Shown: positions 1-64,000 of the stretch, in pieces
Layout: each line of letters opens with the position of its first letter
Numbering within the stretch: position 1 is the first letter of the stretch
Source: Paracoccus aerius
Lineage (GTDB): Bacteria > Pseudomonadota > Alphaproteobacteria > Rhodobacterales > Rhodobacteraceae
DNA length: 64,000 bases
Direction: 5' to 3'
NCBI RefSeq assembly: GCF_014656455.1
Contig: NZ_BNCL01000011.1
Location: forward strand, 62,001 to 126,000
Program-made: the position numbers and the translations under genes
Notes under the pieces: generated by a model
Database searches by the model: none
What the model saw: the letters and a program-made list of their open reading frames with translations, nothing else
Told to the model about the DNA's origin: nothing

Positions 1-2019
1 TGCATCATAGATCACGATCAGGTCCAGGTCCGACCCGGCATTCAGCGTGCGCGCGCCCAGCGACCCCATGCCCAGCACCACGGCCCCCCGGCCCGGCGGC
101 GCGCCATGCTTGCGGGCGAAATCGGCCGTGGTGACGGGAAACAGCGCGGCGATGCAGGCATCGGCAATATCGGCATACTGGCCCGCCGCCTCGTCCGCGT
201 CGATCAGGCCGCGCAGGTGATGGACGCCCACGCGAAAATGCCATTCATGCGCCCAGCGGCGGGCACTGTCCAAGGCGGCCTCGTATCCGCCGCCGGAACC
301 GTTCAGTGCCGCCTGCAGCACGCGGTCCAGATCAGCACGCAATCCTTGGGCACCGGGCCAGGGTGAAAAGAAACTGCCCCCCAGAACCGCATCCAGCACC
401 GCCGAATGGCGCGTCAGATAGGCCGCGAGCCCCGGCGCGCTGCCGCAGATATCGACCAGCAGGTCGATCAACTGCGGATTGGCCTCGAACAGGGAAAAGA
501 TCTGCACCCCGGCGGGCAGCGCCGACAAGAAGGCATCGAATCGGGACAGCGCCTCGTCGGGGTGGCCGGTCCTGGCCATGCGGCACAAGAGCTCCGGTTC
601 GACTCGCCGGAAGATTTGCTGCGCGCGGGCGGACCGCAGCGCGGAATAGGTTTGCCATCGGTCGATGATCGCCTGCGCTTCGGCCGAGATCGACGGACGC
701 TGCACAGCCTCGCCCGGCGCAAAGAAGGTTTCGGTCAGGTCGTGCACATGATCCAGCCGCGCGCGCAGCCGGATCGACCAGGCATCGGCATCCGCCTCTC
801 CCATCAAGGCAGCGATCAGGGCCAGTCCGGCCCCGTCCTTGGGCACGGAATGGGTCTGGGCGTCATTCACCATCTGGATGCGATGTTCGATGTCCCGGTG
901 CTGGCGGTAATGATCGGTCAGGTCGCGCGCCACATCCGCCGGGATCCAGCCCTTGTCCGCCAGGGCCGCCAGCCCGCCCACCGTGTCGCGGCATCGCAGG
1001 TCCGGGTCGCGCCCGCCCGCGATCAACTGGCGGGTCTGGGTGAAGAACTCGATCTCTCGGATGCCGCCGCGGCCCAGCTTCATGTTGTGGCCCGGGATCT
1101 CCAACCGTCCGCCCAGCCCCTTGTGGTCGCGGATCCGCAGGCGCATGTCGTGGGCGTCCTGGATCGCGGCGAAATCCAGGTGCTTGCGCCAGACGAAGGG
1201 CCGCAACTCGCGCAGGAACCGTTCACCCGCCGCGATGTCGCCTGCCGCAGCACGGGCCTTGATGAAGGCTGCGCGTTCCCAGGTGCGGCCCTCGGCCTCG
1301 TAATAGGCAAGCGCGGCGGCGGCCGAAAGGCAGACGGGCGTCACCGCAGCATCGGGGCGCAAGCGCAGGTCGGTGCGGAAGACATAGCCGTGCTCGGTCA
1401 CCTCGGACAGCATCGTCGCCATCTTGCGCGTGGCCCGGATCAGCGCGGCGCGGGCGTCCTGCTGGTGGGCATCGGCGTAGGCGGTCTCGTCGAACAGCAC
1501 GATCAGGTCGATGTCGGAGCTGTAGTTCAGCTCTCGGGCGCCGCCCTTGCCCATTGCCAGGGCGAAGATCCCGCCCGCGTCCGCGTTGCTGGGCGGCAGC
1601 TTGCCACGACGGCGTTCCTGTGCCACCTGCGCACGCAGGGCCAGATCGACGGCGCGATCGGCTAGGTCGGACAGCGCGCCCGTCACCTGTTCCAGCGTCC
1701 AGACCCCGCCCAGATCTGCAAGCGCGGTCTGCAGCGCGACCCGCCGCTTGGCGCGGCGCAGCGCCACCGCCAGATCGTCGGCGGAGAGGTCCTCAAGTCC
1801 TGCGGTTTCGCGCGTGACCACGTCGTCGTGATCAAGCGCCCCCGGCAGCCAGGCCGCTTCCTTCTGCAGCAGCCCTGCCAGATAGGGGCTGCACCCCGCC
1901 ACCCCGGCGATCAGCGCGGACAGGCGGGGATCAAGCGGCGGCAACTGCGCCAGCACGTGCTGGGCGCGGTCGGGGTCAACGGCGATGGGCTGGCGGGTGA
2001 TGCGGGCGGCGAAATCCAT
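1..2019 (-). CDS. glnE: Bifunctional glutamine synthetase adenylyltransferase/deadenylase, 3' part beyond the left edge
   Basis: GlnE attaches AMP to, and removes it from, glutamine synthetase, tuning ammonia assimilation to nitrogen status through PII. The visible N-terminal 673 codons start MDFAARITRQP. They show the first nucleotidyltransferase core with GKGGARELNYSSDIDLIV near residue 155-170, and a second core begins at the edge (GMGSLGARTLNAGSDLDLIV), so the C-terminal adenylylation half is mostly outside. The start at 2019 gives a normal GlnE N-terminus and no strong Shine-Dalgarno is visible before it. It diverges from bpt. The product call is secure; the gene is incomplete only because the window ends. 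Confidence 0.95.
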   Translation of the reverse strand, partial: MDFAARITRQPIAVDPDRAQHVLAQLPPLDPRLSALIAGVAGCSPYLAGLLQKEAAWLPGALDHDDVVTRETAGLEDLSADDLAVALRRAKRRVALQTALADLGGVWTLEQVTGALSDLADRAVDLALRAQVAQERRRGKLPPSNADAGGIFALAMGKGGARELNYSSDIDLIVLFDETAYADAHQQDARAALIRATRKMATMLSEVTEHGYVFRTDLRLRPDAAVTPVCLSAAAALAYYEAEGRTWERAAFIKARAAAGDIAAGERFLRELRPFVWRKHLDFAAIQDAHDMRLRIRDHKGLGGRLEIPGHNMKLGRGGIREIEFFTQTRQLIAGGRDPDLRCRDTVGGLAALADKGWIPADVARDLTDHYRQHRDIEHRIQMVNDAQTHSVPKDGAGLALIAALMGEADADAWSIRLRARLDHVHDLTETFFAPGEAVQRPSISAEAQAIIDRWQTYSALRSARAQQIFRRVEPELLCRMARTGHPDEALSRFDAFLSALPAGVQIFSLFEANPQLIDLLVDICGSAPGLAAYLTRHSAVLDAVLGGSFFSPWPGAQGLRADLDRVLQAALNGSGGGYEAALDSARRWAHEWHFRVGVHHLRGLIDADEAAGQYADIADACIAALFPVTTADFARKHGAPPGRGAVVLGMGSLGARTLNAGSDLDLIVIYDA

Positions 2020-2026
2020 GCGCGGC

Positions 2027-2054
2027 AGACTAGCCTAAGCCCTTGTGCCGTCAA
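2027..2054 (-). promoter_or_regulatory. Candidate glnE promoter (TTGACG-N16-TAGTCT)
   Basis: On the minus strand TTGACG (2049-2054) is followed after 16 bases by TAGTCT (2027-2032). The expected transcription start falls at about 2020, next to the ATG whose first base is 2019, so the mRNA could be leaderless. Found by eye; the -10 match is only moderate. Confidence 0.35.
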
Positions 2055-2097
2055 CGCCCGGCACCCAGATCGGTTCAAGGTTTAACCCTTTCGCGAC

Positions 2098-2126
2098 TTG
2101 GCGGGTGAAGCAATCGTTGTTAGGCT
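2098..2126 (+). promoter_or_regulatory. Candidate bpt promoter (TTGGCG-N17-TAGGCT)
   Basis: TTGGCG at 2098-2103 and TAGGCT at 2121-2126 are separated by 17 bases and point toward bpt (start 2213), leaving a leader of roughly 80 bases. It lies in the divergent glnE/bpt gap. The match is weak and unsupported by other data. Confidence 0.25.
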
Positions 2127-2212
2127 TTCGCAAAATCGACAGGTGGGCACACGGATCCTTTTTGGCGCATGATCAGTTCCGCAACGACAATTCGCCGTAA
2201 GGGCCTGCGCTG

Positions 2213-3052
2213 ATGCGCCATACCCTGCCCCATGCGCCGCAATTCTATGTGACGGCACCGCAGCCCTGCCCCTATCTGCATGGCCGGGCCGAACGCAAGC
2301 TGTTCACGGCGCTGCATGGCGACAACGCGGCCGAACTGAACAACGCTTTGTCCCGCCAAGGCTTCCGCCGGTCGCAGAACGTCCTCTACCGGCCCAGTTG
2401 CGAGAGCTGCGTGGCCTGCATGTCGGCGCGGATCCGGGTGGCGGACTTCAAGCCCTCGCGCACGCAGCGGCGGCTGATCCGGCGCAATTCGGGCCTGCGC
2501 CGCCTGGCGACAAGTGCCTGGGCGACCGAGGAGCAGTTCGACCTGTTCCGGCGCTATCTGGACAGCCGCCACGCCGATGGCGGCATGGCCGACATGGACA
2601 TCTTCGAATTTGCCGCGATGATCGAGGAAACGCCGGTCAAGACCCGCGTGATCGAATACCGCTGCAACGGCGACCATCCGGAACGGCTGGCACCCGGCGA
2701 TGACTTCCTGGCGGCCGTCTGCCTGACCGACGTGCTGGATGACGGGTTGAGCCTTGTCTACAGCTTCTATCACCCCATCCTGCAACCGGCGAGCCTGGGC
2801 ACATATCTGATCCTGGACCATATCGAGATCGCGCGGGCCGCGAAGCTGCCCTACATCTATCTGGGCTATTGGGTGCCGGGCAGCCGCAAGATGGACTACA
2901 AGGCGCGCTTCTCGGCGCTTGAGATCTACAAAGGCGGGGTCTGGCAGAACATCGGCGACCCGGAAGATCATTCGAACGAGGCCCATCCCCTATCGGTCGA
3001 CCCGATCGTGGAACAGGTGGCGCGGATTGCCCTGCCCCAGTTCGATCGCTGA
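2213..3052 (+). CDS. bpt: Aspartate/glutamate leucyltransferase (Bpt, N-degron pathway)
   Basis: Bpt transfers leucine from Leu-tRNA to proteins with N-terminal Asp or Glu, creating an N-degron that ClpS passes to ClpAP. The 279-residue protein has the family's N-terminal cysteine motif [15 protein letters not shown] (about residues 61-75) and the C-terminal acyltransferase block [17 protein letters not shown] (about 222-238). The length is normal for bacterial Bpt/Ate proteins. It stands alone between glnE (divergent) and ilvI (145 bases downstream). Choice of Bpt over arginyltransferase Ate rests on the bacterial subfamily, not on a residue I can test here. Confidence 0.93.
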
Positions 3053-3111
3053 ACGGCGAAAGAAAATTACAAATTCCGCTCGGCCTGCGTCATTTTATCC
3101 GTGCCACCCCA

Positions 3112-3138
3112 TTGACCATGGGGGACCGCGTCCATAGT
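3112..3138 (+). promoter_or_regulatory. Candidate ilvI promoter (TTGACC-N15-CATAGT)
   Basis: TTGACC (3112-3117) and CATAGT (3133-3138) lie 60-90 bases before ilvI. The 15-base spacing is short, so this is a weak call. I saw no clear leader-peptide attenuator rich in Leu, Val or Ile codons. Confidence 0.25.
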
Positions 3139-3197
3139 TTGCCCCGACGCGCGCAACGGGATTCCCTGTGCCGCCTGCCTTGTTCTGATGGAGAAGA

Positions 3198-4955
3198 ATG
3201 ATGTCCCGAATGATGACGGGTGCGAGAATGGTTGTCGAAGCCTTGCGCGATCAGGGTGTCGACACGGTATTCGGCTATCCGGGCGGGGCGGTGCTACCCA
3301 TTTATGACGAGCTGTTCCAGCAGAACGACATCACCCATGTCCTGGTGCGCCACGAACAGGGCGCGGTCCACATGGCCGAAGGCTATGCCCGGTCGACGGG
3401 AAAGCCGGGGGTGGTTCTGGTCACCTCTGGGCCCGGCGCCACGAACGCGGTCACCGGCCTGACCGACGCGCTGCTGGATTCGATCCCGCTGGTCGTGCTG
3501 TCGGGCCAGGTTCCGACCTTCATGATCGGCACCGACGGCTTCCAGGAAGCCGATACCGTCGGCATCACGCGGCCCTGCACCAAGCACAACTGGCTGGTGA
3601 AGGACACCGACAAATTGGCCGAGACCATCCACAAGGCCTTCCAGGTCGCGACCTCGGGTCGTCCGGGGCCGGTGCTGGTGGACATCCCGAAGGATGTCCA
3701 ATTCGCCAGCGGCACCTATGTCGGGCCAAAGCAGGTCGAGCCCGGACGCTATCAGCCGGTCCGCAAGGGCGACATCCAGGCCATCACCCGCCTGGTCGAA
3801 CTGATGGAGGGGGCCGAGCGCCCGATCCTTTACACCGGCGGCGGCGTCATCAATTCCGGTCCTGGCGCCAGCCAGTTGCTGCGCGAACTGGCCGATGCCA
3901 CGGGCTTCCCGGTCACCTCGACGCTGATGGGGCTTGGCGCCTATCCGGCGTCGGGCAAGAACTGGCTGGGGATGCTGGGGATGCACGGGCTGTACGAGGC
4001 CAACCTGGCGATGCATGGCTGCGACCTGATGATAAACATCGGTGCGCGATTCGACGACCGGATCACCGGGCGCATTGCCGATTTCAGCCCGCATTCCGTC
4101 AAGGCGCATATCGACATCGACCCTTCCAGCATCAACAAGGTGGTCCGGGTGGATATTCCCATCGTCGGCGATGTGGGCCATGTCCTTGAAGACCTGCTGA
4201 AGGTCTGGAAATCGCGCGGCCGCAAGGTCAACAGCGCGGGCCTGCGCGACTGGTGGCAGCAGATCGAGGGCTGGAAGGCCAAGAACTGCCTTGGCTATCG
4301 AAACAGCGACACGTTGATCAAGCCGCAATACGCGCTTGAACGGCTGGAGGCGCTGACCAAGGGACGGGATCGGTACATCACGACCGAGGTCGGACAGCAC
4401 CAGATGTGGGCCGCGCAATACCTGCATTTCGACGGGCCGAACCGCTGGATGACCTCGGGCGGGTTGGGGACGATGGGCTATGGCCTGCCTGCCAGCATCG
4501 GCGTGCAGATGGCCCATCCGGATGCCCTGGTCATCAACGTCGCGGGCGATGCAAGCTGGCTGATGAACATGCAGGAAATGGGCACCGCCGTTCAGTTCCG
4601 CTTGCCGGTGAAGCAGTTCATCCTGAACAACGAACGCCTTGGCATGGTCCGCCAGTGGCAGCAGTTGCTGCATGGCGAACGCTACAGCCAAAGCTGGTCG
4701 GACAGCCTGCCCGATTTCGTCAAGCTGGCCGAGGCCTTCGGCTGCAAGGGCGCGCTTGTGAAAGATCCGAAGGATCTGGACGATGCGATCCAGCAGATGC
4801 TGGATTATGACGGGCCATTCATTCTGGATGTGCTTGTCGAAAAGCATGAGAACTGCTTCCCGATGATCCCGTCCGGCAAGCCGCACAACGAGATGCTGCT
4901 GGGCGAGGCCGCGACCTTTGGCGTCATCGAATCGGAAGGCGCGGTTCTGGTCTGA
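3198..4955 (+). CDS. ilvI: Acetolactate synthase large (catalytic) subunit
   Basis: The ThDP-dependent enzyme condenses two pyruvates, or pyruvate with 2-ketobutyrate, in the first common step of valine, leucine and isoleucine synthesis. The 585-residue protein has the catalytic glutamate in [16 protein letters not shown] (about residues 50-65), the FAD/pyruvate middle domain, and the ThDP-binding [12 protein letters not shown] followed by [10 protein letters not shown] (about 450-485). A Shine-Dalgarno GGAG sits 4 bases before the first ATG and 7 before a second in-frame ATG at 3201, so either start is possible. The regulatory subunit gene follows at 5022. It could equally be named ilvB. Confidence 0.96.
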
Positions 4956-4962
4956 CCCATGC

Positions 4963-5013
4963 GTGGGGGCGGTGCCCCCACATCCCCCGGATATTTCTGC
5001 ACAGAAGATGAAG
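4963..5013 (+). repeat. Intergenic hairpin element, copy 1
   Basis: The ilvI-ilvN gap holds a perfect 8-bp stem (GTGGGGGC at 4963-4970, GCCCCCAC at 4974-4981, loop GGT), then a C-rich run, GGATATT, and AAGATGAAG ending at 5013. A second copy with the same order of parts, in inverted orientation, lies at 51206-51259. Here it may act as a weak attenuator or mRNA-processing site between two subunits needed in different amounts, but that role is inferred. Confidence 0.6.
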
Positions 5014-5021
5014 GCAGAGCC

Positions 5022-5582
5022 ATGAACGCTTTGAACATCCAGAAAGGCGCGTCCAGCCATTCGGCCTATGACCTGCGTGACCCCAATTCCCAAGTCGAGG
5101 AAAGCCATACCCTGGCCGTTCTGGTCGAGAACGAGCCGGGCGTGCTTGCCCGCGTCATCGGGCTGTTTTCCGGGCGCGGCTACAACATCGACAGCCTGAC
5201 CGTGGCCGAGGTGGACCATACCGGCCACCGCTCGCGGATCACGATTGTCACGCGCGGCACGCCGGCGGTGATCGCGCAGGTCAAGGCGCAGCTTGGGCGG
5301 ATCGTGCCGGTGCACGAGGTTCATGACCTGACGGTCGAAGGCCCGGCGGTGGAACGTGAACTGGGGCTGTTCAAGGTGCGCGGCCAGGGCGACAAGCGGG
5401 TCGAGGCGTTGCGAATCGCGGAAATCTTCCGCGCCAATGTGGTCGATTCTACGCTGGAAAGCTTTGTCTTCGAACTCGTCGGGACGCCGAGCAAGCTGGA
5501 TGCATTCGCCGACCTGATGCGGCCGCTTGGTCTTTCGGATCTGGCGCGCACCGGCATCGCCGCCCTGTCGCGCGGGGCCTGA
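5022..5582 (+). CDS. ilvN: Acetolactate synthase small (regulatory) subunit
   Basis: This subunit binds the catalytic subunit and gives valine feedback control. The 186-residue protein starts MNALNIQKG at 5022 and carries an ACT domain from HTLAVLVENEPGVLARVIGLF (about residues 27-47) to the GRIVPVHEV region, then the ALS small-subunit C-terminal domain. An upstream in-frame ATG at 4959 is rejected because it would translate through the intergenic hairpin element. The gene is 66 bases after ilvI and must be co-transcribed with it. Also called ilvH. Confidence 0.95.
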   Translation: MNALNIQKGASSHSAYDLRDPNSQVEESHTLAVLVENEPGVLARVIGLFSGRGYNIDSLTVAEVDHTGHRSRITIVTRGTPAVIAQVKAQLGRIVPVHEVHDLTVEGPAVERELGLFKVRGQGDKRVEALRIAEIFRANVVDSTLESFVFELVGTPSKLDAFADLMRPLGLSDLARTGIAALSRGA

Positions 5583-5589
5583 GCCGGGA

Positions 5590-5928
5590 TCAGCGGGCGG
5601 CCGCGACTCGGAGCGCGGGTCCGGCCGGCTGCTGCTCCCTCGGGTCGGGGGAAACGACCTTTAGATGCGGTTCCGGGGGGGCCGAGCTTGCCCGAAGCAT
5701 GGCGGGAAGATGCGAGAACTCCTGCTCGGACAGCATCGTCACGCGGCGGGCGTTGCGAAGGGCGCCGCTGACTTCGCTTTCCAGTTCGACCAGATCACCA
5801 GGCTGGGGCCAGCAGGCAGCATGGGCAAGGTTTTCCCGCCCTTGCAGATAAGCAAGGGACGCATGATCCTCGCACCAGATCACCGCCTTCTCGCGCTCTG
5901 CATTACTCCACACAACAACGCCGATCAT
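5590..5928 (-). CDS. Conserved-looking small protein of unknown function
   Basis: I do not recognise a named family. From the ATG at 5928 the protein has 112 residues starting MIGVVVWSNAEREKAVIWCEDHASLAYL, with a beta-rich N-terminal half containing the phrase PQPGDLVELESE and a proline- and arginine-rich tail. GGAG stands 7 bases before this ATG, which favours it over an in-frame GTG at 5979. It converges with ilvN, with 7 bases between stop codons. Its codon use resembles its neighbours, so it is probably real; a small flavour-of-stress or cold-response protein is possible but unproven. Confidence 0.6.
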   Translation of the reverse strand: MIGVVVWSNAEREKAVIWCEDHASLAYLQGRENLAHAACWPQPGDLVELESEVSGALRNARRVTMLSEQEFSHLPAMLRASSAPPEPHLKVVSPDPREQQPAGPALRVAAAR

Positions 5929-5982
5929 TCCGACACTCCAAACGGATGCCGGTGGCATCACGTCAACCTGATCAAACACAAT

Positions 5983-5997
5983 TGCACTTTATGTGCA
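5983..5997. promoter_or_regulatory. Inverted repeat TGCAC-N5-GTGCA
   Basis: A 5-bp perfect dyad (TGCAC, spacer TTTAT, GTGCA) lies 55 bases upstream of the small unknown gene that starts at 5928, where an operator could sit. The arms are short enough to arise by chance. Confidence 0.25.
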
Positions 5998-6046
5998 TGG
6001 TAATGATCACGAAAGCAGAATTCCGCCGATTTGCTAGTATTTTTTT

Positions 6047-6138
6047 AAGAGATTTTGGCAACTGTCTGCCAAAGGTTTTAGCTATGCAGCATTTTCGCCG
6101 TAAGTGGTTGAAATTGCCTCGGCCTTCAGCCGTTTTTT
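6047..6138 (+). ncRNA. Candidate small RNA in an AT-rich gap
   Basis: An extended -10-like TGC-TAGTAT lies at 6032-6040. About seven bases later a stem-loop starts: TTTGGCA (6054-6060), loop ACTGTC, TGCCAAA (6067-6073). A second hairpin, CGGC-CTTCA-GCCG (6120-6132), is followed by six T residues (6133-6138), as in an intrinsic terminator. Together these outline a transcript of about 90 bases with no coding signal. No good -35 is visible and the terminator stem has only four pairs, so this is a hypothesis. Confidence 0.35.
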
Positions 6139-6228
6139 GCTTTCATAATTTGCGTAGACTGCAAGTTATTAATACCGCCGAGTTGAACTGTGGCAAATCT
6201 GCAATAGTCCCTGCGGTTGTAGCCAAAC

Positions 6229-6987
6229 TTATCGTATTCGCCCGCTTTGAACATCGGCAACGGCCTGACGAACCTGCGCCAGTCGTGCCGCGCGAGGCGG
6301 GTGCGTGCCCAGGATGTGATCGCCGGGATCAGGAATACGTTCGAAGAAGCGCGATCCGTTGATGGGATCGAAACCCGCGTTCAGGGTCATGATGGCGCCC
6401 AGATAGTCGGCCTGAAGTTCCCAGTCGCGGGAATAATAGCGCGAACCAACGGACGCGCCGATTCGCTGCGCTGTCTCGATCGCTTCCTGGTTGTTGCCAT
6501 AGACCGAGGCGATGCTGCCCAGGATCACCGCCCCCGCCGCGGCCGCCCCTGCCTTGCGGTCAAGGTGGTTCAGCACGTGATGGCTGGCCTCGTGGCCCAC
6601 CACAAAGGCGATCTCGTCGCCGTTGCGGGTTTCTGCGATCAGCGACAGGGTGAAGCCGATGATGGGACGGCCCGTCGCGTCGATGGTCTGGAAGGCATTG
6701 GCTTCCTGGCCCGGCCGGTCGTCCACCACGAACTGGAAATCGCAATTGATGGGCTGGGTGCGCCGTTGCAGGCATTCTCGTTCGACCGCAGGCTCCATCC
6801 GGCGCATCACCGACACGAACATGCGGGCCGCCGATTGCGGGCTGCCGTCATTGGTCAGGACCGGCGCCGGCGCGGGAATCGTCGATCCATAGGGTCCGGT
6901 GGACGGGGGGATCTGGTCCTGCGGCAGCGGGGCGCAGGCCGCCACCCCCAGAAGACCTGCACCCAAGATCGCCGTGACCTGCTTCAT
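6229..6987 (-). CDS. M48 family zinc metalloprotease, lipoprotein
   Basis: The 252-residue protein begins MKQVTAILGAGLLGVAAC, a lipoprotein signal with lipidation at Cys18, so it should be membrane-anchored and periplasmic. The zinc site HEASH is at residues 132-136 and the third-ligand region ELQADYLGA follows near residue 175, both typical of peptidase family M48 (BepA/LoiP-like), which clears misfolded outer-membrane proteins. The start at 6987 has GAGG about 7 bases upstream; an ATG at 6999 is an alternative. No TPR repeats follow the protease domain, so it is the short form. It diverges from the gene at 7142. Confidence 0.88.
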   Translation of the reverse strand: MKQVTAILGAGLLGVAACAPLPQDQIPPSTGPYGSTIPAPAPVLTNDGSPQSAARMFVSVMRRMEPAVERECLQRRTQPINCDFQFVVDDRPGQEANAFQTIDATGRPIIGFTLSLIAETRNGDEIAFVVGHEASHHVLNHLDRKAGAAAAGAVILGSIASVYGNNQEAIETAQRIGASVGSRYYSRDWELQADYLGAIMTLNAGFDPINGSRFFERIPDPGDHILGTHPPRAARLAQVRQAVADVQSGRIR

Positions 6988-7141
6988 CGCCCGCCTCATG
7001 CCGTTGCCGCACCTTTTGGCGGCGCGATCGTTACGCTTTGCTCGGCATGATCTTAGCGGCTTGCAGAATCCCGCGCAAACCCTGCCACTTGTTTGCAGGC
7101 CCACATCACGCGAATGTCGGCCGGAAGCAAGGAGGGCCGCG

Positions 7142-7381
7142 ATGTTTACCATCGAGCATGATTTCGACGCCACCGTCATCACCCTGATCGACGAGGCCGA
7201 TCCCGACACTGGCCCCTTGAACGAGGATGTGGTGATCCTGTCCTTTGACGACCGCGTGGTGCTGGAACAGGTCGGCCCCGACGACGAGGTGGTGCGCGTC
7301 ACCCTGTCCATGCACCAGCTGACCGAGCTGCGGCTGGCCCTGAACCTGCCCGAGGGCAACTACCGGATCGACCGCGACTAG
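7142..7381 (+). CDS. Small conserved-looking acidic protein, unknown function
   Basis: The 79-residue protein starts MFTIEHDFDATVITLIDEA and ends YRIDRD. It is strongly acidic, mostly predicted beta strands, and has no signal peptide or membrane segment. A strong GGAGG lies 7 bases before the ATG. The next gene (nitroreductase) starts 48 bases downstream on the same strand, so they may share a transcript. I recognise this kind of short acidic protein in Rhodobacteraceae genomes but cannot name a function. Confidence 0.7.
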   Translation: MFTIEHDFDATVITLIDEADPDTGPLNEDVVILSFDDRVVLEQVGPDDEVVRVTLSMHQLTELRLALNLPEGNYRIDRD

Positions 7382-7429
7382 GTTGTGGCCCTTGCCGTTT
7401 TCAGGAACAACGCCGGAAAGGAGACAGCC

Positions 7430-8002
7430 ATGACCTATCGCAACGATGCCGCCCTGGAGTTCCTGGCAACACGCCGGTCCCATCCGCCCAAGATGCTGCG
7501 CGAACCGGCCCCCGACCGGGCCGAGATCCTGCGCCTGCTGACGCTGGCTGCGCGTGTCCCCGATCATGGCAAGCTGGAGCCGTGGCGATTCGTCGTCCTG
7601 GAACGCCCGGCGCTTGACCGGCTGGGGCCGGTGCTGCGCGACCATGTGCTGGGGTCGGGGCAGGATGGGGCGGTGGCGGACAAGGCGGCCACGGCCTTCG
7701 CCTCGCCCGCGGTTGTCGCGGTCGTCTCGTGCCCTGTGGCCAGCGACAAGGTGCCCGGGTGGGAACAGTTCCTGTCGGCGGGCGCGGTTTGCCTGGGTCT
7801 CGTGAACGCGGCGCTTGCCTCTGGCTGGGGGGCGGCCTGGCTGACCGGCCCGGCGGTGCTGGACGAGACCTTTGGCCGCACTCATCTGGGCCTGTCCGAC
7901 AACGAGCGGCTGGTGGGCCTGGTCCACCTGGGCAGCCGGGGTGAAGCTCCGCCCGAACGGCCGCGTCCCAATGTCGGCGCAAAGACAAGCTGGCTGGAAT
8001 GA
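7430..8002 (+). CDS. Nitroreductase family flavoprotein (YdjA-like)
   Basis: The 190-residue protein is of the small FMN-binding nitroreductase type that reduces nitro or enone groups with NAD(P)H; the natural substrate is usually unknown. Visible features are the N-terminal FMN-phosphate motif RRSHPPKML (about residues 13-21), AARVPDHGKLEPWRFVVL (about 41-58) typical of YdjA-like members, and a GWGAAWLTGP segment near residue 133. AAAGGAG precedes the ATG at 7430. Its stop overlaps the next gene by four bases (ATGA), so the two are translationally coupled. Confidence 0.88.
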   Translation: MTYRNDAALEFLATRRSHPPKMLREPAPDRAEILRLLTLAARVPDHGKLEPWRFVVLERPALDRLGPVLRDHVLGSGQDGAVADKAATAFASPAVVAVVSCPVASDKVPGWEQFLSAGAVCLGLVNAALASGWGAAWLTGPAVLDETFGRTHLGLSDNERLVGLVHLGSRGEAPPERPRPNVGAKTSWLE

Positions 8003-8715
8003 TGGTCTTCCGCGCCCTTGCCCTGGGCTGGCTGGACCTGCTGCGCCCGCGGATCTTCCGCCTGGCGCTGATGGGCATCGGCCTGACCATCCTGCTGTTC
8101 GTCGCGCTGCAGTCGGGCCTGTTCTGGGCGATCCGCCGCTTCGTGCCGGGCGATTTCGCCTTGCCCTGGATCGGCACGCTGGATGTCGGCGCCGCCCTGT
8201 CCTGGGGATCGCTGGCGCTGTTCCCGGTGATGGGCTTCTTCCTGATGGCCCCAGTCGCGGCGGGCTTTGCGGGCCTGTTCGCCGAACGCGTCGCCGAAGT
8301 GGTCGAGGAGATGCATTATCCGGCACGTCGCGGCGGGTCGATCGACTTCTGGGACGGGCTGCTGGAATCGGTGGCGGTGGTGCTGGCCGTCCTGGCCGTT
8401 GCGATCGTGTCGCTGCTGGCCACGCCCTTTCTGGGGCCGCTGGCGCCGGTGCTGTTGTTCGGCGCGAATGGCTGGCTGCTGGGGCGCGAGTTCTTCCAGA
8501 TGGCCGCGCGCCGTCACATGGACGAACCGCAGGCCACCGCGCTGCGCCAAGCCAATTCAGCCCGCGTGACGATGGCAGGCGTGCTGGTGGCGGTGGCCCT
8601 GGTGATCCCGCTGGTCAACATTGCGGTGCCGCTGCTGGCCGCGGCGGCCTTTACGCACCTGTTCCACCTGATCAGCGGAACATCCGGTCAAGATTCGCGA
8701 TATCGGCGCGGGTGA
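7999..8715 (+). CDS. EI24-domain integral membrane protein (CysZ-like)
   Basis: The 238-residue protein has about four hydrophobic segments (near residues 24-45, 57-100, 125-155 and 185-220) and the N-terminal signature of EI24/CysZ family proteins (ALGWLDLLRPRIFRLALMG). CysZ imports sulfate in enterobacteria; most alphaproteobacterial EI24 proteins are uncharacterised. It overlaps the nitroreductase gene by 4 bases, and its 3' end overlaps the convergent DUF1467 gene by 44 bases, which limits where transcription terminators can lie. Confidence 0.85.
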   Translation: MMVFRALALGWLDLLRPRIFRLALMGIGLTILLFVALQSGLFWAIRRFVPGDFALPWIGTLDVGAALSWGSLALFPVMGFFLMAPVAAGFAGLFAERVAEVVEEMHYPARRGGSIDFWDGLLESVAVVLAVLAVAIVSLLATPFLGPLAPVLLFGANGWLLGREFFQMAARRHMDEPQATALRQANSARVTMAGVLVAVALVIPLVNIAVPLLAAAAFTHLFHLISGTSGQDSRYRRG

Positions 8716-8941
8716 TCAGCCCGCCGAAGATCACATAGGCGATCGCCGCCCAGATGATCGCGGCAATGACCGAGGTCCAGATCAGCTTGGGCTTCAAGCG
8801 CAGGTCGGCGGGCGCGCCTGCATGGGTGCCGGGCACGATTTCCCCCGCGTCCTGCTGGCTGCGTTGGCCGATCAGGACCACGATGAACAGCGTCAGGAAC
8901 CACAGGACGGCGTAAAGGACGATTCCTCCGGTCAGGTTCAT
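8672..8941 (-). CDS. DUF1467 family small membrane protein
   Basis: The 89-residue protein starts MNLTGGIVLYAVLWFLTLFI and has two membrane helices (about residues 6-25 and 53-75) joined by a polar loop. This matches DUF1467, a family found next to methylmalonyl-CoA epimerase in alphaproteobacteria; its function is unknown. Start and stop overlap by one base with mce (TGATG), so it is translated from the same mRNA. Its 3' end overlaps the EI24 gene on the other strand. Confidence 0.88.
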   Translation of the reverse strand: MNLTGGIVLYAVLWFLTLFIVVLIGQRSQQDAGEIVPGTHAGAPADLRLKPKLIWTSVIAAIIWAAIAYVIFGGLITRADIANLDRMFR

Positions 8942-9345
8942 CAGACTTGCTCCAGTTCGATCAGGCAGCCGTTGAAATCCTTGGGATGCAGGAACAGCAC
9001 CGGCTTGCCATGGGCGCCGATCTTGGGTTCCCCGCTGCCCAGGACGCGGGCGCCTTCGGCCTTCAGGCGGTCGCGGGCGGCCAGGATGTCCTCCACCTCG
9101 AAGCACATGTGATGGATGCCGCCCGACGGGTTCTTGTCCAGGAAGCCCTTGATCGGGCTGTCTTCCCCCAAGGGATGAAGCAGTTCGACCTTTGTGTTGG
9201 GCAGTTCGATGAAGACCACCGTGACGCCGTGGTCGGGTTCGTCCTGCGGGGCGCCGACCTTGGCGCCAAGCGTGCCGGCATACTGGGCCGCGGCCGCGCC
9301 AAGGTCGGGAACAGCGATGGCAACGTGGTTGAGGCGTCCGATCAT
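8941..9345 (-). CDS. mce: Methylmalonyl-CoA epimerase
   Basis: This VOC-fold enzyme interconverts (2R)- and (2S)-methylmalonyl-CoA in the propionyl-CoA to succinyl-CoA route. The 134-residue protein has metal-site elements MIGRLNHVAIAVPDL (His7), GGIHHMCFEVEDI (His near 91) and the C-terminal CLIELEQ. The length fits the family exactly. It is followed without a gap by the DUF1467 gene. The mutase and propionyl-CoA carboxylase genes are not in this window. Confidence 0.94.
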   Translation of the reverse strand: MIGRLNHVAIAVPDLGAAAAQYAGTLGAKVGAPQDEPDHGVTVVFIELPNTKVELLHPLGEDSPIKGFLDKNPSGGIHHMCFEVEDILAARDRLKAEGARVLGSGEPKIGAHGKPVLFLHPKDFNGCLIELEQV

Positions 9346-9473
9346 CTTTTCCTCCGGTTTTGCGGGGTTCTAGGCGTTTTGCGGGACCGGCGAAAGGAAA
9401 ACCCGGCGGCATTAACGGCTTCTTAGCGAATCGGCGGCTAACTGGAAACGCGACATCGGTAGGGGATGAAGAC

Positions 9474-10208
9474 ATGCAGAAAGACATCGTGTCCGACATG
9501 ATCGACACTTTGCCCATGTGGCGGGTTTCGACGCCGAACCGGCCGCTGACCGGCCTGACCGTGCTGGTGGTCGAGGATTCGCGCTTTGCCAGCGAAGCGG
9601 TGCGGCTGTTGTGCCTTCGCTCGGGCGCGCGGATCCGCCGGGCGGATTGCCTGCGTTCGGCCGAGCGGCATCTGCGGACCTATCGCCCGGCCGTGGTGAT
9701 CGTCGATCTGGGCCTGCCCGACGGCGACGGGGCCGACCTGATCCGCCAGATTGCCGCGACCGAGCCTCGGGTCCCCGTCCTGCTGGGCATCTCGGGCGAT
9801 CCGGACCTGGCCGACAGCGCCATGGCCGCGGGGGCCGACGGCTTCCTGCCCAAGCCGATCGAGAGCCTGGCCGTCTTCCAGCAGACCATTCTGGCGGCCC
9901 TTCCGGCCGAGGCGCGGGGCCACGGACTGCGCATCCTGCCGGATGAGGTGATCCAGCCCGACCCTTCGGGCCTGCGCGACGACCTAGCCCATGTGGCCGA
10001 GATCCTGGCCACCGCCCAAGACACCGCAGCGGTTGATTACATCGCGCATTTCCTGGCGGGTATCGCGCGGTCGGCCCATGACCCCGTCCTGGAAGCCGCA
10101 GCCACTGCCCTTGCCCGCGACCATGACGCCGGGCACTCGCTGGCCAGCGACCTGGCGCGGATCAGCGGCCTGGTGCAGGAACGCCTGGCCCGCGTCGCCA
10201 GCATGTAG
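9474..10208 (+). CDS. Response regulator with lone receiver domain and unassigned C-terminal part
   Basis: The 244-residue protein has a receiver domain at about residues 27-145: acidic pair Glu34-Asp35, phospho-acceptor Asp78 in VIVDLGLPDGDG, Ser107 in GISGD, and Lys127 in FLPKPIE. The remaining 100 residues are helical, with histidines and alanines, and show no DNA-binding or cyclase motif; a phosphotransfer-like bundle is possible. The ATG at 9474 has AGGGG upstream. No kinase gene is adjacent. The 3' end is 3 bases from the convergent DUF1501 gene. Confidence 0.85.
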   Translation: MQKDIVSDMIDTLPMWRVSTPNRPLTGLTVLVVEDSRFASEAVRLLCLRSGARIRRADCLRSAERHLRTYRPAVVIVDLGLPDGDGADLIRQIAATEPRVPVLLGISGDPDLADSAMAAGADGFLPKPIESLAVFQQTILAALPAEARGHGLRILPDEVIQPDPSGLRDDLAHVAEILATAQDTAAVDYIAHFLAGIARSAHDPVLEAAATALARDHDAGHSLASDLARISGLVQERLARVASM

Positions 10209-10211
10209 CGA

Positions 10212-11390
10212 TCAACCCAGGATGCGCGGGCTGTCGCCCATGTCGAGGCCTGGAAAAACGCTGCGCTCCAGCACGTCGCGTGGGATGTCGAACAGGTCGC
10301 GCATGACCCAGGCGGCATGGGCGCGGATGTCGCGCAGCGGCATCAGGTCGCGCCCGGCGTAAAGGTCGCCTTCGGCCAGTCCCGGCCAGCCCCCGATCGC
10401 GCGCCCGCCGCGGATGTTGCCGCCCGCCACAAGCATTGCCCCGCCCGTCCCGTGGTCCGTCCCGCCTGTGCCGTTTTCCCGCGCCGTCCGCCCGAACTCG
10501 GTCATCGCCAGGACCGTGGTGCGGCGCCAGTTCGTCCCCAGGTCGGCGCGCAGCGTCAGGATTGCCGCCCCAAGCCGTTGCAACGCACGTTCGATCACCG
10601 GACCCTGCCGCGCATGGCTGTCCCAGCCCGAGATCGAGAAGCTGGCGATCCGCGTCTCGGCGTTCAGGCGGTCGGCGGTGAAGCGGGCCAGGGCCTCGGC
10701 GTCGCGGGTGGGGCCTGCCTCGGTCTCGATCCGGGCCAGGTTGCCGTTGATGATGTCGATGGCCTGGTCCCCAGCCGGGCGGAACAGCGGGTCGTCGTGC
10801 CAGACATCGGCCAGCAGCCGCTGGCCTTGCGCCGACAGGCGGAACCGCGTCTGCGGCGCCCAGCTTTTCGCCGGTGCCGCCCCGTCCAGGATGCGCATGT
10901 CGTCCAGCCCCACCGAATAGGCCGTTTCCGACTGCACCCCCGGCATGGCCTGCAGCAGCCGGTTCAGCCAACCGTCGCGCAGGCGCATCGCCTCGACATC
11001 GGTGCCGGTCCCGGCCTCCAGCAGATCCTGCCCGTCGAAATGGCTCCGCTGGTCGCGATAAGGGGTGGACACCGCAGGCGCGAAGGCCAGTTCGCCCGAC
11101 CGCCACAGCGGCATAAGCGGGGCAAGCGCCGGGTGCAGCGCGAAGAACCCGTCCAGATCCGCCGCCCCGCCATCGGGGCCCAGGGACAGGGTCCGGCGCA
11201 ACCCGCGCAGGTTCGAATCGCCATAGGGCTGGAACACGTCCAGCCCGTCCATCGCGCCCCGCAGGATGATGACGACCAGCCGGTTCTCGCCTGGAAGGGC
11301 GGCAAAGGCCATGGGCGACAGCAGCGGATGGGCCGCGGCCGAACAGCCAATCAGGGCCGAGGATTTCAGGAACAGGCGGCGTGACAGCAT
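10212..11390 (-). CDS. DUF1501 secreted protein (sulfatase-like fold), Tat signal
   Basis: The 392-residue protein begins MLSRRLFLKSSALIGCSAAA, a twin-arginine signal, so it is likely exported folded. DUF1501 features are RLVVIILRGAMDGLDVFQPYG (residues about 37-57) and, near the C-terminus, TEFGRTARENGTGGTDHGTG, reminiscent of the alkaline phosphatase/sulfatase superfamily metal site. It follows the DUF1800 gene by 4 bases. The DUF1800-DUF1501 pair is common in bacteria; its substrate is unknown. Confidence 0.9.
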   Translation of the reverse strand: MLSRRLFLKSSALIGCSAAAHPLLSPMAFAALPGENRLVVIILRGAMDGLDVFQPYGDSNLRGLRRTLSLGPDGGAADLDGFFALHPALAPLMPLWRSGELAFAPAVSTPYRDQRSHFDGQDLLEAGTGTDVEAMRLRDGWLNRLLQAMPGVQSETAYSVGLDDMRILDGAAPAKSWAPQTRFRLSAQGQRLLADVWHDDPLFRPAGDQAIDIINGNLARIETEAGPTRDAEALARFTADRLNAETRIASFSISGWDSHARQGPVIERALQRLGAAILTLRADLGTNWRRTTVLAMTEFGRTARENGTGGTDHGTGGAMLVAGGNIRGGRAIGGWPGLAEGDLYAGRDLMPLRDIRAHAAWVMRDLFDIPRDVLERSVFPGLDMGDSPRILG

Positions 11391-11394
11391 CGCG

Positions 11395-12744
11395 TCATCT
11401 CCGGTTGAAATCGGGCGAGGCCAAAATCAGCGCCAGCCCCTCGGCCGGGCTTTCCGCCCGCGGCACCGCCCGGCGCAGCACCTCCGAGGCGCTGTCGCCA
11501 AGCGCCGTCTCCAGCACCGCGCGCGGGTCCGGCGGCTCAGGCAGCAGCTTCGGCAGCAGGCGCATCGTCCAGTCGATCCGTCCCGCCAATCCCTGGGCCG
11601 TGGCCCAGGCCGAGGCATCCTCGGGCCAGCCGTCCGGTCCGCGCGGCCGCCCCCACCGCTGCCCCATCAGCGCCATCCCGCCCAGGACAAGGTTCGTGAA
11701 CTGGCGCTGATCCAGCGCCAGCACATCCGCGCCCGTCAGTCCACAGGCCCGCAGAGCTGCCACGATATAGTCCAGCGGCTGGCGCACCTTCTGGCGGAAG
11801 CAGCCGCGCAGTTCCGGGGCCTCGGCCAGGACCAGATAAAGGGTCGGCAGGTCGCCCCCGCTGTCGCGGAAGGCGCCAGCCAGCCTGTCCACCAATTCTG
11901 CAGGCGGATCATCGGCGACGAAATGCACCGCCAGCTTGCGGGCGATGTGCCGCGCGGTCGCATCATGCGCGGCCAGATCCTCGATCGCCTGCCGGATCGC
12001 GCCGTCATCATCGCCGCGCTCATAGGCCTTGCCCAGGACCCGGAAGCTGCCCGGTTCGGCCCAAGCCTTGTTGAAGAAGCTGCCGGTGTCGCGGACCGGG
12101 CGGAAGGTCAGCCCCGTCAGCAGCAGCGCCAGTTGGCGCACATCGGCCTGCGCATAACCTGAATCCGCGCCCAGGCTGTGCAATTCAATCATCTCGCGGG
12201 CCAGGTTCTCGTTCACGCCGCGCCCGCGCTTGCCTGCGGAAGAGTTCGGCCCAACCGACTGCACCTGGTCCAGATAGGTGATCATCCGGGAATGCGTCTC
12301 GGCGGCCAGCATCAGGTCGGCGAAGCGGCCGGCCAGGTGCGGGCGGATCGCCTCGTCCACGAAGGCGGCCGAGGCCACGGCGTCGAACAGGTTGCCCGTG
12401 ACGACGGTGAAGTGGTCGGCCCAGAACTGCACCAGGCGTTCGCCGAAGCCGCCCCGGTCATCCACAGCGCGGGCGATCCTGACCTGCGGCGCGCGCATTC
12501 CCAGGTCCCGGACCGTTTCGCGCAGCCGCTTCAGCGCAGGCCGATCCGGTCCCCCCTTCCGCTGGTTCAGATCATGGTTGCGGATCCGGTGGGGCCGATA
12601 ATCCCGCGCCATCGAGAAGCTGCGCGCGTCCGGTCCGGCCGAACCGACAGATCGGACCAGGGCCTGCGGATCGGCGGGCGGGTCGGCCAGGGGCGACAGG
12701 CCATAGCCAAGCCGGATTGCGGCCAGTTGGGGATAGGACAGCAT
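11395..12744 (-). CDS. DUF1800 family protein
   Basis: The 449-residue protein begins MLSYPQLAAIRLGYGLSPL and has the DUF1800 core with FWADHFTV (about residues 126-133), LAREMIELHSLG (about 200-211) and HIARKLAVHFVAD (about 284-296). It has no obvious signal peptide, unlike its partner DUF1501 protein downstream, with which it forms a two-gene operon. The ATG has AAGGGGG 7-8 bases upstream. Biochemical role unknown. Confidence 0.9.
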   Translation of the reverse strand: MLSYPQLAAIRLGYGLSPLADPPADPQALVRSVGSAGPDARSFSMARDYRPHRIRNHDLNQRKGGPDRPALKRLRETVRDLGMRAPQVRIARAVDDRGGFGERLVQFWADHFTVVTGNLFDAVASAAFVDEAIRPHLAGRFADLMLAAETHSRMITYLDQVQSVGPNSSAGKRGRGVNENLAREMIELHSLGADSGYAQADVRQLALLLTGLTFRPVRDTGSFFNKAWAEPGSFRVLGKAYERGDDDGAIRQAIEDLAAHDATARHIARKLAVHFVADDPPAELVDRLAGAFRDSGGDLPTLYLVLAEAPELRGCFRQKVRQPLDYIVAALRACGLTGADVLALDQRQFTNLVLGGMALMGQRWGRPRGPDGWPEDASAWATAQGLAGRIDWTMRLLPKLLPEPPDPRAVLETALGDSASEVLRRAVPRAESPAEGLALILASPDFNRR

Positions 12745-12813
12745 TCGCGCCCCCTTGCAACGCGGGGGCCTTCCCCCGGCGCAAGGTTATGCACGCAGAA
12801 GGCGAATGTCAGA

Positions 12814-14589
12814 TCACTCTTTCGGCAGGACGCGCAGGCGCAGGTCGCGCAACTGTTCGTTGGTGGGTTCGCTGGGCGCGCCCATCATCAGATCCTCGGC
12901 CCGCTGGTTCATCGGGAACATGATGACCTGCCGGATGTTCTGCTCGTCCGCCAGCAGCATCACGATCCGGTCGATGCCGGCAGCACAGCCCCCGTGCGGC
13001 GGCGCGCCATAGCGGAAGGCCTTGACCATGCCGCCGAAGCGCTTTTCGACCTCGGCTGCCGGATAGCCGGCCAGTTCGAAGGCCTTGAACATGATCTCGG
13101 GCTTGTGGTTGCGGATCGCGCCGGAAATCAGTTCATAGCCGTTGCAGGCGAGGTCGTACTGATAGCCCTTGACCTGCAAGGGATCACCGTTCAGCGCGTC
13201 CAGCCCGCCCTGCGGCATCGAGAACGGGTTGTGGCTGAAGTCGATCTTGCCGTCGTCGGTCTTCTCGTACATCGGGAAATCGACGATCCAGGCGAACTTG
13301 AACTGGTTTTCCTGTGTCAGGCCAAGCTCTCGCCCGATCTCGTTGCGGGCGCGGCCCGCGACGGCCTCGAACTGCTCGGGCTTGCCGCCCAGGAAGAAGA
13401 CGGCATCGCCCTCGCCCAGGCCAAGCTGCTGGCGGATCGCCTCGGTCGGCTCGGCGCCAAGCGCCTTGGCGATCGGACCCGCGGCCTCGGTCGAGCCATC
13501 CTCGGCCTTGCGCCAGAAGATATAGCCCATGCCCGGCAGACCCTCGCGCTGCGCGAAGGCGTTCATGCGGTCGGCGAACTTGCGCGACCCGCCGGTGGGC
13601 GCGGGGATGGCGCGGATCTCGGTGCCTTCCTGTTCCAGCAGCTTGGCGAAGATGCCGAAGCCGGAACCGCGGAAGTGGTCGGACACCACCTGCATCTCGA
13701 TCGGGTTGCGCAGGTCGGGCTTGTCGCTGCCGTATTTCAGCAGGGCTTCGGCATAGGGGATGCGCGGCCAGTTGGCATCGACGGGGCGGCCGCCCCCGAA
13801 TTCTTCGAACAGGCCCTGGATCACGGGCTGGATCGCGGCGAAAACATCCTCCTGGTTCACGAAGGACATTTCCAGGTCAAGCTGGTAGAAGTCGGTCGGG
13901 CTGCGGTCGGCGCGCGGATCCTCGTCGCGGAAGCAGGGGGCGATCTGGAAATACTTGTCGAAGCCCGCGACCATGATCAGCTGCTTGAACTGCTGGGGGG
14001 CCTGCGGCAGGGCATAGAACTTGCCCGGATGCAGACGCGAGGGCACCAGGAAGTCGCGCGCGCCTTCGGGCGACGACGCGGTGATGATGGGCGTCTGGAA
14101 TTCCGTGAAGCCCTGGTCCCACATGCGGTTGCGGATGGACCGGATCACCTTGGACCGCAGCATGATGTTGTTGTGCAGGCTTTCCCGGCGCAGATCCAGG
14201 AAGCGATAGGCGAGGCGCGTTTCCTCGGGGTATTCCTGGTCGCCGAAGACCGGCAGCGGCAGTTCGTCCGACGGGCCCAGGACTTCCAGGTCGGTGGCGT
14301 AGACCTCGATCTCGCCGGTGGGCAGCTTGGGGTTGACCAGGGACGCGTCGCGCAGCTTCACGCGGCCGTCGATGCGGATCACGGTTTCGGCGCGCAGCTT
14401 GTCCATCGCGGCGAAGGCGGGGCTGTCGCTGTCGGCCAGCACCTGCGTCATGCCGTAATGGTCGCGCAGATCGACGAACAGCACGCCCCCGTGGTCGCGG
14501 ACCCGATGGACCCAGCCCGACAGGCGGACGGTTTCCCCTGCATGGGCGGCGGTCAGATCGCCGCAGGTATGGCTGCGATAGGCGTGCAT
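12814..14589 (-). CDS. aspS: Aspartyl-tRNA synthetase
   Basis: The class II synthetase charges tRNA-Asp, and in many alphaproteobacteria also tRNA-Asn. The 591-residue protein has an OB-fold anticodon domain ([22 protein letters not shown], about residues 24-45), class II motif 2 ([19 protein letters not shown], about 216-234), the bacterial GAD insertion, and motif 3 (GIDRIVMLL, about 541-549). GatABC is not visible in this window, so discriminating behaviour cannot be judged. It is a single gene, with the CPBP gene upstream on the same strand. Confidence 0.96.
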
Positions 14590-14648
14590 GGTCGTTCCCC
14601 GAATAATCCGCCGTGCATCAAGCGCGGCAGGGGCGGGAAGTCAACCTG

Positions 14649-15311
14649 TCAGAACGGCCGCACCACGTTGCCGCTGTAGAAATAGACGCCCATGCCGACC
14701 GCGAACAGGATGTTGCCCGCCACCGCGTGCAGCACCCAGGCCGAGGGGAAGCCGTGGCGCAGATAGGCACGGGCGAAGAACCAGCCCCCCAGGAAGGTCA
14801 GGATCGCCACGATCCAGGACCAGTACATCAGGTGAGCGAATGAAAAGACCGCGGCGTTCAGCGCGATGGCCGCCCGCCCCCGGGGCAGGATGGCGGCGTA
14901 GCGATGGAAGAACAGCGGGCGGAAGATCAGTTCCTGCGGCAAGGCCGACAGGAAAGGATAGAACAGCCAGATCACCCCCAGGAACTCGGGCCGGGCGCGG
15001 GCCATCGCGAACAGCGCGCCAGGCCGGGTCTGCCACAGGATCAGCGCGCCCGCAGCCAGCGTGATCAGCGCGATGCCCGCGATCTCGGCCCAGGGCAGTC
15101 GGCGCCAGCCGCGCACCAGCGACCGCCAGCTGAAGCCTCCGGTCAGCCACAAAAGGCCCATCCCGGCCAGGCTGAACACCGCAAGCGCGCGGAACAGCAG
15201 ATGGGGCGGCATGAACAGCGCGATGGCCAGCGGCGCCCCGACATAGAGTGCCGCGAACTCGACCCACAGCCGCGTGCGCGGCCTTACCGCGTCAGGCGCG
15301 TCTGCAACCAT
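14649..15311 (-). CDS. CPBP family intramembrane metalloprotease
   Basis: The 220-residue protein starts MVADAPDAV and has 6-8 hydrophobic segments. CPBP/Rce1-like motifs are PQELIFRPLFFHR (about residues 129-141), FSFAHLMYW (about 161-169) and HAVAGN (about 199-204), which carry the proposed catalytic Glu and His residues. The first motif has Gln-Glu where many members have Glu-Glu. The start overlaps the upstream GH25 gene by 28 bases, implying coupling. The substrate is unknown. Confidence 0.82.
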   Translation of the reverse strand: MVADAPDAVRPRTRLWVEFAALYVGAPLAIALFMPPHLLFRALAVFSLAGMGLLWLTGGFSWRSLVRGWRRLPWAEIAGIALITLAAGALILWQTRPGALFAMARARPEFLGVIWLFYPFLSALPQELIFRPLFFHRYAAILPRGRAAIALNAAVFSFAHLMYWSWIVAILTFLGGWFFARAYLRHGFPSAWVLHAVAGNILFAVGMGVYFYSGNVVRPF

Positions 15312-16075
15312 CGCACCCAATCCGCGCGGCTGCCCGCAAAGGCGTTGAGGTCGGTATTGCCCCGGATGCCCGGCACGATGCCGGTTCCGGTATATTGCCA
15401 GAAAGCCCAACGCTGGCCGGGATAGGGAACGCTGGGATGATTGGCGACGGATCGCAGCCAGAACTCGGCCCGCATGTCGCCCAGCCGATTGTCGCGGTAG
15501 AAATCGACCGTGGTATAGATGATCGGACGCTGACCGTAGTGGCGGCCCACGATCTCCATGAAGATCGAGGCCTGCTGCTTGATTTCCTGCGGCGAGGGCC
15601 GATAGGGACAGGTCCGCGAATTGGTCCATTCAAGGTCGATGACCGGCGGAAGCGAGCCGATCTCGCGCGGGACCTGGCGGATGAACCATGCCGCCTGCTC
15701 CGCCCCGCTGCGGCAGAAGTAGTAATAGTGATAGGCGCCGCGCGGGATGCGGGCATCGGCAGCCTCTCTCCAGTAGCGGTGGAAGTTCGGATCGTAATGA
15801 TCTCCCCCCTCGGTGGCCTTGATGAAGGCAAAGCTGATGCCCGCGTTGCGGACCCGGTTCCAGTCGATATCGCCCTGCCAGCGCGACACGTCGATGCCAT
15901 GGACGGCATGGCCGTAGGGATGGCGGCCACCCCAGTCATGCGGCGCCGAATCGCCCAGTTGAGGATTGGCGCCCGGCCCTGGCGCGGGCCGGTATCCGCC
16001 CCGTTCCGGCGTTCGCGAGCACGCAACCGCCAGCACCAGCATCAACCCAATCAACAGCTTCGATAGAACCCTCAT
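15284..16075 (-). CDS. GH25 family lysozyme, lipoprotein
   Basis: The 263-residue protein has a lipoprotein signal ending at VAC-S (Cys19), a short Pro/Gly linker, then a GH25 muramidase domain: GIDVSRWQGDIDW (about residues 60-72), FAFIKATEGG (about 83-92), GAYHYYYF (about 112-119) and VIDLEWT (about 144-150). The Asp and Glu residues of these motifs form the usual active site. It should cleave peptidoglycan from the periplasmic face. It precedes the CPBP gene in a two-gene unit. Confidence 0.9.
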   Translation of the reverse strand: MRVLSKLLIGLMLVLAVACSRTPERGGYRPAPGPGANPQLGDSAPHDWGGRHPYGHAVHGIDVSRWQGDIDWNRVRNAGISFAFIKATEGGDHYDPNFHRYWREAADARIPRGAYHYYYFCRSGAEQAAWFIRQVPREIGSLPPVIDLEWTNSRTCPYRPSPQEIKQQASIFMEIVGRHYGQRPIIYTTVDFYRDNRLGDMRAEFWLRSVANHPSVPYPGQRWAFWQYTGTGIVPGIRGNTDLNAFAGSRADWVRWLQTRLTR

Positions 16076-16180
16076 CCTGCCCCCGTGACGTCCTGATCGG
16101 ATCTTGTTCGGTCAGGCTTATCGCAAGGTCGTGAGGGAAAGTCACCGGGCCGTGACGGTCACGAGTGCGTCAGAAGCGGC

Positions 16181-16486
16181 CTATTGGTCCGCAGGTTCGC
16201 CCACAGCGACCGGGGCTGCTTCCGTTCCGCGCGCTTCGCCTTCTTCCAGTTGCGGTGTTCCTTCGGGCGACACCAGGGGCGGGGCCGTTCCGTCGGTGCC
16301 CTCGGCATTGGTCAGGGGGGTGCCTTCGGGTGGCGGCGTGGTCGAGATGCCGGCATTCTGTTCGTCCGTGCCGGGCCTGAACACGATGAATGCCACAAAG
16401 GCGGCGATCAGCACGATGGCGATCGCCGTCAGGGCCGGCACATGGCGGCGGGCCGAACGCTGCGGGTTGTTGTCGTTGTGGGACAT
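16181..16486 (-). CDS. Small single-pass membrane protein, unknown function
   Basis: From the ATG at 16486 the protein has 101 residues: a basic N-terminus, one membrane helix (about residues 19-37, TAIAIVLIAAFVAFIVF), then a disordered Pro/Thr/Glu-rich periplasmic tail. A start 10 codons earlier at 16516 is also open. It lies 45 bases downstream of the flavoprotein gene stop on the same strand. The layout resembles many uncharacterised Rhodobacteraceae envelope proteins. Confidence 0.65.
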   Translation of the reverse strand: MSHNDNNPQRSARRHVPALTAIAIVLIAAFVAFIVFRPGTDEQNAGISTTPPPEGTPLTNAEGTDGTAPPLVSPEGTPQLEEGEARGTEAAPVAVGEPADQ

Positions 16487-16531
16487 GTGATCTTCTCCGA
16501 TAGCTTGGCAAGCCAACTGCCGGAGGCAGGC

Positions 16532-17911
16532 CTAGTTCCTGTCGGGCACCAGCTTTCCGGGGTTCAGGATGTTGCGGGGGTCAAGCGCCGCCTTGATCTG
16601 CCCCATCAAGGCCCAGCCCTCGCCATGCTGGGCGCCCATCAATCCGCGCTTGCCCGTGCCGATGCCATGTTCGCCGCTGATCGTGCCGCCCACGGCAAGC
16701 GCGCGTTCGGCCATGCGCGTGGCGATCCGCTTGGCCGCGCCCACCTCGTCGGGATTGGCAGGATCCACCAGAAGCAGCGAATGGAAGTTGCCGTCGCCCA
16801 CATGGCCCAGGATCGGTCCGATCAGCCCTTCGGCCGCGATATCCTCGGCTGCGGCATGGACGGCCGCGGGCAGATGCGACATCGGCACGCAAACATCGGT
16901 GATCAGCCCCGAGGCGCCGGGCCGCAGGGCAAGGCAGGCATGATAGGCACCGTGCCGCATCCGCCACAAACGCGCACGATCCTCGGCCGTGGTAGCCCAG
17001 TCGAACCCTTCGGCGCCGAACTCGGCGGCAATCTCGCCAAAGCGTGCCGCATCCTCGCGCACGGCGGCGGGGCTGCCGTGGAACTCGATCATCAGATGCG
17101 GCTTTTCCGGCAGGCTGCTGCCCGAATGCAGGTTGAAGGCCCGGGCGCTTGCCGCATCGACGAACTCGATCCGCGCCATGGGGATGCCGGACTGGATCGT
17201 CGCGCTGACGCATTCCACCGCATGATCCAGGCTGTCGAAGGCGCAGACGGCCGCGGCCACCTCCTCGGGTTGGCCCTGCAGCCGCAGGGTCAGTTCGGTG
17301 ATGACGCCCAGCGTGCCTTCGGATCCGACGAACAGCCCGGTCAGGTCGTAACCGGCGCTGGACTTCGCCGCACGCGTGCCGGTGCGGATGATGCGCCCGT
17401 CCGCCAGCACGACCTGCAGCGCGATGACATTCTCGCGCATGGTGCCGTATCGCACCGCCGTGGTGCCGCTGGCCCGGGTGGCCGCCATGCCGCCAAGGCT
17501 GGCATTTGCGCCCGGATCGACCGGGAAGAACAGCCCCGTCGCGCGCAGTTCGGTGTTCAACGCCTCGCGCGTGACGCCGGGCTGGACGCTGGCCTGCATG
17601 TCTTCGGCGCGAACCTCGACAACCCGGTCCATCCGCAACAGATCCAGGCTCAGCCCGCCCGAAAGCGGCAGCGCGTGCCCTTCGAGAGAGGTGCCGGTTC
17701 CCCAGGCGATCACGGGAACCCCGGCCTCGTTGCAGATGCCCAGGATCCTTGATACCTCTTCGGCAGTCTCGGGCCAGGCCACGGCATCGGGCGGAGGCGA
17801 GCGGTGGAATGCCTCGGATTGGGCATGGTGGTCGCGGTCGGCTGCGGTTTCCGACAAGCGCGGACCCAGGACGGCCCGCAGGCGTTGGGCGGTCTCGGCA
17901 GGCAAGCTCAT
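16532..17911 (-). CDS. FAD-linked oxidase, D-lactate dehydrogenase-like
   Basis: The 459-residue protein has an FAD_binding_4 domain (PVIAWGTGTSLEGHALPLSG, about residues 67-86, and ASLGGMAATRASGT, about 128-141) and the C-terminal FAD-oxidase domain with EHGIGTGKRGLM near 425. This matches cytochrome-linked D-lactate dehydrogenases and related D-2-hydroxyacid oxidases; glycolate oxidase GlcD is a close alternative. AAGGGA lies 6 bases before the ATG at 17911, so the longer reading frame to 17971 is rejected. Confidence 0.87.
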   Translation of the reverse strand: MSLPAETAQRLRAVLGPRLSETAADRDHHAQSEAFHRSPPPDAVAWPETAEEVSRILGICNEAGVPVIAWGTGTSLEGHALPLSGGLSLDLLRMDRVVEVRAEDMQASVQPGVTREALNTELRATGLFFPVDPGANASLGGMAATRASGTTAVRYGTMRENVIALQVVLADGRIIRTGTRAAKSSAGYDLTGLFVGSEGTLGVITELTLRLQGQPEEVAAAVCAFDSLDHAVECVSATIQSGIPMARIEFVDAASARAFNLHSGSSLPEKPHLMIEFHGSPAAVREDAARFGEIAAEFGAEGFDWATTAEDRARLWRMRHGAYHACLALRPGASGLITDVCVPMSHLPAAVHAAAEDIAAEGLIGPILGHVGDGNFHSLLLVDPANPDEVGAAKRIATRMAERALAVGGTISGEHGIGTGKRGLMGAQHGEGWALMGQIKAALDPRNILNPGKLVPDRN

Positions 17912-18059
17912 GGTCATTCCCTTGGTTGTTGCCAACAGGTTAGCGGGAAGATGAAACTTGGCAAACCCCACCGCGTTCTGTCATCAACGGTTTACAAAAG
18001 TGCCATAACGTCGCGCCAAAAGCCGTTGCCAGACCAAATTGGACTTTCCAGGACCGCAG

Positions 18060-18953
18060 ATGGACACAAACCGGATTTCCCCGCTGTACCGCACCGCACC
18101 GGGCGACAGCGAAACCGCCCTGCCCCAGGGTCTGCGCGCGGAAACGGCGGCCCGGTCCGACCGCGCCTATGTCACCCTTGTGACGAACCCCGATTACCTG
18201 CCGGGGGCCGAGGCGCTGCTTCGGTCGCTGAAGCTGACGGGCACGCAGGCCGATCTGGTGGTGATGCATCGCGGCCTTGGCCCGGCGCATCTGATGCGGC
18301 TGCGCGCGCATGGCGCCCGGCTGATCGGGGCGGATCTTCTGCCCACCTCTGACGGGTTCGACCGGGCCCATGCCCGCGACGCATTGCACGCCCGCGCGGC
18401 CTTCACCCAAGGCGGCAAGCCCGACTTCCACACGCCGCTGGACAATTTCGTCAAGCTGCGGCTGTGGCAACTCGATTACGAGCGCTGCGTCTTCATCGAC
18501 GCCGATGCCGTGGTGCTGCGCAGCGTGGAGAAACTGTTCGACCTGCCCGAGTTCTGCGCCGCCCCCAATGTCTATGACGGGCTGGACGGCTTTCACCGCA
18601 TGAACTCGGGGGTGTTCACGGCGCGGCCCAACCTCCGCACGTTCAACGCAATGATGGCGCATCTTGACCGGCCAGGGGTCTTCTGGCGGCGCACCGACCA
18701 GACCTTCCTGCAGGATTATTTTCCCGACTGGCAGGGCCTCTCGATCCATCACAACATGCTGCAATACGTGTGGATGAACATGCCCGAGCTGTGGAGCTGG
18801 GAAGACATCCGCATCCTGCATTTCCAGTATGAAAAGCCCTGGCAGGACCATGACAAGTCGCATCTGCTGCGCCCGCTGATCGACCTGTGGCGCGCCATTG
18901 CCGAAGGCCATCCGGTGCCCGACCTGGCAGCCCAGGTCCGACCCGCCGCCTGA
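18060..18953 (+). CDS. GT8-like (glycogenin-type) glycosyltransferase
   Basis: The 297-residue protein starts MDTNRISPLYRTAPGD. It has a GT-A fold beginning YVTLVTNPDYLPGAEALLRSL (about residues 37-57), the acceptor/donor block LDNFVKLRLWQLDYERCVFIDADAVVL with a DxD metal site (DAD, about 147-149), and HRMNSGVFTARPN, all typical of GT8/glycogenin-like enzymes. The sugar and acceptor are unknown. AGGA sits 6 bases before the ATG. Its stop overlaps the next start (TGATG), pairing it with an epimerase-like gene. Confidence 0.86.
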   Translation: MDTNRISPLYRTAPGDSETALPQGLRAETAARSDRAYVTLVTNPDYLPGAEALLRSLKLTGTQADLVVMHRGLGPAHLMRLRAHGARLIGADLLPTSDGFDRAHARDALHARAAFTQGGKPDFHTPLDNFVKLRLWQLDYERCVFIDADAVVLRSVEKLFDLPEFCAAPNVYDGLDGFHRMNSGVFTARPNLRTFNAMMAHLDRPGVFWRRTDQTFLQDYFPDWQGLSIHHNMLQYVWMNMPELWSWEDIRILHFQYEKPWQDHDKSHLLRPLIDLWRAIAEGHPVPDLAAQVRPAA

Positions 18954-19756
18954 TGCGCATCGCCCTGACCGGCGCCTCCGGGATCGTCGGCGGCTTCGTG
19001 CTGCGGGCGGCACAGGCGGGGGGGCACCAGGTTACCTGCCTCGACCGCAGCAGCGGCTTTCACCTGGGCCACGCGCCCGACCTGTCGGGGCATGACGCGC
19101 TGATCCATTGTGCCTTCGCCCATGCCCCCGGCCGTTACCGCGGCGGCGAGGGCGACGACCCTGGCGGCTTCCTCCGCCTGAACCGCGACGGGACCCGCCG
19201 CCTGTTCGACGCAGCCGTCCGAGACGGGACAGGCCGCATCGTCTTCCTGTCCTCGCGCGCGGTTCATGACGGTTATCCGGCAGGAGCCAAGCTGGCCGAT
19301 GACCTGCCGCCCCGCCCCGCCAACCTTTATGGCCAGGTAAAGGCGGATGCCGAGGCCTATCTTGCCCAACTGCCTGTCAGGGGCACATCGATTCGCGCAA
19401 CGGGCGTCTATGGCCTGCCCGGCAAGTGGCGCGACCTGTTCAGCGACTATCTGGCGGGTCGCCCGGTCCCGCCCCGGATAGCCACCGAGGTTCACGGCGA
19501 CGATCTGGCCGCGGCGATCATGCTGCTTCTGGATCAGCCCGCGCCGCCCGGCCAGGTGAATTGCAGCGACATCATCCTCGACCGCCATGACCTTCTGGCC
19601 GAGGTCCAGGCCTTGACAGGCTGCACCCATCCCCTGCCGGCGCGCGCCGATTCCGCGCCCCTGCGCATCCAGTCATGCGACCGGCTGCTGGCGCTCGGCT
19701 GGAAGCCCGGCGGCATGGCAAGGCTGCGCGCCACCTTGCCCCATCTTCTGTGCTAG
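18953..19756 (+). CDS. NAD(P)-dependent epimerase/dehydratase (extended SDR)
   Basis: The 267-residue protein has the Rossmann motif TGASGIVG (residues 6-13), Ser-Ser in VFLSSRAVHDGY (about 98-109) and YGQVKADAE, i.e. the YxxxK active site (about Tyr125-Lys129). It is probably a sugar-nucleotide epimerase, dehydratase or reductase. Coupling by one base to the GT8 gene suggests both act on one glycoconjugate. It converges with cobT; the 75-base gap contains only a short GC hairpin. Confidence 0.85.
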   Translation: MRIALTGASGIVGGFVLRAAQAGGHQVTCLDRSSGFHLGHAPDLSGHDALIHCAFAHAPGRYRGGEGDDPGGFLRLNRDGTRRLFDAAVRDGTGRIVFLSSRAVHDGYPAGAKLADDLPPRPANLYGQVKADAEAYLAQLPVRGTSIRATGVYGLPGKWRDLFSDYLAGRPVPPRIATEVHGDDLAAAIMLLLDQPAPPGQVNCSDIILDRHDLLAEVQALTGCTHPLPARADSAPLRIQSCDRLLALGWKPGGMARLRATLPHLLC

Positions 19757-19831
19757 AACATCCTCGGGGCTAGGGCGCCCCAGGCGTCCGCAGCGGGTCC
19801 GATGACCCCCTGTCCGCCAATGCCGCAAGGA

Positions 19832-21700
19832 TCAGGCCCGGCGGATCGAGGCCATGCCCAGAACCCGCGCACGCTTGCGCGGATCGCTGTCGAACAGGGC
19901 CGCCAATTGCTCGGTTATTGCGCCTGCAAGCTGATCCGCGTCGGTGATCGTGACCGCGCGTTCGTAATAGCGCGTGACGTCATGGCCGATGCCGATTGCC
20001 AGCAACTCGACCATGCGCTTCTTTTCCACCATGGCGATCACGTCGCGCAGGTGCTTCTCCAGATAGTTCGCCGGATTGACGGACAAGGTCGAATCGTCGA
20101 CCGGCGCCCCGTCGGAAATCACCATCAGGATCTTGCGCGCCTCGGTCCGGCGGACCAGCCGCTTGTGGGCCCATTCCAGGGCCTCGCCGTCGATGTTTTC
20201 CTTCAGCAGGCCTTCCTTCATCATCAGCCCCAGGTTCGGCCGCACCCGCCGCCAGGGCGCGTCGGCCGACTTGTAGATGATGTGGCGCAGGTCGTTCAGC
20301 CGACCCGGCTGCGCAGGACGGCCCGCCTGCAGCCAGGCCTCGCGGGACTGGCCGCCTTTCCAGGCACGGGTGGTAAAGCCCAGGATCTCGACCTTGACGC
20401 TGCAGCGTTCCAGCGTGCGGGCCAGCACGTCGGCGCAAATCGCCGCGATGCTGATGGGCCGGCCCCGCATCGAACCCGAATTGTCGATCAGCAGGGTCAC
20501 CACGGTGTCGCGGAACTCGGTATCCTTTTCGACCTTGAAGGACAGCGGAGTGGTGGGATTCGCCACCACGCGCGCAAGCCGACCGGCGTCCAGAACGCCT
20601 TCCTCCTTGTCGAATTCCCAGCTGCGGTTCTGCTGGGCCTGCAAACGGCGCTGCAGCTTGTTGGCCAGCCGCGACACCGCGCCGCGCAGGGGTTCCAGCT
20701 GCTTGTCCAGATAGGCCCGCAGCCGTTCCAGTTCGGCCGGGTCCGCCAGGTCCTCGGCGCGGATCTCCTCGTCCCAGGTCTGGGCGAAGACCTTGTAGTC
20801 GGCGCTCGCCTCGCTGACCGGGGGCGGCAGGTCGGGCGGGGTTTCCGACTCGGGCATCTCGGCTTCGTCGGTCAGCTGCTCGTCGGACTGGTCGTCCATG
20901 CTGACCTGGGCCTGGCGCTCGTCCTGCTGCTGTTCCTGCGACCGCTCGGGAGACGCCTCGGCATCCTCGCTGTCGTCCTGGTCGCGGGACTGGTTGTCGC
21001 CCGCTTCCTCGTCCTGCTCGGCATTCTCGTCAGCGTCGTCCTCGTCCGGCTGGTCGGGATCGTCGCCCAGCTGGTCGGCATAGCCCAAGTCGCTGATGAC
21101 CTGCCGCGACAGGCGCGCGAATGCCGCCTGGTCGGCAAGCACCTCGTTCACATGCGCCAGGGAACCGCCCGCCTGCTGTTCCACGAAAGGGCGCCACAGA
21201 TCCGCCACATGCTGGGCGCCGCCGGGAAGCTGCCGGCCCGTCGCGGCCTGGCGCAGGATATAGCCGGCAGCCACCGCCAGCGGCGCGTCGGCAGGCGCCT
21301 TGATCTGGGCATAGCCCTTCTTTTCGGCATCGGCGCCGATGCGGGCATCGATATTGGACAATGCGCCCGGCATGTCACGCGCGCCAAGCGCCTCGCAGCG
21401 CGCGGTTTCCATCGCCTCGTAAAGCTCTCGGGCCATGGGGCCGGCGGGGGCAAAGCGGGCATGGGTCGAGGCATCGTGATGGCGCATCCGCATCGCCAGG
21501 GCATCTGCGGTTCCCCGGGCCTGAAGCACCTCGTCGCGGCCCATGCGGCGGCTGACCTGCGGCAGGCGCATCGTGTCGCCCGCCACGCCCGAGGGATCGG
21601 CGCTGAATGTGACGTTCAGTTCCCGGTCGTCGGCCAGGGCGCGGGTGGCCTCGGACAAGGCCTTCTTGAACGGGTCGGCGGGGTTGTCGGACTTTTTCAT
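19832..21700 (-). CDS. cobT: Cobaltochelatase subunit CobT
   Basis: CobT works with CobS (AAA+) and CobN to insert cobalt into hydrogenobyrinic acid a,c-diamide in aerobic vitamin B12 synthesis. The 622-residue protein starts [22 protein letters not shown], has a long acidic linker (about residues 205-310, runs of Asp/Glu/Gln) and a C-terminal von Willebrand A domain with MIDAS motif DNSGSM (about residues 412-417). CobS, often next to cobT, is not in this neighbourhood. It diverges from an FMN reductase gene. Confidence 0.93.
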
Positions 21701-21738
21701 AAGGATTGATAGAACACCGCTGCGCCCGTCAGGCAAGG

Positions 21739-21748
21739 GCACATGTGC
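21739..21748. promoter_or_regulatory. Perfect 10-bp palindrome GCACATGTGC
   Basis: The palindrome lies in the 152-base divergent region between cobT and the FMN reductase gene, near the likely cobT promoter (TTGCCT-N17-TCTATC on the minus strand just downstream). It could be an operator, but one 10-bp palindrome can occur by chance. Confidence 0.25.
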
Positions 21749-21852
21749 GCGAATGCAGGCCGTGCTGTGCATCGCCGCATGCCGAAAGGATGAACCAGGT
21801 CCGCGAAACAAGGTTATTCTGGCGCCGCCATCATAAGGAAAGGACGACGCAC

Positions 21853-22434
21853 ATGACCAAGCCGCGGATCGGCATCATCATCAGTTCAACCCGAGACACG
21901 CGCTTTGCAGACAAGCCCGCGCAGTGGCTGTTGGACAAGGTCAAGGACCATCCGGACCTGGACTTCGCGCTGATCGACCTGCGCGACCAGGACCTGCCCT
22001 TCTTCAACGAGGCGGCCTCGAACCTGTGGATGCCGTCCAGCGATCCGCGCGCCATAGCCTGGCAGGAAAAGCTGGCAGGCTTCGACGGCTTCGTCTTTGT
22101 GGTGGCGGAATATAACCGGTCGATCACCGGGGCGCTGAAGAACGCGCTGGACCAGGCCTACAAGGAATGGAACCGCAAGCCGTTCGGGGCCCTGGCCTAT
22201 GGCAGCATGGGCGGCGCCCGCGCCCTGGAGCATCTGCGCCTGATCGGGATCGAGCTTCAGATGGTGCCCTTGCGCAATGCCGTCCATATCGGCGCCGGAG
22301 ACTTCTTCAAGGTCTCGCCCTTGGGTGCGAACGCGCCAATGAGCGAGATCGAAGGAAACCTGGAAGGCTCGTTGAACGCGATGCTGGAAGAACTGACGTG
22401 GTGGGCGAAAACGCTGCAGGCCGCGAAAGCCTGA
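21853..22434 (+). CDS. NADPH-dependent FMN reductase (flavodoxin-like fold)
   Basis: The 193-residue protein begins [21 protein letters not shown], the phosphate-binding start of the NADPH-dependent FMN/azo reductase family, and contains the diagnostic [21 protein letters not shown] (about residues 86-106) and [14 protein letters not shown] (about 117-130). It likely reduces FMN or quinones as a detoxifying reductase. GGAAAGGA lies upstream of the ATG. The adjacent hairpin at 22444 separates it from the convergent PopZ-like gene. Confidence 0.9.
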
Positions 22435-22443
22435 CATCCGGAT

Positions 22444-22469
22444 CGGGCAGCACCGCAAGGCGCTGCCCG
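22444..22469 (+). terminator. Hairpin between convergent genes
   Basis: Perfect 8-bp stem CGGGCAGC (22444-22451) and GCTGCCCG (22462-22469) with a 10-base loop, lying between the FMN reductase stop and the stop of the PopZ-like gene. There is no T-run, so it may be a bidirectional hairpin or a 3'-end stabiliser. Confidence 0.5.
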
Positions 22470-22476
22470 GCTGCGT

Positions 22477-23346
22477 TCAGAAGCGGTCCAGATGGGCGTC
22501 GATGGCCGCGGCGATCTCTCGCCGGATCACGGCCCGCAGGTTGGCCGAGAAGCGCTGGCCCAGTTCGCCGTTCAGTTCTTCCTGCACCATCTCTCGCAGA
22601 AGCTCGCGGATCGCGCGGTCCTCGTCGTCGGCGTCGGCCACCGCGCGCTGCTCGGCGTCGAAGGCCGCAGCCTCGGCGGCCAGATGGGCGACCGTGTCGA
22701 CGGCACCGTGATCGGGCGACATCACCCAGCCTGACGCCCGCTGTTCGGAGAGCTTGCCCGCGGCCAGAGCCACGGGCTTCGGTTCCTCGATCTCGGGCCG
22801 CATCCGGGCCTTCCAGTCGAAGGCTTCGGCGAAATCGTCCTCGTCCTCGGCGCTGTCGTCAACAAGGGCCGAGAAGCTGTCGGCCGCCGGGGCGGGCGCG
22901 GCTTCGACCTGCGGGGCCGCTTCGCGAAGCTCGGGGCGCAGCCAGGAACGCCAGCCAGACGGCTTGGGGGTCTCGGGTTGCTCGACCCGGCGTTCGGCGC
23001 CAAGGCGCAGCGGGGCCGCGTCCGCAGGGGGAACGACCTCGGGCCTGGCGCGGAGGATGAACTGCGGGACCGGTGGCGTCTCGACCACCTCCTCAACCGC
23101 CGGGGCCGGCGCGGGACGCACGGCCGTTTCCACCATCTGCCGGGCAAGCGCCGCGTTGCCGCCGTAACGGCGGGCCAGAAACTCGCCCGCGTCGTCCTGG
23201 ACCAGGCCGGTGCGGTCGGCGCGGATGCTGTCACGGGCGGAACTGAGCGCATCGTCGTCCGCGATCATGCGGCGGATCGCGGTCAGGACATCGCCGATGT
23301 CCTCGGAAAGGCGGGCGGCGTTCTGCGAGAAGCGGGGATCAGCCAT
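22477..23346 (-). CDS. PopZ-like protein (N-terminal helix, acidic disordered middle, C-terminal helices)
   Basis: The 289-residue protein has an N-terminal helix ending AIRRMIADDDA (about residues 23-33), close to the IRRIIxDD motif at the N-terminus of PopZ/DUF2497 proteins. A middle of about 200 residues rich in Pro, Ala, Glu and Asp follows, then C-terminal helices with IRELLREMVQEELNGELG and ANLRAVIRREIAAAI (about 246-283). PopZ self-assembles at cell poles and tethers chromosome and signalling proteins in Caulobacter. The resemblance is architectural and made by eye, so the name is tentative. It is followed by tolC upstream on the same strand. Confidence 0.6.
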   Translation of the reverse strand: MADPRFSQNAARLSEDIGDVLTAIRRMIADDDALSSARDSIRADRTGLVQDDAGEFLARRYGGNAALARQMVETAVRPAPAPAVEEVVETPPVPQFILRARPEVVPPADAAPLRLGAERRVEQPETPKPSGWRSWLRPELREAAPQVEAAPAPAADSFSALVDDSAEDEDDFAEAFDWKARMRPEIEEPKPVALAAGKLSEQRASGWVMSPDHGAVDTVAHLAAEAAAFDAEQRAVADADDEDRAIRELLREMVQEELNGELGQRFSANLRAVIRREIAAAIDAHLDRF

Positions 23347-23369
23347 GGTGACCCCCGCCGTTCAGGGCA

Positions 23370-24770
23370 TCAGTCGCGCCCGATCGCGCGCAAGACGCGG
23401 TCAAGGCTTTCGCCCTGCTTGCTGGTGTAGGGCGCGTCGCGCACGGCGTTGTAGTACTGCGAAGGGTCATAGGTCGGAATCCCCAGGTTCAGGTGTTCTA
23501 CCGTAAGACGACCCATAGCAGCGAGAAGTTGATAATGTGCTAACTGGAGCTGCGCTTCCGCCGTGATCTTGTCGGCGCGGGCTTCCAGAAGCGATTGTTC
23601 CGCGTCCAGCACGTCCAGCGTGGTACGCGCGCCAAGCGCCGCTTCCTCACGCACGCCGTTATAGGCCTGCTGGGCTGCGGCGATCTGTTCATCGATGGCG
23701 CTGATCTGCGCGCGCGCCACGGCAATGTTGGCCCATGATTCGCCGACCTGCTGGCTGATCTGTCGGGACACGTTCAGCAGCACCGACCGCGCCTGATCCC
23801 GCTGGGCCATTGCCTGGCGGTGCTGGGCAGGCAACCGCCCGCCGGAATAGATCGTCTGGCTCATGGTGAGGCCGACCGAGGCGCTGTCGCGGGTATCGTC
23901 GGCACCACCCAGCGTGGCCTGGGGACTGCGCGTGATGCCCGCCCCGATATTGCCCGTCAGCCGGGGATTGCGCTCTGCCGCGGCGGCGGCGACGCCCAGT
24001 TCGGCGGCCGCTGCCCGGCGCTGCGCCTGCGCGATCAGGGGGTGGTTGCGCTGCCCGATCGCCCGCGCCTCGTCGACCGAGGCGGGAAGTCGCGGCAGCG
24101 GCGGGGGCGCGTCCAGACGGCCAGGCAGCCGACCTGTCGCGGCCAGATAGCTTTCGCGCGCGATTTCCAGATCACCCTGCGCCGAAGCCAGCCCTGCCTG
24201 GGTCTGCGCAAGCTGCGCATCGGCCAAAGCCACGTCGGTGACGGTGATTTCACCCACGTCAAAGCGGTCTTGCGCGGCCTGGCGTTCGCGGGTCAGAACC
24301 TCGACCGAGTTCTGTTGCAGGGCAACCCGCTCGCTCGCCTGCCTGATGTCAAAAAAGGCAACTGTGGCCGCCAGCAGGATGTCCTGTTCGACCGCGACAA
24401 GGCCCTGGCGGGCGGCAAGCACCTGCTCTTTCACCGCGTCAATGGCCAGTTGCGACCGGCCCCAGTCGTAAAGGGTCATCTCGGCGCCGATCTGCAGGCT
24501 GGTCGAACGCGAGGTGGTATAGCCCGTCAGACCCTCGGCCCGCTGCACGGTATGGCTTGCGGTCCACTGGACCACCGGGCGCAGCGCCGAGATCGCGATG
24601 GCCACATCCTCGTCCGCGGCGCGCAGGACGGCGCGGTTCTGTTCGATCAACGCCGAGTGGCGATAAGCCGCGACCATCGTATCGGCCAGCGACTCGGCCA
24701 TCGCCGATTGCCCGCCCAAGGCCATGACCGCGCCAAGGGCAAATCCGCCAAGGATGCGCAGCCCCCTCAC
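23370..24770 (-). CDS. tolC: TolC family outer-membrane efflux protein
   Basis: TolC forms the outer-membrane exit channel for type I secretion and RND/ABC efflux. The 466-residue protein has a signal peptide ([18 protein letters not shown], cleaved near residue 25) and two repeated OEP halves with long coiled-coil helices (about residues 50-230 and 255-430). The GTG start overlaps the stop of the upstream methyltransferase gene by 4 bases (GTGA). This order, a Pcm-family gene then tolC, is usual in Rhodobacteraceae. No inner-membrane partner gene is adjacent. Confidence 0.92.
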
Positions 24771-25420
24771 AGCGAGAAACTCCGCGCGCGTTGGAAGCCG
24801 GGCAGCAGGGGCGCGCCTGCGTTGAAGCCATAGCGCCAGACGACCCGCCCGCCGAAGCAGTGACCGATGCGCACGACGCCAAGCGCGCCTTCCAGGAACA
24901 GCGCGGCGATGCGGCCGCCTTCCTTCAACTGGGCGAGGATCGCGGGCGGAACCTCCTCGACGCCGCCATTGATCAGGATTGCGTCATAGGGGGCCTGCCG
25001 CGGCGCGCCCTGCGCCAGCGGCGCGTTCAGCACCGCGACGTTGAAGACGCCCGCCTCGGACAGGCGCCGTTCGGATTCGGCGGCCATTTCGGCGTTTTCC
25101 TCGATCGCGACGACGGTCTGGACCAGGCGGGCCAGGACGGCGGCCGAATATCCATAGCCGCAGCCCAGATCCAGAACCAGGTCGTCCGGCTGCAGATCCA
25201 GCATGTCGATCATCTTGCCCAGGGTCCGCGGTTCCAGCAGCACCCGACCGCCGCCGAGATCCAGGTTCTCGCCCGTATAGGCCACCGCGCGGCGGGATGC
25301 GGGAACGAAATCCTCCATCGGGACCGCCAGCATGGCCTCGATCACGGGGAACTTTGTGACATCATTGGGGCGAACCTGCGTGTCCACCATCATGGTGCGA
25401 CGCATGGCGAAATCGCTCAT
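24767..25420 (-). CDS. Protein-L-isoaspartate O-methyltransferase family protein
   Basis: The 217-residue SAM-dependent protein has the family glycine motif [16 protein letters not shown] (about residues 82-97), preceded by the N-terminal part [20 protein letters not shown]. True Pcm enzymes repair isoaspartyl residues. Members encoded beside tolC in alphaproteobacteria are divergent and may lack that activity, so I keep only the family name. It is the first gene of the pair with tolC. Confidence 0.85.
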
Positions 25421-25497
25421 CTCCGGGAACCTCTGCGAGCTGCTTTAGGGCTTATTGCCACGATTCCGGGGGTCCCGCAACGCTGCACGTTCCCGTC

Positions 25498-25526
25498 TTG
25501 CAAGCCGCGCGGCCTTCCTCTATTCC
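25498..25526 (+). promoter_or_regulatory. tRNA-Cys promoter (TTGCAA-N17-TATTCC)
   Basis: TTGCAA (25498-25503) and TATTCC (25521-25526) are spaced by 17 bases, and the mature tRNA begins 17 bases after the -10 element. The spacer end and -10, CGGCCTTCCTCTAT, is identical to that of the rpmH promoter at 44446-44474, which supports both calls. Confidence 0.65.
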
Positions 25527-25542
25527 ATGCCTACCTTTCGGC

Positions 25543-25616
25543 GGCGGGTTGGCGGAGAGGTTACGCAGCGGATTGCAAATCCGTGAAGACCGGTTCGATT
25601 CCGGTACCCGCCTCCA
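25543..25616 (+). tRNA. tRNA-Cys (GCA)
   Basis: A complete 74-base tRNA including encoded CCA. The acceptor stem pairs GGCGGGT with ACCCGCC, the discriminator is T as expected for tRNA-Cys, the anticodon loop ATTGCAAAT carries GCA, and the T-loop is GGTTCGATTCC. It stands alone between the methyltransferase/tolC unit and the convergent opgC gene. Confidence 0.97.
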
Positions 25617-25648
25617 AGGGTTTCCCCCATCCAAAGGATACCGGCCCG

Positions 25649-26782
25649 TCAGGCCTTGGTTTCGCGCCGGAACCTGACGGACATCTGCCATGGCGCGCCA
25701 TAGGTCAGCCACAAAGCCGAGACCCACCACAGCGCAACCATTGCCCAGACATCGACCGCCATGCGGCGCAGGATGCCCTGGTCCAGCGGGTTCATCTGGA
25801 AGGCGTCGCCCAGCACCGACAGAAGCACGCAGGCGAGAAAGGAAAACAGCCCGCCCCGTCCGATCTGCTGCAGCGCCACGCCCAGGCGGCTTGCAGCCAT
25901 GCGCTCCATGATCCCCGCCAGGGGAACGGCGACCAGCCAGCTTGCGCCCATGATCGCCATGTAGCGGGTGCCGTCCAGGTCCCATTTGCCGATCTCGCCG
26001 CCATAGATCAGGCGCAGTGCGTCGCGGAAGGCAAGCGCGGGCTCGCCGATCTTGGCGCCGATGATGATGGCGGTGCCGAACAGGAACATGCCCGTGGACA
26101 GGACCGTCAGCAGCCTGCGGTATTGCATCAGGACCGGCATGACCTGCTTGCGGAACAGGCCCATGGCGATGCCGGAAAAGAACAGCATCTGCCAGCCGAA
26201 GGGGTTAAACAGCAGCCCGCCAAGGCGGTGGTTCGGGACAAAGGCGTTCAGCACCGGCGCAAAGCACCACAGCACGAACGACCCGGCGGCAAAGCCGACC
26301 GGATAGCGCAGCATCAGCGGCACCAGGAACGGGACCGATGCCAGCAGGATCACGTAGACCGCCAGCACGTCCAGCAGGTTCGGCTGCAGCCACATGCTGG
26401 CCAGCACCCCGAAGAAGCCGATCGGGTTTTCCAGCACCCAGATCGCATATTGGTGCCAGATCGCCGTGTGGTCCATTTCCAGGGCCAGCAGCCCGGCCGA
26501 GACAAGCGCCATCAGCATCCCGCCGAAGACGAGGGCGCGCCAGACCTCGAAGGCGCGGCGGCCAAAGCGCCATTGCGCGGCACGCCGGCCCTGTTTGGTC
26601 TCGACCGAAAGCCAGACCATGCCGACCAGGAAGCCCGACAGCAGCACGAACAGTTCCGCCGCATCGAAGATCGAGAAGTTGGCCAGCGTGAACCACCGCA
26701 TGGCCGAGATCGGCATATGGTCCAGCATGATGCAGACAAGCGCGTAGCCGCGCAGCATATCCAGGGCGATCAGCCGCTTCAT
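25649..26782 (-). CDS. opgC: OpgC-type membrane acyltransferase for osmoregulated periplasmic glucans
   Basis: The 377-residue protein starts MKRLIALDMLRGYALVCIML and has about ten membrane helices. The opening (LDMLRGYALVCIMLDHMP) and AAELFVLLSGFLVGMVW are typical of OpgC proteins, which add succinyl or related groups to periplasmic glucans. It overlaps the 3' end of opgH by 4 bases (ATGA), making it the last gene of an opgG-opgH-opgC operon. A long upstream reading-frame extension to 27271 lies inside opgH and is rejected. The acyl group added cannot be told from sequence. Confidence 0.92.
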   Translation of the reverse strand: MKRLIALDMLRGYALVCIMLDHMPISAMRWFTLANFSIFDAAELFVLLSGFLVGMVWLSVETKQGRRAAQWRFGRRAFEVWRALVFGGMLMALVSAGLLALEMDHTAIWHQYAIWVLENPIGFFGVLASMWLQPNLLDVLAVYVILLASVPFLVPLMLRYPVGFAAGSFVLWCFAPVLNAFVPNHRLGGLLFNPFGWQMLFFSGIAMGLFRKQVMPVLMQYRRLLTVLSTGMFLFGTAIIIGAKIGEPALAFRDALRLIYGGEIGKWDLDGTRYMAIMGASWLVAVPLAGIMERMAASRLGVALQQIGRGGLFSFLACVLLSVLGDAFQMNPLDQGILRRMAVDVWAMVALWWVSALWLTYGAPWQMSVRFRRETKA

Positions 26783-28875
26783 AGGGGAAGGACGCTCCAC
26801 TGGCGCAACAGGGCGGGATCCGACACCAAGGCGTCGGTTTCGTCGCGGGTCAGGTAGTCCAGGGCCTGCGTCTTGGTCCCGGCATGGGCGATCTTGGCGC
26901 CGGCGGTGATGCGGGCCAGGCGCTTGTCTTCCGGCAGGACCGGGTTTTCGGGCAAGAGCGCGACATGGCGGTCGATCTGCGCCTGGTTCCCGCCAAAGGC
27001 CAGCAGGCCCGCCGCGCCCTTCAGGGGGCGGGGCATCGCGCGGACGACCGCACTGGCATCTGACAGCACCGCCGGCGGGTCGCGTTCCTCGGGCGTGACC
27101 AGCAGCCCGCGCATCCGCGCCCAACGGCCAAAGACGGGGCTTGCCGAATAGCGCGAGGTCACAGGCGACAGGATCAGCCCGGCCAGGATCGGCGACAGCC
27201 AGATCAACTGCGCGGGCGAAAACTGCGCCAGCACGATCAGGGTGCCGATCCCAAGCCCCACATGAACCCAATGCCGCGCGATCACCACGTTCCAGTCGGG
27301 CATCGACCCGGCACGGACCTGGGCGTTCCAGCCGCTGTCGCGACCGCGCAGGATTTCATAGATCTGGCGAGTCTGGATCAGCATCTGGACCGGGGCGATC
27401 AGGGCCGACAGCAGGATCTCGAACAGGGAACTGGCGAAGATCCGCACCGGGCCGCCCGAATTGCGCGCCAGGGGCCGCAGCCAGGCGCGGAAGGTGGCGA
27501 TCAGCTTGGGCAACAGCAGAAGAGCCATCGACACCACGAACAGCCATAGCATCCGGCGGGCATCGAAGACCGGCCAGTCGGGGAACAACTGATAGGCGTT
27601 CGGGAAATATTCGGGCGTGGACAGCAGCACCGTGGCCGACAGGACCAGACCCACCAGGATCAGGGCCAGCCACAGTGGGCTCATCAGGAAGCCCAGGATG
27701 CCGATGGTGAAATGCGCAAGCGTCACGGCCCGCGCGCCGCGCATCCCGAACAGGCGGGAATGCTGCAGGTTGCCCTGCGCCCAGCGGCGTTCGCGCACGG
27801 CCATGTCCAGAAGCGTCGGCGGGCAGCCTTCGAAGCTGCCGCGCAGGTCGTGGTCCAGACGCACCTTCCAGCCCGCGCGGCACAAAGCCGCCGCCTCGAC
27901 GAAGTCATGCGACAGGATGGTCCCGCCAAAGGGCGGCCTGCCGGGCAGGCGCGGCAGCCCACAGGCAGATGCAAAGGCCGTCATGCGGATGATGGCGTTG
28001 TGGCCCCAGAAATTGCCCGTGTCGCCCGACCAGGCCGAGACGCCGCGCGCGATCATCGGCCCATAGACGCGGCCCGCGAACTGGGTCAGGCGGGCAAAGA
28101 TCGTCTCGCCGCCCACCAGGATCGGCATGGTCTGGATCAGCGCCAGACGGGGATCGGCGTTCATCCGCGCGGACAACTCGCGGATCGTGGCGCCGGTCAT
28201 GATGCTGTCGGCATCCAGCACCACCATCTGGTCATAGCGCCCGCCCCACCGGCGAACGAAGTCGCCGATGTTGCCCGTCTTGCGATCCTCGTTGGTGATG
28301 CGGCGGCGATACCAGATCGGCAGGGGCGACATCCTGCGCGCCGCATCGATCACCATCGTCTCGTTCACGGCGATAACCGGGTCGCGGCTGTCGGACAGCA
28401 CGAATATTTCGGCCCGGTCGGCCATGCCTTCGCGTTCCAGTTCCCGGGCAAGGGCGGTCAGCAGGCCGATGCTTTTCTGCGCATCCTCGTGATAGATGGG
28501 CATGACGACGGCGACGCGGGCGTCGTTCGGCCCCTGCGGCGTCGTCAGGCGGGACGCGAAAAGCCCCGCCAGAACGTTGCAGAAGGAAAACCCAACCCAG
28601 GCGAAGGTGGGGGCGAACAGCGCCAGCAGCGCCCATTGCATCGGCGTCGGATTGTCGCCGAAGGTCCGCAGCATCTGCATGAAGCCGATCACGGCGATGG
28701 CCGCGGTGCCGCCAAAGCTGACAAGGCGCGCCATCCAGACGCGCCAGCCGTTGTGGACGCGCGGGAAGGCCAGGCGCGGGCGCGCGCCGAAATCCTGCAC
28801 CGGCATGGCCAGTGGCGATTCGGGCGGGGTTGCGGGCATCCGGTCCGGGACCGGGAAAACGCGCTCGACGCTCAT
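26779..28875 (-). CDS. opgH: Glucans biosynthesis glucosyltransferase OpgH
   Basis: OpgH is the inner-membrane GT2 enzyme that polymerises UDP-glucose into the periplasmic glucan backbone. The 698-residue protein has about six to eight membrane segments and a cytosolic GT2 domain with VVMPIYHEDAQKSIGLL (about residues 120-136), DADSIMTG (about 223-230) and the terminal motif RERRWAQGNLQH (about 359-370), i.e. QxxRW-like. The ATG at 28875 overlaps the opgG stop by 4 bases. It is the middle gene of the operon. In some bacteria OpgH also slows division at high UDP-glucose; this is not testable here. Confidence 0.95.
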   Translation of the reverse strand: MSVERVFPVPDRMPATPPESPLAMPVQDFGARPRLAFPRVHNGWRVWMARLVSFGGTAAIAVIGFMQMLRTFGDNPTPMQWALLALFAPTFAWVGFSFCNVLAGLFASRLTTPQGPNDARVAVVMPIYHEDAQKSIGLLTALARELEREGMADRAEIFVLSDSRDPVIAVNETMVIDAARRMSPLPIWYRRRITNEDRKTGNIGDFVRRWGGRYDQMVVLDADSIMTGATIRELSARMNADPRLALIQTMPILVGGETIFARLTQFAGRVYGPMIARGVSAWSGDTGNFWGHNAIIRMTAFASACGLPRLPGRPPFGGTILSHDFVEAAALCRAGWKVRLDHDLRGSFEGCPPTLLDMAVRERRWAQGNLQHSRLFGMRGARAVTLAHFTIGILGFLMSPLWLALILVGLVLSATVLLSTPEYFPNAYQLFPDWPVFDARRMLWLFVVSMALLLLPKLIATFRAWLRPLARNSGGPVRIFASSLFEILLSALIAPVQMLIQTRQIYEILRGRDSGWNAQVRAGSMPDWNVVIARHWVHVGLGIGTLIVLAQFSPAQLIWLSPILAGLILSPVTSRYSASPVFGRWARMRGLLVTPEERDPPAVLSDASAVVRAMPRPLKGAAGLLAFGGNQAQIDRHVALLPENPVLPEDKRLARITAGAKIAHAGTKTQALDYLTRDETDALVSDPALLRQWSVLPL

Positions 28876-30449
28876 GCGGTCCAGCGAGCCAGCCATGTTT
28901 CGCTCTGCGCCACGCCGTCGGGCGTGGTCAGCACCGCCTGCAGGTCGGCCAGCGCAGCATTGCCCGGCTCGAACTCGAAGGCCAGGCGCAGCACGCCCTG
29001 GTCGGGCAGCGGCTTCAGATAGGCATGGACAATCGTCCCGGCCGAGGTGGTGACCTGCGATTCCGGCAGCGTGTCGGTAAACAGCGACAGGTCGAAATCC
29101 ACGATCACGCTGCGCGCAGCCTGCGAATTGATCGAGCGGCCGCTGCGAACCTGGCGCACCTTGGCCAGGGGAAGGTCATTGGCCGGCAGCGCCGCGAAGA
29201 TCAGCCGATACCGGAACTCGTGGCGCTTGTCGCGGGCCAAGGGTTCCTTCGGAACCCAGCAGCTGACGATGTTGTCGTTGAACTCGTTCTCGACCGGTAT
29301 CTCGACCAGGCGGACCTCGCCCTCGCCCCAGTTCTGCTCGGGCTCGATCCAGGCCGAGGGGCGCAGGTGATACAGCGCCTCGGGATCCTGGTAATGGTCG
29401 AAATCGCGGCTGCGCTGCACAAGGCCGAAGCCGCGCGGGTTGTTGTCTACGAAGGACGCGATCTGCAGGGTCTTGTGCGCGCCCAGCGTGCGCCACAGGG
29501 CCTGGCCCGCACCCGTATGCATTTCCAGCCCGTCGCTGTCATGGACGGCGGGGCGGTAATCGTCCACCTCGCGCCGGCTGGCCGGGCCGAACCAGAACAT
29601 CGAGGTCAGGGGCGCAAGCCCGGTATTCTGCAACTCGACCCGCGGGAACAGCGCCACGCGCGTGCGCACGATCGTCGAAGCACCGGGATTGACGTCGAAC
29701 TGATAGGCCCCGGCCACCGACTTGCTGTCCAGAAGCGCATAGATGCGCACCCATTCGGATGTCTCGGACGGCTCCTGGATCCAGAAGTCGGTGAACAGCG
29801 GGAATTCCTCACCGTCCGGGCTGCCGGTCTTGATCGCAAGCCCGCGCGCCGACAGGCCATAGATCGTGCCGCGCGCCACGGCGCGGAAATAGGTCGCGCC
29901 CTGGAAGACCAGGAACTCGTCCATCACGCCGGGCCGGTTCAGGATCGTGCGCAGGCGAAAGCCCGACCATCCCATCTGCCCCTTGTTCTGCAGGTCCGCC
30001 CCATCGGGGAATTGCGACGGGTCGAATTCCAGAAGCGACGGGTCGAATTCCAGCCGGTGCGGAACGCCGTCGCGCACGATGCTGATATTCACCGGCTCAT
30101 AGAAGATCGCGCCGGGCGGCAGAAGGTCCATGCCAAAGCGCGGGTTGCCCGCGAAGGGATCGCGGTCGCGGCGAAAGCGGATGGCGCGATACTGGTCATA
30201 GGTCAGGTTGGCAAAGCTGCCCACCTGCTCGGCAACCGGCTGTTCATAAACCCGCGTGGCGCGTTCCGACGCCAGGGATGCCACTTCCTCGAAACCGAAG
30301 GTGGTGGGCGGCGCGGGCGGCGGGGTGTTTTCCCCCTCGCCGGCTGATGCCGCCTCGTCCGTTGCTGTCTGCGCCTGCGCAGGCATGGCCATGAACGACC
30401 CTCCTGCGGCCAAGGCGGTCGCTGCGTTGAGAAAATGACGGCGTTTCAT
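28872..30449 (-). CDS. opgG: Periplasmic glucan biosynthesis protein OpgG
   Basis: OpgG is periplasmic and needed to form or branch the glucan backbone. The 525-residue protein has a signal peptide with a twin-arginine-like start (MKRRHFLNAATALAAGG), then the MdoG domain: TTFGFEEVASLASERA (about residues 49-64), GMDLLPPGAIFYEPVN, and SMFWFGPASRREVDDYRPAVHDSDGL (split here only by description, about 285-310). It begins the opgG-opgH-opgC operon and is preceded by a near-consensus promoter. Confidence 0.95.
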   Translation of the reverse strand: MKRRHFLNAATALAAGGSFMAMPAQAQTATDEAASAGEGENTPPPAPPTTFGFEEVASLASERATRVYEQPVAEQVGSFANLTYDQYRAIRFRRDRDPFAGNPRFGMDLLPPGAIFYEPVNISIVRDGVPHRLEFDPSLLEFDPSQFPDGADLQNKGQMGWSGFRLRTILNRPGVMDEFLVFQGATYFRAVARGTIYGLSARGLAIKTGSPDGEEFPLFTDFWIQEPSETSEWVRIYALLDSKSVAGAYQFDVNPGASTIVRTRVALFPRVELQNTGLAPLTSMFWFGPASRREVDDYRPAVHDSDGLEMHTGAGQALWRTLGAHKTLQIASFVDNNPRGFGLVQRSRDFDHYQDPEALYHLRPSAWIEPEQNWGEGEVRLVEIPVENEFNDNIVSCWVPKEPLARDKRHEFRYRLIFAALPANDLPLAKVRQVRSGRSINSQAARSVIVDFDLSLFTDTLPESQVTTSAGTIVHAYLKPLPDQGVLRLAFEFEPGNAALADLQAVLTTPDGVAQSETWLARWTA

Positions 30450-30478
30450 ATCAGGTGATGGTTGCCAAAAACCGTGTC

Positions 30479-30507
30479 ATTATAAGGGTGCTGCATTGCC
30501 GCAGCAA
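30479..30507 (-). promoter_or_regulatory. Promoter of the opgGHC operon (TTGCTG-N17-TATAAT)
   Basis: On the minus strand TTGCTG (30502-30507) is followed after 17 bases by a perfect TATAAT (30479-30484). Transcription should begin near 30472, giving a leader of about 23 bases before opgG. It is the closest match to the sigma-70 consensus I saw in the window. Confidence 0.65.
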
Positions 30508-30584
30508 GGCGCAAGCCGAAAGGGGGGCGGCCAGCCGGGACTGGTAAGCCGGGCCCGCCGCTGCCCCGTCTCGCGGCTTTCCGC

Positions 30585-32831
30585 CTATTGTTGCGCCAGC
30601 CATTCGGTGATGGGGCGGCGCAGGTTCGGTCTTCCCGAATCCAGCCCTTCGTCGATGATCTTGCGCAATTCGGTGATCGAGACCCGCCGGATCAGGTGCT
30701 TGACCGGCCCGATCGAGGCCGGGCGCATCGACAGGCGTCCGATGCCAAGGGCCGCAAAGGTCAGCGCCTCGACCGGGCGTCCCGCATCCTCTCCGCAGAA
30801 GGACAAGGGCACGCGCGCTTCCTCGCAGCGCGCGATGATCTGGCGCAGCATCAGCAGGAAGGACGAACTGAGCGTGTCATAGCGCCGCCGCACCCGTTCA
30901 TTTTCCCGGTCGGCGGCAAAGAAGAACTGCTTGAGGTCGTTGCCCCCGATCGAGATGAAGTCGCACATCTCGAAGAACTTGCGGGGCGCGAAGGCCAGCG
31001 ACGGCGTTTCCAGCATCGCGCCCACGCGGATGTCGGTGGGCATCGGATGGCCCAGACGCTGTTCGCGCGACAGTTCCTGCATCAGGATCTTGTAGGCGGC
31101 CTCGTATTCGCCGATGTCGGCGATGAAGGGGAACATGACGTGCAGCGGCCGGCCCACGGATGCGCGGATCAGCGCCTGCAACTGCATCCGCAAGACGCCG
31201 CGCTTGTCCAGGCCCACTCGGATCGCACGCCAGCCCATCGCCGGGTTCGGTTCGTCCTGCGGCTTCATGTAGGGCAGGACCTTGTCGGATCCGATGTCCA
31301 GCGTGCGGAACATCACCGGCTTGCCCTGGGCATTGTCCATGACGCGGCGGTAAAGCTCGGCCAGTTCGCCCCTGCGGGGGACGTGGTTGCGGATCAGGAA
31401 CTGCAACTCGGTGCGGAACAGGCCCACGCCCTCGGCCCCTGATCCCGCCAGCGACGGCAGGTCGGCCATCAGGCCGGCATTCATGTAAAGCTGGACCGTC
31501 GTCCCGCAGGTGCCGGTCGCGGGCAACCCGCGCAGGCTGGCATAGCGGTTCTGCGCCTCGGCCTGCATGGCGATCTTGTCCAGGAAGGCCTTGTGGACGC
31601 TTTCCTCGGGGCGCAGGTGAACGATGCCCTGGTCGCCGTCGACCAGGATCGTGTCGCCGTTCAGCGCCTCGGTCGTGATGCGGGGCGCGTGGATCACCAG
31701 CGGGATCGCCAGGGCGCGCGCCACGATGGCCGCATGGCTGCCCACGGACCCGTCCTCCAGCACGACGCCCTTCAGGCGGCGGCCGTATTCCAGCAGTTCC
31801 GCCGGGCCGATGTTGCGGGCGACCAGGATCGGGTTGTCGGGCATTTCGGCCCCGGTATCGGCCCCCTGCCCCGTCAGGATGCGCAAAAGCCGGTTCGACA
31901 GGTCGTCCAGATCGTGCAGCCGTTCGCGCAGATAGGGATCGGCAGCCATTTCCAGCCGGGCGCGGGCAGCGGACTGTTCCTTTTCCACCGCGGCCTCGGC
32001 GGACAGGCCAAGCTGGATATCCTCCTCCATCCGCTTCAGCCAGCTGCGCGAATGGGCGAACATGCGATAGGTTTCCAGAACGGCGGCGTGTTCGCCCTCG
32101 CCGCCCATGTCGGCGGCGGCGACCATCTTGTCCACGGTGCTGCGCAGCATCGCCACGCCTTCGTGCAGCCGCGCGCTTTCGCGGTCGGGATCGTCGCCCA
32201 CGGGGTTCGTTACGACGACGCGCGCCTCGTGCAGCCAGACCCGGCCTTCGGCGGCGCCTTCCTGGCCGGTGGATCCGCGGATCATCAGCGGGAAGCGGTG
32301 CTTGGGCGGCATCGAATCCGACTGGCTGCCCTGGAAGGCGCCCAATTCCGTCATCTCGGCCAGGACCATGGCCACGACTTCCAGGCCATAGATCTCGTCT
32401 TCGGAAAACAGCCGCGCTTCGCGGCACTGGACGACCAGCACGCCCAGGCGTTCGCCCACCCGCTGGATCGGAACGCCCAGGAAGCTGGGGAACACTTCCT
32501 CGCCCGTTTCCGGCATGAAGCGGAAGCCGGGTTCCGACGGTGCGTCGGCCGTGTTCACATGCCGGCCCGTGCGGGCCACGCGGCCAACCAAGCCTTCGCC
32601 CAGCCGCAACCGGGTGCGGTGGACGGATTCTGGCCGCAGCCCTTCGGTCGCGCACAGTTCCAGCGTGTTGGGATCGCGGAACAGGTAGATCGAGCAGACC
32701 TGCGTTCCCATCGAATCGGCGATGTGATGGGTGATCTGGTCAAGCCGGTCCTGGCCGCCGCCGGGGGCAGCCAGGATGTCCTTCAACCGTTGCAACAGCT
32801 TGCGTGAATCGCTGTCCTTGCGGTCTTGCAT
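30585..32831 (-). CDS. ptsP: PtsP, enzyme I of the nitrogen phosphotransferase system
   Basis: PtsP autophosphorylates with PEP and passes phosphate to the NPr/EIIA-Ntr relay, which senses glutamine through its GAF domain. The 748-residue protein has GAF at about residues 25-150, the swivelling histidine domain with GSHAAIVARALAIP (about 363-376; His is phosphorylated), and the PEP-binding barrel with GLFRTELQFL, FRTLDIGSDK and a C-terminal SFCGEDAGRP. The ATG at 32831 is chosen over an in-frame GTG at 32879; it begins 63 bases after lysC, so the two may be co-transcribed. NPr and EIIA-Ntr genes are elsewhere. Confidence 0.94.
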   Translation of the reverse strand: MQDRKDSDSRKLLQRLKDILAAPGGGQDRLDQITHHIADSMGTQVCSIYLFRDPNTLELCATEGLRPESVHRTRLRLGEGLVGRVARTGRHVNTADAPSEPGFRFMPETGEEVFPSFLGVPIQRVGERLGVLVVQCREARLFSEDEIYGLEVVAMVLAEMTELGAFQGSQSDSMPPKHRFPLMIRGSTGQEGAAEGRVWLHEARVVVTNPVGDDPDRESARLHEGVAMLRSTVDKMVAAADMGGEGEHAAVLETYRMFAHSRSWLKRMEEDIQLGLSAEAAVEKEQSAARARLEMAADPYLRERLHDLDDLSNRLLRILTGQGADTGAEMPDNPILVARNIGPAELLEYGRRLKGVVLEDGSVGSHAAIVARALAIPLVIHAPRITTEALNGDTILVDGDQGIVHLRPEESVHKAFLDKIAMQAEAQNRYASLRGLPATGTCGTTVQLYMNAGLMADLPSLAGSGAEGVGLFRTELQFLIRNHVPRRGELAELYRRVMDNAQGKPVMFRTLDIGSDKVLPYMKPQDEPNPAMGWRAIRVGLDKRGVLRMQLQALIRASVGRPLHVMFPFIADIGEYEAAYKILMQELSREQRLGHPMPTDIRVGAMLETPSLAFAPRKFFEMCDFISIGGNDLKQFFFAADRENERVRRRYDTLSSSFLLMLRQIIARCEEARVPLSFCGEDAGRPVEALTFAALGIGRLSMRPASIGPVKHLIRRVSITELRKIIDEGLDSGRPNLRRPITEWLAQQ

Positions 32832-32894
32832 TGCCTTCTTGCCCTGCCTTGCTTCTTGCCCGCAGATGCCGTCAGGCACGCTGTCAACCGGGTA

Positions 32895-34151
32895 TCAGGC
32901 CGCTTCAAGGCCAAAGGCATCATGCAGCGCCTGCACGGCCAGTTCCATATATTTGCGGTCGATCAGCACCGAAATCTTGATCTCGCTGGTTGAGATCACC
33001 TTGATGTTGACGTTTTCATCGGCAAGCGCCTTGAACATCTTGGCGGCGACGCCCGTATGGCTGCGCATCCCGATGCCCACGACCGAGACCTTCGCGACCT
33101 CGGTGTCCACGACCAGTTCGTCATAGGCGATATGGCCCGAGGCCTTGGCCTCCTCCATCGCGCGCTTGGCCCGCTCGACCTGGTTGATGGGGACCGAAAA
33201 GGTCATGTCGGTCACCGAACCCGGATGATCCTCGTAGTCCTTTTCCGAGATGTTCTGGACGATCATGTCCACGTTCACGCCGGCTTCGGCCAGGGGCGCG
33301 AAGATGGCGGCGGAAATGCCGGGCCGGTCCTCGACCGTGACCAGGGTGATCTTGGCCTCGTCCCGCGAGGAGGCGACGCCGTTGACGACTTTCGATTCCA
33401 TGATTTCTTCCTCATCGCAGATCAGGGTGCCCGAATTCTCGTCCGTGTCCTCGAACGAGGATAGCACGCGCAGCCGCACCTTGTAGCGCATGGCCAATTC
33501 GACGGACCGGGTCTGCAGGACCTTGGCGCCCAGGGATGCCAGTTCCAGCATCTCCTCGAAGGCGATCTTGTCCAGCTTGCGGGCCTTGGACGTGATGCGC
33601 GGGTCGGTCGTGTAGACGCCGTCCACATCGGTATAGATGTCGCAGCGTTCGGCCGCGAAGGCTGCCGCAAATGCCACGGCGGTCGTGTCCGACCCGCCCC
33701 GGCCCAGCGTGGTGATGCGCCCGTCGGGCCCAAGCCCCTGGAAGCCTGCGACCACGGCGACCTTGAAGCCTTCGGCGAATTTCTGGTCGATATTGGCGCG
33801 CGGAATGTCCACGAAGCGCGCAGCCGAATGGGCGGCGGTGGTGTTGATCGGCACCTGCCAGCCCTGCCAGGACCGCGCGGGCACGCCCATTTCCTGCAGG
33901 GTCAGCGCCATCAGGCCGGCCGTCACGTTCTCGCCCGAGCTGACGACCGCGTCATATTCGCGCGCGTCGAACAAGGGCGAGGTCTGTTCGACCCAGCCCA
34001 CCAGTTCGTTTGTCTTGCCCGACATGGCGCTGACGATGACGATCACGTCATAGCCGCGCTCGACCTCGCGCTGCACCTTCGCGGCGGCGTTCTTGATGCG
34101 GTCCAGGTCCGCAACGGAAGTGCCGCCGAATTTCATCACCAGAAGCGGCAT
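32895..34151 (-). CDS. lysC: Aspartate kinase
   Basis: LysC phosphorylates aspartate, the first step toward lysine, threonine, methionine and diaminopimelate. The 418-residue protein begins MPLLVMKFGGTSVADLDRIK, with the kinase motifs SSGENVTAG (about residues 71-79) and GRGGSDTTAVA (about 150-160), then two C-terminal ACT domains from about residue 265 that normally bind lysine or threonine. GGAGG precedes the ATG. No internal start for a separate beta subunit is obvious. Lineage-typical position upstream of ptsP. Confidence 0.96.
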   Translation of the reverse strand: MPLLVMKFGGTSVADLDRIKNAAAKVQREVERGYDVIVIVSAMSGKTNELVGWVEQTSPLFDAREYDAVVSSGENVTAGLMALTLQEMGVPARSWQGWQVPINTTAAHSAARFVDIPRANIDQKFAEGFKVAVVAGFQGLGPDGRITTLGRGGSDTTAVAFAAAFAAERCDIYTDVDGVYTTDPRITSKARKLDKIAFEEMLELASLGAKVLQTRSVELAMRYKVRLRVLSSFEDTDENSGTLICDEEEIMESKVVNGVASSRDEAKITLVTVEDRPGISAAIFAPLAEAGVNVDMIVQNISEKDYEDHPGSVTDMTFSVPINQVERAKRAMEEAKASGHIAYDELVVDTEVAKVSVVGIGMRSHTGVAAKMFKALADENVNIKVISTSEIKISVLIDRKYMELAVQALHDAFGLEAA

Positions 34152-34274
34152 CGCGGGCCTCCAGCCAGGGGTTTCTGCTGGCCGCGGCTTTTATGGGCGG
34201 GGGGGCGAAACCGCAAGGGCGGAAAGGGGATGGCCGCGCTTGCTGATGTGAAAAAGCGCGCCCCGCAGCCGGCG

Positions 34275-34682
34275 TCAGTTCGTCTTCTGGCGCGGGATAA
34301 AGGGCAAGGGCGCCACCGGGACGCCATCCTCGATCAGCTTGCGGGCCTCCTCGGGCTTGGCCTCGCCGTGGATCGCGCGACCGGGGACGCGGCCCTCGTG
34401 CATGGCGCGGGCCTCGTCCGCGAATTTCAGGCCGACATAGTCGCTGTTCGCCTCGACCTGCTGGCGCAGGGCGTGCAGGGCGGCCTCGACAGGGTTCATG
34501 GCGGGTTCCGCCTTTTTCGCGGCAGGAACGGCCGGGGCCATCAGGGATTTCTCGACCTGCGAGGATCCGCATTGCGTGCAGGCGACGTGACCAGCCGCCC
34601 GCGTCGTCTCGAACGCGTCCGAGGAACGGAACCAGCCGTCGAAGTCATGGCCTTTCTCGCAGCGCAAAGCATAGCGGATCAT
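34275..34682 (-). CDS. DUF1178 family zinc-ribbon-like protein
   Basis: The 135-residue protein starts MIRYALRCEKGHDFDGWFRSS, with Cys8 and His11, and a CTQCGSS motif near residue 36: together a likely zinc ribbon of the DUF1178 family. The C-terminal half contains YVGLKFADEARAMHEG, conserved in this family. No function is established. It stands between lysC (123 bases) and waaA (36 bases), all on the minus strand. Confidence 0.88.
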   Translation of the reverse strand: MIRYALRCEKGHDFDGWFRSSDAFETTRAAGHVACTQCGSSQVEKSLMAPAVPAAKKAEPAMNPVEAALHALRQQVEANSDYVGLKFADEARAMHEGRVPGRAIHGEAKPEEARKLIEDGVPVAPLPFIPRQKTN

Positions 34683-34718
34683 CAGTTCAATCCTGTTTCC
34701 TTCCCTGCCTATATCGGG

Positions 34719-35924
34719 TCAGCGGGGCTTGCCTGCAAGTTCCCGCAGATGCGCGATCAGGGCTGCCGGATCGCCCGCGCGATCGTCCAGCACGGCGCGC
34801 GCCGCCCAGCCCATCTGCCGCGCCCGGTCGGGATGGCCTGCAAGCGCGATAACCTGCTGGACAAGGCTGCCTGCATCGACGGGCTGGGCAGCCCCCGCGC
34901 CGTCCAGTGCCCCATAGGCGTCGCGGAAGTTCGACAGATGCGGACCATGCAGGATCGCGCAGGCATGGGCCGCAGGTTCCCAGGGCGTATGGCCGCCCCT
35001 GTCCGTCAAAGAGCCGCCGACAAAGCAGAGGCCGGCCGAGGCATACCAGCGGTCCATCTCGCCCAGGGTATCGGCCAGCAGCACGTCGCCACCGCTGTCG
35101 CCGGCCGAGCGCCGTTGATGTGCGATCCCGCGCTGTGCCAGAAGGGCGGACACCTGGTCCCCACGCTGCGGATGGCGGATGGCCAGGATCAGCCGCAGGT
35201 CGGGATGGTGCCGACGCGCCGCCGTCCAGGCGTCGAGGATCAGCGCCTCCTCTCCCTCGTGGGTCGAGGCCGCAAGCAGCGTGCGGTCGCGATGGGGGTC
35301 GGGCCGGGGCGGCCGGATGCGGGCGGGGGTCAGCAGCTTCAGGTCAAGCCGGGGCAGGATGGCAGCAGGCGGCAGGCCAAGCGCCAGCAGCCGCGCCTCG
35401 CTGTCCGGGTCTTGCGCCGAAAGGCCCGCAAGCCGGCCGAGCATCGGCGCGATGATCCCCGGCAGCCGCGCCCAGCGGGCAGCCGACCGCTGCGACAAAC
35501 GCGCGCCGATCATGGCCTGGGGAATGCCGCGACCGGCCAGAGCCTGCGACCGCAGCGGCCAGAACTCGGATTCGACGGTGACCTGCAATCTGGGTTGCGC
35601 TTGCGCCAGAAACCGCCTCAGCACCCCAGGCATGTCCATGGGGGCCAGGCGCGCCGCCGTTCCCCAGCCTGCCGCCATGTCCCGCCCGGTCAGGCTGTTT
35701 GCCGTCACCAGCACGCGATGCGACTGCGCCAGAGCCTCGATCACCGGGCGCGCCGATGTCAGCTCGCCCACCGAGGCCCCGTGGATCCAGATATCGGCGC
35801 GCGGCACGTCCATCAGCGTCAGCCGTTCGCGCAGCGTTTCCGGCCGCCCGACGCTGGCGCGGAGACGAAGCCCTTGTTCAAGAATGGCGGCAGCGGCGCG
35901 ATAGATCATGAAGGTCCAAGCCAT
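34719..35924 (-). CDS. waaA: 3-deoxy-D-manno-octulosonic acid transferase (Kdo transferase)
   Basis: WaaA adds Kdo from CMP-Kdo to lipid A precursor at the inner membrane, essential to LPS cores. The 401-residue protein has an N-terminal membrane-associated segment, the catalytic base motif IWIHGASVGE (about residues 46-55), VTVESEFWP (about 114-122), and GT-B C-terminal donor site ASTHEGEE (about 219-226). Its length is near the family norm of about 420. No lpxK or other LPS gene is adjacent. Also called kdtA. Confidence 0.93.
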   Translation of the reverse strand: MAWTFMIYRAAAAILEQGLRLRASVGRPETLRERLTLMDVPRADIWIHGASVGELTSARPVIEALAQSHRVLVTANSLTGRDMAAGWGTAARLAPMDMPGVLRRFLAQAQPRLQVTVESEFWPLRSQALAGRGIPQAMIGARLSQRSAARWARLPGIIAPMLGRLAGLSAQDPDSEARLLALGLPPAAILPRLDLKLLTPARIRPPRPDPHRDRTLLAASTHEGEEALILDAWTAARRHHPDLRLILAIRHPQRGDQVSALLAQRGIAHQRRSAGDSGGDVLLADTLGEMDRWYASAGLCFVGGSLTDRGGHTPWEPAAHACAILHGPHLSNFRDAYGALDGAGAAQPVDAGSLVQQVIALAGHPDRARQMGWAARAVLDDRAGDPAALIAHLRELAGKPR

Positions 35925-36037
35925 GCCAAGACCGTACGTCCCTCGTCAAGATGCTGTGGTCGGGCAGGAGGGGGTGCGAGGAACCATCCGAAAAAGATGA
36001 CGTTGGTTTTTCAACAACACAATTTCAGGAGGTTCGG

Positions 36038-36115
36038 ATGAAAGGATTAGTCGCCTGGTGGTTGGGTGTTCCCGTCGTCGTCATCGTGATTCTGTATGTT
36101 ATCGGAGTATTTTGA
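36038..36115 (+). CDS. 25-residue membrane microprotein
   Basis: This short ORF begins with ATG 8 bases after a strong AGGAGG Shine-Dalgarno and encodes 25 residues starting MKGLVAWWLGVP and ending VIGVF, almost wholly hydrophobic with one lysine near the N-terminus. That is a classic single-pass membrane microprotein (N-terminus inside). A Rho-independent terminator starts about 10 bases after the stop, so the gene has its own transcription unit. Codon use (TTA, GTA, GGA) is less GC-rich than its neighbours. Function unknown. Confidence 0.65.
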   Translation: MKGLVAWWLGVPVVVIVILYVIGVF

Positions 36116-36124
36116 ATCCGGTTG

Positions 36125-36165
36125 AAATGGCAAAGGGGCAGCAGGATTGGCCCTTCTGCCATTTT
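36125..36165 (+). terminator. Rho-independent terminator of the microprotein gene
   Basis: AAATGGCA (36125-36132) pairs with TGCCATTT (36157-36164), and the inner GGGC-GCCC bases extend the stem; the loop is AGCAGGATTG. It ends in TTTT (36162-36165). It lies 10 bases past the microprotein stop. Confidence 0.75.
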
Positions 36166-36413
36166 CACCTGCAATGGCGGGAACATTTTGATGAGCCCAT
36201 TTTTGCAAATCTTACCATTTAGTTAGGAGGATAAATAGTCGATTGAATAATATCGCGTACGTCAACCTGTAGTAGAATACATTTTGTTTTCAAGTAAATG
36301 GCTAAATTGGGCATAAACCTGTCAAATTAGACAAGTCGACGCAAACCCACGGGAAGATTAAATTTTATTCAGCAGATTGCTGAATGTGTTTTCCTGGTGG
36401 AAGGATTTGCCCC
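36166..36413. other. AT-rich intergenic region with inverted repeats
   Basis: About 250 bases of unusually AT-rich DNA precede the VPLPA-CTERM gene. It holds an imperfect dyad TGTC-N6-GACA (36320-36333, with flanking CC and AG), and a perfect 8-bp inverted repeat ATTCAGCA-GAT-TGCTGAAT (36367-36385) directly upstream of the VPLPA gene. I see no ORF with a good start signal and no complete promoter. Confidence 0.5.
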
Positions 36414-37079
36414 ATGTATTCCATGGCCTCTGTTTTTGCGCCTGCAATTCTTGCCGCGGGTTCCTTTGTCGCTTTTCCTGCGGCCGCGGCAACGGTGACG
36501 GTTCTTGACTCCAATCAGCCCTCGGGAACGGCGATCGATCTTGCGGTGGCTGATTTCGAACGCATCGGAAATTGCGGCGGGGGCGGGTCCGTCGTGGGGG
36601 ACGGTTGCGCGGTCGTCGCCAAGGCAAATCCCAAGGCCGCCCATGCCTTTGGCCGCTTTGATCCCTTGGGACATTATTGGATCGACAGCCAGGACATCAA
36701 TGAACTGAAATGGACAGTAAGGGCGCCGCAGGCTTTCACATCGCTCAGCTTTGCCCTGACGGATGCCCATGACCAGCCAAACAGTTTCTTCACGATGTCC
36801 TATATGGACAACGGAACCTGGACGCCGATCTGGAACATTGCCACGCGCAAGAACAACGGCAATCTGTATTGGCTGTCGGTCGATTTCGGTAAGGCGGTGA
36901 ACGAGGCGGTGTTCCTGTTCTCGACCAAGGTCGGGGCGGGATATGACGGCTATGGCATTTCGACGGCCCAGGTCAATTCGCCCGCGCCGGTGCCCGTCCC
37001 CCCTGCAGCCTTGCTGCTGGGCAGCGGGGCGTTGGTGATGGCGGGCCTTGGCCGCCGCCGCAGGAAAGGGCGCGGCTGA
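36414..37079 (+). CDS. VPLPA-CTERM sorting-domain exported protein
   Basis: The 221-residue protein has a signal peptide (MYSMASVFAPAILAAG to AAAA, cleaved near residue 27), a body without a recognised fold, and a C-terminal tail VPVPPAALLLGSGALVMAG followed by RRRRKGRG. That tail is a VPLPA-CTERM sorting signal: VPxPP motif, membrane helix, then basic cluster, as processed by exosortase XrtD-type enzymes. The exosortase gene is not in this window. GGAAGG lies 9 bases before the ATG at 36414; the in-frame ATG at 36384 falls inside the upstream hairpin and is rejected. Confidence 0.82.
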   Translation: MYSMASVFAPAILAAGSFVAFPAAAATVTVLDSNQPSGTAIDLAVADFERIGNCGGGGSVVGDGCAVVAKANPKAAHAFGRFDPLGHYWIDSQDINELKWTVRAPQAFTSLSFALTDAHDQPNSFFTMSYMDNGTWTPIWNIATRKNNGNLYWLSVDFGKAVNEAVFLFSTKVGAGYDGYGISTAQVNSPAPVPVPPAALLLGSGALVMAGLGRRRRKGRG

Positions 37080-37105
37080 AGCAACGTCGGGCACGCAGCG
37101 GCCGG

Positions 37106-40100
37106 TCAGTGGAAATCGCGCGACTTCGGGATCACCTCGGCGTCGCGGGGGTGGGACTGGCGGCTGGCGGGGATCGGGCGATTCACCTCGTCCGCGCGGG
37201 ACATGGGCGGGATCACCCTTTCGCCCATCAGGCGCCACAGGACATCGCTGCGGTCGGTCAGGGTGGCGGCAACGACATGGATGACGCCTTCGCCCCGCTG
37301 GATGTGCCCGTGCACGTCGATGACCCGCGCCGTCATGATCACCTTGCGGAAGGCGTCGAACACCTTCGGCCATATCACCAGGTTCGCGGTTCCCGTCTCG
37401 TCTTCCAGCGTGATGAAGCAGACGCCCCTCGCGCTGCCGGGACGCTGCCGGATCAGCACCAGCCCTGCCAGCCGGACCTGCTGTCCCTGCCTTGTGCGGG
37501 CAAGCGCCGCCGCCGGGACATAGCCCTGCGCGGTCATTGACCGGCGCATGAAGCGCAGCGGATGCGCCTTCAGCGACAGGCGCAGCGTCTGGTAATCGGC
37601 GGCGACCTGTTCGCAGACGGGCATCGGGGGCAAGGCTATGGCGGGTTCCTGCCCCTCGTCCTCGGCCTGGCGGAACAAGGGCAGGTCGGGCGCATCGCGC
37701 AGGGCCTTGGCGTCCCACAGCGCACCGCGTCGGTCCAGCCCGGCCGAGCGGAACGCATCCGCAGCAGCCAGCCGCCGGATCGCCCCGGCATCCAGCCGGG
37801 CCCGGCCCTGCAGGTCCGCCAGCCCGGTGAAGGGCGCGTCGCGGACGGCGATCAGCCGTGCCGCGGCCGCCTGCCCCATCCCCTCGACCTGGCGCAGGCC
37901 CAGCCGCAGGGCGGGACCGTTGCCCGCAGGCTCCAGCGTATTGTCCCAGTCCGAGAAGTTGACATCCACCGCCCGCAGCTCGACCCCGTGTTCGCGGGCG
38001 TCGCGGACGATCTGCGCGGGGGCATAGAAGCCCATCGGCTGGCTGTTCAGCAGCGCCGCCGCAAAGGCCGCCGGGTAATAGTGCTTCAGCCAGGCCGAGA
38101 CATAGACCAGATGCGCGAAGGCCGCCGCATGGCTTTCGGGAAAGCCGTATTCGCCGAAGCCCTTGATCTGGTCGAAGCAGCGGCGGGCGAAGGCGGGATC
38201 ATAGCCGCGCCGGGTCATGCCCTCGACCATGTCGGATTGCAGCGCCTCGATGGTGCCGCGCGACCGGAAGGTGGCCATCGCCTTGCGCAATTCGTTGGCC
38301 TTCTTCGAATCGAACTCGGCCGCGACCATGGCGATCTTCATGGCCTGTTCCTGGAAGATCGGCACGCCCAGGGTGCGGCCCAGGATCTCCTCAAGCTCGG
38401 TCTGGGGATGGGCGGGGCCTGGGCGCGGATATTCGGTTGGCTCCTGCCCGTTGCGGCGGCGCAGATAAGGGTGGACCATGTCGCCCTGGATGGGACCGGG
38501 GCGGACGATCGCCACCTCGATCACCAGGTCATAGAAGCGGCGCGGCTTGAGGCGCGGAAGCATGTTCATCTGCGCCCGGCTTTCGACCTGGAAGACGCCG
38601 ATGCTGTCGCCCCGGCACAGCATGTCGAAGACGGGGGCGGCGTCCGGCGCGTCGGGGTTCAGATCCGCCAGCGTCAGCCGCCGCCCGTGATGCGCGGCGA
38701 CCAGGTCGAAGCACTTCCGGATGCAGGTCAGCATCCCCAGCGCCAGCACATCCATCTTGAGGATGCCCAGTTCGTCGATGTCGTCCTTGTCCCATTCGAT
38801 GAAGCTGCGGTCCGGCATGGCGCCGTTGCCGATGGGCACGGTCTCGGTCAGCAGGCCTTCGGTCAGGATGAAGCCGCCGACATGCTGGGACAGGTGGCGG
38901 GGCATTCCGATCATCTGCTGGGCCAGCGTCAAGGTGCGGCGCAGGCGCAGGTCCGTCATGTCCACGCCCGCCTCGCCCGCCTCGGCCTCGCCCATGCTGG
39001 TGCCCCAGGCGCCCCAGACGGTCGCGGCCAGGGCGCCGGTGATATCTTCGGACAGGCCCATGGCGCGGCCGACTTCCCGGATGGCGGATCGCGGGCGGTA
39101 ATGGATCACGGTGGCGCACAGCGCGGCGCGGTCGCGGCCGTATTTTTCGTAGATGTGCTGGATCACCTCCTCGCGGCGTTCATGTTCAAAATCGACGTCG
39201 ATATCAGGAGGCTCGTCGCGGTCCTCGCTGATGAAACGTTCGAACAGCAGGTCGAAATGCGCGGGATCGACGGGCGTGATGCCCAGGACAAAGCAGACCG
39301 CCGAATTCGCGGCCGAGCCCCGCCCCTGGCAGAGGATGCCTTGCGATCGGGCGAAGTCGACGACCTCGTGGATGGTCAGGAAATAGGGGGCGATGTTCTT
39401 CTTGGCGATCAGCGCCAGTTCGCGTCGCAGCGCCGCCTGGACCTTGTCCGGCACACCATCCGGATAGCGCGCGGCGGCACCCGCCCAGGTCAGTTCCGCC
39501 AGATAGTCCTGCGGATCGCGACCGGCGGGCGCGGTTTCCCGCGGATATTCATAGGCCAGTTCCCGCAGGGAAAAGGTCAGCCGGTCCGCCAGGTCGCGCG
39601 CGGCGCGGATGGCATGGGGCCAGCGGGCGAACAGGCGGACCATCTCGGCCGGGGATTTCAGGTGACGCTCGGCATTGGCATGCAGCAGGAAGCCCGCCCG
39701 GTCGATGGTGATGCCGTGGCGGATGCAGGTCATCACGTCCTGCAACGGGCGGCGGTCGGGGGCGTGGTAGTGCACGTCGTTCGTGGCCAGGATCGACAGC
39801 CCGCAATCCTTCGCCGCCCGGTCCAGCCGGTTGATCCGCGCCACGTCGTTCCCGCGATAAAGATAGGCTGCCGCCACATGGCCCAGTCCCGGCAGTCGCG
39901 CGGCCAGACCGGGCAGCACCGACAGATCCCTGCCGGGCAACCAGATCAGGGCCAGCCCCTGTGCGTGATCGGCCAGATCGTCCAGCGTCAGGTCGCAGAT
40001 GCCCTTGGCCTGCCAGGCCCCGTCCAGATCCCGCATCCGCCCCTTGGAGATCAGCGTGGACAGCCGGCCATAGGCCGCGCGGTCGCGCGGATAGGCCAGA

Positions 40101-40390
40101 AAGCCCGTCCCGCAGGTCAGCACGATCCGCGCGCCGATGATCGGGCGCAGGGCCGCGCGTCGCGCCTCGGCATGAAGGCGCACGACGCCCGCCAGGCTGT
40201 TCAGGTCGGCGATGCCGATGGCGTCATAACCCAGAGCATGCGCCGTCTGCACAAGTTCGGTCGCGTCCGACGCGCCCCGCAGGAAGGAAAAGGCCGAAGT
40301 CACCCCCAGTTCCACGAAAGGCGCGCGCGGGTTGGGGGCAAAGTCGCCCTTCAGCCTGCGGCGGGGCGCCTGGTGGTCGTTCTGCGGCAT
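37106..40390 (-). CDS. dnaE2: Error-prone DNA polymerase DnaE2 (ImuC)
   Basis: DnaE2 is the damage-inducible C-family polymerase that extends past lesions and causes SOS mutagenesis with ImuA and ImuB. The 1094-residue protein has an N-terminal PHP domain (FVELGVTSAFSFLRGASDATE, about residues 25-45) and the palm with PDIDVDFEHERREEV (about 447-461), whose Asp pair binds catalytic metals. The OB domain is near the C-terminus (about 985-1075). Start overlaps the imuB stop by one base (TGATG). It has no beta-binding replisome extension typical of DnaE1. Confidence 0.94.
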   Translation of the reverse strand: MPQNDHQAPRRRLKGDFAPNPRAPFVELGVTSAFSFLRGASDATELVQTAHALGYDAIGIADLNSLAGVVRLHAEARRAALRPIIGARIVLTCGTGFLAYPRDRAAYGRLSTLISKGRMRDLDGAWQAKGICDLTLDDLADHAQGLALIWLPGRDLSVLPGLAARLPGLGHVAAAYLYRGNDVARINRLDRAAKDCGLSILATNDVHYHAPDRRPLQDVMTCIRHGITIDRAGFLLHANAERHLKSPAEMVRLFARWPHAIRAARDLADRLTFSLRELAYEYPRETAPAGRDPQDYLAELTWAGAAARYPDGVPDKVQAALRRELALIAKKNIAPYFLTIHEVVDFARSQGILCQGRGSAANSAVCFVLGITPVDPAHFDLLFERFISEDRDEPPDIDVDFEHERREEVIQHIYEKYGRDRAALCATVIHYRPRSAIREVGRAMGLSEDITGALAATVWGAWGTSMGEAEAGEAGVDMTDLRLRRTLTLAQQMIGMPRHLSQHVGGFILTEGLLTETVPIGNGAMPDRSFIEWDKDDIDELGILKMDVLALGMLTCIRKCFDLVAAHHGRRLTLADLNPDAPDAAPVFDMLCRGDSIGVFQVESRAQMNMLPRLKPRRFYDLVIEVAIVRPGPIQGDMVHPYLRRRNGQEPTEYPRPGPAHPQTELEEILGRTLGVPIFQEQAMKIAMVAAEFDSKKANELRKAMATFRSRGTIEALQSDMVEGMTRRGYDPAFARRCFDQIKGFGEYGFPESHAAAFAHLVYVSAWLKHYYPAAFAAALLNSQPMGFYAPAQIVRDAREHGVELRAVDVNFSDWDNTLEPAGNGPALRLGLRQVEGMGQAAAARLIAVRDAPFTGLADLQGRARLDAGAIRRLAAADAFRSAGLDRRGALWDAKALRDAPDLPLFRQAEDEGQEPAIALPPMPVCEQVAADYQTLRLSLKAHPLRFMRRSMTAQGYVPAAALARTRQGQQVRLAGLVLIRQRPGSARGVCFITLEDETGTANLVIWPKVFDAFRKVIMTARVIDVHGHIQRGEGVIHVVAATLTDRSDVLWRLMGERVIPPMSRADEVNRPIPASRQSHPRDAEVIPKSRDFH

Positions 40391-41919
40391 CAGGCAAAGA
40401 CCCCGTGCACGAACCAGCGGGGCATCCCGCCCCGGCCGTCGCCCGCCAGGCCTTCCCGATACAGCCACAGACGGCGGCCGGTGGCGTCCTCGATCCGGAA
40501 ATAGTCGCGTAGCCGTGTGCCGGGACTGTCCCGCCACCATTCGGGGGCAATGCGCTCGGGACCGGCATGGCGGGTCACCGCGATCCGCTGGCGCCGCCAG
40601 ACGAACAATGCGGGCGGGCCTTCCGGAACGGCGTAAAGAACGCGCACCTCCTCGGGCGGGTCGAACAGGCGGAGGGGCCGGTCGGGACGCGGCGCGGGGG
40701 GCGGATCGTCGCGCAAGGCATCGGCCCGCGTCTGCGACCGTTCGGGAAGGTGGCTTTCGAAGGGCAGCGGGCGGGAAACCGCGTCGGCGCCAAAGCGCGA
40801 CACCAGCCGGTCGATCAGCCGCGACAGGTGCAGCGCAGTGTCGGCATTGCCGTCCAGCCCGACCTGGGCGGTGGCCAGAGGCTCGGTCGCCTCGGCCGCC
40901 AGGCGGATCAGGTCGAAGCCAAAGCCTGGATCCAGCCCGTCCAGCCGCCCCTGGAACAACCGCAGCAGATGGTCGGCCTCGCGGCTGGGGGCGGCGGTGG
41001 CGACGCGGACGTCGCGCCTGCGGCCATCGACGCGAAAGACCGACAAGCAAAGCCGCCGGCAGCCCCGGTCCTGGCGGGCCATCTGCGCGACCAGATCCTG
41101 CACAAGACCCGGCAGCCAGTTGGTAGGATCCATCACCGGCTCGGCCAACCGTGCCTGCGCCACGAAATCCGGAGGCGGCTCGGGGGCGCCGATTGGTTCG
41201 GCCAGGCGGCCCATCGCCTGGTCCAGCCGGGTCAGCGGATTGTCCCAAGCGGGCGCCCGGCCAAAGCGGCGCATCAGCGGCAGTCGCGGGATCGCTGCCA
41301 GATCCCCGACCCGCCGCAGCCCCAGGCGGCGCAGCAGCAGCAGCGTTTCCTCCGACAGCCGAAGGGCCGCGATGGGCAGCGGGTAAAGATCGGCCGGATC
41401 ATGGCTGACGGCACGCGCCGGACCAAAGCGTGCCAAGCCCCAGGCCGCACCCCATGTGGGGGCAAGCGCCACCCGCGCCGTTACCCCTGCCCCGGCGAAA
41501 CGCGCCTCGATGTCGGACAGCAGTGCGGCTTCTCCGCCGAACAGATGCGCGGTGCCCGTGGTGTCGACGACCAGCCCGTCCGCACCATCCGTAGCAGAAT
41601 GGGGCCCCCAGCGGCGTGCCCAGAACATCAGCCGCGTCAGGGCCGCCGCATCGCCGCGCGGACTGGCCGGGACCGCCTGAAGCGCGGGGCACAGGGCGCG
41701 CATGTCTACCACCCGCGCGCCACGGCGCACGCCCGCCGACCGGGCAGCCTCGTTCAGGTCATGCACCACCGGGCCATGATGGCCTTCGGCGGACAGCACC
41801 ACCGGAACGTCATCCGGAACTGTCCCCTCCATCCGCCGCCGCCGGTTCCGCCACCGCTCGATCGGCAGCGAGGGCAGAAAAACAAAGGCGATGCGCCGTC
41901 CCGTCTTCCCCGCATTCAT
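40390..41919 (-). CDS. imuB: ImuB, inactive Y-family polymerase-like adaptor
   Basis: ImuB links the beta clamp, ImuA and DnaE2 in mutagenic translesion synthesis. The 509-residue protein has the conserved N-terminal IAFVFLPSLPIERW (about residues 10-23) and DTTGTAHLFGGE where active Y-family enzymes carry SIDEAYLD-like catalytic residues, so it is predicted to be catalytically dead, as in known ImuB. The ATG at 41919 lies inside imuA; the family start before FLPSLPIERW requires this overlap of up to 110 bases. Confidence 0.92.
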   Translation of the reverse strand: MNAGKTGRRIAFVFLPSLPIERWRNRRRRMEGTVPDDVPVVLSAEGHHGPVVHDLNEAARSAGVRRGARVVDMRALCPALQAVPASPRGDAAALTRLMFWARRWGPHSATDGADGLVVDTTGTAHLFGGEAALLSDIEARFAGAGVTARVALAPTWGAAWGLARFGPARAVSHDPADLYPLPIAALRLSEETLLLLRRLGLRRVGDLAAIPRLPLMRRFGRAPAWDNPLTRLDQAMGRLAEPIGAPEPPPDFVAQARLAEPVMDPTNWLPGLVQDLVAQMARQDRGCRRLCLSVFRVDGRRRDVRVATAAPSREADHLLRLFQGRLDGLDPGFGFDLIRLAAEATEPLATAQVGLDGNADTALHLSRLIDRLVSRFGADAVSRPLPFESHLPERSQTRADALRDDPPPAPRPDRPLRLFDPPEEVRVLYAVPEGPPALFVWRRQRIAVTRHAGPERIAPEWWRDSPGTRLRDYFRIEDATGRRLWLYREGLAGDGRGGMPRWFVHGVFA

Positions 41920-42484
41920 GGCGCACCAGCCATTCGCCAGGGGGCGACAGGCGCGACCGGAACAACTCGACCCGCCAAAGCGGATCGCCCGGCGCCGCGG
42001 GATCGTCCTGGCCTGCATCCGACGGAAAGGCAGTCACCCGCCACCGCATCCGCGCCGCCGAGGCATTGGCCGAACCTGCCCTGCGCAGCAGCCAGCACGG
42101 CCTGCCCGCGGCCTCGGCCCGCATGGCAAGGCGGCGCGTCGCGGTAAAATCCAGTGCCGCCGGGTCGCCCCAGATTTCGCCCACCACGGCCGAGATGGCG
42201 GGACAGGCCAGCGCATCCTCCATCGCCGTCAGCACGTCGGCGGGGCGCGACAGGTCGGCGCGCAGCAGCCAGCGCCCAAGCCCTGGCAGGAAGGGCACCC
42301 CCGCCTCGCGCCGCGTCAGCCTGTCCTGGGCCCAAAGCACCGGCCCTTCGGGCAGGGCCGCCATCAGAAACCCCGTGCCCGCCCCGTCCAGGGACGAGGC
42401 GCAACTGATCTCGGCCAGGGTGGCGGCGCGCAGGTCCGGCACCTGCCGTATAGGCGCCAGAGGCCGCAGGACATGAACGGACAT
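41810..42484 (-). CDS. imuA: ImuA-like protein of the SOS mutagenesis cassette
   Basis: ImuA is a RecA-like-fold partner of ImuB. From ATG 42484 the protein has 224 residues; ATG at 42493 or TTG at 42499 are alternatives. It contains GAGTGFLMAALPEGPVLWAQDR (described in parts: GAGTGFLMAA, then WAQDR, about residues 33-55), EIWGDPAALDFTATRRLAMRAE, and MRWRVTAFPS, matching alphaproteobacterial ImuA proteins. It has no intact Walker A motif, which is usual here. First gene of imuA-imuB-dnaE2, with a LexA-box-like site upstream and an overlap of 110 bases with imuB. Confidence 0.85.
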   Translation of the reverse strand: MSVHVLRPLAPIRQVPDLRAATLAEISCASSLDGAGTGFLMAALPEGPVLWAQDRLTRREAGVPFLPGLGRWLLRADLSRPADVLTAMEDALACPAISAVVGEIWGDPAALDFTATRRLAMRAEAAGRPCWLLRRAGSANASAARMRWRVTAFPSDAGQDDPAAPGDPLWRVELFRSRLSPPGEWLVRHECGEDGTAHRLCFSALAADRAVAEPAAADGGDSSG

Positions 42485-42503
42485 ACATGACATCAACAAT
42501 AAT

Positions 42504-42518
42504 GTTTCTGTTTTGTTC
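42504..42518. promoter_or_regulatory. Candidate LexA box (GTTT-N7-GTTC)
   Basis: Alphaproteobacterial LexA binds the direct repeat GTTC-N7-GTTC. Here GTTT (42504-42507) is followed after 7 bases by GTTC (42515-42518), one mismatch from consensus, 20 bases upstream of the imuA ATG. The position upstream of an SOS mutagenesis operon supports it. An immediately following GTTCC (42521-42525) could add a half-site. Confidence 0.6.
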
Positions 42519-42677
42519 TAGTTCCTTCGGAACGCCGCCGTCAACGCCGGTGGCCGGGTCAGACCAAAAATGCTGGGGATAACAAAAGGGGAAGAAGGCG
42601 CGCCGGGCCGGCGGAGCAGCCCAAGAGGACGCGGCCCTGATCCCGCGACCGCCAGGAAAAGCTGGTGCCCGAGATAG

Positions 42678-42712
42678 CAAAACACCGCCTCGGCAAGCCT
42701 GCCGGACGGTGT
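42678..42712 (-). terminator. Terminator of tRNA-Arg
   Basis: On the minus strand ACACCG (42707-42712) pairs with CGGTGT (42682-42687), enclosing CGGCA/TGCCG with a GGCT loop, and a TTTT run (42679-42682) follows. It lies about 25 bases after the tRNA 3' end. A strong two-part stem. Confidence 0.75.
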
Positions 42713-42734
42713 GGAAAATCCCTGGATGGGAAAG

Positions 42735-42811
42735 TGGCGGACCCGGAGCGATTCGAACGCCCGACCCCCAGATTCGTAGTCTGGTGCTCTATCCAGCTGA
42801 GCTACGGGTCC
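42735..42811 (-). tRNA. tRNA-Arg (ACG)
   Basis: A complete 77-base tRNA on the minus strand with encoded CCA. The acceptor stem pairs GGACCCG with CGGGTCC, the D-arm reads AGCTCAGCTGGATAGAGC, and the anticodon loop CTACGAA holds ACG, whose first base is read as inosine after TadA editing. The T-loop is GTTCGAATC. It is downstream of the histidine kinase gene but has its own promoter. Confidence 0.97.
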
Positions 42812-42824
42812 GTCGTAGGGCGGT

Positions 42825-42853
42825 CATGTAGACGGGTGTTCGGGGGGATGCAA
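42825..42853 (-). promoter_or_regulatory. tRNA-Arg promoter (TTGCAT-N17-TACATG)
   Basis: On the minus strand TTGCAT (42848-42853) is 17 bases from TACATG (42825-42830), and the tRNA 5' end follows 14 bases later. The same TTG-N17-TA layout is seen for tRNA-Cys and rpmH, though the spacer sequence differs. Confidence 0.5.
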
Positions 42854-42891
42854 GGGGGCGAAAGGGAAAAAACGCCCGGGCCCGAATTTTA

Positions 42892-44310
42892 TCAACCGGC
42901 TGCCATCTGGCGGGTGGGCAGGATCGCCATGTCGCGCGGGATATGGATCATGAACTCGCTGCCCTCGGCATCGCTGCGAACCAGTTCCAGCCGGCCGCCA
43001 TGCCCGCGCACCAGGTCGGCGGCGATGGTCAGGCCAAGGCCGGTGCCGCCCTTGCGCGCGCTGCCGGCGAAGGGCTTGAACAGGTATTCGCGCGCCTTTT
43101 CCGGCAGGCCGGGGCCGGTATCGCCCACGCGGATCCACCAGTCGCCGTCGGTTTCGCCGGCGCCGATCTCGACCGTGCCGGGCTGGCCGGTGCCTTCGAT
43201 CGCCTGGCGGGCATTTCGGGCAAGGTTGGCCAGCACGCGGTAAAGCTGGTCGCGGTCGGCGCGAATCGTCAGGCTGGGGGGAATGTCGCACAGGAACTCG
43301 ACCCTGAGCCCGCCGTGGCTTGCCAGGGTCTCCGCCTCGACGACCTCGGCCGTCAGTTGCGCAAGATTGAAGCGGGACAGCGTGGGGGCGGGTTCCTCGG
43401 CCTTGCCGAAGGCCAGCGTCGTCTCGCACAGGTTCACGGCGCGGCTGATCGAGTTCACCAGCTTGGGCGCGGCGCGCTTGACCTTGGGGTCGCCGCTGTC
43501 TTCCAGCCGGTCCGCGAAGATCTGCGCCGTGGTCAGGATGTTGCGCAGGTCGTGGCTGATCTTGGCGACCGCCTGTCCCAGTTGCGCCATCCGTTCCTTC
43601 TGCTTCAGGGACGAGGTAACGGTCTTCTGCATCGCCTCCAGCGCGGTTTCAGCATCGCGCAACTCGGCAAGGCGGGCGTCGGGGGTGATGATGTGGCGCG
43701 GATCCTCGGGCGCCTCGGCATAGGATACCATGTGGCTGATCACCCGGCGGATCGGAACCAGCATCAACCTTTGCACCGCCAGGTTCAGAAGGATCGCCGT
43801 CAGGATCGAGAAGGCCGCCGAAAGCAGCAGCAGCCGGAAGCCGTATTCCAGCATTCCCGCGCGCAGGGGCGCCGTCTCCATCGTGATCTCGATCAGTTGG
43901 CCCGCCTGGTTCACCGGGGCGCCGATGACCCGGATCACCTCGTTCTCGCGGTTGATCAGCGCGCCCAAGGCATCGTCGATGGTCTGGAGGACGCCTTCCT
44001 CGCGCAGGTCATAGGTCATCACAACCGGGCCGGGCAGCGGGGATTGCAGCACAAGCTGGCGGATATCGTCGCGGCGCAGGACCACGTTGAACACGCCGGC
44101 GTTCTGCAGAAGCTCGCTTTCCAGATCGTCGGCCAGCGATTCGTCGGTCGCCAGCAGCGCAAGGCTGGCGATCTGCGCGCGCTCCAGCCGCGACTCGAGG
44201 TAATCAAGCCGGAAGCTGGCCAAGGCAGGAAGCAGGATCAGCAGTTCGGCCAGCATGACGAAGATGATCGTCAATGCGGCGAATCGGCCAGAGATCGTGT
44301 TCAGTTTCAT
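42892..44310 (-). CDS. Orphan sensor histidine kinase
   Basis: The 472-residue inner-membrane kinase has TM1 at about residues 11-33, a periplasmic sensor loop to about 155, TM2 at about 156-178, a HAMP-like linker, and phospho-acceptor His253 in KISHDLRN. Catalytic boxes follow: NLARNARQAIEG (N box, about 359-370), GDTGPGLPEK (G1) and GGTGLGLTIAADLV (G2). No response regulator gene is adjacent, and its signal is unknown. It diverges from rpmH and lies upstream of tRNA-Arg. Confidence 0.9.
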   Translation of the reverse strand: MKLNTISGRFAALTIIFVMLAELLILLPALASFRLDYLESRLERAQIASLALLATDESLADDLESELLQNAGVFNVVLRRDDIRQLVLQSPLPGPVVMTYDLREEGVLQTIDDALGALINRENEVIRVIGAPVNQAGQLIEITMETAPLRAGMLEYGFRLLLLSAAFSILTAILLNLAVQRLMLVPIRRVISHMVSYAEAPEDPRHIITPDARLAELRDAETALEAMQKTVTSSLKQKERMAQLGQAVAKISHDLRNILTTAQIFADRLEDSGDPKVKRAAPKLVNSISRAVNLCETTLAFGKAEEPAPTLSRFNLAQLTAEVVEAETLASHGGLRVEFLCDIPPSLTIRADRDQLYRVLANLARNARQAIEGTGQPGTVEIGAGETDGDWWIRVGDTGPGLPEKAREYLFKPFAGSARKGGTGLGLTIAADLVRGHGGRLELVRSDAEGSEFMIHIPRDMAILPTRQMAAG

Positions 44311-44445
44311 GTAATCTTGATCATCAGCGCAGCAGATGCGCGTGTTTCAGCCCGACCGGCCCCGCTTTGCACATCAAACGAATGTGATATCCTAGCGGTT
44401 CCGCCACTGGAACAAAACAGGATGCGCGATTGTCCGCCTTTGTGG

Positions 44446-44474
44446 TTGACGGACCAGCGGCCTTCCTCTATCCA
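44446..44474 (+). promoter_or_regulatory. rpmH promoter (TTGACG-N17-TATCCA)
   Basis: TTGACG (44446-44451) is 17 bases from TATCCA (44469-44474), giving a leader of about 90 bases before rpmH. The segment CGGCCTTCCTCTAT at the spacer/-10 junction is identical to that of the tRNA-Cys promoter (25498-25526), suggesting a shared class of stable-RNA/ribosomal promoter. Confidence 0.65.
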
Positions 44475-44573
44475 GCGGGCTTCGAACAACCGGCGCGTTC
44501 GCGTGTGGGGTGAAGCATTGCTTCCTTGCCCCTGCCGCCCGCCATCCGCAAGACAAGATCCCGGAGAACGACC

Positions 44574-44708
44574 ATGAAGCGCACTTATCAACCCTCGAAC
44601 CTCGTTCGTGCGCGCCGTCACGGCTTTCGCGCGCGCATGGCCACCAGCGGCGGCCGTCGCGTCCTGAACGCGCGCCGCGCCAAGGGCCGCAAGCGCCTGT
44701 CGGCCTGA
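44574..44708 (+). CDS. rpmH: Large ribosomal subunit protein bL34
   Basis: The 44-residue protein starts [18 protein letters not shown] and ends GRKRLSA, the invariant bL34 sequence pattern, highly basic. GGAG lies 9 bases before the ATG. First gene of rpmH-rnpA-yidD-ttcA, reading away from the histidine kinase. Confidence 0.97.
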
Positions 44709-44752
44709 TCCTTTGCGGCGGGCTTGCCCCGCCAGACCAAGGGTTCCAGCAC

Positions 44753-45154
44753 ATGCCGCCCCTGCCCCATCCCGTTGCCGAAGCGCGACCCGTGGATGAC
44801 GGCATGGCGGCATTTCGCATGTCCATGCCCCCGGTCATTGCCAAGCGGGCGGATTTCCTTGCGGCGTCCCGCGCGCTGCGGCAGGGAACGCCCGGCTTTC
44901 TGCTGCAGGCGCGCGACCGGGGCGACGGCCTGCCGTTCCGCGTGGGCTTCACCTGTTCCAAGAAGATCGGCAACGCGGTAATGCGCAACCGCGCCAAACG
45001 CCGGCTGCGCGAGGTGGCGCGGCTGCATCTGCCCCAAGGCGCGCGGCCCGGCTGGGACTATGTGCTGGTGGGCCGTCCCGATGCGACAACAAGCCGCGGC
45101 TTCGCCGACCTGTGCCGTGACCTGGGCGCTGCCCTGCGCAAGATCCACGGATGA
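44753..45154 (+). CDS. rnpA: Ribonuclease P protein component
   Basis: RnpA is the protein cofactor of the RNase P ribozyme that cuts tRNA 5' leaders. The 133-residue protein has the conserved RNR motif in MRNRAKRRLREVAR (about residues 75-88) after FTCSKKIGNAV (about 66-74). The start at 44753 gives an N-terminal extension of about 25 residues before AKRADFLAASRA; later ATGs at 44804 or 44819 are also possible. Four-base overlap (ATGA) with yidD. Confidence 0.94.
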   Translation: MPPLPHPVAEARPVDDGMAAFRMSMPPVIAKRADFLAASRALRQGTPGFLLQARDRGDGLPFRVGFTCSKKIGNAVMRNRAKRRLREVARLHLPQGARPGWDYVLVGRPDATTSRGFADLCRDLGAALRKIHG

Positions 45155-45414
45155 GCCCGCTGGCCCATCTGCTGGCCCTGCCCGTCCGGGCCTATCGGCT
45201 GGTGGCCTCGCCCTGGGTTGGCCATGCCTGCCGCTTCCAGCCGACCTGTTCGGCCTATGCGCTTGATGCGCTGTCGCGGCACGGCGGCCTGCGCGGCGGC
45301 TGGCTGGCGGCGCGGCGGATCGGACGCTGCCATCCCTGGGGCGGCGCGGGCTATGATCCGGTGCCGGGGGCCGATCCCGATCACGAAAGGCGATCCGATG
45401 CTGGACGACACTGA
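45151..45414 (+). CDS. yidD: Membrane protein insertion efficiency factor YidD
   Basis: YidD is a small membrane-associated protein that aids YidC-dependent insertion. The 87-residue protein has the family signature [21 protein letters not shown] (two parts: [11 protein letters not shown] at about residues 27-37, then ALDALSRHG) and [18 protein letters not shown] (described in parts). It overlaps rnpA by 4 bases and ttcA by 17 bases, so expression is tightly linked. Confidence 0.95.
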
Positions 45415-46276
45415 CGACCTGACCGAGATTCATCCGCTGTTCGCGGGCGCCCCCTCCTCGACCGAGTTCCGCAAGCTGCGCAAGCGGCTGGTGCGCGAAA
45501 CCCGCGCCGCGATCGAGGATTACGGCATGATCCGGCCCGGCGACCGCTGGCTGGTGTGTCTCTCGGGCGGAAAGGACAGCTATACCCTGCTGGCCGTGCT
45601 GCACGAGTTGAAATGGCGCGGGCTGCTGCCGGTGGACCTGCTGGCCTGCAACCTGGACCAGGGCCAGCCGAACTTCCCGGCGACCGTTCTGCCCCGGTTC
45701 CTGACCGAACGGGGCGTTGCGCATCGGATCGAATACCAGGACACCTATTCCATCGTCACCGACAAGATCGCGCCCGGCGGCACGATGTGTTCGCTGTGCT
45801 CGCGCCTGCGCCGCGGCAACCTGTATCGCATCGCGCGAGAGGAGGGCTGTTCCGCCGTCGTGCTGGGCCATCACCGCGACGACATCCTGGAAACCTTCTT
45901 CATGAACCTGTTCCACGGCGGCAGGCTGGCCACCATGCCGCCCAAGCTGTTGAACGAGGACGGCGACCTGACCGTGCTGCGCCCCCTGGCCTATGTGGCC
46001 GAGGCCGATTGCGAACGGTTTTCGCGCGCGATGAACTATCCGATCATTCCCTGCGACCTCTGCGGCAGCCAGGAAGGGCTGCAGCGCGTGCAGGTGAAAC
46101 GCCTGCTGGACGAATGGGAAACCCGCACGCCGGGCCGCCGCCAGGTGATGTTCCGGGCGCTGATGAACGTGCGCCCGTCGCATCTTCTTGACCCGAAGCT
46201 GTTCGACTTTGCCGCGCTGTTTCCAGGCGGCGCGGCGGCATCGCCCGACGACATCCCGCGCCTGCGAGAGGCGTGA
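45398..46276 (+). CDS. ttcA: tRNA cytosine(32) 2-thiolation protein TtcA
   Basis: TtcA makes 2-thiocytidine at position 32 of certain tRNAs with an Fe-S cluster. The 292-residue protein has the PP-loop [12 protein letters not shown] (about residues 56-67) and CxxC pairs [10 protein letters not shown] (about 131-140) and CDLCGSQEG (about 222-230), expected to hold the cluster. AAAGG lies upstream of the ATG at 45398. It sits between yidD and yidC, overlapping yidD by 17 bases. Confidence 0.95.
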
Positions 46277-46314
46277 CGAACGCTGCGGTGGCTGGTCCCT
46301 TGGGCCAAATCCGC

Positions 46315-46343
46315 TTGACCTTTAAGCGCCCCTTCTGTTGAAG
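46315..46343 (+). promoter_or_regulatory. Candidate yidC promoter (TTGACC-N17-TTGAAG)
   Basis: TTGACC (46315-46320) is 17 bases from TTGAAG (46338-46343), 33 bases before yidC. The -35 is good, the -10 weak. It would allow yidC expression independent of rpmH-rnpA-yidD-ttcA. Confidence 0.35.
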
Positions 46344-46375
46344 CGGCGCGACGGACGCGAGAAGGCTGGTAAGCG

Positions 46376-48205
46376 ATGGAAGACAACAACCGCAATCTGA
46401 TCCTGGCGACGGTCCTGTCGTTCCTGGTGATCCTGGTTTGGTACACGGTCTTTGCGCCCGAACCGCCCGTGCCCACGGAACAGCCGGTCGCGGTGGAAAC
46501 CCAGGCCCAGGACGTGCCGCTGGCCAATCCGGAAAGCAGCACCCTGCCCGCCGACCTGGGCGCTGCGGCACCTGCCGCCCCGCAGGCCGGACGGGTCGAG
46601 ATCCAGACGCCGTCGCTGTCGGGCTCGATCTCTTTGGCCGGTGGCCGCATCGACGACCTTCTGCTGACGAAATACCGTGAGACGCTGGACGAAGACTCGC
46701 CCAATGTCCGCCTGCTGTCGCCGTCCTCCGCGACGGCCACGGATGCCATCCAGACCGGCGCGTCCAAGCCCTATTACGCGGTCTATGGCTGGACCCCCGG
46801 CCCGGGCGTCGATCCGGCGCTTGTTCCCGGACCCTCGACCGTCTGGACGGTCGAGTCGGGTGACACCCTGGCCCCCGGCCAGCCGGTCACGCTGGCCTGG
46901 GACAACGGCGCGGGCCAGATCTTCCGCCGCACCTTCTCGGTGGATGAAAACTACCTGTTCACCGTCAGCCACGCGCTGCAGAACAATGGCGACGCCGCCT
47001 TCACCGCCGCGCCCTATGGCATCATCGCCCGCCACGGCCGCCCCGACACGCAGAACTTCTTCGTGCTGCACGAAGGCGCGGTGGGGATGTCCGACGGCAC
47101 GCTGACGGAACTGAAATACGACAACATCGCCGAACTGGACCCGGTCGAACGCGAGGGCCGCGCCGAAGTGACGCAGGTCACGAACAACGGCTGGATCGGC
47201 TTCACCGACAAATACTGGATGACCACGCTGGCCCCGGCGCCGGGCCAGGCCTTCACCTCGGTCGTGAAATATGCCGAGGGCGCGGACATCTACCAGACCG
47301 AAGCCCGCTATCCGATGCAGACCGTCGAGCCGGGCACCCAGGTCAGCGCCGACAGCTATCTGTTTGCGGGGGCGAAGGTCTGGGAGACCATCAATGCCTA
47401 TCAGGAAAATCCCGGCATCCAGGGCTTTGTCGACTCCATCGACTGGGGCTGGTTCTACTTCCTGACCAAGCCGATCTTCCGCCTGCTGCACTGGCTGCAC
47501 GGCCTGATCGGCAACATGGGCTGGTCGATCATCGCCCTGACCTTCATCCTGAAGACGTTGGTCTTCCCGCTGGCGCGCAAGTCCTACATCTCGATGGCGA
47601 AGATGAAGGAACTGCAGCCCCAGATGGAGGCGCTGAAGGAGCGCACGGGCGACGACCGCATGAAGTTCCAGAAGGAGATGATGGAACTTTACAAGCGCGA
47701 GAAGGTGAACCCCGCTGCGGGCTGCCTTCCGGTGCTGCTGCAGATCCCGATCTTCTTCGCGCTCTACAAGGTGATCTTCGTCACCATCGAACTGCGCCAC
47801 GCGCCCTGGATCGGCTGGATCCACGACCTTGCCGCGCCCGATCCCTCGTCGCTGCTGAACCTGTTCGGGCTGCTGCCCTTCGCGCCGCCCGCGCAAGGGA
47901 CGCTGCTGCATTCGCTGTCGCTGCCGGCGCTGGCCATCGTCCTGGGCATCAGCATGTGGCTGCAACAGCGCCTGAACCCGACCCCGGCCGATCCGGCGCA
48001 GAAGATGATCTTCGCCTGGATGCCCTGGATCTTCATGTTCATGCTGGGCGGCTTCGCCTCGGGCCTGGTGCTCTACTGGATCACCAACAACCTGATCACG
48101 ATCGCGCAGCAGTACACGATCATGTCGATGCACGGCCACCGGCCCGACCTGTTCGGCAACATCAAGTCCTCGATCCCCGCGCGTCCCAAGAAGGACAGCA
48201 AGTGA
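46376..48205 (+). CDS. yidC: Membrane protein insertase YidC
   Basis: YidC inserts and folds inner-membrane proteins alone or with SecYEG. The 609-residue protein starts MEDNNRNLILATVLSFLVILVW (TM1), then a large periplasmic domain (about residues 60-355), then the conserved five-helix core from about residue 365 (LTFILKTLVFPLARKSYISMAKMKELQPQMEAL in overlapping pieces) with a cytosolic hairpin and NPAAGCLPVLLQIPIFFALY (about 440-460). The C-terminus is basic (RPKKDSK). GTGA overlap with the next gene. Confidence 0.96.
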   Translation: MEDNNRNLILATVLSFLVILVWYTVFAPEPPVPTEQPVAVETQAQDVPLANPESSTLPADLGAAAPAAPQAGRVEIQTPSLSGSISLAGGRIDDLLLTKYRETLDEDSPNVRLLSPSSATATDAIQTGASKPYYAVYGWTPGPGVDPALVPGPSTVWTVESGDTLAPGQPVTLAWDNGAGQIFRRTFSVDENYLFTVSHALQNNGDAAFTAAPYGIIARHGRPDTQNFFVLHEGAVGMSDGTLTELKYDNIAELDPVEREGRAEVTQVTNNGWIGFTDKYWMTTLAPAPGQAFTSVVKYAEGADIYQTEARYPMQTVEPGTQVSADSYLFAGAKVWETINAYQENPGIQGFVDSIDWGWFYFLTKPIFRLLHWLHGLIGNMGWSIIALTFILKTLVFPLARKSYISMAKMKELQPQMEALKERTGDDRMKFQKEMMELYKREKVNPAAGCLPVLLQIPIFFALYKVIFVTIELRHAPWIGWIHDLAAPDPSSLLNLFGLLPFAPPAQGTLLHSLSLPALAIVLGISMWLQQRLNPTPADPAQKMIFAWMPWIFMFMLGGFASGLVLYWITNNLITIAQQYTIMSMHGHRPDLFGNIKSSIPARPKKDSK

Positions 48206-48963
48206 CGGCGCGTCTGGCCCATATCCGCCGCCATCCGATCAAGTCGATCGGCGGAGAGGGGCTGGACCGCATAACCCTGACCGCCGCCCGCCGCCTGCCC
48301 GGTGACCGCGAATGGGCGGTCCTGACCGAGGCGGGCGAGCGCAACGCCCAGGCCAGCCAGACGGCGGGGCAGCCCGACCGGTGGCTGCCCAAGTCCTGCT
48401 TCGTGCGCGGCGTCCAGTCGCCGCAGGTCCAGGCCATCAGCGGCGGCTGGTCCGACGGCCGTCTGGTGCTGCGCCAACCGACCCAGGGCGATCTGGTCAT
48501 CGACCCGGACAACGACGGCGACCGCCTTGTCGAATGGCTGCGCCCGCTTTGGCCCGCCAATGCTTCGGCGCCCACACGCCTTGTGCGTGGCGCGGCGATC
48601 TGGACCGACCAGAAATGGCCCTGGATCTCGATCCTGTCGCTGGCAAGCCTTGCCGATCTTGAAGCCCGCACCGGCCAGGCCCTGGGCCTGCACCGCTGGC
48701 GCGGCAATCTGTGGATCGACGGCTGGCAGCCTTGGGCCGAACGCGCGCTGATCGGCCAGGTCATCAGCATCGGCAGCGTGGAACTGCGCGTCACCCAGCA
48801 TGTCGGCCGCTGCGCGGCGACAAGCGCCAATACCGACACCGGGGAAAACGACATCGACATGCTGGACAGCCTCGAACGCCTTTACGGCCATACCGACTTC
48901 GGCGTCTTTGCCGAGGTCGTGACCGGCGGCGACATCAGTCTGGGCGATGAGGTGACGGCATGA
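48202..48963 (+). CDS. MOSC domain-containing protein
   Basis: MOSC domains bind molybdenum cofactor-linked sulfur or reduce N-hydroxy groups. The 253-residue protein begins with GTG overlapping the yidC stop (GTGA), reads TARLAHIRRHPIKSIGGE (MOSC N-terminal domain), and has GRCAATSANTDTGENDID (about residues 208-225) with the conserved Cys near 210. Such a gene is usual between yidC and engB in Rhodobacteraceae. A longer reading frame starting inside yidC is rejected. Confidence 0.88.
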   Translation: MTARLAHIRRHPIKSIGGEGLDRITLTAARRLPGDREWAVLTEAGERNAQASQTAGQPDRWLPKSCFVRGVQSPQVQAISGGWSDGRLVLRQPTQGDLVIDPDNDGDRLVEWLRPLWPANASAPTRLVRGAAIWTDQKWPWISILSLASLADLEARTGQALGLHRWRGNLWIDGWQPWAERALIGQVISIGSVELRVTQHVGRCAATSANTDTGENDIDMLDSLERLYGHTDFGVFAEVVTGGDISLGDEVTA

Positions 48964-49610
48964 AGGTCGCCTTCCCCGTCGCCCCGGAACCCGAAGCGGA
49001 TGTGGCCGAGGCCGCGCGCCTGCTGTTCGCCGGTCCCGTTGACTTCCTCAAGGGCGTGGTCGCAATGGACGGGTTGCCCCCCGCCGACCGACCCGAGGTC
49101 TGCTTCGCCGGCCGCAGCAATGCGGGCAAGTCCAGCCTGATCAACGCCCTGACCGGCCGCAAGGGCCTGGCCCGCGCCTCGAACACGCCGGGGCGGACGC
49201 AGGAAATCAACTACTTCACCTTGGGCGAACACAGCTATCTGGTCGACCTTCCGGGCTATGGCTTTGCCAAGGCGCCCGTCACCGTGGTCGCCAAGTGGCA
49301 GGCGCTGCTCAAGAACTATCTCGCCGGGCGTCCGACGCTGCGCCGCGCCTTCTGCCTGATCGATTCGCGCCACGGCGTGAAGCCCGTCGATCACGAGATC
49401 ATGACCCTGCTGGACAAGTCCGCCGTCCCCTTCCAGGTCGTGCTGACCAAGGCCGACAAGCTGGGCCCGAACGCGATCAAGCCTGTCCTGGAACAGGTCG
49501 AGACGGAATTGCAGAAGCACCCGGCCGCCTTCCCGCAGATCGTCGTCACCTCGTCCGAAAAGGGCCAGGGCATCGCGACCCTGCGCGCGATCATCGCCGG
49601 GCTGGACTAA
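48960..49610 (+). CDS. yihA: Ribosome biogenesis GTPase EngB/YihA/YsxC
   Basis: This essential-type GTPase acts in 50S assembly. The 216-residue protein has G1 GRSNAGKSSL (about residues 49-58), G2 TPGRTQEI (about 77-84), G3 DLPGYG (about 96-101), G4 TKADK (about 161-165). The N-terminal extension of about 40 residues is normal. Start overlaps the MOSC stop (ATGA). The stop codon is embedded in a three-unit 15-bp tandem repeat. Confidence 0.95.
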   Translation: MKVAFPVAPEPEADVAEAARLLFAGPVDFLKGVVAMDGLPPADRPEVCFAGRSNAGKSSLINALTGRKGLARASNTPGRTQEINYFTLGEHSYLVDLPGYGFAKAPVTVVAKWQALLKNYLAGRPTLRRAFCLIDSRHGVKPVDHEIMTLLDKSAVPFQVVLTKADKLGPNAIKPVLEQVETELQKHPAAFPQIVVTSSEKGQGIATLRAIIAGLD

Positions 49611-49646
49611 ACGCATCTGGACTGAACCCGTCTGGACTGATCCGGC
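49602..49646. repeat. Three tandem 15-bp repeats across the engB stop codon
   Basis: Units: CTGGACTAAACGCAT (49602-49616), CTGGACTGAACCCGT (49617-49631) and CTGGACTGATCCGGC (49632-49646). The period is 15, so each unit keeps the frame and carries CTG-GAC-TRA (Leu-Asp-stop). The engB stop is in the first unit; the others repeat the same end in frame. It is the only clear tandem repeat I saw. Confidence 0.8.
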
Positions 49647-49688
49647 GATGCGTCCTAGGGTCCGCCCGTCGAAAAGGGGCCTTCAAGG

Positions 49689-50603
49689 ATGAGAACGCAG
49701 AACATGAACCGCGACTGGACCGCCACCGCCAGAACCCTGTCCGAGGCCCTGCCCTATCTTCAACGCTACTCTGGCGCGGTTGTCGTCGTGAAGTTCGGCG
49801 GCAATGCCATGGGCGACGACCAGGCCATGGCCGAATTCGCCCGCGACATCGTGCTGATGAAGCAGGTCGGCATGAACCCGGTCGTCTGCCACGGCGGCGG
49901 CCCGATGATCAACGAACTGCTGGGCAAGCTGGGCATCGAAAGCACCTTCGTGCGCGGCAAGCGCGTGACCACCAAGGACACGGTGGACGTGGTCGAGATG
50001 GTCCTGTCGGGCCTGGTCAACAAGCGCATCGTCCAGGCCATCAACGACGCGGGCGGCCGCGCCGTGGGCATCAGCGGCAAGGACGACGACCTGATGGTTT
50101 GCGAGGCCGACGACCCCGAACTGGGCTTCGTCGGGCGCCCGGTCGAGATGAACGTCCAGATCATTCGCGACCTTTACAAGGCGGGCCTGATCCCGGTGAT
50201 CGCACCCGTCGCCACTGGCATGGCCGACAACGAGACCTTCAACGTCAACGGCGACACCGCCGCGGGCGCCATCGCGGGCGCGCTGCGCGCCGACCGGCTG
50301 CTGCTGCTGACCGACGTCGCGGGCGTCAAGGACAAGACCGGCCAGGTCCTGACCCAGCTGCATCCCGACCAGGTGCGCGACATGATCGCCGACGGCACCA
50401 TCGCGGGCGGCATGATCCCCAAGACAGAAACCGCGCTGAAGGCCCTGCAGGATGGCGTGCGCGCGGTGGTGATCCTGGACGGGCGCGTGCCCAATGCCAC
50501 GCTGCTGGAACTGTTCACGGAACATGGCGCGGGCAGCCTGATCCGGTCCACCCCGCCCTCGACCCGGCCGCGCGGCCTGCGCCAGGGCGAGGCCTCGCTG
50601 TAA
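49689..50603 (+). CDS. argB: Acetylglutamate kinase
   Basis: ArgB phosphorylates N-acetylglutamate in arginine synthesis. The 304-residue protein has [10 protein letters not shown] (about residues 33-42), [14 protein letters not shown] (about 66-79) and the C-terminal [10 protein letters not shown] (about 279-288), the amino-acid kinase family pattern. It follows engB across the 15-bp tandem repeat. The preceding sequence includes AAGG before the ATG at 49689; an ATG at 49704 is a weaker alternative. Other arg genes are outside this window. Confidence 0.96.
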
Positions 50604-50684
50604 ATCGACGGCCTGCCTTGCCGAACGCGCCGGGCCTGTGGCAGGCTGCGATCCGAACAGGCATGACACGGGGACAGATCGCAT

Positions 50685-51203
50685 ATGACACCGCTTGGAC
50701 ACCGACGGCTGATCCTGACCCGCCACGCGAAGTCCGCCTGGGACGATCCCGCACTGGCCGATCACGACCGGCCGCTGAATGATCGCGGTCGCCGGTCGGC
50801 CCTGGCGCTTGGCGACTGGATGGCCTCTCGCGGCTATGAACCCGAGGAGGTTCTGTGTTCCTCGGCCGCGCGCACGCAGGAAACCTGGACGACCATCGCC
50901 AGCGCGCCCTTGGAGGTCCGCCCCGTGGTCCGGATCGAGCCGGGCCTTTATCAGGCCGGCCCCGAAAAGATGCTGTCGATCCTGAAGACCGCCAGCCATC
51001 CCACGGTCATGATGCTGGGCCACAACCCAGGCATTTCGGAATTTGCGGCCCTTCTGCCCGCGCGACTGCCACTGGATCCCGATTTCCGCCGCTATCCGAC
51101 CGGCGCGACGCTTGTCGTGGATTTCCAGATCGACAGTTGGTCACAGGTCGAACCCGGCCAGGGCAGCGTCATGGATTTCGTGCGCCTCGACGGACGGCAC
51201 TGA
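50685..51203 (+). CDS. Histidine phosphatase family protein (SixA-like)
   Basis: The 172-residue protein has the histidine-phosphatase motif LTRHAKSAW (about residues 10-18), Arg near 58-64 in CSSAARTQET, and the second histidine in MLGHNPGISEF (about 107-117). It resembles SixA, which dephosphorylates histidine-containing phosphocarriers. With ptsP in the genome, an action on the nitrogen PTS relay is conceivable but not shown. It precedes the convergent bzt operon. Confidence 0.88.
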   Translation: MTPLGHRRLILTRHAKSAWDDPALADHDRPLNDRGRRSALALGDWMASRGYEPEEVLCSSAARTQETWTTIASAPLEVRPVVRIEPGLYQAGPEKMLSILKTASHPTVMMLGHNPGISEFAALLPARLPLDPDFRRYPTGATLVVDFQIDSWSQVEPGQGSVMDFVRLDGRH

Positions 51204-51205
51204 CA

Positions 51206-51259
51206 CTTCATCTTGGCTCGAATATCCCACAGGGGTCCGGGGGACGTGAAGTCCCCCGG
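51206..51259 (-). repeat. Intergenic hairpin element, copy 2
   Basis: On the minus strand, order as in copy 1: a perfect 9-bp stem (CCGGGGGAC at 51237-51245, GTCCCCCGG at 51251-51259), then GGATATT, then AAGATGAAG at the other end. It lies between the SixA-like gene and bztD, converging, where the hairpin may terminate both. Matches copy 1 at 4963-5013 in order of parts. Confidence 0.6.
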
Positions 51260-51268
51260 CCTTTCCTC

Positions 51269-52057
51269 TCAATGCCCCAGGATCTGGCTCAGGAACAGCT
51301 TGGTGCGTTCTGACTTGGGATTATTGAAGAACTCGCGCGGCTCGTTCTGCTCGACGATCTGGCCCTGGTCCATGAAGATCACCCGGTTCGCGACAGCCTG
51401 GGCAAAACCCATTTCGTGCGTAACGCAGATCATGGTCATCCCCTCCTCGGCCAGCTCGATCATGGTATCCAGGACCTCCTTGATCATCTCGGGGTCAAGG
51501 GCACTGGTCGGTTCGTCGAACAGCATGATCTTGGGCTGCATGCACAGTGACCGGGCAATGGCGACGCGCTGCTGCTGACCGCCCGACAATTGGCCGGGAT
51601 ACTTGCTGGCCTGTTCGGGGATCTTCACCTTTTCCAGGAAGCGCATGGCCGTTTCCTCGGCCTGGCGGCGCGGCACCTTGCGCACCCAGATCGGCGCAAG
51701 GGTGCAGTTCTCAAGCACCGTCAGATGCGGGAACAGGTTGAAGTGCTGGAACACCATGCCCACTTCGGACCGCACCTTGTCGATGTTCTTGATGTCGTTG
51801 GTCAGCTCGATCCCGTCCACGACGATATGCCCGGACTGGTGTTCCTCCAGCCGGTTGATGCAGCGGATCAGGGTGGACTTGCCAGACCCCGATGGCCCCG
51901 CGATCACGATCCGCTCGCCCCGGTGGACGGTCAGGTCGATGTCGCGCAGCACGTGAAAGCTGCCATACCACTTGTTCATGTTGCGGATGTCGATCGCGAC
52001 CTCGTCGCTGACCTGCATGTGGCTGCGGTCGATGGGGCGGGTGATGGTGTCGCTCAT
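51269..52057 (-). CDS. bztD: Amino-acid ABC transporter ATP-binding protein (BztD/AapP-like)
   Basis: The 262-residue ATPase has Walker [10 protein letters not shown] (about residues 56-64), the ABC signature [15 protein letters not shown] (about 158-172), Walker [13 protein letters not shown] (about 179-190). It powers the transporter with BztB and BztC. Last gene of a bztABCD operon that imports glutamate, glutamine, aspartate and asparagine in Rhodobacter capsulatus, which is the basis of the name. Confidence 0.92.
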
Positions 52058-52067
52058 GGCAGGGTCC

Positions 52068-53522
52068 TTACCTGTGGTCGCGGGCCAGCCGGCGCTCGAG
52101 ATACATCGAATAGCGCGACATGCCGAAGCAGATCAGAAAGAAGATGAAGCCGACGAAGATATAGGGCTCCCAGTAGATGCCCTTCCAGGACGTGCTGGCC
52201 CGCACGGCGTCCGACATGGATTTCAATGGATCGTAAAGGCCGACGAAGGTCACAAGCGTCGTGTCCTTGAACATGCCGATGAAGGTGGACACGATGCCGG
52301 GGATCGAAATCTTCAGCGCCTGCGGCAGCACGATCAGCCGCTGCGCCTTCCAGTAATCCAGGCCAAGCGCATCGGCGGCCTCGTACTGCCCCTTGGGAAG
52401 TGCGGCCAGACCGCCCCGGATCACCTCGGCCATGTAGGCGGCCGAGAACAAGGTGACCATGATGATGACGCGCAGGATGATGTCGAAGTTGGTGCCCGGC
52501 GGCAGGAAATAATTCAGCAGCAGCGATGCCACGAACAGCAGCGCGATCAGCGGCACGCCCCGGATGAACTCGATGAAGATCACCGCCAGCGACTTCACCA
52601 GGAACATGTCCGACCGCCGCGCCAGGGCCAGGACGATCCCCAGCGGCAGCGACAGCGCGATCCCGGCGATGCCGATGGTGATCGACAGCAGGAAGCCACC
52701 GAAGCGGTCCGAGGCGACAGCCGGGATGGACAGCGACAGGATGCCCTCGGCATCGCGCGCGGCCTCGCCCGCGTAACCGATCCACCACAGCAGGGGGATG
52801 ACCAGGGCCGCGATGATGGCCACAAGGCTCGAGACAGGATGCAGCACCCGCCAGGCGATCCAGCCCAGGACTGGCCCAACCAGCACCATGATCGGCCCCC
52901 AGGCCGAGCCACCCCACAGGAACCAGACCCCCATCAGCGGGTAAAGGATCGAGAAGACCAGCAGCAGGGACACCTGCCGTTCCGAGATCACCAGCCCGCC
53001 GATCAGCACCACGGCGGCAAAGACCAGCCAGGCTGCCGGTGCGCCAAGCGCGACCATCAGCCCCAGCGTCAGCACCGTCGTCGTGCCCAGCACGATCCGG
53101 CGGATGCCTGGCGCTTCCGAGAACAGGACCGGCGCCAGGGCCAGGAACAGCAGGCCAAAGGCCATGGTCGGGCGCCAATACAGCTCTGACGGGTAGAACC
53201 CGTAGGTATACTGGTTCCAGCGTTCGCGGATGACGGCCCAGCAGGCGCCGCGCGCGCCCTCGCCCCAACGCTCGGCGATGATCTGGCGGCATTCGGACAG
53301 GCTGCCCGCGTTCCAGACCGAATGGGCGAACCAATCCCAGAAATGGCTGACCAGAAACCAGACGACCAGGACGCCCAGGATGGTCAGGACCGTGTTGACC
53401 GGGCCCGAGAACAGGTTTTCGCGCAGCCAGCGGACCGCACCCGCCTCGCGGATCGGAGGCTCGGCTGCGGGAAGCATGGTGTCGCGGACGAAGGGGACGG
53501 TCTGGGCATGTGTGTCGCTCAT
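52068..53522 (-). CDS. bztC: Amino-acid ABC transporter permease (BztC/AapM-like)
   Basis: The 484-residue membrane protein has an extended N-terminal half with 4-5 helices, then the HisM-type permease domain (about residues 275-475) with the EAA-like loop [19 protein letters not shown] (about 391-409). The long N-terminal extension distinguishes the Bzt/Aap permeases from the shorter GlnP. It ends 10 bases before bztD and begins 1 base after bztB. Confidence 0.91.
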
Positions 53523-53523
53523 C

Positions 53524-54780
53524 TCACCGCTCCTTCAGCTTCACGCGGGAATTGAAGACGTTCATCCCGGCCGAGATGATCAGGCTGAGGACCAGATAGA
53601 CCCCCATCATCAGCACGATGGATTCCAGTTCCCGCCCCGTCTGGTTCAGCGTCGTGCCGCCCAGCGTGCCCTTGATGTCCATGTAGCCCACGGCGATCGC
53701 CAAGGAACTGTTCTTCATCAGGTTCAGGTATTGCGAGATCAGCGGCGGGATGATGACCCGCAGCGCCTGCGGCAGGATAACCAGGTTCATCGTGCGGCCC
53801 GGGCGCAGGCCAAGGGCAAAGGCTGCCTCGCTTTGCCCGCGGCTGACGGCCAGGATGCCCGCGCGCACGATTTCGGCGATAAAGGCCCCGGTGTAAAGCG
53901 TCAGGGCCAGCCACAGCGCGACAAGCCCGTTCTGCACGTTCAGCCCGCCTGCGAAGTTGAAGCCGCGCAATTCGGGTGCTTCGAAATGCAGGCCGAAGAA
54001 CCAGATCAGCAGCAGGGACGGAACGGTCATCACGGCCAGGCTCATCCACCAGGTCGTGGGGCGGCTGCCGGTCTGGTCCTGCACCCGCTGCGCCCAGGCG
54101 CCGATCATGCGGCGCACGAACCATCCGCCGATCAGGACCAGGACAAAGGCGATGGTGGCCCAGTTGAAGGTGATCCGGGCGCCCAGATCCAGGCTGCCCG
54201 GATCGTTGGTCATGGCCAGCGTCGGGATCGCGGTATAGCGGTTGGTCAGGGCCACATGGTCGAACAGGATCATGCTGGCCGCCGGGTCATCGCCCCGGAA
54301 GGCATTGGGCGGTGGCATGATCTCGGTGAAGACGGCAAAGACGATCAGGATCCACAACAGCAGGGGCACGTTGCGGAAAGCCTCGACATAGACGGTCATC
54401 AGCCGGGCGATCAGCCAGTTGTTCGACAGCCGCGCCACGCCCGCGATGATGCCCACGAAGGTCGCCGCGATGCAGCCCAGGATCGACACGATCAGCGTGT
54501 TCAGCAGACCCACCACGGCGGCGCGGAAATGCGTGTCGTCCGAGGTATAGGGGATCGGCGTCTGCGGGATGTCATAGCCCGCGCGCTGCCACAGGAAGCC
54601 GAAGTTGAAGTCCTTGCCCAGCGCCGCAAGGTTGCGGATCGTGTTGTTGACCAGCCACCAGGCCAAGGCCATGACCAGGATGAAGACGATCACCTGGAAG
54701 GTCATCGACCGATAACGCCGATCATAGATCAGCATACTGGGCCGGAACGGCGGGTTCGCCGGCGCGGACATGTCCGTCAT
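53524..54780 (-). CDS. bztB: Amino-acid ABC transporter permease (BztB/AapQ-like)
   Basis: The 418-residue membrane protein has an N-terminal membrane part and a HisM-type permease domain with AGILAVSRGQSEAAFALGLRPGRTM (EAA loop, about residues 307-331, described only in outline) near its C-terminus. It heterodimerises with BztC. AGGGG lies 8-9 bases before the ATG. An intergenic hairpin separates it from bztA upstream, so the binding protein can be made in excess. Confidence 0.91.
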   Translation of the reverse strand: MTDMSAPANPPFRPSMLIYDRRYRSMTFQVIVFILVMALAWWLVNNTIRNLAALGKDFNFGFLWQRAGYDIPQTPIPYTSDDTHFRAAVVGLLNTLIVSILGCIAATFVGIIAGVARLSNNWLIARLMTVYVEAFRNVPLLLWILIVFAVFTEIMPPPNAFRGDDPAASMILFDHVALTNRYTAIPTLAMTNDPGSLDLGARITFNWATIAFVLVLIGGWFVRRMIGAWAQRVQDQTGSRPTTWWMSLAVMTVPSLLLIWFFGLHFEAPELRGFNFAGGLNVQNGLVALWLALTLYTGAFIAEIVRAGILAVSRGQSEAAFALGLRPGRTMNLVILPQALRVIIPPLISQYLNLMKNSSLAIAVGYMDIKGTLGGTTLNQTGRELESIVLMMGVYLVLSLIISAGMNVFNSRVKLKER

Positions 54781-54856
54781 TCAATCTTACCCCTGTAGCC
54801 GGTCCTGCCTTTTGTGGCTGCGTTTGCCGCGACCGGTCTTTTGTGATGGTGCGAAA

Positions 54857-54874
54857 GGGGCGCGATTGCGCCCC
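54857..54874 (-). terminator. Hairpin between bztA and bztB (attenuator type)
   Basis: Perfect 7-bp stem GGGGCGC (54857-54863) and GCGCCCC (54868-54874) with a 4-base loop in the 113-base bztA-bztB gap. Similar hairpins after binding-protein genes protect that mRNA and reduce permease expression. No T-run, so partial read-through is expected. Confidence 0.55.
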
Positions 54875-54893
54875 CTTCGGTCGTCCTCAGCCC

Positions 54894-55910
54894 TTAGCGG
54901 AAGGGCATCGCATACATCAACCCGCCTTGGGTCCATTGTGCGTTCAGGCCGCGGGCCAGACCGATCGGGGTCTGCTCGCCGATATTGGCCGCGAAGATCT
55001 CGCCATAGTTGCCGCTGGCCAGGATGGCGCGCTTGGCCCAGTCCTTGTCCAGGCCAATCATCGCACCCAAGTCGTCCGTCACCCCCAGAAGGCGCTGAAC
55101 CTCGGGGTTCTGCGAGGACTTCGACAGCTCCTCGATGTTCTTCGAGGTGATGCCGTATTCCTCGGCCGCAATCAGGGCGTAAAGCGTCCAGCGGGCGACG
55201 TCACCCCAGTTGCTGTCGCCGTGGCGCACGGCCGGCCCAAGCGGTTCCTTCGAGATGATCTCGGGCAGGATGATGTGGTTTTCCGGGTCGGCGAAGGCCG
55301 CGCGGGTCGCCGCCAGGCCCGAGGCGTCGGTCGTATAGGCGTCGCAGGCGCCCGCCATGTACTGCTGCTCGCCCTCGGCATTGCTGTCGATGTTGACGGG
55401 CTGGTAGGCCATGTTGTTGGCCTTGAAGTAGTCGGCCAGGTTCAGTTCGGTCGTGGTCCCGGTCTGGATGCAGATGGTCGCGCCGTCCAGTTCCTTGGCC
55501 GAGGTCACGCCCAGGTCCTTGCGCACCATGAAGCCCTGGCCGTCGTAATAGTTGACCCCCACGAAATCCAGCTTCAGGTCGGTGTCGCGCGAAAAGGTCC
55601 AGGTCGAGTTCCGCGCCAAGATGTCCACCTCGCCCGAGGACAGGGCGGTGAAGCGCGTCTGGCCGGTCGTGGGCACGTATTTCACCTTGGACGGATCGCC
55701 CAGCACGGCAGCGGCGACGGCCTTGCAGATGTCCACGTCGAAGCCGGTCCAGTTGCCGTTCGCATCCGGTGCGGCAAAACCGACAAGGCCGGTGTTCACG
55801 CCACAGTTCAATTCACCGCGCGCCTTAACATCGGCCAGCGTGTCGGCCATGCCCGCCCCGGCCATCAGCGTGGCGGCGGCGACAGTGCCCAGGAATACGG
55901 AAGTCTTCAT
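54894..55910 (-). CDS. bztA: Amino-acid ABC transporter substrate-binding protein (BztA/AapJ-like)
   Basis: The 338-residue protein has a signal peptide (MKTSVFLGTVAAATLMAGAG, cleaved near residue 21) and a SBP_bac_3 fold with GFDVDICKAVAAAVLGDPSKV (about residues 56-76, in outline) and SSGEVDILARNSTWT (about 94-108). It captures acidic amino acids and amides in the periplasm. AGGGG lies before the ATG at 55910. It is the first gene of the bzt operon, with a leader of about 100 bases containing a hairpin. Confidence 0.92.
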   Translation of the reverse strand: MKTSVFLGTVAAATLMAGAGMADTLADVKARGELNCGVNTGLVGFAAPDANGNWTGFDVDICKAVAAAVLGDPSKVKYVPTTGQTRFTALSSGEVDILARNSTWTFSRDTDLKLDFVGVNYYDGQGFMVRKDLGVTSAKELDGATICIQTGTTTELNLADYFKANNMAYQPVNIDSNAEGEQQYMAGACDAYTTDASGLAATRAAFADPENHIILPEIISKEPLGPAVRHGDSNWGDVARWTLYALIAAEEYGITSKNIEELSKSSQNPEVQRLLGVTDDLGAMIGLDKDWAKRAILASGNYGEIFAANIGEQTPIGLARGLNAQWTQGGLMYAMPFR

Positions 55911-55969
55911 TTCTACCCCTTTGTTGGATGCCGCCCCAGCCGGACCAGGGCGACGCCCGGACCTTTGCG

Positions 55970-55997
55970 GCCGGGCTTTTCTGCGAAAGCCCCCGGC
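55970..55997. other. Stem-loop in the bztA leader
   Basis: The bases GCCGGG (55970-55975) pair with CCCGGC (55992-55997), with inner CTTT-AAAG pairs and a two-base bulge, loop TCTGCG. It lies between the candidate promoter and the bztA start, within the predicted 5' untranslated leader. It could affect stability or serve a regulator; no known riboswitch class is evident. Confidence 0.4.
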
Positions 55998-56018
55998 AGG
56001 GGGGCGTCCCATAGGCAA

Positions 56019-56047
56019 CATAGTGCCGATCCTTCCCGACGCGTCAA
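56019..56047 (-). promoter_or_regulatory. Candidate bztA promoter (TTGACG-N17-ACTATG)
   Basis: On the minus strand TTGACG (56042-56047) is followed after 17 bases by ACTATG (56019-56024); the adjacent TATGTT gives a 19-base alternative. It lies between the ATP12 stop and bztA. The -35 is good, the -10 uncertain. Confidence 0.35.
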
Positions 56048-56073
56048 GCGTGACGCCCACGAAGCGGGCACAT

Positions 56074-56787
56074 TCAACTGAGGCGCGACAGCCTCCACAG
56101 CCGTTCGGCGTTCAGCATCGCGGTCCTGCGGCTTTCCGCGGCAGCTTGTGCTTCCTCGTCCTGGCCCCAGCGTTCGATCTGGAAATCCTCGTCGATCCGC
56201 GACAGGCGGAAAGCCTCGGTCGCGTCGATGCGGCCCCGGACGACGGCAAGCCCAAGAATCAGGGATCCGGGCAGCGTCACAAGATCGTGCAAAGCCGTCA
56301 GGCCAAGGGGATCGAGATCGTCCAGATGCCTGCGCAGGCAGGCCAGCACCTGGGGATCCTGCGCGATGGGGATCACGCCATGCGTGATGCGCAGGGGCGC
56401 GCGCAGATCCCTGGCCGCCCAGTCCACCAGCGGATCCCATGCCTCGGCCTGGCGGCGGACCAGTTCGGCCGGCTGGTCGGCGCGATAGGACAGAAGATCG
56501 GTGCCTCCGTATTCGGCAAGCATGTCCGCTACGGCGGCAAATTGCGGCGTGACCTTCTCGATCGCGGAATTGGCCGCGCGGGTCAGGGGCATCGAGTTGG
56601 GATCGATGACATCCTGCTGCGCATCCCATTCCTGCGCAACGGCCCGGGCCAGCCCCTCGACCGGCAGGACAAGCGGCTGCTTGCCGGGGGTTCGCAAGGG
56701 CCGGTCGTCCAGAAAGATCTCGAAGCCGGTCTCGACCGGCCTGACCTGCGCCGTCTTCCAGAAACGCCGCGCCTTCCATTCGCTCAT
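56074..56787 (-). CDS. ATP12 family F1-ATPase assembly chaperone
   Basis: Atp12 binds the F1 alpha subunit during ATP synthase assembly; alphaproteobacterial homologues match the mitochondrial protein. The 237-residue protein starts MSEWKARRFWKTAQV with the family's FEIFLDDRPLRTPGKQPLVLP (about residues 22-42, in outline), AQEWDAQ (about 50-56) and YRADQPAELV (about 99-108). The ATG at 56787 overlaps the HAD gene stop (ATGA). F1 genes are not in this window. Confidence 0.92.
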   Translation of the reverse strand: MSEWKARRFWKTAQVRPVETGFEIFLDDRPLRTPGKQPLVLPVEGLARAVAQEWDAQQDVIDPNSMPLTRAANSAIEKVTPQFAAVADMLAEYGGTDLLSYRADQPAELVRRQAEAWDPLVDWAARDLRAPLRITHGVIPIAQDPQVLACLRRHLDDLDPLGLTALHDLVTLPGSLILGLAVVRGRIDATEAFRLSRIDEDFQIERWGQDEEAQAAAESRRTAMLNAERLWRLSRLS

Positions 56788-57440
56788 GCCGCCCACCGTT
56801 CTATTGCCTGTGCCAGTTCCGTGAAATCGCCCGCCACATGGGCCGCGCCCGACGCCTGCAGGCGTTCCACCGGGTGATAACCCCAGGCGACGCCAAAGGC
56901 TGCAATGCCCGCCGCCCCCGCCATGTCCATGTCAAAGCTGGTGTCGCCGATCATCACCGCATCCGACGGTGCAACGCCCGCCTCCTCCATCGCCGCCAGC
57001 AGCATCGAAGGATGCGGCTTCGACGGGTGGTCATCCGCAGTCTGCAGGCTGACAAAGCGCCCTTCCAGCCCATGCGCGGCGATCATCGCCCCAAGGCCGC
57101 GCCGCGACTTGCCGGTCGCCACGGCCAGCAGCATGTCGTCGCGCCCGCCCAGCAGGTCAAGGCAGGCCATCGCGCCGTCGTACAGCGGCGCCGCCCGGAC
57201 CAGCCGCGCCTGCATGAAGGCCTGGCGATAGGCCGCAACGATCCGCGCCTGGGTTGCGCCGTCCTGCCCCGGCGCCAGATGCGCAACCGCGACCGGCAGC
57301 GACAGGCCGACGATCTCCAGCACCTCGGCCCGCGGCAAGGGCGCCAGGCCTGCGGCGCGGAACGCCTGGGCCATGGCGTGGTGGATATGGTCCTGGCTGT
57401 CGATCAGGGTGCCGTCGACATCGAAGACGACCAGCTTCAT
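56784..57440 (-). CDS. HAD superfamily hydrolase (phosphoglycolate phosphatase-like)
   Basis: The 218-residue protein has HAD motif I DVDGTLIDS (about residues 7-15), motif II in AVATGKSRRG (about 113-122), motif III Lys in SKPHPSMLL, motif IV GDTSFDMDMA (about 169-178). The DVDGT and helical cap resemble Gph-like phosphatases. The substrate is unproven. It overlaps rluA-family gene and ATP12 by 4 bases each. Confidence 0.88.
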   Translation of the reverse strand: MKLVVFDVDGTLIDSQDHIHHAMAQAFRAAGLAPLPRAEVLEIVGLSLPVAVAHLAPGQDGATQARIVAAYRQAFMQARLVRAAPLYDGAMACLDLLGGRDDMLLAVATGKSRRGLGAMIAAHGLEGRFVSLQTADDHPSKPHPSMLLAAMEEAGVAPSDAVMIGDTSFDMDMAGAAGIAAFGVAWGYHPVERLQASGAAHVAGDFTELAQAIERWAA

Positions 57441-58492
57441 TCGTCGTCCGCGAAGGGATCGTCGGGCACGTCGTTCTCGTGCCAGCCCAGCGTCTTCCAG
57501 GTCCGGGCCATGTGGTCGGGCAAGGGCGCGGTCAGGGTGATGCGCTTCTTGGTGATCGGGTGGTCGAAGCTGATGTTGCGGGCGTGGAGATGCAGCTTCT
57601 TGCTGATCTCTCCACCCAGTTGGGCGCCCCAGCCGTCGCCCAGGTTTTCCTGGCCCGACCCGCCATACTTGCCGTCGCCGACGATCGGATGGCCCAGTTC
57701 CGCCATATGCGCGCGCAGCTGGTGGGTGCGCCCGGTGACCGGCACAAGCGCGCACCAGCTGGTCCGGGTGCCAAGCGCGTCCAGCACGGCATAATCGGTG
57801 GTGGCGCGCTTGGCGCCCTCGGTCGAGTCGATGTCGCGGGGGTGGACGGCGATCATCTTTTCGTTGTCGCCACGCCCGCCGCCGCCCTTGACCAGGCCAA
57901 ACCGGATCGTGCCCATGCGCGGATGCGGGACACCAGCCACGGCAGCCCAGTAGATCTTGCGCGTGGTCCGCGACCGGAACGCCTCGGACAGGGCGCGTGC
58001 GACCCGATCCGTGCGCGCCAGCAGCAGCACGCCCGACGTGTCCTTGTCCAGCCGATGCACCAGCTTCGGCCGGTCCTTGAAGCCGAACATCAACGCGGTC
58101 GTCAGCCCGTCCACATGCCGGTCCCCCTGCCCGCTGCCACCCTGGGAGGGCAGGCCCGGCGGCTTGTTCAGGGCGATGATATGTTCGTCCTTCCACAGAA
58201 CCGCGGCCTGGATCATCTGCGCGTCCGTGTCCGTCACGCGCGGCCCCAGCGGACGTTCCTTCGCGCGCTGTTGGGCGGGCTGCGCATCGGGCAGCGGGGG
58301 AATCCGAACCTCCTGCCCCGTCTCGACGCGCGTGGCAGGCTTGACGCGCCCGCCGTCCACGCGGATCTGGCCGGTGCGGCACAGCTTCTCGATGGTGATC
58401 TGGCCCAGATGGGGAAACTTCTTCTTCAGCCAGCGGTCCAGGCGCTGCTCGCCCTCGTCCCCGCCGACGCGGATGGTTTGAACGGCACTCAT
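57437..58492 (-). CDS. RluA family pseudouridine synthase
   Basis: The 351-residue protein has an S4 domain (QRLDRWLKKKFPHLG, about residues 15-29) then a pseudouridine synthase domain with the catalytic Asp in HRLDKDTSG (about 127-135). It resembles RluC/RluD of 23S rRNA. Start overlaps the crcB stop (ATGA). A longer frame reaching 58600 overlaps crcB and is rejected. It may be RluC by S4 presence and length, not confirmed. Confidence 0.9.
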   Translation of the reverse strand: MSAVQTIRVGGDEGEQRLDRWLKKKFPHLGQITIEKLCRTGQIRVDGGRVKPATRVETGQEVRIPPLPDAQPAQQRAKERPLGPRVTDTDAQMIQAAVLWKDEHIIALNKPPGLPSQGGSGQGDRHVDGLTTALMFGFKDRPKLVHRLDKDTSGVLLLARTDRVARALSEAFRSRTTRKIYWAAVAGVPHPRMGTIRFGLVKGGGGRGDNEKMIAVHPRDIDSTEGAKRATTDYAVLDALGTRTSWCALVPVTGRTHQLRAHMAELGHPIVGDGKYGGSGQENLGDGWGAQLGGEISKKLHLHARNISFDHPITKKRITLTAPLPDHMARTWKTLGWHENDVPDDPFADDE

Positions 58493-58848
58493 GCCCATAT
58501 TCCTCGTCCCAAGGCCAGCCCCGCCACGACGGCGGCCAGCGACAACAGGACCGAAGCCCCGACATAAGCAAACGCCCCCGCGCCCTGCCCCCGTTCCCAC
58601 AGCGTCACCACATCCAGCGAGAACGCCGAGAAGGTCGTGAAGCCACCCAGAACGCCCGTCAGCAACAGCGGCGCCCAGCCATTGCCAAAGCGATGCGCAA
58701 AGGCTGCGGCCAGAAGCCCCATCGCGAAACTGCCCAACACGTTGACCAGCAGCGTGGCCTGCCAGGCAAGCGGCATCAGCCGGTAAAGCGCAAAGCGGCA
58801 GGTGGCCCCGATGGCCCCGCCAATGGCGACTTGCAGAAAGGGGTTCAT
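58489..58848 (-). CDS. crcB: Fluoride exporter CrcB (Fluc)
   Basis: CrcB is a small dual-topology channel that exports fluoride. The 119-residue protein has four helices and family motifs GGAIGATCRFALYRL (about residues 10-24), LLVNVLGSFAMG (about 36-47) and GVLGGFTTFSAFSLD (about 67-81). No fluoride riboswitch is visible upstream. First gene of crcB-rluA-HAD-ATP12, all with ATGA junctions; it is 31 bases after rarA. Confidence 0.95.
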   Translation of the reverse strand: MNPFLQVAIGGAIGATCRFALYRLMPLAWQATLLVNVLGSFAMGLLAAAFAHRFGNGWAPLLLTGVLGGFTTFSAFSLDVVTLWERGQGAGAFAYVGASVLLSLAAVVAGLALGRGIWA

Positions 58849-58879
58849 GGCGCGTCTCTGTGGCCCCGCGCGGGCAAAG

Positions 58880-60196
58880 TCAACTGCCGCGCTTCAGCCG
58901 CTGGGATACGAACCAGTCCAGCCGCTTCTTCAGTTCCCGTTCGAACCCCCGCTCGACCGGGACATAAAGAACGGGGCGCTTCATCCCGTCGGGGAAATAG
59001 TTCTGGCCGGAAAAGCCGTCCTCGGCATCGTGGTCATAGGCATAGCCCGCGCCATAGCCCTGGTCCTTCATCATCTGCGTGGGGGCATTCAGGATACGGG
59101 CGGGCGGCATCAGGCTGCCGGTGCGCCGCGCTTCGGCCCGCGCAGCCTTGTAGGCGACATAGCCCGCGTTCGATTTCGGTGCGAGCGCAAGATAGATCAC
59201 CGCCTGCGCCAGGGCCAGCTCGCCCTCGGGCGAACCCAACCGTTCATAAAGCGCCCAGGCATCCAGGCAGTGGCGCTGCGCGGCCGGGTCGGCCAGGCCG
59301 ATATCCTCGACCGCCATGCGGGTGATGCGGCGGGCGAGATATCGGGGATCCTCGCCCCCCTCCAGCATCCGCGACAGCCAGTACAGCGCCGCGTCGGGGT
59401 CGCTGCCGCGCACCGATTTGTGCAGGGCCGAGATCAGGTTGTAATGTTCATCCCCCGACTTGTCGTATTTGGCGGCCCGGCGCATCAGCCGCTGGGCCAT
59501 CGCCGGCTGGTCGATGGGCTTGTCGGTCTTCCAGGCCGCCACCTGCTCGATCAGGTTCAGCGCGGCGCGGCCGTCGCCGTCGGCCATCTCCAGCAGAGCC
59601 TCGCGTGCTTCGGCGGTCAGGGGCAGCTTGCTGCCCAGTTCTCGTTCGGCGCGCTGCGCCAGCAGTTCCAGGTCGCGCAAGGACAGGCGTTCCAGAACGA
59701 TCACCTGCGCCCGCGACATCAGCGCGGCGTTCAGTTCGAAGGACGGGTTCTCGGTCGTCGCACCGACCAGAAGGATCGTCCCGTCCTCCATGTAGGGCAG
59801 GAAGCTGTCCTGCTGCGCCTTGTTGAAGCGGTGGATCTCGTCCACGAACAGCAGCGTGCCCCGCCCCTGCTGGCGGCGCAGTTTTGCGGTTTCGAAAACC
59901 TTGCGCAGTTCCGGCACGCCGGAAAAGATGGCGCTGATCTGCACGAAGGCCAGGTCCGTCTCGGCAGCCAGAAGCCGCGCGATGGTGGTCTTGCCGACGC
60001 CGGGCGGCCCCCACAGGATCAGCGAGGACAGGCTGCGGGATGCCAGCATGGATCCCAGCGGCCCGTCGGGGCCGAGCACCTTTCCCTGGCCGATCACATC
60101 GCCCATGCGCACGGGGCGGATGCGGTCGGCCAGGGGTCGCACCGCCGGGGAGGACGGTGGATCGGAACGGGTGCTGGCGTCGAACAGGTCGGGCAT
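58880..60196 (-). CDS. rarA: Replication-associated recombination protein A (RarA/MgsA)
   Basis: RarA is an AAA+ ATPase acting at stalled forks. The 438-residue protein has Walker A GPPGVGKTTIA (about residues 63-73), Walker B LFVDEIHRF (about 115-123), the sensor region VGATTENPSFELN, and the RarA C-terminal tetramerisation domain. Its gap to luxI is about 48 bases. In related genomes it sits near rplQ; here luxR-luxI lies between them. Confidence 0.94.
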   Translation of the reverse strand: MPDLFDASTRSDPPSSPAVRPLADRIRPVRMGDVIGQGKVLGPDGPLGSMLASRSLSSLILWGPPGVGKTTIARLLAAETDLAFVQISAIFSGVPELRKVFETAKLRRQQGRGTLLFVDEIHRFNKAQQDSFLPYMEDGTILLVGATTENPSFELNAALMSRAQVIVLERLSLRDLELLAQRAERELGSKLPLTAEAREALLEMADGDGRAALNLIEQVAAWKTDKPIDQPAMAQRLMRRAAKYDKSGDEHYNLISALHKSVRGSDPDAALYWLSRMLEGGEDPRYLARRITRMAVEDIGLADPAAQRHCLDAWALYERLGSPEGELALAQAVIYLALAPKSNAGYVAYKAARAEARRTGSLMPPARILNAPTQMMKDQGYGAGYAYDHDAEDGFSGQNYFPDGMKRPVLYVPVERGFERELKKRLDWFVSQRLKRGS

Positions 60197-60244
60197 GATG
60201 CCATCATTGTAGGACGGGCTGAAGGCTGCGAACAGCCCCTGCCC

Positions 60245-60835
60245 TTAGTGCATCTTGGGGGCCAGGTTGATGGCGACGCACTGGAAGTTCGCGTCGTCGA
60301 TCCACATGACGCGGCCGATCGCCTCGGCCTCCAGCCCGCAGCGGCCATACCACCGGGGCCAGCTTGCGCCGGTCAGCGCGATCAGCCGGGTCGCACCCAG
60401 TTCGCGGGCCGATCCGGTCATCGCCTCGACCATCTTGAAGTGGACCTTGCGACGATACATCTGCGGGATGTCGTGGCTGACGAACACGCGCGAGCATTCC
60501 CAGACCTGGTCGTCCACCGGCGCCTCGGCGTCCAGCAGATCCTGCGGGATGGACCCGCCCAGGATACCCTTCTGCGCGTCCCGGATCATGTAGCTGTAGA
60601 TGCCGCAGCGCGCCGTGGTCGGCGTCAGGCGGAAGCCTGCAAGCACCTCGCCCTTGTCATGGACGGCGATCCAGCGGCTTTGCGGGGTGTCATACTGGTC
60701 GAACTCCATGTCCTCGGCCTCGGGCAGGTCCCAGTTCTTCTGGATGATGAAGCTTTGTTTTCGGGCGCGGAACAGGTTGGCGAACAGTTCCCCGTGGTTG
60801 TGAAGGTTCGAAAAGGAAAGCGTGGTCGTCTGCAT
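60245..60835 (-). CDS. Acyl-homoserine-lactone synthase (LuxI type)
   Basis: The 196-residue protein makes AHL from SAM and acyl-ACP. Canonical LuxI residues are present: Arg25, Phe29, Trp35, Asp46, Asp49, Arg69 and the Glu-Arg pair at Glu113 and Arg116 (ECSRVF). AGGAG lies 8 bases before the ATG. The acyl chain length cannot be told from sequence. It is 62 bases downstream of the luxR gene, same strand. Confidence 0.93.
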   Translation of the reverse strand: MQTTTLSFSNLHNHGELFANLFRARKQSFIIQKNWDLPEAEDMEFDQYDTPQSRWIAVHDKGEVLAGFRLTPTTARCGIYSYMIRDAQKGILGGSIPQDLLDAEAPVDDQVWECSRVFVSHDIPQMYRRKVHFKMVEAMTGSARELGATRLIALTGASWPRWYGRCGLEAEAIGRVMWIDDANFQCVAINLAPKMH

Positions 60836-60897
60836 TGTCTTACTCCTGGGGTGTGAGGTTGACCCTTCCCCACATCACGGATCCCCTGGGCGAGCGC

Positions 60898-61509
60898 CTA
60901 GAGCAGACGGTATTCCTTGGCCCGTTGCAGCGCCTCGGCCGTGGTGCGTGCCTTCAGTCTTTCGCGGACCGAAATCAGCCTGGCCTTGAACGCGCTTTCG
61001 GTAATGCCAAGTTTGGCTGCCGCTGCCGCATGACGATCACCCTCCGCGACACAACGAAGGGCCTCTTTCTGAGCCTTTGTCAGGCTCGCCGGCGGCTCCG
61101 TTGCATCATGAAGCCGACGTACCGTGGTCGAGATCTCTTCGATCTCGTTATCCGTGAACTCGCGGTCATCGCGCGCGAAGCTTGCGATCGTGCGCGAGGT
61201 GATGGGACCGCAGGAAACCGTCAGGCCAAAGGTCAGGCCGTGGTTTGCTGCGTCCTTCAGAATATTGAACGGATCCGGAATCGGCAGGCTGGACCAGCGG
61301 CATGCGCCGGTTGTCGAGAATCCCCAGGCAATCGTGGGGTCACGCAGCGCATATCCGTTCTGGGAATAAAAGTCCGCCCATTCCTCGGAATAGGTCTGGA
61401 ACTGCATCAAGGGGGCGGCAAAACGGATGTGCAGGCCCACGAAATAACCCGCAGGGGCCATTTTCCCCAGTTTGTGCAAGCCAGCATTGATATCGGCGCG
61501 TGATGACAT
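60898..61509 (-). CDS. LuxR-type AHL-responsive regulator
   Basis: The 203-residue protein has an autoinducer-binding domain with YSEEWADFYSQNGYALRDP (about residues 40-58), including the Trp/Tyr/Asp-Pro pattern and a further Trp in CRWSSL. A C-terminal HTH (about residues 143-200) reads GDRHAAAAAKLGITESAFKARL, in outline a LuxR/GerE fold. No Shine-Dalgarno precedes the ATG; the promoter position suggests leaderless mRNA. It lies upstream of luxI. Confidence 0.9.
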   Translation of the reverse strand: MSSRADINAGLHKLGKMAPAGYFVGLHIRFAAPLMQFQTYSEEWADFYSQNGYALRDPTIAWGFSTTGACRWSSLPIPDPFNILKDAANHGLTFGLTVSCGPITSRTIASFARDDREFTDNEIEEISTTVRRLHDATEPPASLTKAQKEALRCVAEGDRHAAAAAKLGITESAFKARLISVRERLKARTTAEALQRAKEYRLL

Positions 61510-61514
61510 GACTT

Positions 61515-61543
61515 TTTAGACAAATTGCGTTTGAAGACGTCAA
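61515..61543 (-). promoter_or_regulatory. luxR promoter (TTGACG-N17-TCTAAA)
   Basis: On the minus strand TTGACG (61538-61543) is 17 bases from TCTAAA (61515-61520), a fair match to TATAAT. Expected start is at or within two bases of the luxR ATG (61509), implying a leaderless transcript. It overlaps the divergent region shared with the small ORF at 61607. Confidence 0.6.
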
Positions 61544-61606
61544 CGGACAAAGTATGTTTGACCGATAATAGTTGCCATATCCTTAATAGGATAGGAGATC
61601 CCGCCT

Positions 61607-61801
61607 ATGCGCCAATCCTGCGGCATTTCCGTTCTGCCCGTCAGTCTTCACCAGCAACTGCTGGCGATGCCCTTGACGGCCGAGGAACGGCACGAAGCCG
61701 CCCAGGCACTTGTGCGGGCCATCTGCCTGTCGGACACCGTGGCATTTCATCCCGCTGTTGCAAAAAACGCCTCGCAACCGACCGGGCTGCGAGGCGTCTG
61801 A
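61607..61801 (+). CDS. Possible 64-residue small protein divergent from luxR
   Basis: The ATG has AGGAG 9 bases upstream in an AT-rich stretch, with promoter-like elements (TTGAAG 61531, TATGTT 61553; TTGACC 61558). The 64 residues start MRQSCGISVLPVSLHQQLL and include the amphipathic LTAEERHEAAQALVRAIC. No family recognised. Its last 12 codons run through the rplQ terminator hairpin, so the C-terminus NASQPTGLRGV is constrained by that structure. It may be a chance ORF. Confidence 0.4.
   Translation: MRQSCGISVLPVSLHQQLLAMPLTAEERHEAAQALVRAICLSDTVAFHPAVAKNASQPTGLRGV
61762..61797 (-). terminator. Rho-independent terminator of rplQ operon
   Basis: On the minus strand a perfect 10-bp stem ACGCCTCGCA (61788-61797, as complement) and TGCGAGGCGT (61767-61776) with an 11-base loop is followed by TTTTTT (61762-61767). 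It lies about 27 bases after the rplQ stop and ends the rpsM-rpsK-rpoA-rplQ transcript. Confidence 0.9.
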
Positions 61802-61823
61802 TTCGATCTGGAACAGCAGCGTC

Positions 61824-62243
61824 TTATTCGGCGGCCGCGGATTCGGCCTCGACACGGGCGCGGTCAGCAGCACCCTTGGCCGAGGTGTCGCGGTCGACGA
61901 ATTCGATGATCGCCATCGGCGCCATGTCGCCATAGCGGAAGCCGGCCTTCAGGACGCGGACATAACCACCCTGGCGGTCCTTGTAGCGCGCGCCGAGAAC
62001 GTCGAACAGCTTGGCGACATACTGGTCCTGCTTCAGCTGCGAGGCAGCCTGACGACGGGCGTGCAAGTCGCCGCGCTTGGCCAGCGTGATCAGCTTTTCG
62101 ATGATCGGGCGCAGTTCCTTGGCCTTGGGCAGGGTCGTCTTGATCTGCTCGTGCTCGATCAGCGAGCCGGCCATGTTGGCGAACAGCGCCTTGCGGTGTT
62201 CATGGGTGCGGTTGAGGCGGCGATAGCCACGGGCGTGACGCAT
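61824..62243 (-). CDS. rplQ: Large ribosomal subunit protein bL17
   Basis: The 139-residue protein begins [20 protein letters not shown], the bL17 signature, then [20 protein letters not shown] (about residues 25-44). The acidic, alanine-rich C-terminal tail is common in alphaproteobacteria. It follows rpoA, with a weak GGGGG/CCCCC hairpin in the 109-base gap (62329-62344), and is closed by a strong terminator. Confidence 0.97.
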
Positions 62244-62352
62244 GATGATTCTCCGTTAACGTCTTTTGCTTTGTCCGGCAGCCCATGCGTGCGGGCCGCT
62301 CTCCTTGGGGCGGAATGCCCATCGTGACGGGGGCCGAAACCCCCGCCGAAAC

Positions 62353-63369
62353 TTAGAACTGGTCGTCGAAGCGCTTGGCCAGATCCTCGATGTTCTCTGG
62401 CGGCCAGTCGACAACGTCCATGCCCAGGTGCAGGCCCATGCCCGACAGCACTTCCTTGATCTCGTTCAAAGACTTGCGGCCGAAGTTTGGGGTGCGCAGC
62501 ATCTCGGCTTCGGTTTTCTGGATCAGATCGCCGATATAGACGATGTTGTCGTTCTTCAGGCAGTTGGCGGAACGGACCGACAGTTCCAGCTCGTCCACCT
62601 TCTTCAGCAGGCGCGGATCGAATTCCAGACCATCCTCGGCATCCTGGCGGTTGGCCGATTCAGGCTCGTCGAAGTTGACGAAGACCGAAAGCTGGTCCTG
62701 GACGATGCGCGCGGCATAGGCCACGGCGTCTTCCGGGGTCAGCGATCCGTCCGTCTCGATCTTCATCGTCAGCTTGTCATAGTCCAGCACCTGCCCCTCG
62801 CGGGTGGGCGTGACTTCATAGCTGACGCGCTTGACCGGCGAGAAGATGGCGTCGATCGGGATCAGTCCGATGGGCGCATCCTCGGGACGGTTCTTGTCGG
62901 CCGCGACATAGCCCTTGCCCGTCTGCACGGTCAGTTCCATGTTCAGGTCGGCGCCGTCGTCCAGGTGGCAGATGACATGGTCGCGGTTCAGGATCGTGAT
63001 CCCGGCCGTTTCCTGGATGTCGCCTGCCTTGACCTCGCCGGGGCCCTTTGCGGACAGGGTCAGGCGCTTGGGCCCTTCCACATCCATCTTCAGCGTGACG
63101 CCCTTGAGGTTCAGGACGATGTCGGTCACGTCCTCGCGGACGCCGGCGACGCTGCTAAATTCATGCAGGACATTGTCGATCTGCACCGAGGTGATGGCGC
63201 CGCCCTGCAGCGACGACAGAAGCACGCGGCGAAGCGCGTTGCCCAGCGTCAGGCCGAAGCCCCGCTCCAGCGGCTCGGCGACAAGCGTGGCGGTGCGGGT
63301 GGCATCCGCGCCCGGCTTGACGACCAGCTGCGTCGGCTTGATCAGCTCGGCCCAATTCTTGTGGATCAT
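62353..63369 (-). CDS. rpoA: RNA polymerase alpha subunit
   Basis: Alpha dimerises to start RNA polymerase assembly and its C-terminal domain contacts UP elements and activators. The 338-residue protein has the N-terminal domain with [20 protein letters not shown] (about residues 33-52), and the C-terminal domain with [21 protein letters not shown] (about 259-279, in outline) and [14 protein letters not shown]. It follows rpsK and precedes rplQ in the alpha operon. Confidence 0.97.
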
Positions 63370-63484
63370 GCGTTTGCCTCCATTCTTGTTCCCGTCCCAT
63401 GTCCTTGGCCGGAAACGCCCGAGGTTGAAAACGTAAAGACCGAACCGCGCGAAGCCGCGCGGTCCGGGTATGCATCATCTGAAA

Positions 63485-63874
63485 TCAGACGCGGCGGCGC
63501 TTCGGGGGGCGGCAGCCGTTATGGGCAATCGGCGTCACGTCGCGGATCGCCGTGATGTTGAAGCCGACGGCCGCCAGGGCGCGCAGCGCCGATTCGCGGC
63601 CCGAGCCGGGGCCCTGGACTTCCACTTCAAGCGTGCGCACGCCGTGCTCCTGGGCTTTCTTGCCAGCGTCCTCGGCAGCCATCTGGGCGGCGTAGGGAGT
63701 CGACTTGCGCGAACCCTTGAAGCCCATCGTGCCGGCGGACGACCACGAGATCGCGTTGCCCTGGACGTCCGAGATCAGGATCTTGGTGTTGTTGAAGCTG
63801 GAATTCACATGCGCAACGCCGGTGGCGATGTTCTTGCGTTCCTTGCGCTTCATGCGGGTCTTGTCACGTGCCAT
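63485..63874 (-). CDS. rpsK: Small ribosomal subunit protein uS11
   Basis: The 129-residue protein starts [20 protein letters not shown], has [21 protein letters not shown] (about residues 28-48, in outline) and the C-terminal [20 protein letters not shown], the invariant uS11 tail. It lies 14 bases after the rpsM stop. Confidence 0.97.
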
Positions 63875-63888
63875 AAACCGTTCCCCCC

Positions 63889-64000
<112 letters not shown>

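Follow-up and report, generated by a model that had tools for sequence, protein, structure and literature searches.

Known relatives in kind

Single-helix microproteins under stress control are a kind already known. Type I toxins such as TisB and Ibs are, like the microprotein described here, very short hydrophobic peptides with a stress promoter, and the small, hydrophobic and stress-linked PMP3/YqaE proteins (UPF0057) resemble it in one helix. It is established in other alphaproteobacteria that stress activates PhyR, whereupon NepR releases EcfG. According to the available excerpts of the cited papers, EcfG is a general-stress sigma factor restricted to Alphaproteobacteria (PMC3892343) and its consensus is GGAAC-N16-CGTT (PMC3892343, PMC7083833). 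The 27-residue YohP of E. coli is reported in the excerpted text to lower both membrane potential and membrane fluidity, and its production is linked to limiting nutrients and to the stationary phase (PMC12719787).

We analysed a 64,000-nucleotide stretch of Paracoccus aerius DNA (the window) that carries, on the plus strand, 25 codons from ATG 36038 whose product is MKGLVAWWLGVPVVVIVILYVIGVF. This microprotein has its length, a single hydrophobic helix and a basic second residue in common with YohP (PMC12719787, PMC7549839, as excerpted), and the conditions of YohP production can be likened to the stress-type control of the microprotein (PMC12719787). In contrast to the microprotein, YohP has no W-x-x-G-x-P, and its gene has mdtQ and dusC as neighbours in E. 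coli. Homology was rejected: against the family profile YohP reached -0.4 bits, a score matched by 462 of the 1994 YohP shuffles scored. The PMP3/YqaE proteins are longer, at about 50 aa compared to 25 aa, and homology to them (PF01679) was likewise rejected because the profile did not rise above shuffles (125/446 and 332/494 as good). PMP3 gave no match in the 13 Paracoccus genomes searched, nor did the microprotein match the Pfam Pmp3 model. Type I toxins differ in that the microprotein gene is chromosomal and conserved across much of Paracoccus, with no antisense partner seen. The EcfG/PhyR/NepR regulon is alike in that the microprotein promoter is identical to the published GGAAC-N16-CGTT and a nepR locus is present. 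We put the probability that this is a genuine gene, belongs to a wider family and is controlled by EcfG at roughly 0.88, a figure that covers these three statements and is kept apart from any action in the membrane.

A conserved gene of 25 codons

The microprotein gene occupies 36038..36115 on the plus strand (stop TGA, 36113-36115) and is supported by conservation and purifying selection. A Shine-Dalgarno sequence, AGGAGG, lies at 36027..36032 on the same strand, 5 nt 5' of ATG 36038. A preliminary description made from the sequence had listed these elements; reading 36027-36115 bore out the AGGAGG, the ATG, the 25 codons and the stop, but the 8-nt spacer given there was wrong, as the two motifs are separated by TTCGG (5 nt). 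Its remark on base composition held, with 46.7% G+C in the ORF and 41.3% in the AT-rich flank (36116-36413) compared to 66.2% in the whole window. It had further argued for a real gene rather than chance. The ORF at 36038 is the only one in the window that encodes 20-40 aa, has a Shine-Dalgarno sequence and is at least 80% hydrophobic, whereas first-order Markov controls contained a mean of 0.07 such ORFs per window (7 of 100 windows with one). The decisive evidence is conservation: a chance ORF is excluded by the conservation of homologues and by their substitution pattern. The product is probably a single-pass membrane protein, a location predicted from hydrophobicity alone.

Searching with a 19-member profile (E up to 0.01) revealed a homologue in 80/125 Paracoccus genomes, nearly all full length, and in 72 of the 113 genomes of good quality. 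Since 45/125 genomes gave no profile match at this threshold, the microprotein is dispensable. A single-sequence search at E up to 10 gave some match in 96/125 genomes, its weak tail consisting of partial matches within long ORFs. Most genomes have one family member; genome G043 has four (on C14, C11, C30 and C1), one of them diverged (L114).

The frame is kept in relatives. Exactly 25 codons were found in 82 of the 84 Paracoccus loci read; L114 has 24, and in L107 the frame is disrupted, departing past residue 23 and reading on. The outcome that would speak against a gene, namely a frame not conserved or frameshifted in relatives with only the hairpin kept, was looked for and was absent. Third-base variation with a constant protein, which the preliminary description had named as support, was also observed. 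Mean entropy over 76 distinct nucleotide sequences was lowest at second codon positions (0.20 bits) and highest at third positions (1.31 bits), and pN/pS was 0.29 over all pairs and 0.18 over close pairs, so that change is mostly synonymous. The pN/pS values are from 78/84 loci, with L100-L103 and L107 (unparsed) and L114 (24 codons) left out. Between the window and locus L002, for example, nine nucleotide differences comprise eight synonymous changes and one V-to-I replacement. P12 is present in 76/76 distinct Paracoccus sequences, and the parsing pattern demanded W and G but not this P.

A stem follows the stop codon after 8 nt (about 36124..36165, plus strand) and is a probable, if weak, intrinsic terminator or 3' stabiliser. 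The fold of 36116-36175 reached -26.2 kcal/mol (z -2.9), which was equalled by 1 of 200 shuffles. The strong stem within 10 bases of the stop was thus as first described, but the T-run was not: it consists of TTTT only, forms part of the stem's 3' arm and precedes CACC. The stem at 36124-36165 was not among the calls of a terminator scan. Across the homologous loci, the downstream 60 nt folded with z below -2 in 47/84, compared to 7/84 random 60-mers from the same loci. A hairpin of at least 8 pairs did not discriminate (74/84 homologous loci, 62/84 random), and TTTT stood at its 3' side in only 3/84. From these folds and counts, the stem is unusually stable yet weak as a classical terminator. 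Compared by eye across loci, the protein is more constant in sequence than the hairpin.

These observations bear on the alternative that what is conserved is a small RNA or a leader, the reading frame being incidental. The promoter described below and the hairpin do bound a transcript of ~150 nt. However, the synonymous pattern, the constancy of 25 codons in 82/84 loci and the differing sequence of the 3' stem between loci make this explanation extremely improbable, although a dual RNA/peptide role may exist. No Rfam family reached its gathering score within 35700-36700; the best candidate (E 0.026, 36384-36505, minus strand) fell below that score and was rejected.

The neighbouring genes provide context only. 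The divergent neighbour (34719..35924, minus strand) encodes a 3-deoxy-D-manno-octulosonic acid transferase (waaA/kdtA; Pfam PF04413 above cut-off) and recurs in 14/84 Paracoccus loci, all within the 30 that have 1.5-kb flanks. The downstream neighbour (36414..37079, plus strand) encodes a protein with a tail of the PEP/VPLPA-CTERM kind that scores below curated cut-offs; a homologue was found in 3/84 loci, most of the 84 having 500-nt flanks only.

Copies also occur on plasmids. A DNA query from another Paracoccus locus matched five Paracoccus plasmid records. All four that were read (P. denitrificans, P. pantotrophus, P. versutus and P. ferrooxidans) have both the gene and the strict promoter box; the fifth, NZ_CP035287, is left out of this count. 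In searches for a phage or plasmid origin, 25-aa protein queries matched nothing among plasmids or phages, and the window locus, used as a DNA query, matched nothing among plasmids. The protein result says little, because peptides of low complexity are subject to masking in BLAST and the DNA search from the other locus did retrieve five plasmid records. P. ferrooxidans CP038202.1 alone among the Paracoccus plasmid records read comes with a full gene table. In it, the only CDS that covers the microprotein is an 87-aa 'hypothetical protein' (496700-496963; L249), which is the microprotein called from a start farther upstream. The EcfG box lies inside this CDS, whose start is upstream of the promoter, and the microprotein is therefore hidden in the annotation.

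The EcfG-type promoter

Upstream of the gene, on the plus strand, is an EcfG promoter box at 35980..36004, with a -35 element GGAAC (35980-35984), a 16-nt spacer and a -10 element CGTT (36001-36004). The box starts 58 nt upstream of the ATG. The preliminary description did not mention this promoter; it had proposed a complete transcription unit, which the dedicated promoter at 35980-36004 completes. Taken by itself, the window holds two strict matches compared to 0.63 expected, and 12/100 shuffles held as many, which is not significant; the case for the promoter consequently rests on conservation.

To that end we scored the 84 Paracoccus loci. The strict box (GGAAC-N16-CGTT) was present within 120 nt upstream of the gene in 57/84 and a relaxed box in 63/84. 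Counting both strands, these loci comprise 298,724 bases and hold 59 strict matches, 57 at this place and 2 elsewhere; eight scrambled or re-spaced control patterns were found in 0/84 loci. The distance from box to ATG was 53-70 nt in 60 boxed loci, and the spacer sequences differ. The relaxed box was absent from 21/84 loci, four of which show a weaker box, three at a suitable distance. In three loci without a relaxed box (L073, L110 and L112), an upstream frame with a tail that we take to be short-chain-dehydrogenase-like stops 17-60 nt upstream.

The regulators are present as well. NepR was detected by profile above the Pfam cut-off in 123/125 Paracoccus genomes and, among 14 named control genomes, in Caulobacter only. 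In the P. aerius genome, a sigma-like (ecfG-like) ORF adjoins nepR and a PhyR-like ORF is divergent, both recognised by eye, and nepR is preceded by a box-like GGAAC-N17-GGTT. The gene thus has what is expected of an EcfG regulon member: a promoter at a suitable distance, and in the same genome a nepR locus with sigma-like and PhyR-like ORFs as read by eye. Which stress is inducing in Paracoccus is uncertain, because PhyR of Rhodobacter sphaeroides is reported, in the excerpted text, to serve membrane stress and not a general response (PMC5830050).

A second EcfG-type box (GGAAC-N17-CGTT) was seen in the window at 44377-44402 on the minus strand and is not, alone, above chance for the window. 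The ORF that begins 66 nt after its end (42892-44310, minus strand) encodes a sensor histidine kinase with HisKA and HATPase_c domains.

Being short, hydrophobic and encoded behind a stress promoter, the peptide could also be a type I toxin of the TisB/Ibs kind silenced by an antisense RNA, and a weak sigma-70-like match at 36133-36106 (minus strand) could be read in this way. Against this, the scanned 2.5 kb holds two sigma-70-like sites compared to 0.8 expected, nothing in 35700-36700 reached an Rfam gathering score, the protein changes slowly across Paracoccus and most genomes have a single copy. We regard a toxin as improbable.

Together, these results suggest the following course of events for the gene behind this box. 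Stress would activate PhyR, and NepR would let go of EcfG (in P. aerius NepR is recognised by profile, EcfG and PhyR by eye). EcfG would transcribe from about 36010 to about 36165, judging by the box, and the short mRNA would presumably be translated from AGGAGG. The peptide is predicted to insert as a single helix whose W would sit close to the interface and whose conserved G-x-P would form a kink. It may then alter membrane behaviour under stress, either as an accessory of a general-stress membrane protein or directly.

Family, candidate partner and possible roles

Relatives were found well beyond Paracoccus. The first profile matched in 24/295 genomes of the taxonomic family, two of them Paracoccus; a broader profile matched in 52/385 genomes of the class and 44/299 of the phylum. 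From the class and phylum, 43 of 44 loci were used; L138, which was misparsed, was left out. Of the 24 loci L037-L060, 22 were parsed, with L037 and L059 not found by pattern and L039 being Paracoccus again; 15 of these 22 have a box of the relaxed kind. Scanning named genomes with a pattern yielded 86 stretches, of which the 80 listed were parsed; 67 of these hold a frame of 22-27 aa, and the other 13 were not counted as members. Among 13 beta/gamma-type stretches, six (L255, L256, L258, L262, L263 and L265) gave no frame by pattern. The core I-L-[LA]-W-x-[LI]-G-[VI]-P was also seen in further Proteobacteria and in MAGs assigned to Chloroflexi and Rokubacteriota. Members occur, among others, in Bradyrhizobium (MGRGILLWLLGVPIPVIILLWLFFGR), Stenotrophomonas (MKMILLWLLGVPIPLLILYAIFF), Achromobacter and Roseomonas, as well as in MAGs labelled Chloroflexi, Rokubacteriota and Eremiobacterota, labels that may be wrong.

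In an alignment of 166 distinct members, G and P were present in 166, W in 162 and Y in 4; the search patterns demanded W and G, and for the named-genome set also P, so these core counts are partly by construction. The window microprotein has the features by which we recognise members, namely 22-27 aa, a core of W/Y, G and P, and one hydrophobic helix. No Pfam or NCBIfam model scored above its curated cut-off for the microprotein or for 19 members, and PHROGs gave no fitting model (best E 0.1). On these searches the family, with the core [KR]G-I-L-[LA]-W-x-[LI]-G-[VI]-P-I-[PV]-[VI]-I-I, is uncatalogued. With class taken from record titles, the strict EcfG box was present in 17/48 alphaproteobacterial named-genome loci and in 0/19 others. 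Such a split fits a sigma factor restricted to the class (PMC3892343, as excerpted).

Longer frames (at least 64 aa) holding an ILLW..G.P core were observed in L171, L185, L203, L208, L209, L211 and L229, from Planctomycetota, Phycisphaerales, Prosthecobacter, Luteibacter, Steroidobacter and a gammaproteobacterial MAG. An RPGKAR stretch was seen in the printed part of L171, L185 and L208. These frames are possibly a longer form of the microprotein family.

Outside Paracoccus, the gene often has a particular neighbour. Within 400 nt of the gene, 43/110 non-Paracoccus loci encode an unnamed membrane protein some 180-370 aa long, which was never found farther away within these loci of 1-8 kb and is on the same strand in 42/43. 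This arrangement was seen in Stenotrophomonas, in Achromobacter and in MAGs labelled Rokubacteriota and Chloroflexi, among others. Independent cases are fewer than 43, since nine are close Stenotrophomonas relatives. Four representatives of the partner (two non-Paracoccus, two Paracoccus) gave nothing above the Pfam or NCBIfam cut-offs. An AlphaFold2 model of the Achromobacter partner, built from 17 sequences (mean pLDDT 71.6, pTM 0.54), has by our own reading four long hydrophobic helices, and no PDB entry matched this model at E up to 0.001.

A homologue of the partner is present in 23/37 Paracoccus genomes searched, including P. aerius (G000:C28:3230-3988, E 6e-21), where GGAAC-N16-GGTT lies 90 nt upstream of its start. 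Under a relaxed pattern, without a scrambled control, 17/20 partner loci (19 Paracoccus and one from the class) have an EcfG-like box upstream. In 14/20 the partner is preceded by a different hydrophobic microprotein of 24 aa (MNSIIYLVGLVVVVLFILSLLGLR), which has relatives in 122/125 Paracoccus genomes and a box in 8/8 loci read (CGTT in 7). No Pfam or NCBIfam model matched its L271 form. The P. aerius copy, MNSIIYIVGLVVVVLFILSFLGLR (24 aa, hydrophobic), is at G000:C7:65852-65923 on the minus strand (L286), and a strict EcfG box precedes it by 86 nt. The frame that follows it presumably encodes a typA/bipA-like GTPase.

This linkage suggests that the microprotein could be a small subunit or modulator of a stress membrane protein, probably of four helices and with a W-[AG]-[AS]-I-[FL]-A-G motif, which is encoded beside the microprotein in other lineages and elsewhere in the P. 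aerius genome. For modulation of a membrane complex, which the preliminary description gave as frequent among microproteins of this size, the hints are genomic. The adjacency in 43/110 loci (counted without a random-locus control), the shared strand in 42/43, the boxed homologue in P. aerius and the boxes and second microprotein at 17/20 and 14/20 partner loci point this way. However, adjacency is not binding, and the partner is adjacent in 0/84 Paracoccus loci, 54 of them with flanks of about 500 nt only. A homologue exists in only 23/37 Paracoccus genomes, and non-Paracoccus microprotein copies beside the partner mostly have no strict box (1/14 and 0/11, compared to 16/34 and 14/32 for copies with no partner beside them). 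We consider an accessory role less likely than not.

Alternatively, the peptide might act alone in the bilayer, lowering fluidity and membrane potential and quietening metabolism, as reported for YohP. The similar size, the one hydrophobic helix, the basic second residue and the stress-type control fit such direct action. The gene in P. aerius stands alone behind its EcfG box, and its neighbours differ across Paracoccus. Nevertheless, the microprotein is not homologous to YohP, and its conserved core residues (P12 in 76/76) suggest a specific contact and not bulk hydrophobicity. We lean tentatively towards direct action while giving it less than an even chance. A role in membrane stress like that reported for PhyR of R. 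sphaeroides (PMC5830050, as excerpted) would suit both accessory and direct action.

A possible stress membrane module, and significance

We found no description of the family, of its EcfG control or of its partner in the main texts searched, and six core peptide strings of the family occurred in none of these. The available main text of a Sinorhizobium small-protein study contains neither 'general stress' nor 'RpoE2' (PMC10117765). No report of the microprotein as part of the EcfG regulon was found in the main texts searched; it may be listed as a hypothetical gene in supplementary regulon or small-protein tables. As excerpted, one such study lists many EcfG-regulated 'hypothetical proteins' and assigns no function to a considerable share of the regulated genes (PMC6599016). 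Because so many are listed in this way, the microprotein may be among them unseen.

Gene callers easily overlook genes as short as 25 codons. The present one is conserved, has a stress promoter, belongs to a wide family and is carried by the model organism Paracoccus denitrificans. The linked partner protein is a concrete candidate with which to test what stress microproteins contact. As a speculative extension, which we consider unlikely as a whole, a single-helix peptide of 22-27 residues and a four-helix W-A-I-F-A-G protein might form a stress membrane module that Alphaproteobacteria broke up and put under EcfG, with Paracoccus pairing the second, 24-residue microprotein with the same partner. 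If true, a stress membrane module undescribed so far would span Proteobacteria to Chloroflexi and Rokubacteriota.
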